A stretch of 64,000 bases of DNA, taken from positions 1 through 64,000 of the forward strand of contig JASANC010005206.1 of the NCBI GenBank assembly GCA_030248135.1, in the 5' to 3' direction. Position 1 is the stretch's first letter; each line of letters starts with the position of its first letter. The stretch comes from Theristus sp. LFF4_11. Its lineage: Eukaryota; Nematoda; Chromadorea; Monhysterida; Xyalidae. This document shows positions 1 to 64,000 of this stretch, piece after piece. A program made the position numbers and the translations under genes. The notes under the pieces are model-generated. The model was not told where the DNA came from and ran no database searches. It saw nothing but the letters and a program-made list of their open reading frames with translations.

Positions 1-540
1 AGCAACAACACGACAATGCTGTACTGTGCAGGGCATATACGAAACGTGTAACATCAGCCGCGTGCAGTAACAATAGTGAAAGCGTGAAATCCAGGAAATC
101 CTAAATCCTGAGCCGACGCTCATGCACGTTGGGAAATCGATAACATGAGCAGCCAATACGAGCCCAGAGCTGCCGTTTATGTTTTGTTGCTCGCAGAGCC
201 ACACCCTCATATATGGAACTTGTAACATCAGCTGCGTGAAGCAAACAAAACTGACTGTGACCAGACCAGACACGTTTTAATTCAATATTTGAATTTCCCG
301 CCAAACAAAAACATTTTTTATATTTGCAACCTGTTCCCAGCCAACTACGTTTATTTTGGCCGATTTTGGGCCAATTTTATTTTTTTTGATTTTTTCAAAT
401 TTTGGAGCATATTTTCAAAAACATCGGGTCTGTAGTTTTATCAACGCTTTTCTGGCCTAGACCCGACCCGACATCGGGTCTGTAGTTTTATCACACAATT
501 TTTATCGGGTCGGGTCTGGTGCGGGTCTGTAGTTTTATCA
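1..540. repeat. Repeat-rich stretch with two short repeated motifs
   Basis: No gene is seen here. A motif of the form GTAACATCAGC preceded by CATATNNGAAC occurs near 33-60 and 205-235 and again near 54197-54222, so it belongs to a dispersed repeat. A second short unit, ATCGGGTCTGTAGTTTTATCA, occurs near 423, 473 and (variant) 515, forming a small degenerate tandem array. The short open frames here show no codon bias or recognisable protein. Confidence 0.5.
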
Positions 541-546
541 ATGCCC

Positions 547-662
547 CGCGCCGGTTCCGGAAACCATAAGGTACCAAACTCCGGCGGAAACGGCAATACT
601 GCCCCGAGCCCAATTTACCCTCGGCTCTGGAGGGAGTAGACCATTAGATCTTGTTGGTTACT
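547..662 (-). repeat. 3' part of tRNA-derived SINE (copy 1)
   Basis: This matches the non-tRNA body and tail of the SINE described at 10410-10652, in reverse orientation: the segments GGTTCCGGAAACCATAAGGT, CCGAGCCCAATTTACCCTCG and GGAGGGAGTAGACCATTAGA are shared. The tRNA-like head is absent; the copy is cut at about 663 where a family D element begins. Confidence 0.7.
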
Positions 663-663
663 T

Positions 664-1147
664 GATAGTTGTTCTAGGGGGAGGGGGCCGCCCCCCCCCC
701 AAAAAATTTTCGAATTTATCTCTATCAGACAGGTTTTTTTGGCTCAGCTATTATCTATCTAAAAAAAATTATCAGCCAGCTATCTATCTAAAAAATTTTG
801 TCTTCGAAGACATAAAATGAGTCAATTTTTGACCAAAATTGACCATTTTTGCTCGTAATTCTTGAAAATTTCGCTAATTTTAGATAAAATACGCGTTTAT
901 ACTTAATTTTTAGTGTATTTTTAGCATTACTTTGCTGTTTTTATAGCTTTTTAGCGTTTTAGCTATCTATCTATGAAATTTCAAAATTTTGACCGGCCTC
1001 CCCCCAAAGTCACATGGCCCCCCCCAAAAGTTCATGATTTTTGGGTGGTTCGAGAAGATTTTGGGGTGTCGCCGTCGGTGGGTGAAGAAAATTTGGGCGG
1101 GGGGTCGGGGTGTCTTCATGGGGGGGGGGTCACAAAGGTTGGCTTAA
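664..1147 (+). mobile_element. Family D element, degraded copy (D1)
   Basis: The left end GATAGTTGTTCTAGGGGGAG and the following 300 bases (TATCTATCTAAAAAA tracts and the CTTCGAAGACATAAAATGAG block) match the complete family D element at 8840-10049. It interrupts the SINE copy ending at about 662. The right end was not found, and the last 130 bases (G-rich) look more like family B sequence. No transposase is encoded. Confidence 0.55.
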
Positions 1148-1490
1148 TATTTCCGATTCAGACAAGGTGACAATTCGTCTCACATTGTGAACTGAGCGTC
1201 CGAATTAACTGCACTATCGTTTGTAAGCGGTATTTTGGTTGCCGTTTCGTGGCGTCGTTATCATAATGGACCAAATTTCAAACCGGTAAGCTTTCATTCA
1301 GTTGAGCTGGGGGATTTTGGGTGTTTTGGGGGTCAAAATGTAAGATGATGCATGATATCAGTTTGGATAAGGGGTAAATAAGGTTAACAAAACAAGTTCC
1401 GCCAAACGGGACGGGGGTCATTCGGGAGGCGCTTGCACATCAAATGTGGTTCTTCGGACTCCCTGATTGATTCAGCTCAACTTTGATTCA
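1148..1490 (+). mobile_element. Family C element, old truncated copy (C1)
   Basis: The stretch ACAAGGTGACAATTCGTCTC through GGACTCCCTGATTGATTCAG is a diverged version of the internal part of family C (compare 9590-9930 and the reverse copy 56474-57183). Both termini are missing. There is no open frame of note. Confidence 0.5.
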
Positions 1491-1888
1491 ATTTTTTTCT
1501 GCGGTTTACGCTTTTATTTCCGGGATACGAACACCGCGCCAGACACCGAGACGGACAGAAAACACCAGACACCTGTTCGGAATTCGCGGTCAAGTGTGGT
1601 GTTTTAATAAGTGGGTTGAAGGAAGTCCACCAAACTACGAACAAAAGCTCGCAGGTGTGCCTTGTAAGAGAAGCCGGGCGGCTGTCGTAAGCGTTGCCGC
1701 TCGAGAACCTGTCACACTATGAAAGCTTGCCAGACAAAAGTATGTGCATGTTATTTTATTTTTAATTTGTTTATTTTAAATTTGTATTTGATTTGAAGCA
1801 GCATTTGTTTTGGAGTTGGATTTGTGGAACAGTATTGTGAGCAGTGAACACGGAGATCAATGAATCAGTCTAGTAGTGGCATCACTTT
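1491..1888. other. Intergenic stretch, no gene seen
   Basis: AT-rich sequence between the old C element and the end of the DM9-like gene. Around 1750-1775 the minus strand carries AATAAA-like hexamers about 110-130 bases past the stop codon of the minus-strand gene, a plausible polyadenylation signal. Nothing else is recognised. Confidence 0.35.
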
Positions 1889-3093
1889 TCAGTTGTCGCG
1901 ACAAAGAACCATGAAGTTTTGCACCACAGGCCCCACAAATGTCACTTCCTTTCCATTTTCTGGGAAGGCCGCTTTCTCCTCGCTCATCTGCACACGCCCG
2001 AGATGTTCCACACCATTTTTGTCTGTGATCACGCACGGTGCGCAGTCCTTCACCTTCACCGGACGCCACTGACCACCGACTTTGGACGCCACCTGAAGAA
2101 TAATAAACGACCTAAAGAATAATAATGAAGTTGTTCTTTTCTTTTCAAACAGCACATTCAACCAACGCTATATGGCTGCCAGCTGATGTTGAATCCAGCG
2201 CGCCTCTTGTCGTACACAAGGACTTGCAAGTTGCCAATTCTCTCTTTGTATTCGTGGTTCAGAAATCCAAATCGCGCCCGTATGCGACCACCCTCGTTCC
2301 ATATGGCGCCCATGACCGGCTGACCATGCATGTACCACAATGCGACGCACGACAATGCCTGCGGTCCAGAGACGCCTCTCAGAGGGCGATCTGCATGCAT
2401 GTATATACATTTTAAAATAGTTCTTTTAAACTTGAAACACAGGTTTTGTAAACGGTACAACAACTGACCCAACGCTTGAATAGGGTGCTGAGCACGAGCA
2501 AATGCGTCGCCTTCTTTTAGATCACTCCAGATGTCTTCATAGATCTTTGCTTTTGGTATCTCATCTGGCGGTCCAGGGTCATAGAAGTTGCGCACAATGG
2601 TCAACATGTTGCCGAGATTGCAGGTTTTGACGACAGTTCCGCCAGCGAGAGAGAACGACGCTGTTTCTGTGGACATTTCAATGTTGCCACAGTAAAGCTC
2701 TCCGTCGGGGCCAGGCATCAGCAGCGGTGCAACGTCGCCGCAGTGAACGAGCGACGAGTTTGGCTTGCGGCGATTGCTCCAAGGCACCCACTCGTACGTG
2801 AAGCCGCAGTCGCACCAGACGTAGTGCGGGTGGCGCGTCATGTCGTACTGGAGGATCTGGATCTGGCCGCCGAGCTCATGGGCGCCCGTCAGTTCTTTGT
2901 TTTTGTACGGGAACGAGCACTGCACGACGCCGCCGTCGTTCCACGCGCGTCCACAAACCGGCTTGCCGTGCTTGTACCACAGCGCAACGTACTGGTTCTG
3001 TTGGCCCTTGACGCGCACTGGACTGTCCGGAAATGGCTCACCGATCTGCACCCACGCCCACGAGTCTTCGCTTTGCTTTGTCGATATGGTCAT
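1889..3093 (-). CDS. Two-repeat DM9-like (DUF3421-type) protein
   Basis: Three exons are read on the minus strand: 3093-2496, 2390-2167 and 2092-1889 (1,026 nt, 341 residues). The protein is two tandem modules of about 170 residues. Each has a (Y/C)VALWY(K/M)HG(K/Q)PV block, then W-N-(D/E)-GG, then a QI/LQVL-x-YD strand, an aromatic W-x-PYS-like turn and a D-x-AP segment. This pattern resembles DM9 repeat proteins, sugar-binding or stress-associated in other animals; that assignment is from memory of the family and is tentative. Intron 1 (2391-2495, 105 bp) has no in-frame stop, so unspliced sequence reads as a longer protein, but aligning the two modules shows it is an insertion in the second one. 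Intron 2 is 74 bp. The start is the first ATG of the frame. No signal peptide or membrane segment is seen, so the product is probably cytosolic. It is divergent from the repeat-protein gene at 3498. Confidence 0.7.
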
Positions 3094-3398
3094 GATGACG
3101 ATGCTGTTAATGTTCAGTTGTTGTGTTAAGCAATTGTGGTTTGCGAAGCTGAGAATGAAAAATCACTCTGAGCTGAAAACAGTGAAGAAATAATGACAAA
3201 TTACGTATTTTTATATTGTTCCTGTGGCAATTAAAAGCTAAATTCTGTGCACGCAGCAGTGATTATTGCAATTACCGTAATTAAAAACGCGACACAGGAG
3301 ACATCTCAGTAGCAGTGTAACAAACAACTGGACCGCTAAATGCCATATTTTCAAACTCCCGTGTCGTGTTCAACAATCAAGTTCAGATCAGCTGATTG

Positions 3399-3405
3399 TA
3401 TAAAT
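3399..3405 (+). promoter_or_regulatory. TATA-like box upstream of the repeat-protein gene
   Basis: TATAAAT lies 93-99 bases before the ATG at 3498, in the 404-bp region shared by two divergent genes. It is a reasonable core promoter for the plus-strand gene, but chance occurrence in AT-rich DNA cannot be excluded. Confidence 0.35.
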
Positions 3406-3497
3406 CAACTCACACTCACAACAATTTACTCGTTCAGTCTTCGTTTACTATCCTCATAACTAGTACTAGTATCCACTTTTTTCTGACGCACATCATC

Positions 3498-4832
3498 ATG
3501 ACCAACGTCGTTTCGACCTACATCTACGCACAGACGCCTGACCCAGGTAAACACCGCTGGTATATCGTTTTTTTTTGAGTTGACATCATGCTTTTGCTCC
3601 ACAGCAAAAGTCAGAACGACGCATTACATGACTTGAGAGTTGCCACTGTACATTGTTTCAGGTAAATCCCAGAAAACTGCCTATATTGGCTCCATATCGC
3701 AAGAACCAAGTGCCCCGCAGCCGGACAAAACAGCAATTATGGACATGGAGCAGACGCAGGCACAGACGGCCACCATGCCTGTGAAAACGGCTGCAAGCAC
3801 AAAAACAGCTGTGCAGCCAGCGCCCTCGTTGGTGACCGCCGTGATGCCTGTGGAAACGGCTGCAAGCACAAAAACAGCTGTGAAGCCACCCTCGTTGGTG
3901 ACCGCCGTGACGCCTGTGGAAAGTGCACGCACGGCCGTGATGCCGGTGGCAGATGTACAAACGGCGGTCATGCCTGTTCAAAACCAGAGCGCAAGAACCG
4001 CCATTATGCCCATGCAGCAAGGCCAGAGCGCAAGAACCGCCATTATGCCCATGCAGCAAGGCCAGAGCGCAAGAACCGCCATTATGCCCATGCAGCAAGG
4101 CCAGAGCGCAAGAACCGCCATCATGCCCATGCAGCAAGGCCAGAGTGCCAGGACAGCCGTGATGCCTGTGGCGAGCGGGGCAGATGCGCGCACGGCTGTT
4201 GCGCCAGTGCAACAAGGCGATAACAAAACTGTGCTGATGCCAGGTTTGTGTTATCTTTCTTATTAAACGTGTCCATTTGCGCGCACAGATAGCGAAAATA
4301 AATATGTAATTCGCGGCTGCGCGCGCGGCGAAAAAAATTGAACGTTATCTGACGACAATTTTGTGCTAGAAAATAAAAAACAGCAGATTAGAATAATATT
4401 GTGGGACTGCGCTTCCGCGCGTCCCACGATTATTTTGTTTCACGAATCAAAATTATTTTAATCCATCGGATTACCGTACGTTCGGGCGCAAAACGCGCGT
4501 TCAGTTTTCAGCTGTGCGGCTTTTCCATAGATCCATTCAACATTGCACAAAAAGATAATACGATACATACATGTAGTGAAGAAGTGTCACGAATACATTT
4601 GATATGTCCTTTTTGTCATTTATTTTGTATGTTCTGTTTGATATAATGACAGTCTCATACAGCTCAGTCAACCGGCTTGGTATCGACTTACTGTGGCCAA
4701 GCGGGCCCAAGTGCGCAAGCAACCCCCGTGGCTTCGTTCTACATTGCCCCTGAGATGGGCGGTGGCGGTGCAGCTGCTGGTGGAGCTGCTGCTGCTCCAC
4801 GTCCTGGCATTGTGTCGACCTACATGAAGTGA
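3498..4832 (+). CDS. Low-complexity TA(V/I)MPV/QSARTAIMPM repeat protein
   Basis: Three exons: 3498-3546, 3662-4243 and 4663-4832 (801 nt, 266 residues), with phases that join cleanly (P-G at exon 1/2, P-A at exon 2/3). The protein is dominated by a degenerate repeat built on TA(V/I)MPV, which sharpens into four near-identical 13-residue units QSARTAIMPMQQG. A VSTY motif appears near the N-terminus, again just after exon 3 begins and once more at the extreme C-terminus (VSTYMK). There is a Gly/Ala-rich stretch near the end. No signal peptide, membrane segment or known domain is seen and I do not recognise the family. It could be a structural or intrinsically disordered protein. Intron 2 (419 bp) carries sequence related to the Helitron-like region near 39200. 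Confidence 0.7.
3987..4150 (+). repeat. Coding 39-bp minisatellite, about four copies
   Basis: A unit beginning CAGAGCGCAAGAACCGCCAT and ending ATGCAGCAAGGC repeats four times with only one or two substitutions (ATTATG versus ATCATG), then a fifth diverged copy follows. The near identity at the DNA level shows recent expansion inside the coding exon. Confidence 0.9.
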
Positions 4833-4870
4833 ATTGTCTGTGTGTGATCCCACAAATGCACTAAGAACAA

Positions 4871-4876
4871 AATAAA
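4871..4876 (+). terminator. Polyadenylation signal AATAAA
   Basis: A canonical AATAAA hexamer lies 39 bases past the TGA of the repeat-protein gene, in a normal position for 3'-end formation. Confidence 0.6.
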
Positions 4877-5489
4877 ATCTTATTGTTGGAAACTGCGGAA
4901 AAACACGAAAACAAAGTATGTGCGAAACAGTAACTTTGGCGGTTTTGGAGTGTTATGCCTTTCCCTTTTTACCATTATGCCCCTCAGACGATTTGCTAAA
5001 CCTCACCCCATGCTTTCAGTTAACAGATAAGAAACTTACCACTACCAGACACCAGCAAACCAAAATTACGACGGTCACTGCTGTGGCGTGGCGTTCATTT
5101 TATTCAACTGTGGATTGGCAAAAAAAAATCCAAATTTAAAAAAAACGAAAAAAAATAAAAAAATTTTTTTAAAGCCCCTAACCCTAGGTGAGGTGGAGTG
5201 GAGCCTAAAGCTTCATTACTAAAGCGCACGCGCACGGCATCGGCATGCTCATGCTCATGATCCACTAGCGCGCGTGCACACGCTCCGGCCCCAACAAGAA
5301 CTTGTTCAAAACGCAATTGTTCTTGCATCTTCCTTCTTGAAAAGGCTTGGCTTTGGTTAGGATTAGGTCAGGATTATGTTTAGCTTTTGAATTAGGCTTT
5401 AGGATTAGGTTTTGGTTTAGGCTAGTTTAGGCAACGTCTGCCAACATCAGTGGTTTGTTTTAGTACGACAGGCCAACCTGAACCAGAGT
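4877..5489. repeat. Family A end remnant, GC-rich repeat and TTAGGAT-like tract
   Basis: No gene is seen. At 5120-5187 the sequence matches one end of family A (A/T tract then CCCCTAACCCTA). It is followed at about 5205-5300 by a repeat containing GCATGCTCATGCTCATGATC and ACTAGCGCGCGTGCACACG, shared with 35495-35570. From 5345 to 5435 degenerate TTAGGATTAGG-like units occur, also seen in reverse near 55765-55840. Confidence 0.55.
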
Positions 5490-5531
5490 GGAGGTGCCCG
5501 GTTTTAGGGGGGTGACACGGTGACCCCCCCC

Positions 5532-7748
5532 GGCCTTTAACAAAACCACGGAGGTAACACGGAACACGGAGGCTGCACGCTTAACAAAACCACGGAAGCA
5601 ACACGGAGGCTGCGTGCAGCTAAAGTGACCCATATTTTATATGCACACAACACGCTGCGCACCTTTAACAAAACCACGGAACACGGAGGCACGCGGATTT
5701 GGGGAGATTTGGGGACAGGACAAATCCGTCCCCCTCCAAAAAAATTATGTTTTTGTCAAATAAACAAATAAATAAATAAAGGCGCAATAAAGCAAAGCAA
5801 AGCTAAATGTCAAAACTAGACTTCAAGGATTACGGTAGCTCTCCAACGGGTCTCGACACGATTTTTTAAAAACGTCCCTGATTGCCAGCAAAAGCTACTT
5901 TATTGGTGGACCCCTTCATATGATTGCAACAAACAGTCTTATGTTTGAAGTTCGGGCACACGGGTTACGGTAGCGGTAGTTTTGGGTCTTGACACGATGA
6001 TGCTGAAAACTACTTTGTTTCTTGCGAATAACAGTTGAAACCAATTAGAAACACGCAGCGTTTTCACAAAATGTCAAAACTTGAGTTCAAAGAATACGGT
6101 AACTCTGCTGTGTGGTTCTCAACGCGATTTTTTTAAACTGCCTTTTATTGCCAGGAAAATACTAAATTGATGAACACCGTTCACATGATTGCAAGAAACA
6201 ACTGTTATTCACAGTAGTTTTTAGCAACTTCGTGTCAAGACCGAACTACAGCTACCGTAACCCGTGGGGCCTTACTTCAGATATATGACTGTTTCATGCA
6301 ATCATGTGAACGGTATCCACCATTCTACTAACTAACAGTTCTTGGCAATAAAAGAACGTTTATAAAAATCGTTTGGAGACCCGTTGGCGAGCTACCGTAA
6401 TCCTTGAAGCCTAGTTTTGACATTTAGCTTTGCTTTGCTTTATTGCGCCTTTATTTATTTATTTGTTTATTTAACAAAAACATTTTTTTGGAGGGAGACG
6501 GATTTGTCCTGTCCCCAAATCTCCCCAAATTCGCGTGCCTCCGTGTTCCGTGGTTTTGTTAAAGGTGCGCAGCGTGTTGTGTGTAGGGTTAGGGGGAAAA
6601 AAATCCGGATTTTTTTTTTTAAATTAAAAAAAATTTAAAAAAAAAAAATTTTTTTTTTACAAGTTAGGTTTGTTCGAAGCGTCTCGTCGAGCTGAGTTCA
6701 TCTAGACTATTTTCAGAACGATCCGGAAAACAATAAGAGCGAAAATCGTGTTTTATTGAAATTATGTCCATTTCATAGAGGGAAAGTTGCATTTTCAACA
6801 GTAAAACAGGACAATTTTCGACGTGTACTTGAATATTGAACCGTTCTTAGTTGTTCCTCTTTAGAAAATTACCAAAATTTGACTGTGTTCAAAAATTCCT
6901 GTTTGCTGTTGCTAAGTCGGCAACCCCTGTCGACCCGGTCCCCCCCCCCCAAGACACTTACTTTCAGGTTCAACCAGCTATGCTATCTGCCACATGGCGA
7001 GAGCCCACTCTTCAAATCATCGTATCGAAAACACGTACCATGATTTCGCGATCACGTTGCGGGCAACTGACAGACGCAAGTTTAACACGTTAGTTTAGCT
7101 CAGCACGCAAGTTTTAACATGTGGCCATGTTATCGGGTATCTGAAAAACGGTCGTGTGATGTGGTATTAACCAACATCTCCGCTCCAATTGTTTAACAAT
7201 ATATCGCACAACTCCATTGTAGACCTATAACATACGCCAATCAACAAAATATCATGTTCATCTCATGGCCTACCACCGACTGAAAAAACATGTTCTAAGT
7301 TGCAAGAAAACGATTTCTGAAACGATATTTCAATTCAGTTAAGTCATTTCAACGCTAAAAATTGACTCTAGAAGTCATCCAAATCGAAAAACATGGAGTA
7401 CGTGTACGTCGGTCAAAATGACCAAATAATGACATGTACCTAAGCACACAAAGAAGTTGGGAAGAAAATTTGGTTTGAACTTTCAAAAAATTATGCCATA
7501 AATCGAATTTTCAGAGCAAAGTAGAAGAAAAATTTTTCAAATTTTTTTTTAAGTTTGAAAAAAAAATCCAAATTTAAAAAAAAACAAAAAAAAATAAATT
7601 TTTTTTTTTCAAAGCCCCTAACCCTAGTTGTGTGCATATAAAATATGGGTCACTTTAGCTGCACGCAGCCTCCGTGTTGCCTCCGTGGTTTTGTTAAGCG
7701 TGCAGCCTCCGTGTTCCGTGTTGCCTCCGTGGTTTTGTTAAAGGCCAC
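5532..7748. mobile_element. Foldback (palindromic) element, split by A1
   Basis: The ends GGCCTTTAACAAAACCACGG and CCGTGGTTTTGTTAAAGGCC are exact inverted copies. Without the A1 insertion the element is about 1.17 kb and nearly all palindrome. One pair of arms is 5536-5645 with 7627-7745; the inner pair is about 5648-6100 with 6130-6583, centred near 6115. Both arms carry AACAAAACCACGGA units several times. There is no coding frame. A target duplication cannot be read because the flanks are C runs. Confidence 0.75.
6584..7626 (+). mobile_element. Family A hAT-like element, copy A1
   Basis: 1,043 bp with termini TAGGGTTAGGGG and CCCCTAACCCTA. It is flanked by the perfect 8-bp direct repeat GTTGTGTG (6576-6583 and 7627-7634), and removing one copy restores the foldback arm. 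An 8-bp duplication with a TAG start is typical of hAT transposons. The interior has A/T homopolymer tracts next to each end and no transposase, so it is non-autonomous. Confidence 0.85.
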
Positions 7749-7756
7749 CCCCCCCC

Positions 7757-8791
7757 TAGGGTTAGGGGCTTTGAAAAAAAAAAATTTTTTATTTTTTTTT
7801 CGTTTTTTTTTTAAATTTGGATTTTTTTTCAAACTTAAAAAAAAATTTGAAAATTTTTTCTTCTACTTTGCTCTGAAAATTCGATTTATGGCATAATTTT
7901 TTGAAAGTTCAAACCAAATTTTCTTCCCAACTTCTTTGTGTGCTTAGGTAAATGTCATTATTTGGTCATTTTGACCGACGTACTCCATGTTTTTCGATTT
8001 GGATGACTTCTAGAGTCAATTTTTAGCGTTGAAATGACTTAACTGAATTGAAATATCGTTTCAGAAATCGTTTTCTTGCAACTTAGAACATGTTTTTCAG
8101 TCGGTAGGCCATGAGATGAACATGATATCTTGTTGATTGGCGTATGTTATAGGTCTACAATGGAGTTGTGCGATATATTGTTAAACAATTTGAGCGGAGA
8201 TGTTGGTTAATACCACATCACACGACCGTTTTTCAGACACCCGATAACATGGCCACATGTTAAAACTTGCGTGCTGAGCTAAACTAACGTGTTAAACTTG
8301 CGTCTGTCAGTTGCCCGCAACGTGATCGCGAAATCATGGTACGTGTTTTCGATACGATGATTTGAAGAGTGGGCTCTCGCCATGTGGCAGATAGCATAGC
8401 TGGTTGAACCTGAAAGTAAGTGTCTTGGGGGGGGGGGGCGACCGGGTCGACAGGGGTTGCCGACTTAGCTACAGCAAACAGGAATTTTTGAACACAGTCA
8501 AATTTTGGTAATTTTCTAAAGAGGAACCACTAAGAACGGTTCAATATTCAAGTACACGTGAAAAATTGCCCTGTTTTACTGTTGAAAATGCAACTTTCCC
8601 TCTATGAAATGGACATAATTTCAATAAAACACGATTTTCGCTCTTATAGTTTCCCGGATCGTTCTGAAAATAGTCTAGATGAACTCAGCTCGACGAGACG
8701 CTTCGAACAAACCTAACTTGTAAAAAAAATTTTTTTTTTTAATTTTTTTTTAATTTAAAAAAAAAACCGGATTTTTTTCCCCCTAACCCTA
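7757..8791 (-). mobile_element. Family A hAT-like element, copy A2 (inverted)
   Basis: 1,035 bp, the reverse complement of A1 with few differences (for example the shared blocks around ACCACATCACACGACCGTTT and CGAAATCATGGTACGTGTTT). Its flanks are eight C residues on each side (7749-7756 and 8792-8799), consistent with an 8-bp duplication in a C run. A1 and A2 face each other across 130 bp. Confidence 0.85.
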
Positions 8792-8839
8792 CCCCCCCCC
8801 ACCCCCCCCCCCACCCGACGGTCTCAGGTGCTCTGGGGG

Positions 8840-10049
8840 CATAGTTGTTCTAGGGGGGGGCCTGGGGGGGCCGGGCCGGCCCCCCAAAAAATTTTCGAAT
8901 CTATCTCTATCAAATAGGTTTATTCGGCTCAGCTATTATCTATCTAAAAAATTTTCTCAGCCAGCTATCTATCTGAAAATGTTTGTCTTCGAAGACATAA
9001 AATGAGTCAATTTTTGACCAAAATTGACCATTTTTGCTCGTAATTCTTGTAATTTTCGCCAATTTTAGGTAAAATACGCGTTTATACTTGATTTTTAGTG
9101 TATTTTTAGCATTATTTTGTTGTTTTTATAGCTTTTTAGCGTTTTAGCTATCTATCTATCAAATTTCAAAATTTTGACCGGCCCCCCCCAAAGTCACATG
9201 GCCCCCCCGCGGCCCCCCCCCCCAAAATTTTCCAGCTATCTATCTATCTGGAAAATTTGCTCCAGCTATCTATATCGGCCCCGGGTTGTTAAACAAAAAT
9301 GAAAATTTTTTTTTTTTAAAAAAAAGTGATTAAAAAAAAACAAAAATGCCGATTTTTTTTTAAAAAAAAAAATTCGAAAAATTTTCCTCTAATATGCTCT
9401 GAAAACCTCAATTTTGGCACAATTTTTCGAAAGTTCAACAAAAATTTTCTTTGATTATACCTCGTAAAACCTTTAGCAGTCGATTTTGGGCCGTTTTACC
9501 GACTGATTTTAGGCTTCGTCAACATCTGCGATGAAGTTTTTGAGCGTCCCAAAGCTTAGCCTACCATTTCCGATGCAGATAAGGTGACGATTAGCCTCGC
9601 AGAGCGTCCGATTGTGCTCGCTGCACCGTTTGCAAGCGCTACGTTGTCTGGTTGCTGCTTCGTGTCGTGTCGTCGCGACACCATCAGAAGAATTGATCGA
9701 ATTTCAAGGCGGTATGTTTGTCTTCACTTCAGCATTAGCTTAGCTGGGGAGAATTAGTGACGTTTTGGAGGTCAAAACACAAGAAGAGGCATGGTGACGG
9801 TTTGGAAAAGGGGTAATTGAGGTCACCAAAACAAAATCTGCAAAGTTCCGCCATACGGGTGTCATTCGGGAGGCGCTTGCATATCATATGTGGTTCTTCG
9901 GACTCCCTGATTGATTTAGCACAACTTTGATTTTTGAAATTTTTTTTTAAAAAAAAAAATTTTTTTTTTAAAAAAAAAACAAAAATGACGATTTTTGTTT
10001 TTTTTAACAACCCTGCCCCCCCCAACCCCTCGGCTCTGGAACAACTATG
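8840..10049 (+). mobile_element. Family D hAT-like element, complete copy (D2)
   Basis: Termini CATAGTTGTTCTAG and CTGGAACAACTATG form an imperfect inverted repeat. The perfect 8-bp direct repeat TCTGGGGG flanks it (8832-8839 and 10050-10057), so it is an 8-bp-duplication insertion inside the B1 element. The left third matches D1 at 664. A family C element sits inside. There is no transposase frame. Confidence 0.8.
9281..10015 (+). mobile_element. Family C hAT-like element (C2) nested in D2
   Basis: The terminal GGGTTGTTAAAC and TTTAACAACCC, the A/T-rich subterminal tracts and the core (CTCCCTGATTGATTTAGCAC and so on) match the complete reverse copy at 56474-57183. Its flanks are C-rich and no clean duplication can be read here. 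Confidence 0.7.
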
Positions 10050-10083
10050 TCTGGGGGTGCACACCCCACCGCCCACGGTACTG

Positions 10084-10340
10084 ACCCCAGTGCGCACAAA
10101 AAAATTAATAAAAAATCGGCATTTAGAATTTAGATCGAACCCTGCTGTGTTTAAAACGAGCGTGCTAACCACCGAGCCACGGGAGGACGGTGGAAGAGAC
10201 AATTCTGAAACATTGTTGAACTGAAACTGTCAATCATAGTCCATCCAGATCCAATCAGGACCACTGCAGTTTTATTTTAATGAACAATTCTGCTGGGATT
10301 TCGATCCAAAAGTTGTCGTGTCTCGTCGTAATCGTGCGAC
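10084..10340. other. Upstream region of smg-5
   Basis: About 260 bp between the transposon nest and the smg-5 start codon. It must hold the smg-5 promoter and 5' UTR, but I see no TATA box or other clear element. No gene is seen. Confidence 0.3.
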
Positions 10341-13300
10341 ATGGAAGCGCCGAAGCGGTCAAATGAAGAAAATGGAAAAATTCGAGAACTTTACAAGTAA
10401 GCAAGTAATGTCGCGTCCGTGGCGTAGCGGTAGAACTTCGGCCTACAGTTCTGTAGGTACCGGGTTCGAACCTCGCTGTGGACAAGACATACTCGTGGAA
10501 AATTAGAGTGACCAATGAACATCTAATGGTCTATTCCCTCCTGAGCCGAGGGTAAAATTGGGCTCGGGGCAGTATTGCCCGTCTCCGCCGGAGTTTGGTA
10601 CCTTCGGGTTTCCGGAACCGGCGCGCGTACAAACAAATAAATAAAAAAAAATAAGCATTACTTCTCAGAACAGAAACAACGTTTTTTGTTTTGTTTTTCT
10701 GTTGTGTGAGTGTGACCATCAAATTCTATTTCACCGTGCATTTCTAATTGCCACAATAGGATCGCATCAAGTTGTGTCAAAAAATTGGACGCTGCTTCCT
10801 CTGCTCCTGCTGCCACCCAATCATCAAACACTGACGACGATGAGCGTCTTGTTTTGCGAAACAGGTTTTGAGAAAATCTAGATAATATATACAATTAGCT
10901 GAGTGGTTGGTTTGGTTGCACACACGTGCAGTTGATGTGTGAATGAACTCTGTGTAGCCAAACTCCGCCTCTCCAGCAATGCCTGCACAGAATGCACACA
11001 CGCATGCATGCATCAACTGCACGTGTGTGTAATCAACCAATCAGTTAGTTCTAGTTGTATATATTATTCTGATGGACTGTGGTATGGTATGGCCGATTAA
11101 ACATGGCACCTTTTTTCAGGGTGCAAGGAGCGCGCGAAATTTGAATGAATGAAAAATACGTTTTGAAACCCATTTGTTTGACAAATTTGACGTGTTCTTT
11201 TGATTAATTGGTTCTTCGTGCTGTTCTGTTTATTCTTTGGACCTTGCACAGATGCATACACGACTGGAAACAATCAAACATTCTTGAAAAACACAACTCC
11301 TAGTCTGCAACTGGTTTCGCCTTGAGTGAGAAGACAAGGAGTGTCTTATTTATTCGGCCATATTCGTCTTTGGTGGGAGTTGGCCACGGGCCCACGGCAC
11401 GAATTCAGTTGTCAAAGCTCGTGATTTGCAGTTATTGTTTTAAACCAATAAGCTTTGCGCAGGATATGTGATGCGTGCGAGCAGTTGATTCTTCTGAATC
11501 CGGTTGCGTACGGTCGCAAAGCGGAGGATCTGATCTGGAAGAAATGCTTTTATGAGCCGATTCAGTCGATGCGAGCACGAAATGCAAAAACTGTAAGGAG
11601 ATCACGTTCAGTTGTGATCGGATTAGATTGGATCGACCTTGTTTTTTAGCAGTTTTCATAGAATAAAAAGAAATTGATCTGCTGTCGTGGTGACTCAATG
11701 AAACGAAGACGTGCTGCGTGTGTGTGGTTTCAGCGGCTGCCACTCGCGGAGCGCAGTCGTGCGTTGCTGTTGCTGAATGCGGCGCATGGCCACTACACTG
11801 GTCACATCGCACGTCTCTGCATCCGCTACCCATCAGTGTGCTCTGATGTGCCATTGTTGATGGCAGCAGATGAGCGCGACGATGTCGATGATGTGCCCGT
11901 TGATGACGCGCTGCACCAGTTTGTCATCGCATCGCTCTATCGCTCGCACGTCTGCATCGGCGATCTCTGTTCGTTCGGCTTTGTTGTTGTTCGTTGCTCA
12001 AAACGTTACTGCCTGTGTTTGTCAATAGTGGTTTCGCAATGATTCCAAATCGTCGTTTGAACTGAATGACTGCTCAATTACGGTGATCATGTGTTGTTTC
12101 AGTGCGTTACAAACTGTACTTCATTGAGAGCAATGACGTCGCACAGTCAGTGCGTGCAACGGCCGTGCACTATTATCGGCTGGCAACCGCCATAATGCCG
12201 AACAATGGTTTGCTGTCAGAGATTGCTTGCTGGCTCACCATGATTGCCACTGTTGTCGTGTTCATTCAGGCATGCCGTACAATCAGTTGGGCACATTGTT
12301 CACTGGCGACAACAACGGACTGCACTCGATGTACTATTACATGCGATGGTTAGCAGCCGTTTTGTTCTCCAAAGCGAAAGTCATTTTTGTTTTGTTAGCC
12401 GAATCTTCAACATTCTTTTTTTCGTGATTCGTAGTGTCAGCTTAAAATTCGACTGTTATTTATTGCAGCTTGTTTTCGCCGATTATTTTTGATGCCGCCA
12501 AGGAAAACCTCGAATAGTATTGAAAGTGACACCAAATTATCCCACACACCCGGACTTTTGGCAATGAGTTTTTTCGTAAAATGTCGAACTAAAATTCATA
12601 AAGCTCGCAGCTTCATTGCAGTGTGTCGTCGGACGCAACTTTTGTGTGCAGTCAACTGGATGCAGCCATTGCCACCGGCTGCTTGCCAAGCTCGGTGGAC
12701 GCTGCGTGCGTGATGAAGATTGCAGTGACGCTGGTCATGGCTGTGCACACGGCAAACCCAGTAACTCGCAGCAGAGTTGGTCTGTGGCCGATTTTGACAG
12801 CTTCATACAAGCACTCGTGCAGTCAGCCAATCCAAATGGTCAACTGCTGCATAATGAGTTCATTTGAATTGAGCGCTCCAGTTGGTCGTCATTAGTCAAG
12901 CACAGTCAAACTGTGAAACATTGGTATTCTGACATTTTAATCTGACACGATAATTGGATGTATCACGCTGCTTGGGCCAGTCAGTGAGCCGGAATCAAAA
13001 GCAGCCATTCAGCTGATTGCTTATGATTTACGGTTCAACTGCAACGCATCGCCGGTTTTGAAAAACAAGCAAAACCGTTTTACGGATCTTTTAGCGAGCC
13101 ATGGCGCACAGCTGATCTCGTTGGTCACGAACGTGCTGCTGCGATTGTATGGGAGCCTCGCCACGCACGTCGTGCAGTCGCTCGCTGCTGCAACTGATGT
13201 GACAGCCTCCGTTGAGAACAATCGAACGAACGTCTGTCTCGCTTAAAAAGGCTTCTTCTAAATTGCTGTCTGAATCAAACGTGCGTTCCGGATCACTCAG

Positions 13301-16300
13301 GAAGAACAAGAGGCAAGCGACGATGACGTGGCACTTTCGGCAGCCAAGTCCAATGGCGACGAGCACGCGAGCAAGAGCAAGCCCCGTGCGCGTTTGTTTT
13401 TGCAGCGACGACGCCGTGGCTCAGACAGCTCGGAGGATGCGTCCGATCGGGAGCACTCGCACGAGCACGACGACGCTGCTGCAAATGGTTCTTTAGATTC
13501 ACTTTCTAGCCCCCCCCCCATTACCAAAAAAATCATTTTGGTTTTGGTTATCGTTCGCTTTTCAGCATTGATTCTCGTCGTGAATGTTTCACGTTGTTTT
13601 TGTTACAGACGACATTCTGTCACTCGATTCAGACGACAGCGACGCGAACAGTGACGACGGAAATGGGGGCACTGAAGTGGTGAACGGCACTGAGGTGCTC
13701 TGCTGTGCTGAGACATCGACGCAACAAACACGCGATGCGTTGTCTGCCTCGCAAACGTACGCCTGCTTTCATGTGCTCTTTACATCATTGCTAAGTTGTG
13801 AACGTGCAGCTGGCTAATATATGCAAGTAGCTGATTGGTTGGTTGCACACACGTGTACTTGATGCGTGCACCTTTGTGGGCATTGCTGTGGTGGCGGTGG
13901 CGTAGTGTGGTTTTGTATAGAACGCATGCATCAACTGCACGCGTTTGCAACCAACCAGTAAGCTAGTTGTATATAATTAGCCAGATGGAGTTGTGATACG
14001 GAATCTAATATTATTGTTGACGTTATTAGTGTTGATGTCAAACGTGTTTGGCTGGTGTTTCAGTGAGTCAATTTTTACAACTACAAAAATAGCTGCTGTT
14101 TCAGCGATTCATCAGCGAGTTTGAACGAGTTGCTGGCGGCTGACCTGCTCGCAGTGGATGGCTGGCTGATGGCACTGAAGGTGATCGCGGACTGCGTGCG
14201 TGCCAGTGCTGCATGGATGGTGATTGATGATGCACAGGTTACAGGCATTGTCATTGTCACCAAATGTTGTTTTGTTAGCCATCTGACTGGTTGAGTTTCA
14301 TTTACCGGTTGATCTAAATTTGAGCACAATGCACCAGTATAATTCAAAAACGCCCGTTATTCATTTGCAGAACTTGAGCGAGTTTTATGAACGACTGGTG
14401 CGTCTGCATAACTTGCTCGTTCAGCAGTACAACACAGCAGCGGACACCGGCTTGTCGCACTCAGCACCTCTGCCGGAAGACATCAGTCTGCAGGCGGCAA
14501 CGTTCTTGGCAGACGTGCATGCCAAGCTCGACTTCCATTCCACTGTGAAACTGTCCGCCATTGATGTGGTCTGCGATTCGTTTCGTGTTTTTGAGACGCC
14601 ATTTTGCACTATTGTTTTCGTTTTTTATTGCAGCGACGAATTCGTGTACGGCTGATCGTGCAATTCGGCCGTTACATGGCGTCGCGTGATCCGACTCGAC
14701 TGCGGTATGACGAGCGGACGAATGAAATGAGCTGCCTTGGGCTTGTTGGGCACACTGACAAAGTGCGCAGAACATATTATGATGTGATTGATGATGATTT
14801 ATTCCAGTTCCATCAGTTTTTCTTCACTGCAGAAAGACGGTGCTGAGCGAATGGACATGATGCGGCGAATGGCGAGACTGCGAGCAGATGTACGTTTGTC
14901 TGTGTTGCTTGGTGAATTGGAAGCAGCTAACAAGAAATTAACTGCCTTTGCTCAGTAATTGCAATCGAAAACTTGCAAACTAAACGTGTGTGTACCATCT
15001 GCTTTTCAGTGAAACCAGGCCGTGCATTTCAAACAGACATTATCCATAACGCGATTTTGTACTGCACGCTCCCGTTTCACTTGGAACGCATCACGGAAAC
15101 GCAATTGACTCAATGACTACTAAAGAAAAAAAACAGTCTGAGAAGTTCGATTGCATGATGTTCGCAGGAAGAGCTGCAGCACATGGCGCACATCGACTGG
15201 ATCCCGGTGTACCTGGTGCCGGACACGGAGGCGCTGCTGAGTGCGTTGGCGCCGCTGAAGCAGCTGGCTGCTGCGCACCGCTTTGTGCTGGTCGTGGCGC
15301 CGTCCGTGCTCGCTGCACTCGACAGACACAAAAAGGACACCGCGGCCGCACGCGACGCCATCCGCTGGCTGGAGACGTGCGTCGCCCACGGCTCCAAGTA
15401 CGTGCGACAGCCGAAGCCGCACGAACACCGGCTGGTCGCCAGGCCGAGCGACGTCTCCGAGTGAGTTCTCAGCGCGTTCCGCTCAGTTTCCGTCGGATGT
15501 TTTGCGTTTCATTGTGCCCAGTCAGTCTGTTAGTTCGTTGCAGTGAAACGTTCGATGTGCTCTGTTTGGTCGGTGGTCTGTGCGGCAGCATGGGCAGTAG
15601 GGGTGGTAAAAAACGGTTTTTTTCAAATCCATGTATATAAAACGGTTTTTTATACCGCGTCCGGTTCTTTATACCCGGTTTTTTTACCGACCCAGTATTT
15701 GAAGAATCTTGTGATTGCGACAATTTCTGGTACTCTGATTTTACGCAAACCGCTGAATAATGAGTAAAAGACCACAATTCTAGCCAGAAACTGTATGTGT
15801 TTCAATGGAAACGTATTCCAATCTTGATTTTATTTGTATCGGTGGCGCTTAGAGAGAATGCAGCATCAGAAAAATTATCAGATGCGAGTTTAAAACAAAA
15901 AAAACTAACGCAAGACAGATTGATATTTGAAACAGCAAGGAATGTGATACATGCAAATCAATTGAACTGACACGATCGAGAGATATGCACAACAATTTCA
16001 CCGCGTTTCTAAATAAAATATCACCGAAAGACAAAAAGAATCACGAACCCGCACAGACGAAAGAAGTGAACCAAGAACAAAATTGAAAGAGCAAAAAATC
16101 AGATGGAGATTCGGGTCACTATCACCAGTACAACAGCACGACGACATCACCAACAAAACTTTGAGCAATTTCCGAGTTCAAAGACACAAAATTTCAGGAA
16201 ATTTGACTGAATAAATATTAGCAATTCACCCGATTTTTGTCTATTCGTCATCATCATCATGAGTATCATCAATGCAGCCGTCACCATCATCATCAGTGAA

Positions 16301-17061
16301 GTCGTCATCAGAGCTGTCCACACAATTTGCCGATGCAAGCGCAGCAATGTTCTCAGTGGCAGCAGCTGACGCTGTCGACGGGGACTGCGAATCCGTGCTG
16401 TCGCAGTTTGACAGCAACGATTCCGTGCTGTTGCCAGCAACACTTGACACGGGTCTCAGGGTGCTTTATTTATACCAAGAGCGTGAATTGTGTTCTCCGG
16501 AACATCAAGTTATGAAGTGGCGAAAATGAAAATTGAAATGGATATGCGGAATACAGTGCATTTTGAGTGATTTCAAAAATTGAAATTTGGGTCCTTCGGC
16601 GGTATAAAAAACCGGAAAAAAACCAAAATTTACGCGGTAAAATATCGGTAATTTATTTTGGCCATTTTTTGGCGCTGGTATAAAAAACCGTTTTTTATAC
16701 CGTTTTTTATACCGAAAAAAACCGTTTTTTATACCGACCCACCCCTAATGGGCAGAGCGGCCGTTGCCAGCAGCACGATCGTCACCGTGCTCTGCGGATT
16801 CCACCCGCGCTCCGATGCGTTCAAACGACTGCGTTCTGCGTTGGTGCACACGGCACTCGCTGGTTGGTGCATCTGTGTCAAGCCATTACGCAGGTTTCAA
16901 TTGAAGCACCCAGCTTCACTCTGCACCTCTGCACCGAACCATTCCATGAATTGGATTTGAAATTACAGCGTGTTTTTTTCGTGTCTTCAGGTGTGAACAT
17001 CAGCGGCGTACGTGCATTTCTGAATCGGTGGGATCGTCACAAGCGAAAGCAACGTGGCTGA
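10341..17061 (+). CDS. smg-5: SMG5 nonsense-mediated mRNA decay factor
   Basis: Exons: 10341-10396, 10760-10864, 11463-11592, 11734-11968, 12103-12207, 12270-12348, 12469-12516, 12622-12760, 13070-13198, 13301-13487, 13609-13756, 14105-14237, 14371-14565, 14634-14762, 14833-14889, 15168-15460, 15544-15597 continuing at 16756-16862, and 16991-17061. All phases agree (2,400 nt, 799 residues; human SMG5 is about 1,016). The N-terminal 14-3-3-like/EST1 region has LILLNPVAYGRKAEDLIWKK and MPYNQLGTLF. An acidic Ser/Asp linker follows, then the C-terminal PIN domain (PVYLVPDTEALLSAL, ARDAIRWLE). SMG5 binds phospho-UPF1 and supports decay of transcripts with premature stops; its PIN domain is catalytically degenerate in other animals. 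Exon 17 is split by a 1,150-bp hAT-like element. Exon 9's start is the least certain boundary. Confidence 0.9.
10410..10652 (+). repeat. tRNA-derived SINE, full-length copy (in smg-5 intron 1)
   Basis: The head is tRNA-like, with an A box TGGCGTAGCGGT (10420-10431) and a B box GGTTCGAACCT (10463-10473), the two internal RNA polymerase III promoter elements. The body (GAGCCGAGGGTAAAATTGGG, CTCCGCCGGAGTTTGGTACC, GGTTTCCGGAACCGG) is shared with copies at 547-662 and 34289-34502, and the tail is A-rich (AAACAAATAAATAAAAAAA). It lies in the first intron of smg-5, sense to the gene. Confidence 0.85.
10890..11062. repeat. Palindromic MITE, family G copy 1 (smg-5 intron 2)
   Basis: The two arms are inverted: TACAATTAGCTGAGTGGTTG...GCACACACGTGCAGTTGATG on the left, and CATCAACTGCACGTGTGTG...CCAATCAGTTAGTTCTAGTTG on the right. 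Related copies lie at 13815-13977 and 33465-33612. It is short, non-coding and intronic. Confidence 0.7.
13815..13977. repeat. Palindromic MITE, family G copy 2 (smg-5 intron 11)
   Basis: Inverted arms: GTAGCTGATTGGTTGGTTGC with CACACGTGTACTTGATG at the left, and CATCAACTGCACGCG with GCAACCAACCAGTAAGCTAG at the right. It is the same family as 10890-11062, sitting in the intron between exons 11 and 12. Confidence 0.7.
15598..16747. mobile_element. Family H hAT-like element inside a smg-5 coding exon
   Basis: 1,150 bp with termini TAGGGGTGG and CCCACCCCTA, flanked by the perfect 8-bp direct repeat ATGGGCAG (15590-15597 and 16748-16755). The subterminal regions carry many inverted copies of CGGTTTTTTATACCG, as in hAT elements. 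No transposase is present; the interior has only a CAT/ATC-rich stretch near 16245-16320. Deleting the element and one duplication gives an uninterrupted smg-5 frame. Unspliced, the element brings an in-frame stop about 15 codons past its left edge. Confidence 0.9.
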
Positions 17062-17080
17062 ACATGAAAATGGCCTGGTG

Positions 17081-17086
17081 AATAAA
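17081..17086 (+). terminator. Polyadenylation signal AATAAA of smg-5
   Basis: AATAAA lies 20 bases past the smg-5 stop codon, close but within the normal range for compact genomes. Confidence 0.5.
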
Positions 17087-19196
17087 TACCAGTTACGACA
17101 AAACCGAGTTTGCCGTTCTGGAATATACACGACTAATGAATCGCTGGTACCGCAAACAGCTTCAGTAACCATCAAACACTGACAATACGCACTTGAGTAC
17201 CAGCGGAGTGATGTGGTACACCAGACCGGCTGCTTCAAATGACTGGAAAAGAAAATCCAAAAAATAAAACTGGCATTATTGCCATTTTATGCTTCGGGCT
17301 CAACGATTGAACAGAGCATGTGGCCGTCAGAAACCGAATTGTTATTATGGCTGTTGTTGTTTGCAAACGGTCTTCTGTTCAGTTTTCCTTGTTATTCCTG
17401 CGTTGATGATTTCTCAGAATGCTTTCACATTTCACGGTATCCATGTATAATTGTGTTTGTTACGTTCTGGGCTGATTATGGAGGATAAAGCTGACATGAA
17501 CATGATGCGCTCGTGTTGCGGCACTCATTGCAGCAGTGTTCTGGTTGTTTCAGGCACTGTGTCGCCCCTCTGAGGCGAATATTTCCAGCCAATGTCAACG
17601 TGCCAATTGAAATTGCTCGTTCGTGTGGTGTCTGTTTCAGGGAGGACGCTTTGGGCGTGCTGATTGACTGCGTACATTTGCGATGCCAGTCCGCGAAATG
17701 GTGTAAATAATAGATTGATCTAATCATGGCCACTGTTGTATTTGCTTGCCATTAACAGCAAGCACCGCGTCAAATGTATTTCTTTGTACATGTCGCTGCT
17801 GCGCTCGTCTGTGGTCCCCTCCCCTGCCAAACGCAAAAGACAGCAGCCAGTCAGGCCCATCATGTTATGTTTGTCGGGTTGTTACGCTAAATCTGCTCTT
17901 CATATTATTTCTACACACAGAGCACACACGGCGCAGCAGCAATTTACGACTAGCGCACACAGCTCCGTCAATCTATGTGCGTGTGTGTGTCCACGTGGCC
18001 ATGTGCCCTCTGCTGATTGGTCGTGTGCTGCGCCAGCGAATGAGCGTGCAGGGTGCGCCACGTGGCTGCGGTGTGCACGTGGACAACGCTGTTGGTGGGG
18101 TGCGCAACTGTTAGATTGGTTGTCACCCGTGCGCATGCTCCGCTGCACTCAGCTGCCGACGTTGCACTAGTGTTCTCGTGTGTGCTCTGTCTCTGCACAC
18201 ACACACCACTGTGCTTGTTGTCTGTGTTGTTGGCTGAGGCGCTCACATCACTTGGTCTGCCCTGCTCTCGCCTGTCCGTTTCGGTGTGTGTGCCTATGTG
18301 AACGAGCCAATGTGTTGTCCATTCTCAAATCGTCTTTTTCGTTCGTCTCTGCTGCTCAGCTTCTTCGATACACGTCGGCCGTCAGCGCTTGCGTGTATCA
18401 CTTGCGGCGCATGTGACCGCTGCATGCGCCTCTTGCAGCCGTATTGTTTTTGTTGTTTTTACCAGTCAATTAGATCACAACTCTGTCTACTTGTGCATTG
18501 GCCGATCTGCTCACTTTCACCCGTTCTCTGCGCCGTCGCCCGCCCCGTGTTGTTTTTGTTTTTCCATGTTTTTCCGCCGCACAATTTGTCCATCCCATCG
18601 ACCAGCGGGTTCGTCTTGTTCTCACGTGACAGCAGGTCTACTGTGCAATGTGTTTTTTCTATTTCCAATGTATCGTTTCACGATCGACAGCCACCGCTGG
18701 TGGTGTGTATGCGTGTTTTTATAGCGTTGCTGACGACGTGATTTGCGCATTCGGCGCAGGCACACCAGTGTGTTCGTTCAATGTTCTCTCAACCGCTCCA
18801 ACTTGTGTTCCCATGTGTTTCACTGCGCTCGATGTGTTCTTTTCTATGGCTTTCCGGCTATTATGCGTTTATTATGCCAGTTTCGATTCACCCCGAAGCA
18901 GCTTGTGTGTGTATGTACTATGTGTTTTTTCTGTTGTTTGCCTCGCATTCTACACGTGAATCCAATTTATTGCGTTGCTTCAATTTTTAGAGAGTCTTTT
19001 ACGTGAACGCGCCACACTGCAACCACCGCACAAAAGCACTACTTGGCTTGATCTGTTTAAATTAGCCGCTGAATACTGTGCACAAAACAACTATTGTTAG
19101 CTGTCCGTTCGACCTTTTAATTCTGGAATATTACCAACTGATTCAATATTTCGATCCAAAGATGTACTAATTATCGTTCACGACACCAGCTGCAAC
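17087..19196. other. Intergenic region between smg-5 and unc-37
   Basis: About 2.1 kb, rich in T and TG steps. Several long plus-strand frames exist (17736-18170, 18286-18741), but they lack any protein pattern, are Cys/Phe/Val-heavy and overlap one another in all frames, so I treat them as non-coding. The region probably contains the unc-37 promoter and 5' UTR; no defined promoter element is seen. Confidence 0.4.
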
Positions 19197-29418
<10,222 letters not shown>

Positions 29419-30107
29419 AATGTGGCCAGTGTATCAACGTTCGCTTGAACTCCCGTAGTACCGGTGCATTATAATTCAATTAGATTTCCGCTGATGAACA
29501 AACTGTTGGTCGAATGGAAGAACAAGAGACGCTTCAGTGTCTGTCATTCCGTGCTGCAAGCCGCTGCTTATCGATGCAATGTCGTTTTTTTTCTTCGACT
29601 CTCTATTCGCTACTGGTCAATATCTTTTGGTTTGTTTTCATGAAATGTTTGAACTAACCACCACTGTATTGCCTCTGACACGTGTTTTTGTCTGTCAACT
29701 GTCGTCTTTGGTCTTTGTCTGTTCATTTTTTTCTGTCGTTGCCGTCGGCTTGCCCCCGTACGTAAATTATGAAAATAAGTGTGCGCTTTGTTGTTATTCG
29801 AAAATTGTGGCGATACATGTTTCTAGTGACTATTATGTTTTTTTCTTGGTAGCATACAGGTACCACCAGTTGAGTCCAGAGACAACTGAAATCTCTTCAA
29901 AGAAAAAAACCGTTTTACATTTCTCAAGAATCGTTCTGCTTCACGTCTGTTTTTTTCGTTTGTGGTTATGTTTCAGTAACCTTGTTCGTTGACCGCTACA
30001 TAACAAAATGTTTGACATCACAATTTACAATGGCATGACTGTTTACGCTGCTGCTCATGGATCGTTTTTGTTTGGTCGTATCGTATGAATGCCGAATAAA
30101 TTATAAA

Positions 30108-30672
30108 CTGCAGGTTGCAGGTAAAGGTGGCACGGAAAAATTCCGAAAAATTTTTCGGCTCAAATACATTTCCGTAATTTTACTGCTTTCCCTGCCTATG
30201 CGAAACCCCAAATTGATCTTTCTCTCTGAGTTCTTGCCCCAAATTGCTGAACTTTGTGACGCGACAATCGACGACGTTCTTCCATCTTCCACCATTAACA
30301 TTTCAATTGATTTTCAGCAGTGTGTTTGCTGGCTGTTTGTAATGCTCATTTGTTTCTTCTGTTATTATTTTTACGTTGAGCCTTAGTCTCACCACCAATT
30401 TCAAAAGTTTGTTTCAGTGTAAAATCTGAAGACAATGGGCCGAAAGAAAAAATCATTCCGCAGCATTTTCGGCGGCATCTACCATTTTTAGTTCAAAAGT
30501 CGCTTTCAGCAACATTTCATCCTGCATCTTTATAAATCTTGTTTTTATAAAAAATGCTCATTTGGTCATTTTTTGGTTGCCGGAAAATTGGAACATTCCC
30601 ACATTTTTCCGAAATTATTTTTTCACAAAATTATATTTTTCGGAAAAATTCCACCTGTAGCTGCAGCCTGCA
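30108..30672. mobile_element. Inverted-repeat DNA element, about 0.57 kb
   Basis: The left end CTGCAGGTTGCAGGTAAAGG...GGCACGGAAAAATTCCG is mirrored by the right end CGGAAAAATTCCACCTG...AGCTGCAGCCTGCAG. The interior is AT-rich with several CGGAAAA-type motifs. No coding capacity is seen and no target duplication was established. Confidence 0.5.
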
Positions 30673-31284
30673 GCCGCAAACTTCGGAGAACCGGTTCGGT
30701 ATTTCGATGCTGCATTGCCCACAACAGATATGTCTTTGCCAATCCAAAAAACAACAAAAAACAATCAACAAGAAACGAAAAACGAAAAATAACACAAAAA
30801 AATAACCACGATAGAAAGTTTTTGATGGACTGAGTCAGTGAGACTATTGACAATTTATTTAATAAATCATCTTCCTTCAGGTCAAGTGTAATAACAGCAG
30901 AGTTCGTTTTCAGAAAATAAAAATTTTATAAATTGCCTACGTCCAAAGTTCTGAGAGGGCAGAACATCTCGTCATACTTATGCAGAACAACCCCAAATAC
31001 AAAACACCCAAACAAAAAAGCCCGTCCCAATCTTCGTCGCCAACAATGAAATTAACACGTAAACAGTGAAGCAAAATGGTGAACAACCGAAAGTTTCAAA
31101 AAAGCTACATACCAAAAGATCGGTTTTCATAATCACTGGGTAGCTGAATTAGCTGCCATGCCAAATTGATTCTCTAAATGGCTCGACGCACTGCAGTACC
31201 AGCTTGCCATGAAGACCGATCAAAAATAATCTCCAAATATAAATCAGACAACAAAAGACCGTCTATAGTTGCCGTGGCTAATTC

Positions 31285-31430
31285 GTAGTAATACCCGATT
31301 GGTTGGTGCATTCACCATAGCGTGAGGTGTGGCGCATGCATTCCGTGCATCACACATCAACTCGGCCTCCCCACAAAATGTGCATATGTGTGTCGTGTGC
31401 ATGCCAACCGAACACCACAAATTACCCAGG
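31285..31430. repeat. Family G-like palindrome
   Basis: CGATTGGTTGGTGCATTCAC at the left and TGTGTGTCGTGTGCATGCCA at the right recall the arms of the family G MITEs, with a central GCATGCATTCC. It is diverged and the boundary is approximate. Confidence 0.35.
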
Positions 31431-31451
31431 GCGACTAGCATGATCGCAGCG

Positions 31452-32334
31452 TCACTCACGATGTATGAACACGACCAAGCCGAGCAACGCCAGCACCGCA
31501 TACTTGAACTTGGGGTAGTCGTTCATGAGTATGGTGACCATGCCGACGTACGGCACGAAGCCCCTCGCCCGGCCGACGACGTCGCCACGACTCAGCCAGA
31601 ACTGGCCGGGCGCGTACAGGCCACGATCATCCACCTGGTTGTTGTCGCCCTTCGTCAGAAACTTGCTGCTGCCGTTGGCCAACTCGTGCACCTTGATCAC
31701 GCGATGCACGATCGGAATGTCGCGACCCTCGATCTTGAACACCGCCACGTCGCCGGCACGGATCGGGTCCTCCTGGAGAACGCAAAATGGCGTTCGTGGT
31801 CACGGACACTTTGCATTCGTCGTTGAGCTGACGCCACTGTGGGGCAGCCACACTTATGGGACAAAAGCCAACTAACGCAACTTGGGTCAATACCGCTCAA
31901 TACTTTTGAAAACGGGACAAAGTGAACGATTGGAGAGGTGGATGTTTCAAGATGTGCTCACTCCCATTCTTTTTTCGTTCCATTACACGAATACCTCTCG
32001 ATTGAACATGAAAATCCCGAATGCAATTTGACTGAAAACAAAAAAAACAAAGAAGTTGAGTCAACTGAGAACGGTGTGAAAGCGTTTGCGAGCGCACCAG
32101 ATTAGTGAGAAACAACAGATCGCCACGAAAGAACGCCGGCTCCATGCTGCCGGAGAGCACGACGACGATGGGACTCTCGGAGCCGGTCAGCACCATCAGA
32201 CCCTTCCAGATCATCAGCGCCGAGCTGACGATCATGCCGAAGTTCAGTCCCTGGTACAACATCTGCCGTTTGTTCATGCGTCGCAGCTCGTCGAACATGC
32301 TCAGGCCGAACAGCGAGCTCAACGCTGACGTCAT
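31452..32334 (-). CDS. sec-11: Signal peptidase complex catalytic subunit SEC11
   Basis: Two exons on the minus strand: 32334-32098 and 31772-31452 (558 nt, 185 residues; human SEC11A is 179). The N-terminal hydrophobic segment ([19 protein letters not shown]) is the single membrane anchor in the ER. The serine of SGSMEPAF, the histidine of IVHRV and aspartates in [11 protein letters not shown] are the S26B Ser-His-Asp catalytic set. A conserved C-terminal [17 protein letters not shown] segment follows. The enzyme removes signal peptides from secretory proteins. I chose the Met of MTSALSSLF because family proteins start about 10-15 residues before the [10 protein letters not shown] motif; an upstream in-frame ATG (32403) would add 23 residues. 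The splice joint loses one residue relative to human. It lies 0.6 kb downstream of rpb-7 on the same strand, which could be an operon but that is only inference. Confidence 0.93.
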
Positions 32335-32952
32335 CGTGGACACTGGCAAGCTCAATGGGCACCTGCAACTGCTCATGGAACAGACACAACACGCACAGTG
32401 CACAAATGACAGTCACACAATGTATGGCGCCATTTCGGCTGCGCATCGAAACGCATTTAGAACGTGAAATCAACGCCACAACCAGTTTGTTCATTTGTAT
32501 TCCATAACAGATCAAACAACAACAAACTAGCGAGATTCTGAACAGCAAGGGAAAATGAAACAACACCTCAACAACCAAAGTTGCGAATGCTCATACATAG
32601 ATTAGATACTCGTGCCGTTGTTCATGACGAAAAAGACAAAATTCAGGCAAATAAAAATGCAATGATGAATACCGCGGGCGGGATTGAATTGGTCACTTTT
32701 GTTGGTCGACTGGGTTTTTGCAAAAATCAAAGCTCAGTGTTTGGGGATTTGCAAAAACAGTTTTAAAAAAGTCACCAAGTCAAGTCAATTAGCTTTTCAT
32801 CTTGCGTAACTGATTTTTAGCTCTGACCGGAAAATGTTGACTGACTTTTGTTTTTCATTGGAGACTGTCAATAAAATATACAACGCGTCGCGAACAGTAA
32901 ACTTGTTCGCATCGCAACAGAGATCGAATGAAACGTGCCACCAATGAAAGCA

Positions 32953-34882
32953 TCACTCGGCAGCAACAAGCCCCAGGTAGTCGTCCATGAGTGTGCCGAT
33001 GGCGAAGATGTCGGTCGCGTCGACGCGTGTCCCGATGATCTTCACCCTGATCTCGTCGTCCTCCTTGATTACAACCGACTCGTCCTGCGTTTTATAGCAG
33101 ACCGGCGACGAGTTCGCGTCGAAGTGCATGTCCGGCGGGACACAGTGCTTGCTGATGAAGCACGACAACGGGCCCATCTCGCAGAAGATGCCGACCTTGT
33201 TCACCTGCGTCACGATCGCGTCCATCACCTCGCCCTTGAACGGGCGGAACACGATCGCCTTGTACTTCACGGTGAACACCACGAAACCACGACCTCAAAC
33301 AAACAAACAAATGCACGCACACGGGTGGTGAGATCGTCACTGAGCACAAGAAAGTGCAGAAGCACTTCTAATTTACCTTTTTTGTTTTTTTAAGAAAATG
33401 TCAGTTCCAGCAATTGTTTACAGTTGTTCACATCGCAACAAAAAAGTGATCTCTGCAGACTAACTCTATATCATATGGTAGCACGTGATTGGTTGGTGAT
33501 CACATGATGCATGTATTCTGTGCAGGCATTCATTGCTGTGGAGGCGAAGCGGAGTCCACTACTGCACACAATGCACATGGTCACCAACCAATCAGCTAAC
33601 TCGATATGATATGGATATACTTCGACTGTAAACTAAAAAAGGATTTAGCAATTTTAAAAATTTTTGTGCGTACGCACGGACACGACACATAAAAATGGCC
33701 ACGCGATTTAGAAGTCGTGTCCATAGTTGTTTCAGAGCCGCGGGTTGGAGGAGGGGGCCGATACAGACAAATTTCCAGACAGATAACTGTAAAATTTTGT
33801 GGGGTGGGGGCGATCAAAAATTTTGAATTAGATACATAAATAACAGAAACGCTAAAAAGGGGTAAAAACTGCGAAATTTTGCGTAAAAATACTCAGCAAC
33901 AATTGAGTATAAACGCATATTTTACCTAAAATTAGCAAAATTTATCAATAATTAGATTAAAATGGTTAATTTTGGAAAAAAATGACTCATTTTGTTTCCG
34001 CAACCAAAAATTTTCAGATAGACAGATGGCTGGTAATTTTTTTCAAGATAGATGATAGCTGAGTCGAAAAATCTGCATTTAGCTGTTTAGAGTTTCATGA
34101 GCTTGTTAACGAACTAGACAGCAGCTGTAAAACACCGTAAAATTACGCTTCAACTGTGAAGAAAACAGCTTGACGACAACTCTTGGTTGTTGCCCATTTT
34201 TGTCGTCTCAAACTAGCGCAGCGTTGTTTATCAACAGCAACGTCAAGTATTCAATAAAACACCATAAATTTGGGACACAAAAAATATTCGCGCACCGGTT
34301 CCGGAAACCATAAGGTACCAAACTCCGGCGGAAACGGGCATTACTACCCCGAGCCCAATTTACCCTCGGCTCTGGAGGGAGCAGACCATTAGATGTTATA
34401 GGTCACTTTTTGTTTCTCCATGTGTCTTGTCCACAGCGAGGTTCGAACTTTCCACCTACGGAACGGTAGACAGAAGTCCTACACCTGCGCTACAGACTCG
34501 ACTACAAATAATTTGGAACGAGAAACATAAGCTGGTTTTGGATCCACATGCTGCCAAAAGGTAAGTCCAAATTTGATGAAGGACAATTTTCATGAAAGTT
34601 TTTGCCAATTTTAAGGGCTAAAATAATTTTCATGAAGTTTTTGCCAATTTTAAGGGATTGCATTGTAAATTGTTAAGATATGCAAGAGTGAAACGTACCT
34701 GGTTGAATCATGCCCTGACCGATGTTGTCAATTGTTGTCACTGCAATGACAAAGCCGTACTTGCCGGTGCATGTTCCCTCGACTTCACTGAACAATTTCT
34801 GTTTCACCGTTTCCAGAAGTTGCGGACCAAAGTATTTCGGATGCAGTAAAATTTCATGCTCCAAGGAAATGTGGAAAAACAT
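32953..34882 (-). CDS. rpb-7: RNA polymerase II subunit RPB7
   Basis: Two coding exons on the minus strand: 34882-34699 and 33293-32953 (525 nt, 174 residues; human RPB7 is 172). The N-terminal half is the RNP-like tip domain ([38 protein letters not shown]). The C-terminal half is an S1/OB RNA-binding fold ([35 protein letters not shown]). RPB7 pairs with RPB4 as the stalk of nuclear RNA polymerase II. The start is the Met of MFFHIS, as in other species; two codons upstream there is another ATG. A strong acceptor TTTATTTCAG lies about 20 bp before the ATG, as expected for a spliced-leader site or a 5' UTR intron. The 1,405-bp intron is filled with a MITE, a family D-like remnant and a SINE. 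Confidence 0.95.
33465..33612. repeat. Palindromic MITE, family G copy 3 (rpb-7 intron)
   Basis: The left arm TATCATATGGTAGCACGTGA TTGGTTGGTGATCACATG and the right arm CATGGTCACCAACCAATCAG...TCGATATGATATGGA are inverted copies. Related to the palindromes in smg-5 introns. Confidence 0.65.
33740..34085 (-). mobile_element. Family D-like remnant in the rpb-7 intron
   Basis: In reverse orientation this carries the same sequence of blocks as D1 and D2: an AGATAGCTGA tract, an AAATGAGTCATTTTTT-like block, TAAAATATGCGTTTATACTC and a GC-rich end (GGAGGAGGGGGCCGAT). It is strongly diverged. Confidence 0.45.
34289..34502 (-). repeat. tRNA-derived SINE, copy 3 (rpb-7 intron)
   Basis: On the minus strand, i.e. 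sense to rpb-7, it has an A-box-like TGTAGCGCAGGTGTAGG, a B box AGTTCGAACCTCG and the same body as the copy at 10410-10652 (CCGAGGGTAAATTGGGCTCG and so on). It is more diverged than copy 2. Confidence 0.8.
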
Positions 34883-37249
34883 TATCACGGATTCCTAATA
34901 ATCCTGAAATAAAACCTGTTGATCACAGCCTGTCTGCTACGCCTACTCTGTTTGGTTGCTGTTTCGTGTAGCGTGTAGAGAACTGGGGTACAGCGGGGAT
35001 TTGTTAAAAAAAAAAAACAAAAAAAATTTAAGATTTTTTTGACTGTGCTGAATCAAAATCCGGGAGTGCGACTGCGAAGTGGGGTTGCTTGCCAAACAAA
35101 AAAACATTTTTTTGTTGTAAAACTATAAAAAATGCCCATTCGAAAAAAATTTCCTTTAACATGCTGTGAAAAATTTCGACCTTCCAAAACTCAATTTTGC
35201 CTCTAAAAACAGTAAAAAAAATGCATTTTCGAAGAATTTTTTACAAAATTTTCTTTACTTTATCTGATCAAATCATAGTTTATTTGAGTGTTGAATGACT
35301 GCTTTCAGATGTAGTATGACTTGGTTTTTGCACTTGACCCCCTTCCTAAGAATTACCGTGATCCGTGATCCATAAGACTTGGACCACTGATCTAACCTCG
35401 CCAAGTTCTAGTGGAGAACAGTACCGAAGGCGAAAGCAAGCTTTCGAGGGGGTGTACTTGTAGTTAGGGTTAAAGCCTGGCGCTTCTTTTTTAAAACGCA
35501 CGCGCACCTCGCATCCGCATGCTCATGCTCATGATCCACTAGCGCGCGTGCACACGCTCCGCACCCTTTTCACCCCTGCACTGCACACAACTATTCAAAC
35601 TATCTCAATCCCAAACCAATATTAATGAATGTGAATGATTGACTGAATGATTCTTCTTGATCTTATCGATCTTTCCTTGAATGAAACTGAATCGAATCGG
35701 ATTATCGGCAGAGTGAAGCTGAGAAAACAAAACGGAGAACATCTAATTTTACTCAGAGTCGTCCGTCACTGCACTCGTCTGTCAATAAAGAAGGAACGGG
35801 TGAACTTTTCATAAAATAAAAACGACAGAAACAGTTGATTCGAGGATTGAACGAAATTACTCGATTCAAGCAACGATACCCGTGTTTCAGCGTCTCGGTT
35901 TTAAAAAAGGTTTTCTTTGATTAACAATAACAGAAACCAAAGAAATACGAGCGAAAAACTTTCCGAACGTGGATGATCCGTCGCCCGTCGCCCGCAACAG
36001 GATGGATCCAGTCTGACTGGTTGGTTTGTCAGGTAGTTACCGGTTAGTTGGTTGTGACCGACCGATTGGTTTTCTTGATTCCCTGGAAACGACTCCAAGT
36101 TTTCATCATTTGCAATTCAAACGACAAATCTTGACGGATTTCGGTCCGGTAGTTCAAGTCAGAACACTGGGTTTTCCAATCCAGAGATCGGGGTTCATAT
36201 CCCTGACGGGCACCTGGCAACCTTTTGTAATGTCGATTTTGAATAACAGGCAACTAACAACGCAACGGTGGACGTTCTGGGGGTTTCAAGACTTTTAATA
36301 GTTTATATGAGATGAAATTTACGAAACATGCTTGTCAAAGCTGTCCTTTCAGCTGTTTTTTGTGCCAACCGCAATTTGGAAGCTTGGTCCATTCGTTTCA
36401 CCGCCCCTTTTTTGACATCATCTACTTTATTCTCAGGCGATTGTATTTGCTACAAAACAAATTACTTTCAGCAATTTCCAACATAATATACAAAATCAGT
36501 GCTCAGGTCAGATCAGAATGTTGAATGTCGGTCTTGATGATCATCAACCATGCTACCATTGCTGCGCCGGTGTCGCGACGACGGTGATCACACACGTAAA
36601 CAATTTCAGAACCTTCAACATGGCTGTCGAATTTTTGAAGCGAGCCCAAGTTCAACAATTGATAAAACCACATGAAACAGATCTGTCTAATAAAACATTG
36701 TCTTTTTTATTACTGTCAAAAAACTTTTTGAAATGCTTATGATGTCATACATAACTCAATTTGCGATCATAAAACTTTCAAATATATCGTCGGAAAATCG
36801 ACATTTCCATTATGCAGCAACACATCATATGTTGAACAATTGCCACATTGTTATTTACTACGTTGAAGTCATTGAGTGAACACGTTGTTGTTTTTTGCTG
36901 TTCAAACGGACGTGTGCAAAGCGAGTCATGAAAATTCTTTGCGACGCAAACAGCAGTTGAAGACATGCAACAAGCAGATTCTGTCACCCTGTGAAACATG
37001 TTTCTGTGCTGAATATATGATATTCGAACGTGTCAGACCGAAATGATGTCATCTGGTTTAAACGCCACTTGTCATGCACAGGCTCCTGAATTTCAGTTTG
37101 GATTACTCCTTCACGTACTTTCTCACGTACAAACAGACAAACTAAGAGTTCGAATTGCTGTACGTGAACGTGACAAACGTATGTTTCTGAGCACATGAGG
37201 TATTTCTGTTTGACACGTTTGCAAAAACATCATCTGAGTAGTAAATTAT
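34883..37249. other. Intergenic stretch with dispersed repeats
   Basis: No gene is seen. 35130-35440 shares TTATTTGAGTGTTGAATG, ATGACTTGGTTTTT and CCTAAGAATTACCG blocks with 54500-54760, so it is a repeat. 35441-35480 holds a family B-type end (CAGTACCGAAGGCGAAAGC) and a TAGGGTTAAAG end. 35495-35570 is the GCATGCTCATGCTCATGATC repeat. A tRNA-like fragment lies at about 36145-36215. The rest, including the frame 36026-36298, shows nothing. Confidence 0.4.
36145..36215 (+). repeat. tRNA-like fragment, probably a SINE head or tRNA relic
   Basis: An A-box-like TAGTTCAAGTCAGA, an anticodon-arm-like CTGGGTTTTCCAATCCAG and a T-arm CGGGGTTCATATCCCTG with B-box character appear in tRNA order. The 5' and 3' acceptor sequences do not pair and the anticodon loop is one base too long, so it is not a functional tRNA. 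Confidence 0.35.
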
Positions 37250-37468
37250 TAAGGCCCGTTTACCTGACGTATGCAGACGTACATCGACAGACGTACGTCT
37301 GCATACGTCAGGTAGGAACGGTAGTATGCAATAACACGAGACCTAACGTGACGTGCCGTGCATGCATACGTCTGTATGAACGGTAGTATGCAATAACATG
37401 GGACCTAAAGTGACGTGACGTGACGTCCCGTGCTGTAAGGGCATACGTTAGATACAAACGGGCTTTTA
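37250..37468. repeat. Palindromic MITE at the zinc-finger gene promoter
   Basis: The left end GGCCCGTTTACCTGACGTATGC and right end GCATACGTTAGATACAAACGGGC are inverted copies. Inside is a perfect palindrome around ACGTACGTCTGCATACGTCAG, and two tandem copies of a unit beginning GAACGGTAGTATGCAATAAC. Several GTGACGTGACGT motifs resemble CREB/ATF sites. It ends 30 bp before the zinc-finger ATG. Confidence 0.65.
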
Positions 37469-37497
37469 CTATTTTAAGTGAACATCTGCACATTGCC

Positions 37498-37830
37498 ATG
37501 GCTGAAGAACGCCCAGCTTGGCTCACATGCGATCAGTGTGGTTATCGGTGCCAGAGAAGGTTCAACTTGAAACGGCACAAACGCACCTTGCACGCAATTG
37601 TCGTCGAGAATCAACGTGCACCGGTTGAGCCGTCAACGCAGTGCAATGTGTGCCACCGGCAGTTTTCGAGTGTTTCCGCGTTGAACCGGCACGTCAGGGA
37701 AATTCATGCTGCGCCACCGCGTCCGCAACGGCCGCCACGTCCGAAGAAATCTCTGGAATGCAGTGAATGCGGTGTCGTTTTTGATCGGCAGCGAGATTTC
37801 GACCGGCATTGGCGATCACACAACAGGTAA
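37498..37830 (+). CDS. Three-finger C2H2 zinc-finger protein
   Basis: The first exon or whole gene encodes 110 residues beginning MAEERPAWLTCDQCG. Three C2H2 fingers are visible: CDQC...HKRTLH (residues about 11-32), CNVC...HVREIH (about 51-72) and CSECG...HWRSH (about 88-108), joined by a Pro/Arg-rich linker (PPRPQRPPRPKK). It is likely a nuclear nucleic-acid-binding protein; the target is unknown. The reading frame ends at TAA in AACAGGTAAGC, which is also a near-perfect splice donor, so the gene may continue in downstream exons that I could not identify. A MITE ends 30 bp upstream of the start. Confidence 0.7.
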   Translation: MAEERPAWLTCDQCGYRCQRRFNLKRHKRTLHAIVVENQRAPVEPSTQCNVCHRQFSSVSALNRHVREIHAAPPRPQRPPRPKKSLECSECGVVFDRQRDFDRHWRSHNR

Positions 37831-39003
37831 GCAAACAAGTGGATGGTTGAACTTTGCCAACTTTGGCAGCTGCCAGTGGCAGCTCTGGTAGCCAATCTAC
37901 CAGTGGTATATATCTACACAATTTCGTAAAGAAGCATGCGAGAAAGTACATTGGTGTTCTTGGTATAATTGTGAGCTCAATGTATTGCATAACCTGAGAT
38001 GTGCAGTCGAGGATCAGTTATGTTTGTAGCATGTTTCTTGTTGTGCAAAAAAAGAAAACGCTCCAGTCGCAACAGTCACTCGAACCGACACGCTGCAAAC
38101 AATTTGAATCGTGACAGAGACGAAGACACGTTGACGCCGGTTTGTCTTTTACGTTTTGAAGTTTTGCCCCCCCCTAGAACAACTATGGCTCACGATAAAC
38201 CACTGCTCTGCTACCCTAATGACCAGTTCTTTAAAAAAAAACAAGAAAACACCTTATGCGGTCACTAAGTGCTGCTTAATGAATGCACCTCGAGCACAAA
38301 AAAACGCGGAACGAGCACAAAATAAAAGCAAAATTCGCGTACAGACAACAAACCAAACTAGAACTCTAAAAAACTTTTGAATAAATTTCCGGTGAAAAAT
38401 GAGCTGACCTTGTTTTTGCATTGGTAACTGGAGCGGGCGGGGAACCTGAAGCTGAGGTGTCATGCCAGTTGCTGGCTGTGACCGAACGACGACAAATTCG
38501 TGGTGTTGCTGTGCCATATTTAGTGATCAACAGTGCGTATTTTCAAGTTTACTAGTTCCATTCCACAGCGAACCGTTTCCTTGCAGTTGGCTGAAAATAC
38601 GCCACTGATGACACAAAACATGAAGAACATGCGGAATTATTTATCATTGTTGCATCGTTCAATTCAATTGTCATTCTGATTTTGGAATTCTTCTGTCGGA
38701 ATTTTGGAATGTCGAGTCGCGTCGCGAATAACTACGACACGAAGACTGACTTGAGCGAGCACACGAGTTTTCGGATCGGATCGGATTCGCTGTTTTTGCT
38801 TTTCTATCTCTAACGGTCTAGAAGACTCGTCGACACGACACACAGACACAAAATGATGACAACCCAATCCTATTCCTTGAACAAAAAGAACCGACGTTTG
38901 CCGACAATTGCAAATCATTTCGGTCACTTCCAGACATTTACAAAACTAATAAAAATTCTAGAGTGTGGATTTACCGGAGCGGATTTTAGAATAGAAGGGC
39001 AAC
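37831..39003. other. Mostly featureless intergenic or intronic stretch
   Basis: No firm gene. At 38400-38517 (minus) a short frame MAQQHHEFVVVRSQPATGM followed by a Pro/Gln-rich segment ends at a possible donor (CAA|GGTCAG), and could be a first exon, but no continuation was found. CCCCCCCTAGAACAACTATG at 38167-38186 matches a family D terminus. Confidence 0.3.
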
Positions 39004-39170
39004 CGGGTTAAAGGCTTTGAAAAAAAAATTTTTTAATTTTTTTGTTTTTTTTTAATTTTGATTTTTTTTCAAACTTAAAAAAAATTGAAAAATTTTTCTT
39101 TTACTTTGCTCTGAAAATTCGATTTATGGCATAATTTTTTGAAAGTTCAAAACCAAATTTTCTTCCCAAC

Positions 39171-40550
39171 TTCGTTTGGGCGCGGCACATCTTTTCAGCT
39201 GTGCGGCTTTTTCACACATCATTCAACATTACTCCGCCTCCTTTACACGAAAAGACAGAACTTCAATCGAATTACAATAGCTAACAAAAAGTAATTGATT
39301 GTTTCTGAACAAATAGATTGTAGTTCCACAAGATATAGATTGCAGCATCAACTAAGATGTGGCCATGATCGACGGCGAAGCAGTGGAACACGGTCCACAT
39401 ACAATCGATCAAGTCTTTAACGAAGATTGATTTTTGTTTCTTTGAGCGGGAATGACTGTTAATTGTCGCTCATCATCAAAAGATTGTTTTTAGATACTTT
39501 AAACGGGAATGATTTTTTAATATTTTGAACGGGAATAGCATTTGAGTGTTGCTGATCAAAGATTGTTTTATTATACTTTTAACGGTCATGACAGTGAAAT
39601 GCAACTGACTAAAAGGATTGAAAGATTGCTTTTTAAATGGGATAGTTGTTGCTGATCATAATACAAGATTGTTTTTGTTATATTGAAAAGAAATGACAGC
39701 GAAATTCAGCTGACTGAAACAGATTACTTTTAGTCTTTTAATATTTTAAACCGGTATCGGTTGATTGTTGCAGATCAAACAACGTTTTTATAATTTTTTT
39801 GATCAGAAATGGTAGTTGAACGACATTTGACGACATGGAAAAGCTAACAAAACAAGATTGATTCTTGATATTTTGAGGGGAATGGCTGTTAATTGTCGCT
39901 GATCAAAGATTTTTTGATACTTTAAACGGGAATGACAGTGGAATACCAAAAAGAATGAGACGACTATTAAGCGACATTGAAGAAGGTAACAAATCAGAGT
40001 TTTTCTTGATACTTTAAATGGCAGTTGTTTATTGCTAATTAAAAAAGATGGTTTTTCATATTTTGAATGGCAATGCAGTTATGATTGTGTTGCTACTCTT
40101 GCTTGCAGATCAAAGAATATTACGCTGAATTAAAAAAAACAGCGATTCTTATCAAAATGATTGGCAAGTTGAGAAATAATATCTGTGGCTCTGAATGATG
40201 CTGAAACAGCATTAACCAAACCACACAGTAACAAGTGATAGTGACTAAATCAGGTCATGATTGAATAGACAGCAATAAAATCAGCAAAATCACATACTTG
40301 ACAAAAAACACTGTTTAAAAAAACTGAAAGGCTATGATTTTCAAAAAGTAGAAGCATCGACGGATACGAGTGCTTTAAAAATGAACGTTCATTTCTATGG
40401 TAAATCATCAACGGTTGAAGCAGCTCAAAATCAAAATGCAATGCATTTTTAGTCCGGATCGTGGGCATAGGTCAAAAAGCGAAAATCCACTCAAAAACAA
40501 AAATTGTAGTTATCAGCTAACCGTGCCGTAGGCACGGGTCAATTTGCTAG
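39171..40550 (+). mobile_element. Helitron-like insertion with 3' hairpin and CTAG end
   Basis: The right end has a perfect hairpin CCGTGCC-GTA-GGCACGG (40521-40537), nine bases later CTAG (40547-40550), then T: the arrangement of Helitron 3' ends. The same GGGTCAATTTGCTAG sequence ends another copy at 43236. The left end (GGGCGC...TTTTCAGCTGTGCGGCTTT) is shared with 4488-4545 in an intron of the repeat-protein gene. No Rep/helicase coding frame exists, so it is non-autonomous; the 5' terminus is not established. Confidence 0.5.
39425..40110 (+). repeat. Degenerate minisatellite inside the Helitron-like insertion
   Basis: Units of roughly 60-80 bp built on TTTAAACGGGAATGA..., GTTGCTGATCAAAGATTG and TTTTTGATA repeat about eight to ten times with much divergence. 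Non-coding. Confidence 0.55.
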
Positions 40551-41147
40551 TATTGTTAAACAATTGGAGCGGAAGTGTTGGTCAATACCACATCACACGA
40601 CCGTTTTTCAGATACCCGATAACATGGCCACATGCTAAAACTTGCGTGCTAAGCTAAACTAACGTGTTAAACTTGCGTTTGTCAGTTGCCCGCAACGTGA
40701 TCGCGAAATCATGGTACGTGTTTTCGATACGATGATTTGAAGAGTGGGCTCTGGCCATGTGGCAGATAGCATAGCTGGTTGAACCTGAAAGTAAGTGGGG
40801 GGGGGGCGACCGGGTCGACAGGGGTTGCCGACTTAGCTACAGCAAACAGGAATTTTTGAACACAGTCAAATTTTGGTAATTTTCTAAAGAGGAACAACTA
40901 AGAACGGTTCAATATTCAAGTACACGTCAAAAATTGTCCTGTTTTACTGTTGAAAATGCAACTTTCCCTCTATGAAATGGACATAAGTTCAATAAAACAC
41001 GATTTTCGCTCTTATAGTTTTCCGGATCGTTCTGAAAATAGTCTAGCTGAACTCAGCTTGACGAGACGCTTTGAACGAACCTAACTTGTAAAAAAATTAT
41101 TTTTTTTAATTTAAAAAAAAATCCGCATTTTTTCTCTCCTAACCCTA

Positions 41148-42496
41148 GGTGTAGTCACGTGGGGTGGTGCCAAAAAATTTTCAGTGGGGGTGTCAGTCAT
41201 GGTACAGTGACACCCCCGACCCGAGGCGTGGGCAGAAAAATTTCTGGGGGGTGCACACATGTGAAGGGGGTGGGCATAGCGCTTGACAAAGTAGACAAAT
41301 ATCAAAAAAATGTTGACCTTTCGAAAAATTGTGCCAAAAATAAGGTTTTGAGGAGAGCGTACTCTCGGACGCTCAACACTTGCATGCGCCGTCGCAACGA
41401 CAGCCCACAACTCAAAACATATTTGTGAAATCCACGCTCCAGTTTTTTTATTTTTGTACTTCAAACAACGCTATCTTTTGGTCTCTAAACCAACTGTGCG
41501 TAAACCTAATCCTAAGTTAAATGCATGTTCCTAAGCCTAAGGCAAGCTTTTTTATGAGAGAAAATGGGTGCGTGTCGTGTGCAAGGTGCGCGCGATTGGA
41601 TCATAAGCAATGAGCATAGCATGCCGATGCCGTGGAGGTGATTAATCAATCAATCAATCAATCAATTTTATTTGTATGCCTCACGGCCAGTTCACATCAA
41701 CACATTCACAAAACTTCCATTATGCAAAACAAACACAATTGATGTCACAAAAAAAAACCTAAAGAAACACAAGATTATTGATGAGCTTGGTGAATGCATG
41801 AATGAAAGCAAGCAAAAAGTCGATGCAAACGAATGGGCAGATGACTGCCCGGGTATTCACACAAAGAAACAAAATCCACAAAATAAAACCAACCGTCGAC
41901 AGTCAGAAACAATTGAATGTTAAAAAAACGCGCAAACACAATTGAAGCTTGAGAGAAGAAATAAATAAAATAGCGCGATCACGAACCGACAACATCAGAC
42001 AGCGCACAACGGCCACGATTGACATTCAGGCACGATTAAATTAAGCAAGAGAAAGCAAAATAAACACGGCACAGTTGCTTTTCTTTTCTTCATCGCAGTT
42101 TTTCTCTCTTGTTTTTTTTCTCTTTTTTTCTTTTTTTTTCTTTTTTTTGTTTTTTTTTGTTATTTTTTTGTTCATGGGCTTTTGTTTTTCCTGTGCCATC
42201 CCAAATACAGCTAACAGCAAGTGATGAGCAACAGCAAGCAAGTAACAGTGCTAGTTAACAAAAAGAATACCCTGAACACAAAAGCCACAAGAGCACACAG
42301 AAAAAACGCGAGATAAAAAGAGCTGTGACATGGACACACACTTGCACCAGATACAAGAAAAAAGAAAACAACACGAAACGTCGCACAAAAGAGCACATGT
42401 GATTCAAAACAAAAACGCAATCACATTCAGTTGAACATGTTTCAAAACAAAACAAAACAAAACAAAGAGTGCTGGCGGCTGGGCGGACTCTCCTGT
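41148..42496. other. Repeat-rich intergenic stretch
   Basis: No gene. 41155-41275 is family B-like (GGTGTCAGTCATGGTACAGT, GTGGGCAG and G tracts), in the opposite orientation to 55540-55680. A CCTAATCCTAAG-type tract lies at about 41500-41550. 41645-41670 is an ATCA tandem run, and 42100-42170 is a T-rich tract. Nothing else is recognised. Confidence 0.4.
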
Positions 42497-43060
42497 CTAT
42501 TCCAATGCAGCAGAAAATTTACCAAAGACAAATGAATGAATTTTTTTATATTCCTGTGTTTTGAGACGCCTCCGAAAACTGGCTGTAGTTGGTGAGGTGA
42601 CAGTTTCATCAGACAAAAGATTCCAGAGATGTATGGTCCTAACGCACCAAAAATTTTTCCTGATAGTGGTCTTGTTTCTGGGAACTGCGAGTTTGAGTGA
42701 ATGACCTCGAGTACCTGTTCCGGTTTGTTGAAAAATAAAGAAATTGTTCAGAAAGGGAACGAAAGTAACAGAATGGATAAATTTGTAAACCATGGTAAGG
42801 TCTGAAATGTGTCTTTGAATTATAATAGGGAGTAAGCCAGTTTGGTGAAGCCTGTCCTGGTATGATGTGTTCATTTCATAGCCGAGTAAATATTTTGTAA
42901 AAGATCTTTGTGGAGATTCAACAAGCTTATTTAGACCTATTAGAGATGAAGACCAAACAGTTGGGCAAAAATTTAGGTGGGGCAGGGCGAGTGTTTTGAA
43001 CAGACGCAGCCTGAAACTTTTTGTTCTAATGCGGAAGCAGTGCTTGATGAATATTATTAT
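42497..43060 (-). pseudogene. 3' fragment of a non-LTR retrotransposon reverse transcriptase ORF
   Basis: On the minus strand about 185 residues match the C-terminal tail of LINE-type reverse transcriptases: a TLALPHLNFCPTVWSSSL block, LVESPQRSFTKYLLGY, and a terminal segment with TIHLWNLLSDE and a FRRRLKTQ motif. The catalytic YADD part and the endonuclease are absent, so it is 5'-truncated. The upstream edge abuts a TTA/TCATAAT simple repeat (43050-43090). Confidence 0.75.
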
Positions 43061-43235
43061 TATTATCATAATGATTATCATAATATGCTTTGCGGGTCGG
43101 GTCAGGACAAAAACGAAAAACCCCTTCCGCCTCCCCTCCCCTCCCCCACCTCCTTTTTTGTGGAGGACAAAACCCCTTATTGAATTATTCAAATGATCTC
43201 CAGTATCGAACTTGGTTTTCTATTTTTATTGAGTA

Positions 43236-43302
43236 CTAGCAAATTGACCCGAGCGCATGCGGTTTAACCAAAGTTTAGCCCTTTTGGTAAAGTGAAATTG
43301 TT
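43236..43302 (-). mobile_element. Helitron-like 3' terminus, second copy
   Basis: Read on the minus strand the sequence ends CGGGTCAATTTGCTAG followed by T, identical over 15 bp to the end at 40550, with a CGCATGCG hairpin just before. The extent on the other side is unknown. Confidence 0.4.
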
Positions 43303-43550
43303 GTAGTATGACCTGTTTTTTTAAACGTGTCCCACTGAAATGACGTCATGTGTCGTCATACAAGCGCTTACCGTTCACTGCAAACCAGAATTTCCGTTTA
43401 GCTGATTTCTTCCCGTAAACAAATGGTGGATGTCGAATCAGTCTCACCAAACTGCCATTTTAGTGCCTGTACTTTGACAAACGAGCGTTTTTAAAGCAAA
43501 TGACGTCATTTTAGTCGGGACACGTTTGAATAAATCCACAATTGTAGTAG
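43303..43550. repeat. Family F inverted-repeat element, copy 1
   Basis: The left arm AAACGTGTCCCACTGAAATG ACGTCA and the right arm TGACGTCATTTTAGTCGGGACACGTTT are inverted. Internal sequence TTCCGTTTAGCTGATTTCTTCCCG is shared, in reverse orientation, with copy 2 at 44004. Confidence 0.65.
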
Positions 43551-44003
43551 TAGATTAACAGAGATTTTTTTTGGTTTAAAATTTTCAACAGAGAATTGAC
43601 GTGGAGGCTGATTTATGACGAAATTGTCAAACTTCACACACTCACTGTAACATAGGCATGTAACACCATAACTCACTCACTATATAACATGTACACAAGC
43701 TTCTTGACATGTACACAACTTGAAAACAATGATTTTTTAGTTAGTTTATATCATTAGTTTTTTATAGCAGCAAAAATAGGCGCATCTGCTTTTCATTTAT
43801 GCTAGTCGTCTTCTCTTAGTCAAAGTTGGAAAAAATCAATCAAATTTTGAAAGCTTGTGAAATAACCGGTTTTTTAACGAGAATACTTTTGGATTATGCA
43901 GAAGGATTTAGATAATTTTTAGTGTTTCGTTAGATGAGTGTTCAATTTTTTGTAGTTTTTGTTTGTTTTCTGTAAGTGTGTATTCAGTGTGTGTGTGTGT
44001 AAG

Positions 44004-44238
44004 TATTGTAGATTTATTCAAACGTGTCCAAGCTAAAATGACGTCATTTGCTTCAAAAACGCCCGTTTGTCAAAGTACAGGCATTAAAATTTTAGTTTGG
44101 TGTGATTGATTCGACATTCACCATTCTTTACGGGAAGAAATCGGCTAAACGGAAAGTCTGGTTTGCTGTGAACGACAAGCGCATGTTTTGCTGCACATGA
44201 CGTCATTTCAGTGGGACACGTTTGAAAAAGTATGTCAT
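44004..44238. repeat. Family F inverted-repeat element, copy 2
   Basis: Inverted relative to copy 1: TTTATTCAAACGTGTCC...AAAATGACGTCATTTG at the left and TGACGTCATTTCAGTGGGAC...ACGTTTG at the right. The two copies are 450 bp apart and could form a large hairpin. Confidence 0.65.
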
Positions 44239-45724
44239 ACATGTATGTGTTTTGGTGAACAATTGTGTCAACCAAATAATCGCAAAGCAACCGTTGATTG
44301 TTTTAGACACCTTCATTCCACCAATAACGTTGCGGTATACAAATGCAGGTGAAATTCAAACGAGCCGTCGTGTATTGAAAAGATAACTTGGATTTGAAAC
44401 AAATGATATTTCATCACGATACGGAAACTATACATGACTTAAAAACTGTTTTTTTAATTTGAGTTTGTTTGGCTGTCGCACTCTAGTCAATCACTAGTAA
44501 TGGCACATGAACACCGTGATCAACAAAAAAGTAAAACGTAGACAACAAAAAGCACAATGACAGTGTTTAAAATGAAAAACCTCAATCAAATCAACACCCA
44601 GAAAAGTAAATGCTTTCCCGTACCGACCGCCGTGATTCATCTGTCTCAATCTCCAGAACTGATCCATCGCTCTGAATCGTTACCTACATGGTGTGTTGCA
44701 GCGGCAGTGCGATAGCAAGTTGTTAGATAGCTAGCCAACCGAAGTTAGTCCAAAGGTTTATAATCTTAAAATGAAGTTCACATTCCACAGTTGCATGTTA
44801 ACGTAAATAACTGATTAGCATCAACATCATGGACATTACAGTTTCAGTTGCATTTAACGATAATAAATCTTTCATACAGTTAAAAATGCGTTGTTGACTA
44901 CAAGAACTCAACCAAGGTGGTTAGTGATGTGCGCGCGTACTTCTGATACAAAGGAACAGGACAGTTAGCATACCCAGATGTGAACCTTTTTCAACATGTT
45001 ATTATTGGTACATGGTACGCGCAGACCACAAAACACACTTGGCAGTTTTTTACATAGACTGTAGTTGCTTTAATCACCATAGAAGCATCAGGAGTGTGCA
45101 ACAAAACTGCTTGAGAAAAAATTAGCAAAATAAGTCAAACGCGTGATGCAGCAAGCACCACGCACGAAATGAATGCCATCAAAAAACCAAATGCCTTTTT
45201 GGTAACGTTGAACCGAAGGCAGAACAAAAGGTTTCACGGAAGAACAAATTTGGCAATTGTGTGTGAGTGCAAATAACATCGTCCGTGTTGAGCCACTGGT
45301 TTTTTTATTGAGATGGAAAACCTTTGAATTTTTGACTGCAATTTTATGTAAACCGTGGCCCATCCGAACAGTTACAATGTCGTTCGAGCAAAATTAAAAA
45401 CACGATCCAAACTTTAGTCTGTTTTGTTAGACATCGTGTGGTACACCGGATATCAGTGTTTAACTAAAACAATATTAAACTTCGTTTCAGAAACATGAAA
45501 ACACAAACTGTTGTCAGTGTCAAATAATTTCTGTAGTTATTTGGGCATCTCAAAGCGTACAGTAGTGATGAGAGACAGAGGCAAGACGGATGTGCGCAAG
45601 AGTTTACGTGGTTTAAAATTGCTTGATGAAGAACTTTTCAGCTGCAGAAAGAGGAACATAGTTGAAAATAAAGTTCATAATGATGAGCTGTAAATGGACC
45701 AGCATTGCCGACGTTGACCGCTGC
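44239..45724. other. Region downstream of unc-15, no gene seen
   Basis: AT-rich. The frames 45088-45363 (minus) and 45511-45693 (plus) show no recognisable protein. The 3' UTR of unc-15 must begin at 45724 going left; no clear AATAAA on the minus strand was found close by. Confidence 0.35.
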
Positions 45725-48700
45725 TCACATGTCCTCTTCCAAAACGTAGACCTGCAGCAAAAAGATAGTAAACAGTCTATCAGAAGACGGGAAGCAGAAG
45801 GTTTTGATAGTTCAATAGGTTGTAGAAACCTGCGACAGTTTCGAAGCTGAAATGTTTAGCAGAAAGGGAGGCAAAAAAGTAAAGAAGATTGTTTCAGTGG
45901 AAAAACGAATCAACAATGACGTCGAGATAATCGCGAACAGTGGTACGATTACGAGGCATTGTGTACACGGTGCCTGTGATTGCTTGACGTTGCTCTACCT
46001 TTGGTGATTGCATTTTGCCGGTGACCACAGATGAACGATGCTTGGCACGGATCAGGTTCAGGCTGCTCTCGGCTTGCTCAGCACGGCCCTCGGCATCTTC
46101 CAACTCCCGTTGGTATCGGCGGACTCGTTGCAGATTTGCCATTGTTACGGTCTCCTGTACACATTACACGAGATCATTTCATTTGCAACAATATTCAAGA
46201 ATAAACATCTTGCATCTCAATGTTATGGTCAAAATGTCTAATTATAAACACAAACCGATTCTCCCATTTGGCGTTTGATGATGTTCAGCTTTTCGGTGAG
46301 CCGCTCCACGGTGTCCTGTGCCATGACAAAGTTCTTGTGTTCCTCATCGACCACCATCTGCACCTCTTTCACGCGACGGTCCTTCTTCCTGAGCGCCGTC
46401 TGCGTCTCCTTGTGCCGACGCGTCTCTTCGTCCAACGCCGTTTCAAGATCACGAATCTGCAACGTTGCCAAATTTTTGGCTTTGAACCAACAAAAACTGT
46501 GCACGAACAGACGTACTCTGGTCTCAAGTTTGGAGATGACACGCTTGCCGCCCAGCAACGCTGCCGCTTCAGCCTCCTGAATTTGCACCTGCAGCTGCTT
46601 CACCTGCTCTTCAAGGGCCTTGCGCATGGCGTCGATCTTCATTGAGTGCTCTTGTTCTTCGTGCAGTTGCTCAGCCGCTCGTTGCGCGTCCGCCTGCAAT
46701 ATGTTTGCACAGTTTTTGCCTATTAAATGGATTTATTTTTGTGGAAAAACTTCTGATAATTTTCGGAGCAGAAAAATATTGACCAAAAATTTTTTCCTCA
46801 CCAGAGCGCGGTTGGCACGCTCATCAGCAGCATGCAGCTCTTTGGTGGCTTCGTCCAAATCGGCGTGTGCAGTCGACAACTCAGTTTCGAGTTTCGTTTT
46901 GATTGATACCAAGTTGTTGTTGATGGATTGCAAATCGGTGATCTTGGACTGAAAGATTCTATCTGCAGTCGATGTCGATCCAAACTCACAAAAAAGTATC
47001 AGCTCATTGGTCAAACGCATTCTCGCCTTTCTGGTCTTTCTTTTTAGGGTATAGATTTTTTTAAAGAAAATGGTTTTAAATAAAAAAGGTAAATATGAAG
47101 AAGACATATAACTCCGACGAAAAGGAGTTCAACCACAGTGAATCTTTGGGAACTTTGTAGTTTTGTTTTTCTTTTTTGTGCCAAACTGAATAAGGTACTG
47201 TAGGTTTGTTAGAAATTGTTCTGTTAAAGGCTGAACGGCTTCGTTTTCCTTATTCGTCCTTAAAAAGCCGATATCAACTCACGTGTGCTTCTTCTAACTC
47301 AGCTTCTGCTTGTTTACGTGCACGCAATGCAGCGTCGAGGGCGGCCTTGAGGTCTTCCACTTCAGCCGACAGTGCTTGCACCTTGCGTTGCGCGTTCGCC
47401 AACGAGTCAAGCGAAGCCTGCAGCTGTCGTTGTGTGTCGTCCAAAGTCGATTGTAGCGACTGCAAGTTTGTAACCAAATGTCATTTTGTTTTGTTTTTGA
47501 ACGTTCGCATGCAAGGCCGACTGACCTTGATCGATTCGCTCTGTTTCTTGATGGTTTTCTGTGCTTCGATATTTGCGCGATTCAAATTATCAACAGTCAT
47601 CTCGAGTTCGGCAATCTCGGCCTGGTACTTCTTCTTCAGTCGAGAAATTTCAGCTTTCATTCGTGCTTCGGCATCGGCCAAAGCTGCGGTCAAGCGATCA
47701 ATCTCGAACTGCATGTTCTTGCTAAAAATCGATGTTCGGTTTTACGCCAAAGTTTTGATGAAAACAATGCGCGACACCTATTTCTATTCTTTAAAATGTG
47801 CTTTACCGAAGAGCCTCCATTTCTTCTTCTTTCTCGGCAAGACGGCGTTCCATTTCGGCTCGCACAGCCTGCAGCTCAGCGATGGCTCGCTGTGCTCGAT
47901 TCTCCGCATCGCGACGTGCTGCCTCGGCTTCCTTGACGGCCGCCTGCAACTCACGAATTTCGCCTGCGAGACGCGCATTCTCGAGATCGAGCTCGTGCAA
48001 CTTGCGATTGGCGTCTGCCAGCGCCTCTTTGGCTTCGTGCAAGTCGTCTGAAATATGCAGCGGAAAAGTAAAAAGATTGGATTGTATTTTCATTAAACAA
48101 CGGCAGGTTTTTCATTGGAGTTTGTGATAAGTTCTGAATCAATCGTTTACTTGGCGTGGGGGGGGGCGCTAGAGAATGAAATGCTGGTACCTTGCAGTTT
48201 CTTGTTCTCACGCGCCAACGCCTCTTTCTGCTCGACGGCCTTTTCGTACAGATGCTTCATTTTGACTAACTCGGCCGTGGCCACTTTCAGATCGCGTTGC
48301 ACTGCCTCCAACTCAACCTGCACCTCTTCGATGCGCACTTTCAACTCAGCAACCAGTTTCTCAAGTTGCTCCTTTGCACGCTCCAGAATTGCAATGTTGT
48401 TCTGCGCCTGAAGCACAAATCTGTTGTTTTCAAACAAAAATAGATGAGCTATAATTTCATGATTATGTTTCAGTCGATTCGTTTAGCATTTGATTAGCAG
48501 TCATTATGTTTCGATTCATTAAGCTACAATGAATGCGGGACAAACAGTGGGCTATACAGTACATCGAAAGTGTACCGATTGCACGCGTTCAAGCTTTATT
48601 GGTTTTATATCATGTTTTGTGGGTGATTGTGTGTGTAGTGTTATTGTTGAAAACATGCCTAAAACATTCCGTATTATCAGATTTTTTTAGATTCTGGGAC

Positions 48701-51700
48701 TCAATGCATTTGTAGACGTGGAAAGGAAACTAGTTTTAATCTTTATGGGGCAATTCAAAATAGCCTAAGTGAACCGGCTCTATTCAGGGGACATGGATCA
48801 CTTTTTACCAATTTTCATTTTCCACGTCATGCATGAATCTGTTTACCTGTCTATGCGGATGCGCGTATTGAGCCTCGGAACCAAAAGAAAAGATAATATG
48901 TCCATTTGCTTTACTTGGATAGAAATCAAACAAACCTTCTCCAAATCGACAATCAAGACCTCAACCTCGCTCTGCAAACGACTCTTGGCTTTCTCCAGCT
49001 GCGAGATCTTTTGCAGCATCACCTCTATTTGCTCCTCATACTCGGCCTGCTTCTGCATCATTTTTTTCCTGAAATCAGATAACAAATCATTTTTGTGTAT
49101 CAAATAAACCAACCCTTATTTAGGCGCAGTTATAGATCACACTTTGCAATTAAAAATTCACTCGGTTTATCATGCGTTTTCATAGTTTTTAACTCCTAGT
49201 CACCGTGTGCCATTAAACTTCAAAAAAACCGTTCCCCTTCTCTGTTCGTTTTAAAAAATATATATCCCTGCATACAAACTGTCAAAGAATAGACAAACTC
49301 AGATCGCGAGCAGACCAGCTGCTACATCGCAAGTTTACGCCATTTGTTTCAGTTTCCAAGTTAGCACTACTTTACACTTTCACGCGCGCACTCTAGTGAC
49401 TCTACGACTAGCTAAAGAACACGCACGTTGTTTTATGCAGTTTTATGCGCTCATATTACGGCGTTGGGCGGATATCTGTGGTATAGTTTCTGTTATTCGT
49501 TGTCAGCACTCACCGCATCTGTGTACACTTTTTACAAGCATTACTGCTGCTAACTTTCTATTGAAAGAATGCACAACAAACCAAGCAAAAGAATACGATA
49601 TTCTACGAAAATGTACTCGAAAAAAAGTGAACAACAACGGGCTAGTAGAACGCCTGTCGGAAAAAAGACGCATTACTCACCTGAGATCTTCGACTTCCTC
49701 GTGATGCAGCATGACTTCAGCGTCGAACTTGCTCTTCCACTGCGTGATCTCAGTGTTCGCGAGCGACAGTTTGTGCTCTGCCTCGCTGCGTGCTGTGCTC
49801 TCTTCGTCCAACGCCGCACGAACGGCGTCCAATTCGAGCTGCACCTGGTGCAGTTGCGCCTGCATCTGCGCACGCTCCTGAAACGTGTGTCCCACTTCGC
49901 ATGACAATGATTTCACACAATAAAATACATGCAATCTGTTGAGTAATATTACAACTTATAACGTCACTTGGTGTCGCGAACTTTGTAAACACAGAGCAAG
50001 GATTTTTAGAAATAATCGCTTGCACTTACGCGCTCCGCATCTTCGAGACGACGACGAGCCTCCTCGAGTTGCTGCGCAAGCTGATGCTTGGTGTGCTGCA
50101 GGTTGTCGATCTGCACTTTGTTGTCGTGCAGCTCCTGAAATAGTGAGACGTTCCTAGTATTAGAAGTGAACGAATGTATTTGTTATGTGACTGTGTGTAA
50201 ACATGAATTGGTGAATAGTGACCCGAATTGAAACTCAACTCAATTTTACATCCTTGACGTGCGTTTGTTTTTTGCGCCATTTCACAGAACAAAAGGAAAT
50301 TGGCTCGACACAATAAAATTTGTATTAAGGGTTAAAAAATCAAGTGCACTTTGAGCAATTCGTTGTTCTCATTCTGCAGGCGTTGACGCTGCCCGGCCAG
50401 ATCGTTCAGATGTTTGTTCAGGTCCTCAACTTTGTTCAGTGCCTCGCGGCTTTGCACTTCGTACTTTTCGGCGTTTCGTTCCGCGATGTGCTGAAGAAAT
50501 GAGTGACATCGAACACCGTGTAATGTTATAAAATCGTGGCTGTTTGTTGTCGCCGTCGCCACATGTGGTTGGCTTAATTTTCAAACGTTTGTCATCAAAA
50601 CAGATCAAACCTTCTCCTTCTGCAACTGATCAATGCTGGCAGTGAGTTCAATGACTTCATGTTGCAGTCGTTGGCGTTCTCGGTCAAGTCTGCAATGCAA
50701 ATCGTAAAACAAGTGAGTTTGAGTTTGAGTTTTTGTAAACTCAGCCTATTTAGTCGTAAAATTCAGTGCGCGCATAGATAGGAATCAGTTTCATGCGTGA
50801 CGCGAGGCAATTCAAATTTGCTGAAGCAAAGTGACCCAAAGATTAAACCTCAATCAAGGCATGGGGCACTAAAACATAAAACTTTCTGCATTCACTGCAT
50901 CAGCAAACGCGTGGCAAAACGAAAAAAACACGTTTGGGCTGCTCACACTGCATTTTTAGTAGGAGATATGAGTTTCTGCAAACAATGATCATACTAGAAA
51001 CGACACGGACTTGCTGTTCTTCTTGTGTAGCCCTTCAATCTGCTCCTGGTAGTCAATGAGCGCGTCAGCGTGCTTCTTACGCAGCGAGTTCATCGCCTCC
51101 TCGCTCTCCACCTGTGACTCATCCAGCAACTTGCGCAGCTTCTGCAAGTCACCCTCTCGCTTGCGGTTTGCTTCAAGCTGAAACAGATTTACAATCATGG
51201 TTACGCATTATAGATGGTATGAATAATTCATTCGTCAAACATTGAGTTTGAATAATGAATGACGAATGAGTAATATATTAATCAAATAGTATTACTCACG
51301 TAATTTTTCAAATTATTCATTATTCACATGAATAATTTGCCAATAGTAAATGATTAATGAATAATGAGCGATTGTTCGTTGACTTTTACCTGCCACCCTG
51401 TATTTTTACCCTAACACATTGATGTTTTAGTTATCGAATTAGGTGCAAATCATCAATGGCGGAGAGGATCAAGTGCAAATCACCATTTTAAACAAATCAA
51501 CACTGATAAAAGTAAACAAAACGTTTAATTATAACCAAAGGCCCTAAACCAATGGTTACGCAGCATTCATGAAAAGCAATTTAGAATTTGAAATTACGAA
51601 AAGCAAGCGTCACTCTGTCACTTGCCTGAGCATCGGTCGAACCCTCAGCATCCTCGAGACGGTCGGTCAAGCTGATCAACTGGACTGACAAATCGGCGCG

Positions 51701-52647
51701 TTCGCGTTCAATCTGTGCAGCAGGGCATAAAACGATAAATGAATGACATTACAAGCACGGTTTTTATGCTGAAAAACTTTCAAAAGCAATTTTTTGATCA
51801 GCGTCTTGTTTCAGATTCTTTCCAAAAGTCTTTCAAAAACAAAAAATGCTGAACTTACGCGATTCCTAAGTTCACGCTCGGCTTCAAGATCTTCTTGAAG
51901 TAGACGAATTTTGTCCTGAAGCATAAAGCGTTCAACTTGTGGTCCGTGCTCCATCATGGGGAACAATGTGCGAGGTCAGACCGAACTCTGGTGGGTGAAC
52001 TACACTGTACTCTTTGCAATAAACACTGGCGACTTTTTGGAAGCAGTTTGCTGCGTGCATTTCAAGGGTCTAACCGAAAAGTACGCACACAAAACAAGAT
52101 GGCTAATGCATTTTTTCGAAACAGTGGATAACACAGAAAAGTTTGACGCATTGAAGCCTGGAAAAACTGGATCATTATAAACGAACAAAAGTGGCCAGTC
52201 TGCGCGATGCGTAAACACGCGGTACAGTCTGGTGCGGTGTGTGGTTTTGAAAAAAAATGAAATGGTTTCATCAACGATTAACTTTGAAAAATGCCACCTG
52301 CAATCAGCTGACCTAGAACAAAACGATTTGCACTCAAAAAGTGAACAGGTAATACTTCAGAGCCGATAACTGATCAACAAAAATTCCGTGGAAAATGCAC
52401 ATTTACAGCAAACAACGCATTCTGTAAATGCACGCCAAGCGCGACTTTGCAGCTTGTGCGTGCAACAGTCTATGAAACGGTCTGTGCGACGCACCTCCAA
52501 TCTGGTCAAGCCGCCCAGGTCAGCGATGCCCCCGCTGAAGGACGTGTACTCCCTCGTCTGCGCCATCGACATCGACGGCGACTTGATCACCGATGTTTTC
52601 TCGGTGACTGCGAAGTTGCTTGCACTTCTGTAGATCGATCCGGACAT
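45725..52647 (-). CDS. unc-15: Paramyosin
   Basis: Eighteen exons on the minus strand: 52647-52495, 51915-51859, 51712-51626, 51177-51011, 50689-50611, 50490-50350, 50134-50030, 49877-49681, 49068-48936, 48407-48191, 48047-47807, 47721-47526, 47459-47283, 46948-46802, 46693-46517, 46456-46256, 46154-45999, 45751-45725 (2,658 nt, 885 residues; family size about 870-890). A short Ser-rich head ends GGLTRLE, then a continuous alpha-helical coiled-coil rod runs to the tail ([69 protein letters not shown]), finishing KVYVLEEDM. Paramyosin forms the core of invertebrate muscle thick filaments. The intron after exon 3 uses a GC donor (CAG|GCAAGT). The last coding exon is only 27 nt; the open frame running past 45999 is intron. 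Near identity of exon order and sequence to nematode UNC-15 supports the taxon. Confidence 0.97.
51215..51370. repeat. AT-rich inverted-repeat tract in unc-15 intron 3
   Basis: Repeated ATTCATTATTC / GAATAATGAATGA motifs on both strands make an imperfect palindrome of about 150 bp in the intron between exons 3 and 4. Non-coding, probably an old MITE. Confidence 0.4.
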
Positions 52648-55143
52648 CTCTAATTTTCGACGCTTTATTGAATAATGAAACAATTAGTTGATTCGCTCAG
52701 CTGCGGCAAATGAAGAGCACTCCGCTTGCGACACACAGCAAATTTTACAGGTTTTTTTTCGTGCAACCACGACGCTGCAGCAGAACACGTACGGACGATG
52801 GGACACACACAGCAGACACACGAGCAGCAGCAGCACTGAAACAGGCAAATGTGTAGGCAAACGAGGACACGCCACGGGTCACAACGGCACATTGATACAC
52901 GCACGCTTCACAACAAACACCCTGATGCCTGGCTTTTAAATGTAAAGACCAAGTTGAACTTTCGGAATGTGTTGCCGCGACGGCAACAACAAAATGCGCA
53001 ATCGCTGCGACGGCTTGCTGGTGAGCATATTGTGCTGTAACGTGCAACACTTTTCTGCTAACATCGCTGTAATACTGGTATGGATAGAAACAAGAAGACA
53101 CGCATACAGACACGCCGACTGACACAGCTGCTGCTGCTGATGCTTGCATCCCGCCCTGCTCCGTGTACCAGCCCTGCTCGGCGCGCTGCTGTGTAACACA
53201 ACTTTTGAATGTTTTGCTGTGCATTTGAACCGCCACCTTTTCTTGTAGACAAAACTGGCCAAAAATAAACGTGTCGACAAAAGCATACATTTTTGCCGCT
53301 GGAACCCACACAGATGCCTAACTTTCACCCACAGGGCCGATTTCGCTCGCTCTCCCAACTTTTACCAGCCGCGAGATACGTGTCTGATTATAAGTGCTGG
53401 GCGCACTGCGGATGCAAATTCTGCTTTGTAGGGTTCCCATAACTTTGCACCCGACCACTCAACAGTGCTCCATTCTTTGTGTAATAGTTGTGTTCTTCAT
53501 AAGCTTCACCACACGAGCATGCGAGATCGGTTGAAACGTTGCTTCAGCGCGCCGTTGGGGCTTCTCAACGCGTTATATTATGCGTGTGTGTGTGTGCGGC
53601 TGACAAAGAACGTTGCTCACCAACATCAATATGCGCCACCACGAGTCATTCATATCAGACTGACCGGAAAGGCGATTATTGCATATAAGTGCATACAAAA
53701 AAGGTGTCAGCAGCAGTTGTTTATGGGGATGCTGAACACTGAACAAACAACACTTTACGGAGACGCACCAGCATAATGTGCACTGCACATCAGTTACTCA
53801 TTCGATAAATGACTTTTATGAACTCGCACATTTTACAAACACGATTGTTTCACAAACACGTGAAATACGGTATTTTCGATTAAACTGTAGCAGCATTTTG
53901 CAGTGCAAGGAGAGCACGAAATTAAAATGAAAAGTGATAAAACGACAAACCTGATGTCGGGTCAGGTCGCGTCTTATCCAAAATTCTACTGATTAATTTC
54001 ATTCTAGATTCCAAATCCACTTTACAGACCTGATATACATTGTAATAAAGAATAAACAACTCAAAAATTGCAGAAATTTCAAAAAAAAAAATAAATAAAA
54101 TTTAGCCAACACAGAGTCACTCAGATCAGAGCCTAGAACTGTTGTGGCGTACTTTGTTTTTTTTTCAAATGTGCAACAAACGGAACTGACAACTGACATA
54201 TGGAACGTGTAACATCAGCAGCATCAGTAACAGAAATTGTTTTCACATCTAACAATCAAGTTTGAGTGTTTCAACGGTAAAGATCCCCTCTTCAATTTCG
54301 TCCTTCCCAGACCAGACCCCCCAATTGCGACTTTCTAAAACCCAAATTTGCTTTTAAAAACAGTAAAAAACAACGGTCGAGATGAGGGGGGAGTGTGGAG
54401 GTGTATCCCCCAAACAGGTCAACACCCCTCACCTGGAAACCCCCCCACTCCAATTTTGGCAAAAATTTGGGGTTTGAAAAATTTAAATTTGGGACCTTCC
54501 CAAATTTAAATTTTTCAAAACCCAAATTTGCCTCTAAAAACAGTAAAAAGCGCATTTTCGAGCACTTTTTCACAAAATTTTCTTTACACATTATCTTAGC
54601 ATAGTTTATTTGAGTGTTGAATGGCTGCTTTTAGGTGTAAATTTAATTGTATGACTTGGTTTTTAACAATATTTGACCCCCTCCTAAGAATTACCGTTAC
54701 CGGTATCTATAAACTTGGACCACTGATCAAACCTTGCCAAGTTCCAGTGGAGATCCTATATTCACTCAGAAAATCACTGCAAACCATTCAAAACGCAATG
54801 CAAACAGTTTTTCTTATTATTTACAAAATGAAACGGGTTATTTTAGTCTTTTAGACAGAAAACTTCGCCAATTTGAACCCAAAAATGTACCATTCGCATA
54901 TACCAGTTAGATTTTTACAAGTTGTTAGAAAATTAGTTGTTAGAAAATTTCTTGCCTATTTAATACCGTGTGCAAAAATTTTGAACAATGTTTGTTCCCC
55001 CCCCCCTAAAATTTTGGCATCTCTCGGACTCGGACCCCCCCCCCTACGATTTTGGGTCGACACCCCCAACTAAGTGGGTTAAAAAAGTTAAAATCCCAAT
55101 TTTTTGCTTTGCCTACATTACTAAACCAAAGCCAAGTTTACAC
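52648..55143. other. Upstream region of unc-15 and repeats
   Basis: No gene is recognised. 52648-54240 should contain the unc-15 promoter; long minus-strand frames (52745-53311, 52936-53358) overlap each other in three frames and look non-coding. 54290-54760 is a repeat shared with 35130-35440 (CCTCTAAAAACAGTAAAAA, TTATTTGAGTGTTGAATGGC, CCTAAGAATTACCG). 54990-55080 is C-rich and family B-like. Confidence 0.4.
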
Positions 55144-55709
55144 TAAGTACCGAAGACGAGGGGGGGTGGGGGGGGTACACCCCCCCAGAGCACCCGAGAC
55201 CTCCGCGTGGGGGGGGGGGGGGGGGGGGGTCACGCGACACCCACCCCCCAAAACCTGACACTGGACCATCCACACCCCCCGCTCGAAATTTGCTAGACAC
55301 CCCCCCCACCCCCCCCTAGATGGACCTAAGTAACAGTGACACCCCCCAAAAATTTTCTCGGACCACCCAAAAATCATGAATTTTTGCTCAAAAATCATGA
55401 TTTTTGTCTTTAAAGTCCATAATATAAGCTAAATATATGATAACTTGACATTCTTCATTGTAATTTCAAGGATTTTGCAGCAAAATTTAGCGTTTTTCCT
55501 TCAAAATTTAAGCGAAAAAATCTCATGGGTGGGGTAGGGGGTGTGCACCCCCCCAGAAAATTTTCTACAATAGTGCACCCCCCATGGCCCACGCCTGGGG
55601 GGGGTGTCACTGTACCATGACTGACACCCCCCCACTGAAAAATTTTCGGCACCCCCCCCCACGTGACGACACCCCCCCCCTCGAAAATTTGCTTTCGCCT
55701 TCGGTACTG
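55144..55709. mobile_element. Family B variant hAT-like element (B')
   Basis: About 566 bp. Left end AAGTACCGAAGACGAG and right end CTTTCGCCTTCGGTACTG are inverted. The flanks GTTTACAC (55136-55143) and GTTTACAG (55710-55717) are a near-perfect 8-bp duplication. The interior is built of G and C runs, including about 25 consecutive G near 55206-55230. It has no coding capacity. Confidence 0.7.
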
Positions 55710-56030
55710 GTTTACAGTCTGTTTTGTTGTTTAGTTCGGTTTCAATGAAGTCGTAGGTTCCTAATCCTAAGCCCAATCCTAATCCTAATGAAGTTGTTGT
55801 AGGTTCCTAATCCTAAACCTAATCCTAATCCTAAGTGAAGCCTTTTTAACAAAGTCTAAGTGCCTTGATTGACAGCTTTGTTGAAGGGGTGAAACATTGG
55901 GATCAGGGATCAGCTCCAGCCCCTGTTTAGCTTTGTAGTTTTACGCAATTTTTACTTCAAGTTTTTTTAAATTTTTAATTGATTTACAAAATTTCAAAAT
56001 GTTGGAGGAGGCAAATGCAAATCTGATGAT
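55710..56030. repeat. Degenerate CCTAATCCTAA tract and unique spacer
   Basis: 55755-55840 has repeated TTCCTAATCCTAA(A/G)CC-like units, the reverse of the TTAGGATTAGG tract at 5345-5435. The remaining 190 bp up to element B2 is AT-rich without features. Confidence 0.5.
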
Positions 56031-57862
56031 CAGTACCGTGGGCGAGGGGGGGTGGGGGGTACACCCCCCCCCCAGAGCACCAGAGACCGTCGGGTGGGGG
56101 GGGGGGTGGGGGGCACCGGGCCACCCCCCCTAAAACCGGGCACCCCCCCCCATCGGAATCGGACCCCCCCCCCTCGAAAATTTGGCCGACACCCCCCCCA
56201 CACCCCCCATGAAATTTTGTCTGGCGGAGACCCCCCCCAAAATTTTCCGTACACCCTAAAATTTTTTTCGAAAATCATGATTTTTTGTCTATAAAGTCCA
56301 TAATATAAGCTGAATATATGATAACTTGACCATCTTCATTGTAATTTCAAAGATTTTGCAGCAAAATTTAGCGTTTTTCCTTCAAAATTTAAGCGAAAAA
56401 ATATCATGGGGGGTGGGGGGGTGGACCCCCCCCCACCAGTAGCGAAAGTGCGGGGGGTGGGGGGGGTCCCCACTAGGGTTGTTAAAAAAAACAAAAATCG
56501 TCATTTTTGTTTTTTTTAAATTTTTAAAAAAAAAATTTCAAAAATCAAAGTTGTGCTAAATCAATCAGGGAGTCCGAAGAACCACATATGATATGCAAGC
56601 GCCTCCCGAATGACACCCGTATGGCGGAACTTTGCAGATTTTGTTTTGGTGACCTCAATTACCCCTTTTCCAAACCGTCACCATGCCTCTTCTTGTGTTT
56701 TGACCTCCAAAACGTCACTAATTGTCCCCAGCTAAGCTAATGCTAAAGTGAAGACAAACATACCGCCTTGAAATTCGATCAATTCTTCTGATGGTGTCGC
56801 GACGACACGACACGAAGCAGCAACCAGACAACGTAGCGCTTGCAAACGGTGCAGCGAGCACAATCGGACGCTCTGCGAGGCTAATCGTCACCTTATCTGC
56901 ATCGGAAATGGTAGGCTAAGCTTTGGGACGCTCAAAAACTTCATCGCAGATGTTGTCGAAGCCTAAAATCAGTCGGTAAAACGGCCCAAAATCGACTGCT
57001 AAAGGTTTTACGAGGTATAATCAAAGAAAATTTTTGTTGAACTTTCGAAAAATTGTGCCAAAATTGAGGTTTTCAGAGCATATTAGAGGAAAATGTTTCG
57101 ATTTTTTTTTTTAAATCGGCATTTTTGTTTTTTTTTAATCACTTTTTTTAAAAAAAAATTTTTATTTTTGTTTAACAACCCTAGTCCCCACCCCCCCCCT
57201 CAGCCGAAAATCCTGCCCGTGCACGGGCAGATACCCGTGTGTACCCCCCCTCCCCCCCTTTACCTCGACACGGGTACTAGACTCCCCCCCACCCCCTCCG
57301 CGAGAAAACACGGGATCGCACCCCCCTCACGGTGGTCAATCTCATCTCAATTTTTTTCCAAAAATACCGTAATTTTTGCATTTTTCTTGACGTTTGTGTC
57401 TGTCCCTGCATAGATTTTGTTGTTTCTGACCAAACAAGCAGCTTGTTTGCACAAAATATTCTGTATTTTACAAGAATTTCTGTGTTTTTCTAAGGCAAAA
57501 ATTTGGTATTACCCGTGCGATCCCGTGCACCCCCCCCCCCTCACGAAATTTTTCTGCCAGTGCACCCCCCCCCTCAGGAAAATTTGCTGCCCGTGCACCC
57601 CCCCCCTCACCGAGAAGGCACCTGACCCCCCCCCCCCTCTAAAATTAAGCAAACACCCCCCCCCTCACCCGAGGTTCCGCATTCGCTACTGCCCCCACAG
57701 AAAATTTTGAAAAAATGCACCCCCCGCGGGAGACTTCCATAGGGGGGGGGGTCTCCAATTTACCATAGGTTGGACCCCCCCCTCACTTTTGGGTCGGCAC
57801 CCCCCCCCCCCACGGCACCATACCCCCCCCCCTTCGAAAATTGTTTTGGGCCCACGGTACTG
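56031..57862. mobile_element. Family B hAT-like element, complete copy (B2) containing C3
   Basis: Termini CAGTACCGTGGGC and GCCCACGGTACTG are exact inverted copies, and the perfect 8-bp direct repeat CTGATGAT flanks the element (56023-56030 and 57863-57870). It is 1,832 bp long including a 710-bp family C insertion. Much of the rest is C runs separated by short phrases such as GTGCACCCCCCC, plus CCCGTGCACGGG. There is no transposase. Confidence 0.85.
56474..57183 (-). mobile_element. Family C hAT-like element, complete copy (C3)
   Basis: 710 bp with ends TAGGGTTGTTAAA and TTTAACAACCCTA and the perfect 8-bp flanking repeat GTCCCCAC (56466-56473 and 57184-57191). It is inserted within B2 and is the reverse complement of C2. 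It has A/T subterminal tracts and no transposase. Confidence 0.85.
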
Positions 57863-57875
57863 CTGATGATAGTCG

Positions 57876-59100
57876 ACAAAAATCTAAATTAAAAAAAAGA
57901 TTAAAAAACAAAAATGCCGATATTTTTTTAATTCGAAAATTTTTTGTCTAATCTAATGTGCTGTGAAAACCTCAATTTTGGCGCAATTTTTCGAAAGCTC
58001 AACAATTTTTTTTTGTTTTTACCTCGTAAAACCGTCAGCAGTCGATTTTGGACCGTTTTACTGACTGATTTTAGTCTTCAACAACTTCTGCGATGAAGTT
58101 TTGAGCGTCCCAAAGCTGGGCTTACCATTTCCGATGCAGATAACTTAACAATTCGACTCGCAATCTGAATTCTGAGCGTCCGAGCTGCTCCGTTTGCAAG
58201 CGCTACGTTGTCTGGTTGCTGTTTCTTTGTCGTGTCGTCGCGACATCATCAGAATTGATCGAATTTCGAGCCGGTATGTTTGTTTTCACTTGAGCTGGGG
58301 ACAATTAGTAACGTTTTGGCTTTTTGGGAGTCAAAACACCAGAAGAGGCATGGTAGCGGTTTGGAAAAGGGAGAAAAGGGGTAAATAAGGTCACAAAACA
58401 AAATCATGAAAGTTCCGCCATGCCGCCCATACGGGATTTATTCGGGAGGCGCGTGCATATCAAATGTGGCTCTTCGATCGATTGCATATCAATCAGTACC
58501 GTGGGCCCAAAACAATTTTCGAAGGGGGTGGGGGGTATGGTCGAAGTATGGTGCCGTGGGGTGGGGGTGCCGACCAAAAAGTGAGGGGGGGGGTCCAACC
58601 TATGGTAACGTGGGACCCACCCACGTGGGTGCATTTTTTCAAAATTTTCTGTGGGGGGGGAGTCCACCCCCCACCCCCCCCATGATATTTTTTCGCTTAA
58701 ATTTTGAAGGAAAAACGCTAAATTTTGCTGCAAAATCTTTGAAATTACAATGAAGATGGTCAAGTTATCATATATTCAGCTTATATTATGGACTTTATAG
58801 ACAAAAAATCGTGATTTTCGAAAAAAATTTTAGGGTGCACGGAAAATTTTGGGGGGGGGTCTCCGCCAGACAAAATTTCATGGGGGGTGTGGGGGGGTGT
58901 CGGCCAAATTTTCGAGAAGGGGGGTCCGATGGGGGGTGCCCGGGTGGCACGGTGCCCCCCCCCCCCCCCCCCCCACCCGACGGTCTCTGGTGCTCTGGGG
59001 GGTGTACCCTCCCCCCGGCCCCACCCCCCCGCCCACGGTACTGATATCAATCAAATCGAACTCCCTGATTTATTTAGCACAACTTTGATTGTTGGAACTT
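57876..59100 (+). mobile_element. Family C element (C4), degraded, split by B3
   Basis: 57876-58485 matches C2 from the AAAAATGCCGAT region through GGGAGGCGCGTGCATATCAA; the match resumes after B3 with AACTCCCTGATTTATTTAGC and ACAACTTTGATT. Both terminal repeats are lost. B2 is inserted next to its left edge and B3 within it. Confidence 0.65.
58494..59043. mobile_element. Family B hAT-like element, short complete copy (B3)
   Basis: 550 bp, termini CAGTACCGTGGGC and GCCCACGGTACTG, flanked by the perfect 8-bp direct repeat ATATCAAT (58486-58493 and 59044-59051). It is the best reference copy of the family because nothing is inserted in it. It is non-coding and dominated by G and C runs. Confidence 0.88.
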
Positions 59101-59284
59101 AGCACCCCCCCCCCGGCACTTTCACTGCTGCACCGGTTCACGTTGTTGTTTTTTATGGACAACGCCGCGCTTCTTCGAGACGACAAATCGGCAACAACAA
59201 AATGCAACCCGAAATTTTTTTGGGGGGGGGCGGTCCCGGGGGGCCGCGGGGGTGTTTTTTAGTGGGGGTGTCGAGGTGTCGATC

Positions 59285-59345
59285 CGGTAATCCGGTTGGG
59301 CTGGGCGCTCGGCGCTCGCTCGACCCCTGATTCGAATCCTAGTCA
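59285..59345 (+). repeat. tRNA-like sequence upstream of csn7
   Basis: GGTTGGGCTGGGCGCTCGGC followed by a B-box-like GATTCGAATCCTA suggests a tRNA-derived head of another SINE. No A box of good quality and no cloverleaf could be drawn. Confidence 0.3.
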
Positions 59346-59412
59346 AGCTTTTGTTTGGTTATTGATCCCCTCCCTACCGTAACGTAAACGTAAGGATACA
59401 GCAAACTGACTG

Positions 59413-60977
59413 ATGGGCATGATGGAGATTTCCGATCAAACAGCGGCAGTGGCGACAACAGTGCATGCGACGACGGCACCAACAAATCAGCTGGACCAAT
59501 TTGTTCTTTTGGCAAAAAATGTGAAAGGCGCCGCAGCAAAGAACCTGGTTGAACAGGTACCCAACCACATGCAAAACATGTGTGAAAAATGAAAATTCAG
59601 CAACTTCAGTTTTGAGTTTTGCTCAAGTCTTGCAAACTTTTTTCTTTTAGGCAGTTAGTGCTCCCGGTCTGTATGTGTTTTCGGAGTTGCTGGCGTGTCC
59701 GTCGATCCAGGCGCTGCAGCACAATGAGGACACCTGCAAACACTGGAAACTGCTGAATTTGTTTGCTTATGGCAGTTTTGAAGTGAGTCGATTTGAAATA
59801 TTTTTTTGTAAAGGTGACAAGAAATTGGTGCTTTTACGAAAAAGAACAATGCGCAATTGTGTTTCGCGTCGTGCAGGACTACTCAGGTTCGCCAAGCGAT
59901 TACCCAGCACTGAGTGAGTCGATGCTGTTGAAACTACGTCAGTGCACAATCATGTCATTGGCTGCTGATGAACGTCGCATTCCGTACGAGACGTTGCTAC
60001 AAGTTAGCACTGCCTTTACTATCATGTAGTTATTCACTGTTATGTTGTGTAGAACAAGTGTAATTTGAATCCGGCATGCTGATTGGCTGCATCGAGCTGG
60101 TTCGATTAATCCTGCCAATCAGTGAGTTCAATTGACCAATTGAAAAGCAACCAAAAGCAGCTGTTGACTGGAAAGGTGATATTGACACTGCCACGCCTCC
60201 CACATCAAAGTCTCCCAAAAACTAATGTTGACCGTTTCTTGTGAGGTGTTGCGCCTGGAGAACGTGCGTCAGTTGGAGGATGTGATCATTGACGCGTCAT
60301 ACAAGAACATCATCGACGGCCAGCTCGACCAGCGCAACCAGTGTCTGCACGTCGACAACTGTCGTGGTCGTGACGTGCCCCCTGAGCGACTCAGTCACAT
60401 CATTGACACGCTCACCAACTGGTCACACTGGTGTGTGCGCGCCTGGCAAACGAACAGAAAACTAGACTTTTTGCAACAGTTTGGCTTGTATTCAAGCCCG
60501 TTTTGATAAATCTTTACTTGCCTAATTTCTTGCTATTGTTGCTGCAGTTGTGAGAAACTGTTGACGGACATTGAGCATCAGATGCTGCGCGCGGACGAGC
60601 ACAAAAAGAAAGCAATTGAGAACGAGCGACGCATTGAAGATGAACTCGCAAACATCAAGAAGACGCTCAAGGCAACCGGTTGGCTGGCAATATGGGCAAT
60701 GGGTTTCAGAATGCGTTATAAGTACTGCCTGTTTGATACGCACATTTTGCCTGAAGCTTGTCTCTGCCATGTTCAACGTTTTGCAATCTCTGCAGCGCAC
60801 TCGCAAACGCCCGACTTTGACGAGAGTGCCCCGTCGGAAGTGAGCTCATCGCGGCAGGCGCACGGCGACCACCGCAGGCTGCAGAAAGAGTCCAAGCGGC
60901 ACAAGGCTGCTCCGCCCCTCCGTGGCTCCGCCGCCAGCCGCAGCGGCCTGTCCAGTTTGTTTTCAACAAAAAACTGA
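59413..60977 (+). CDS. csn7: COP9 signalosome subunit 7
   Basis: Six exons: 59413-59556, 59651-59782, 59877-60002, 60246-60430, 60548-60678, 60796-60977 (900 nt, 299 residues). The N-terminal helical part reads QFVLLAKNVKGAAAKNLVEQ and APGLYVFSELL. The PCI winged-helix follows (RKL-like MLLKLRQCTIMSLAADERRIPYETLLQ split over exons, then LRLENVRQLEDVIIDASYKN and the LDQRNQ-x-LHVD strand). After it come a C-terminal helix (ENERRIEDELANIKKTLKA) and a basic Ser/Arg-rich tail. CSN7 is a scaffold subunit of the COP9 signalosome, which removes NEDD8 from cullins; the tail is typical of CSN7. The start is the first ATG of a GATGATGG cluster; the next Met codons are two and three codons downstream. 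Intron 3 ends in an unusual acceptor (TTCTTGTGAG). Confidence 0.95.
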
Positions 60978-61478
60978 GTGGCCGTGTTTTGTCGCCATGG
61001 AAACTTTTTTTGTTTGATCTGATCAGTCTTATCACTGGTGTGTGATTTTACGCGTGTATGGCCTCCAGCCGTTGTTGAATGTCGTGTACTTTTTGGTGTT
61101 AAGAATGTGTGTTCAAATCAATCTTATCCGGTTCAACTTGTAGCAACGCAAATGTTTATTGAAAAAACAAATTCTCCAATATAAAAACAAAACAGAAACG
61201 CAGTCATAAAACCTAACATGATGCAAATACAGGAACTTGACTATGAGAAAAGCCAGTTGAACCGTAATCAAAATCATTAGAAAACTCAATTGCATGAGCA
61301 GGGAATGTAGCATCCACCGGTTGCAGCCAGGCAAATTTGAATTTCAAAAAAACATCGCAATTGAAACCAATAACACAAAGGGAATAAAACATGCCAGCGA
61401 TCATCAATCACACAGACAGCATCAAAAAAGAGTGCAAGTCGAGATCGTGTCGAGACAACCCGCGATCAAGCAGAAAAA
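60978..61478. other. Convergent 3' region of csn7 and importin alpha
   Basis: About 500 bp between two stop codons. TTTATT at 61155-61160 would be AATAAA for the minus-strand gene, and AATAAA at about 61384 would serve the plus-strand gene, so the transcripts may overlap. No gene is seen. Confidence 0.35.
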
Positions 61479-64000
61479 TTAAAATGAAAAACCGTCCTTG
61501 GGTGCTTCGGCTGCAGCGGCGGCGACGTTCGCACTGGGCTGGAAGTTCTCTTTCTCATCCTCCTGCAAACGGATTTTCCCAATCAAGAAATAAACATTAT
61601 TATTATTATTATCAAGCTTACTTTGCCAGAAACACAAAACAAAAAACGCGACTAACGTCTGCGTTGAAATAGTGCTCAATGATGGAGAGAGCCTTGTTGT
61701 AGATTTGATCGTTGTGGTGTGACTGCAGCAGTTCGAGTTTGTCCAGGCCACCGCATTCCTCCACAGCCAACAGCAGATCATCCAGAGCGTTCTCGAGCGA
61801 CGCAGACTGCAAACACCAGCAAGTCACTGTCACGCGTATTAGCCCCATACCCCCATATCGCTTGCCAGTTTTACACTTCAAAAGATGGAAGAAAGTCGCA
61901 TTTGATTTTGTCGTTTTCATTCATCGTACGTGCAGAATGGCCGTGAGCGTCTCAAGCAGATTGAGCACGAGCTTGTGGTGGTTGGAGTCGAGATGACGGC
62001 AGAGGATGGGAATGATGCCGTTTGGCACAAGGCTCATCACGTGCATGTGCGTGCCGCCCTGGCACAGGTTCGCGACACACCACGACGCTGCAAGCAACAG
62101 TCAGTTTGGGTGAACTTCCAAATGGCAAGCCAAGACCAAAAGTCAACCGAGTGAGTGGCGTTCACCTTCGACCTGCGTCTTCGTGTCCCGATCGAGGCAA
62201 AGAATGATGGGTCGGATGAGTTGTGCGTCGATGACTGACTGAATCTGATCGCGTGTGCCGGCGAGCACGTTCGACAACATCCAACAGCACTCCTTGACGA
62301 GGTTGCAGCTGCCCGTGGACATCACCTGCGGCGTGCATGATGACAGGATGCCGCTGTCGATCACTTGCTGAAATTCACAATTACACTTACATGGCGAAAG
62401 ATGCTGCGGTAAAACGTTTGGTGCAGTTCTGCTTGGTAACGGGCTGACGAGTAAGGGGACACTGCGCTATGCGTCTGCTTGGCGAAACCGCAAACAGCCA
62501 ACTATGGATTGACGACAAATACCACAATTCTCAACTTAGCTTCACAAAAAGCACTAGGCCAGGCCAGACGAGATTCACCTGCGTCTGCTGATCATTGCCA
62601 GTGACGATGTTGCCGAGTGTGCGCAGTGCTGGTGCCTGCAGTGCTGGTTCGCCTGACAGCAGAAACTCGCACAGACGCGACAGAGCGTTCGTATCGAGCA
62701 CCACCTGGCACACAATCGTTACACAGTGCAAGTTGTGACGGGATAGTTCAACAGTAACGGCAAAAAGACAACAGCGATACATAAGTTAGCACCTGAATTT
62801 GTTCATCGCTGCCGTCGGTGACGTAGGAGAGTGCCCAGCAGGAGTCGATGTTCACTTGCTGCAACGCAAAGCTTGCACGTTTTTGTGGTGGTGTACAGAA
62901 CTCGGTGGCAAGCGCGGACACACCCTGTCGTCGTACATGGTCAGCGTCACCACGTGCGGCGCCACGAACTGAATCAACTCCAGTGGCGGGTGCGGGTCTT
63001 TGTGGCGGCACATGTTCGAGAACGTCCACGCGATCGTGCGCACAAATTCCGTCTGCAAGACAAAGAAAAGGGTGAGCTTCAAGCTAGAAAGACAGTACGA
63101 CGTGCTCGATCACAAACGCACGTTGTATTTGGCCAAATTCGGCATGAGGCCTGCGAGCGCGTGCGCAGCGCCGTGCGACAGCACCATGTCACGGAAGCGG
63201 GCGCAGTCACCTGAAACGTGCTGCTTCAGTGAGAGCAACGCATTCTCATCAAAGAACAACAACCGAACGAACAATGCACAGCAACGAACTTGCTGGCACA
63301 CAAAAACTGAAATGACCAGCTGGTGAGCTGGGTTGGCGATGAACCCCGTGCGATGGTGTGGTGGAACGTGGCGCAAGTGGCCGCGTTCAGCCACACCACC
63401 GTCGTGCTGGCGTGCCAAGTTGGCACCACGCATACCCTGCCACCCACCAATGATGTTGCCGAGTGCCCAGGTGGCCTGTTCAGCGACGCGCATGTCGCCG
63501 GACGTCAGCAGCGCCACCAGCGGCTGCACAGCGCCACACTGCACCACCAGCGCCGTTTCGTCCGTTGAGCCGGAGACGATGTTCGTCAGCGCCCAGGACG
63601 CCTCAAACTGCAGGTTGTTGCTGCAACGATGTTGAACGGTGGCTGTGTCGGTGTTCACCTGGTTTTGTCTATGCAACGTTGCACAAATTTGCGACCGACT
63701 TGGCCGACTGGATGGCTGTGATGAGCACGGGCACGAAGCCAGCCTGAATCACGTCCGCAACGGGCGGCTGTTTCGAACGGGACAGCACACGGCGGATGCC
63801 TGGTACAGTCAAAGTTGGCTGTGCTACAGTCAAGCACGTGCAATAAAACAACATTTGCCTGTCACATTTTCCACGTGACGAATAAACAGTAGACGGCATC
63901 CGTTGATCGGTAAAACACAAATTTCAAAAAATGGCAACCCGGCGGAAAGTGAGCGCAAAACATAATGCACACGTTGCACCTTCAATGGCACGCAGCACAT
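61479..64000 (-). CDS. Importin subunit alpha (karyopherin alpha), N-terminus beyond window
   Basis: Exons on the minus strand: a partial one at about 64000-63982, then 63799-63700, 63620-63448, 63210-63122, 63052-62924, 62858-62793, 62704-62579, 62367-62166, 62087-61930, 61806-61657, 61562-61479. Armadillo repeats with the W-x3-N ladder that binds nuclear localisation signals are visible: [97 protein letters not shown]. The end has [15 protein letters not shown] and the family C-terminal F-x-F (GFSF). It links cargo to importin beta for nuclear import. The importin-beta-binding domain is outside the window. The second splice joint (63700 to 63620) has an alternative reading. The paralogue class (alpha-1, -2 or -3) cannot be told from this part. 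Confidence 0.93.

Follow-up and report, generated by a model that had tools for sequence, protein, structure and literature searches.

The window analysed here, 64,000 nucleotides of contig JASANC010005206.1 (assembly GCA_030248135.1) from the nematode Theristus sp. LFF4_11, contains on its plus strand a smg-5 gene whose second-last coding exon is split by a transposable element of 1150 bp, which we call H. A search with the MFP2 protein likewise points to a nematode, its best-scoring named relatives being 46-50% identical. The upstream exons of the gene, with the EST1 and EST1_DNA_bind regions, lie at 11463..14889, their boundaries being inferred from frame and homology, and they are followed by the exon in which, by homology, the PIN domain starts (15168..15460). 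The split PIN exon consists of a left part of 54 nt (15544..15597), placed by frame and SMG5 homology, and a right part of 107 nt (16756..16862), which the SMG5 profile does not find alone and which was recognised from the homology of the joined exon. The last coding exon (16991..17061), placed by frame and homology, ends with KRKQRG and then TGA.

Regarding the identity of the gene, the three-frame translation of positions 9000-17100 contained EST1 (E 3.6e-6), EST1_DNA_bind (1.1e-5) and PIN_4 in the right order; PIN_4 fell short of the cut-off in this translation (E 0.006) and passed it when the exons were joined (E 1.2e-4). The joined PIN protein matched human SMG5 (2hwy) with an E of 1.4e-13 in one alignment that covers residues 14-167 of 175, so the SMG5 match extends to both sides of the insertion, whereas SMG6/EST1A was far behind (E 0.024). 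For the joined protein of 734 residues, 14 proteins were among the matches listed (best E 2.2e-47), eight of them named SMG5 and none from a named nematode, and a profile made from 13 of these 14 placed the smg-5 exons colinearly. The arrangement by which SMG5 is recognised is present, with the EST1 and EST1_DNA_bind regions ahead of a PIN domain that resembles SMG5 most, and to judge from these matches the interrupted gene is a real smg-5. We rejected a pseudogene that was already there before the insertion, because the exons that the profile clearly matches lie in colinear order and have open frames.

Two observations concern other parts of the gene. Around position 12760 of the window, in an upstream exon, there is a possible frame change where two frames score alike with the profile; it may reflect a missed intron or an indel of the assembly, or have no meaning. 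Furthermore, smg-5 contains two similar inverted-repeat elements, one in an inferred intron (10882-11067) and the other between inferred exons (13807-13987), with arms of 12 to 52 nt that are 83-94% complementary.

H itself occupies 15598..16747 on the plus strand and was delimited by its ends, its inverted repeats and the copies of its family. Its termini are TAGGGGTGGT and, inverted, TAGGGGTGGGT, the inverted match between its own two ends being 80% over about 50 bp, and identical 8-bp target-site duplications, ATGGGCAG, flank it at 15590..15597 and 16748..16755 (both plus strand). Elements of the hAT type have short inverted ends of the form TAGGG(G/A)TG and produce 8-bp target duplications with the pattern nTnnnnAn. 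Ends of this form are present in H, and a perfect 8-bp duplication is found in 58 of the 63 distinct family copies having both flanks, which is more than chance; of these 58, 33 have T at position 2 and 35 have A at position 7. On its ends and duplications, H can be classified as a non-autonomous element of the hAT superfamily. At two other loci (L002 and L005) the flanks share seven bases and not eight (TGTGTCA and CAGTTGA).

Joined across the site, the exon reads ETFDVLCLVGGLCGSMG and then RAAVASSTIVTVLCGF, and the phases of its two parts fit. H divides the exon between a helix (LCGSMG) and a strand (TIVTVLCG), in a loop where the alignment length varies among SMG5 proteins. Without splicing, the frame runs through GSMGSRGGKKRFFSNPCI (short form MGSRGGKKRFFSNPCI) to a stop 14 residues beyond the last native glycine, and the product loses its last ~60 residues, the end of the PIN domain among them; skipping the split exon also shifts the frame. 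The original prediction had described a hAT-like element in the PIN exon with a perfect 8-bp duplication, 54 + 107 coding nt in fitting phases and an early stop on read-through, and our analysis agrees with it on each of these points. Its proposal that the insertion is younger than the exon is supported too, since the PIN domain of SMG5 runs on through the insertion point once the exon is joined.

The original prediction had also named a heterozygous empty allele as evidence against fixation. A 30-base pattern across the join, allowing up to three mismatches, was found nowhere else in the assembly; regarding a second smg-5 copy, neither the left-flank DNA (15150-15597) nor the joined PIN protein matched anything in the assembly beyond the locus. 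Thus no empty allele was found, but this is weak evidence for fixation, because the assembly keeps some, and not necessarily all, alternative copies. Elsewhere, one H insertion with its flanks occurs on two contigs (L007/L037 on G000:C1097 and L061 on G000:C1885) that are 99.45% identical over 3275 bp, a pair which may represent an alternative haplotype or a recent duplication retained in the assembly.

The assembly (159 Mb, 3744 contigs) contains 180 left ends (90 + 90) with at most two mismatches from the first 30 bases of H, whereas the backward control pattern of these bases had no match in it. The best 40 of 257 candidate matches, the smg-5 copy included, are 98-100% identical to H, and other copies are more distant, e.g. 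93-97%. From 78 loci we extracted 64 distinct copies; 10 left ends had no right end in reach, the end pattern did not pick up one locus (L008), and three same-site repeats were merged. Among 36 aligned copies of 1130-1175 bp, 34 are within 1.9% of the family consensus and two (L012 and L070) are at 15%. The smg-5 copy has eight gap columns in this alignment and differs from the consensus by five substitutions (0.44%), none of them private, its nearest relatives being four substitutions away; five substitutions without a private one indicate that the insertion is very recent. To judge from its copies, the H family has recently multiplied and been recently active.

No autonomous, transposase-coding partner with the ends of H was found among the scored hAT-domain candidates and the H copies looked at. 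hAT transposases are abundant in the genome: of 416 candidates found genome-wide for the hAT dimerisation domain, all 150 that were scored are matches, which makes 150 a lower bound. One H copy of 2687 bp with the perfect duplication AAACCGCA (L034 with L079, G000:C1059:32807 onward) was considered as the partner and rejected: the hAT dimerisation domain in it belongs to a second element of about 1.5 kb nested in the copy, to which the transposase was assigned because a copy of H positions 218-225 flanks it on each side. Another three copies (L036, L049 and L069), on different contigs, have the same duplication TACGGGAG and alike but diverged flanks; in all three, H occupies one and the same position within another repeat family, either via target choice or by being copied along.

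Splice sites were scored with a position-weight model built on 21 donors and 20 acceptors that had been inferred via reading frame and homology: those of 12 smg-5 introns, one of which is only 45 nt long and doubtful, plus nine donors and eight acceptors of a myosin-tail-like gene on the minus strand (46.2-49.9 kb). When left out, the inferred real acceptors scored between -1.0 and 14.4 bits, and 19 of the 20 scored at least 1.7. Donors were sought in the left part of the exon and the first 200 bases of H, and acceptors in the last 250 bases of H and the right part of the exon. The original prediction had combined a donor at 15597 or 15606 with an acceptor at 16757 and had taken this arrangement as the sign of a transposon-derived intron (introner). 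The donors have 2.6 and 1.2 bits respectively, which puts them at the 63rd and 38th percentile among the GTs of the window. The acceptor (16756..16757, plus strand, GGCAGAG/) is a GAG two bases past a CAG and reaches -6.5 bits, at the 24.5th percentile of AG. The nearer CAG acceptor at 16755 scores -4.3 bits, and both of these duplication-side acceptors are below all 20 inferred real ones. Acceptor 16755 shifts the frame with donor 15606 and also with donor 15597, since H starts with TA and a donor made with the last G of the duplication loses one base when paired with the CAG of the duplication. Element and duplication do not provide a workable splice geometry at the smg-5 copy.

The real element has 16 in-frame, stop-free GT-AG pairs, among which 15597/16757 ranks 8th with the 12-intron training set and 13th with the larger set. 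The pair 15616/16773 is first with the 12-intron set and the best-scoring in-frame pair with the larger one. Its donor, inside H (15616..15617, plus strand, ACG/GTTTTT), scores 5.7 bits, which is the 94.6th percentile of GT and above 15 of the 21 inferred real donors; its acceptor, in the native exon (16772..16773, plus strand, GCCAGCAG/), scores 0.7 bits, above one of the 20 inferred real acceptors. Therefore the donor is of normal strength and speaks for splicing, and the acceptor is weak, even though it is the best in the right part of the exon. The best of the eight AGs in 16500-16862 has 1.4 bits, against the 1.7 or more of 19 of the 20 inferred real ones, so there is no acceptor of the usual strength. 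Splicing at 15616/16773 would remove an intron of 1158 nt, exactly the inserted length, and would change RAAVASS into SRGGKKR.

When H was dinucleotide-shuffled at the smg-5 site, at least one in-frame, stop-free GT-AG pair was present in 300 of 300 cases, with a mean of 22.6 pairs per shuffled element vs 16 in the real one, and 35% of the shuffled elements reached the real best-pair score. The real H was also placed at 145 exon positions (the true one included); 62% of them yielded one pair or more and 14% reached the real best score. H reversed at the smg-5 site gave 44 pairs and a higher best score (9.1). Thus frame-keeping pairs are no evidence for an intron here, nor against one, and in general, finding an in-frame GT-AG pair that brackets an insertion does not by itself point to an intron. 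Of the splicing part of the original prediction, the two donors and the acceptor are there as letters, an in-frame pair being expected by chance; as a sign of an intron or introner, the arrangement finds no support.

We consider it extremely unlikely that the H family are introners whose copies routinely act as introns. According to PMC9860276, what identifies introners is that they are spliced as introns within genes, and its survey reports them in only two animal groups. Many introner families have a high copy number and the duplications and inverted ends of DNA transposons, features that H shares. The insertion sites speak against this reading. We analysed 57 sites, smg-5 included and a minority of those behind the 180 left ends, leaving out seven of the 64 copies (five with an imperfect duplication and two with a right flank below 200 bp). 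The longest frame across the joined site had a median of 101 aa vs 102 aa at random nearby positions, and frames of at least 120 aa occurred at 20 of the 57 sites vs 34% of the controls. A codon score was trained on 1738 codons from the window, those of smg-5 included (one training segment without a frame was skipped); its median was 4.6 at the insertions vs 4.9 at the controls, and its 90% quantile 18.8 vs 22.5. By this score smg-5 ranks first, with a value that is overstated because the top frame runs through an intron into the wrong frame of the preceding exon, and it is the only one of the 57 sites that is clearly mid-exon. A Pfam scan of eight spanning frames gave one clear domain, Syf1/CRNKL1 (L022), which ends before the insertion point.

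Without an excess of open or coding frames, H does not look like an introner family on the 57 sites tested, and the frame shift imposed by its TA start and the lack of a good splice pair at smg-5 point in the same direction. In the part of the literature searched, we met no report of a hAT introner in a nematode. A weak candidate for a second insertion within an exon is L015 (G000:C361), where the element at 1501 may lie 10 nt into coding sequence (TCACAG/CACAAGGAAG-element); past it the frame stays open and its codon score is high, but it contains no Pfam domain.

With the element, its duplication, its family, the gene and the break point directly observed, the consequence is probably the loss or strong weakening of the smg-5 allele by the recent insertion of H. 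A short non-autonomous hAT element of a recently multiplied family has very recently inserted into the PIN exon of the only assembled smg-5, and the transcripts of this allele would mostly either retain H and its stop or be spliced at poor, mostly out-of-frame sites. This would make the allele null or weak, and it may either be fixed in the sampled stock or still segregate. In C. elegans SMG-5 is needed for NMD and NMD genes can be lost, smg-1(r910) being a Tc1 null (PMC5765348). A loss of NMD as a whole was rejected: a UPF1 domain and another EST1_DNA_bind match are present elsewhere in the genome, and NMD as a whole does not appear to be lost.

It is rather unlikely that cryptic splicing removes H often enough for a working SMG5, most plausibly with the pair 15616/16773 and less so with the pairs of the original prediction. 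The 16 in-frame pairs, a donor as strong as most real ones and a replacement that falls in a loop of variable length speak for it. Moreover, in rsd-3(pk2013) of C. elegans, three of five cDNA clones kept the frame and carried 16 additional residues, a result put down by the authors to splicing or excision (PMC4910058, in its account of this allele). A Tc1 insertion in an exon can thus leave mostly in-frame messages and function, and weak splice scores do not exclude useful splicing. However, the acceptor remains weak and the best pair is equalled by about a third of the shuffled elements and surpassed by the reversed one. An assembly artefact or misjoin, with H absent from the exon in most genomes, is very improbable: highly similar repeats are hard to assemble, but at the join the 8 bp are duplicated without a mismatch, with the family's T at position 2 and A at position 7, and the 30-base empty site did not turn up elsewhere in the assembly within three mismatches.

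At this locus a young transposon family has, in nature and very recently, entered an RNA-surveillance gene, and the insertion is resolved to the base. If the allele is lost or weakened, as we favour, this would be a natural NMD-weak nematode; otherwise it would give a view of the splicing of a brand-new insertion before selection improves it. That a spliceosomal intron has been caught at birth in an NMD gene, with H removed inefficiently, seems improbable to us. In that case unspliced or mis-spliced smg-5 messages would be NMD targets, so that the splicing efficiency of the new intron and the strength of NMD would be coupled, and lower NMD would make exon insertions elsewhere better tolerated while the H family spreads.

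Among known systems, maize Ds is like H a hAT element in an exon and can be handled as an intron, although Ds is a plant element and its splicing was demonstrated. In nematodes, Rushforth and Anderson (1996) reportedly described Tc1 elements sitting in C. elegans exons. Such an insertion, rsd-3(pk2013), is like that of H a DNA transposon in a nematode coding exon; most of the Tc1 can be absent from the messages and part of the function kept, according to the account of this allele in PMC4910058. Nevertheless, Tc1 belongs to the Tc1/mariner group and its case has cDNA evidence, whereas the smg-5 insertion is a hAT element. Finally, smg-1(r910) of C. elegans is also a DNA transposon in a nematode NMD gene, but it is a Tc1 insertion, a laboratory null, and it affects smg-1 (PMC5765348, where this allele is dealt with).
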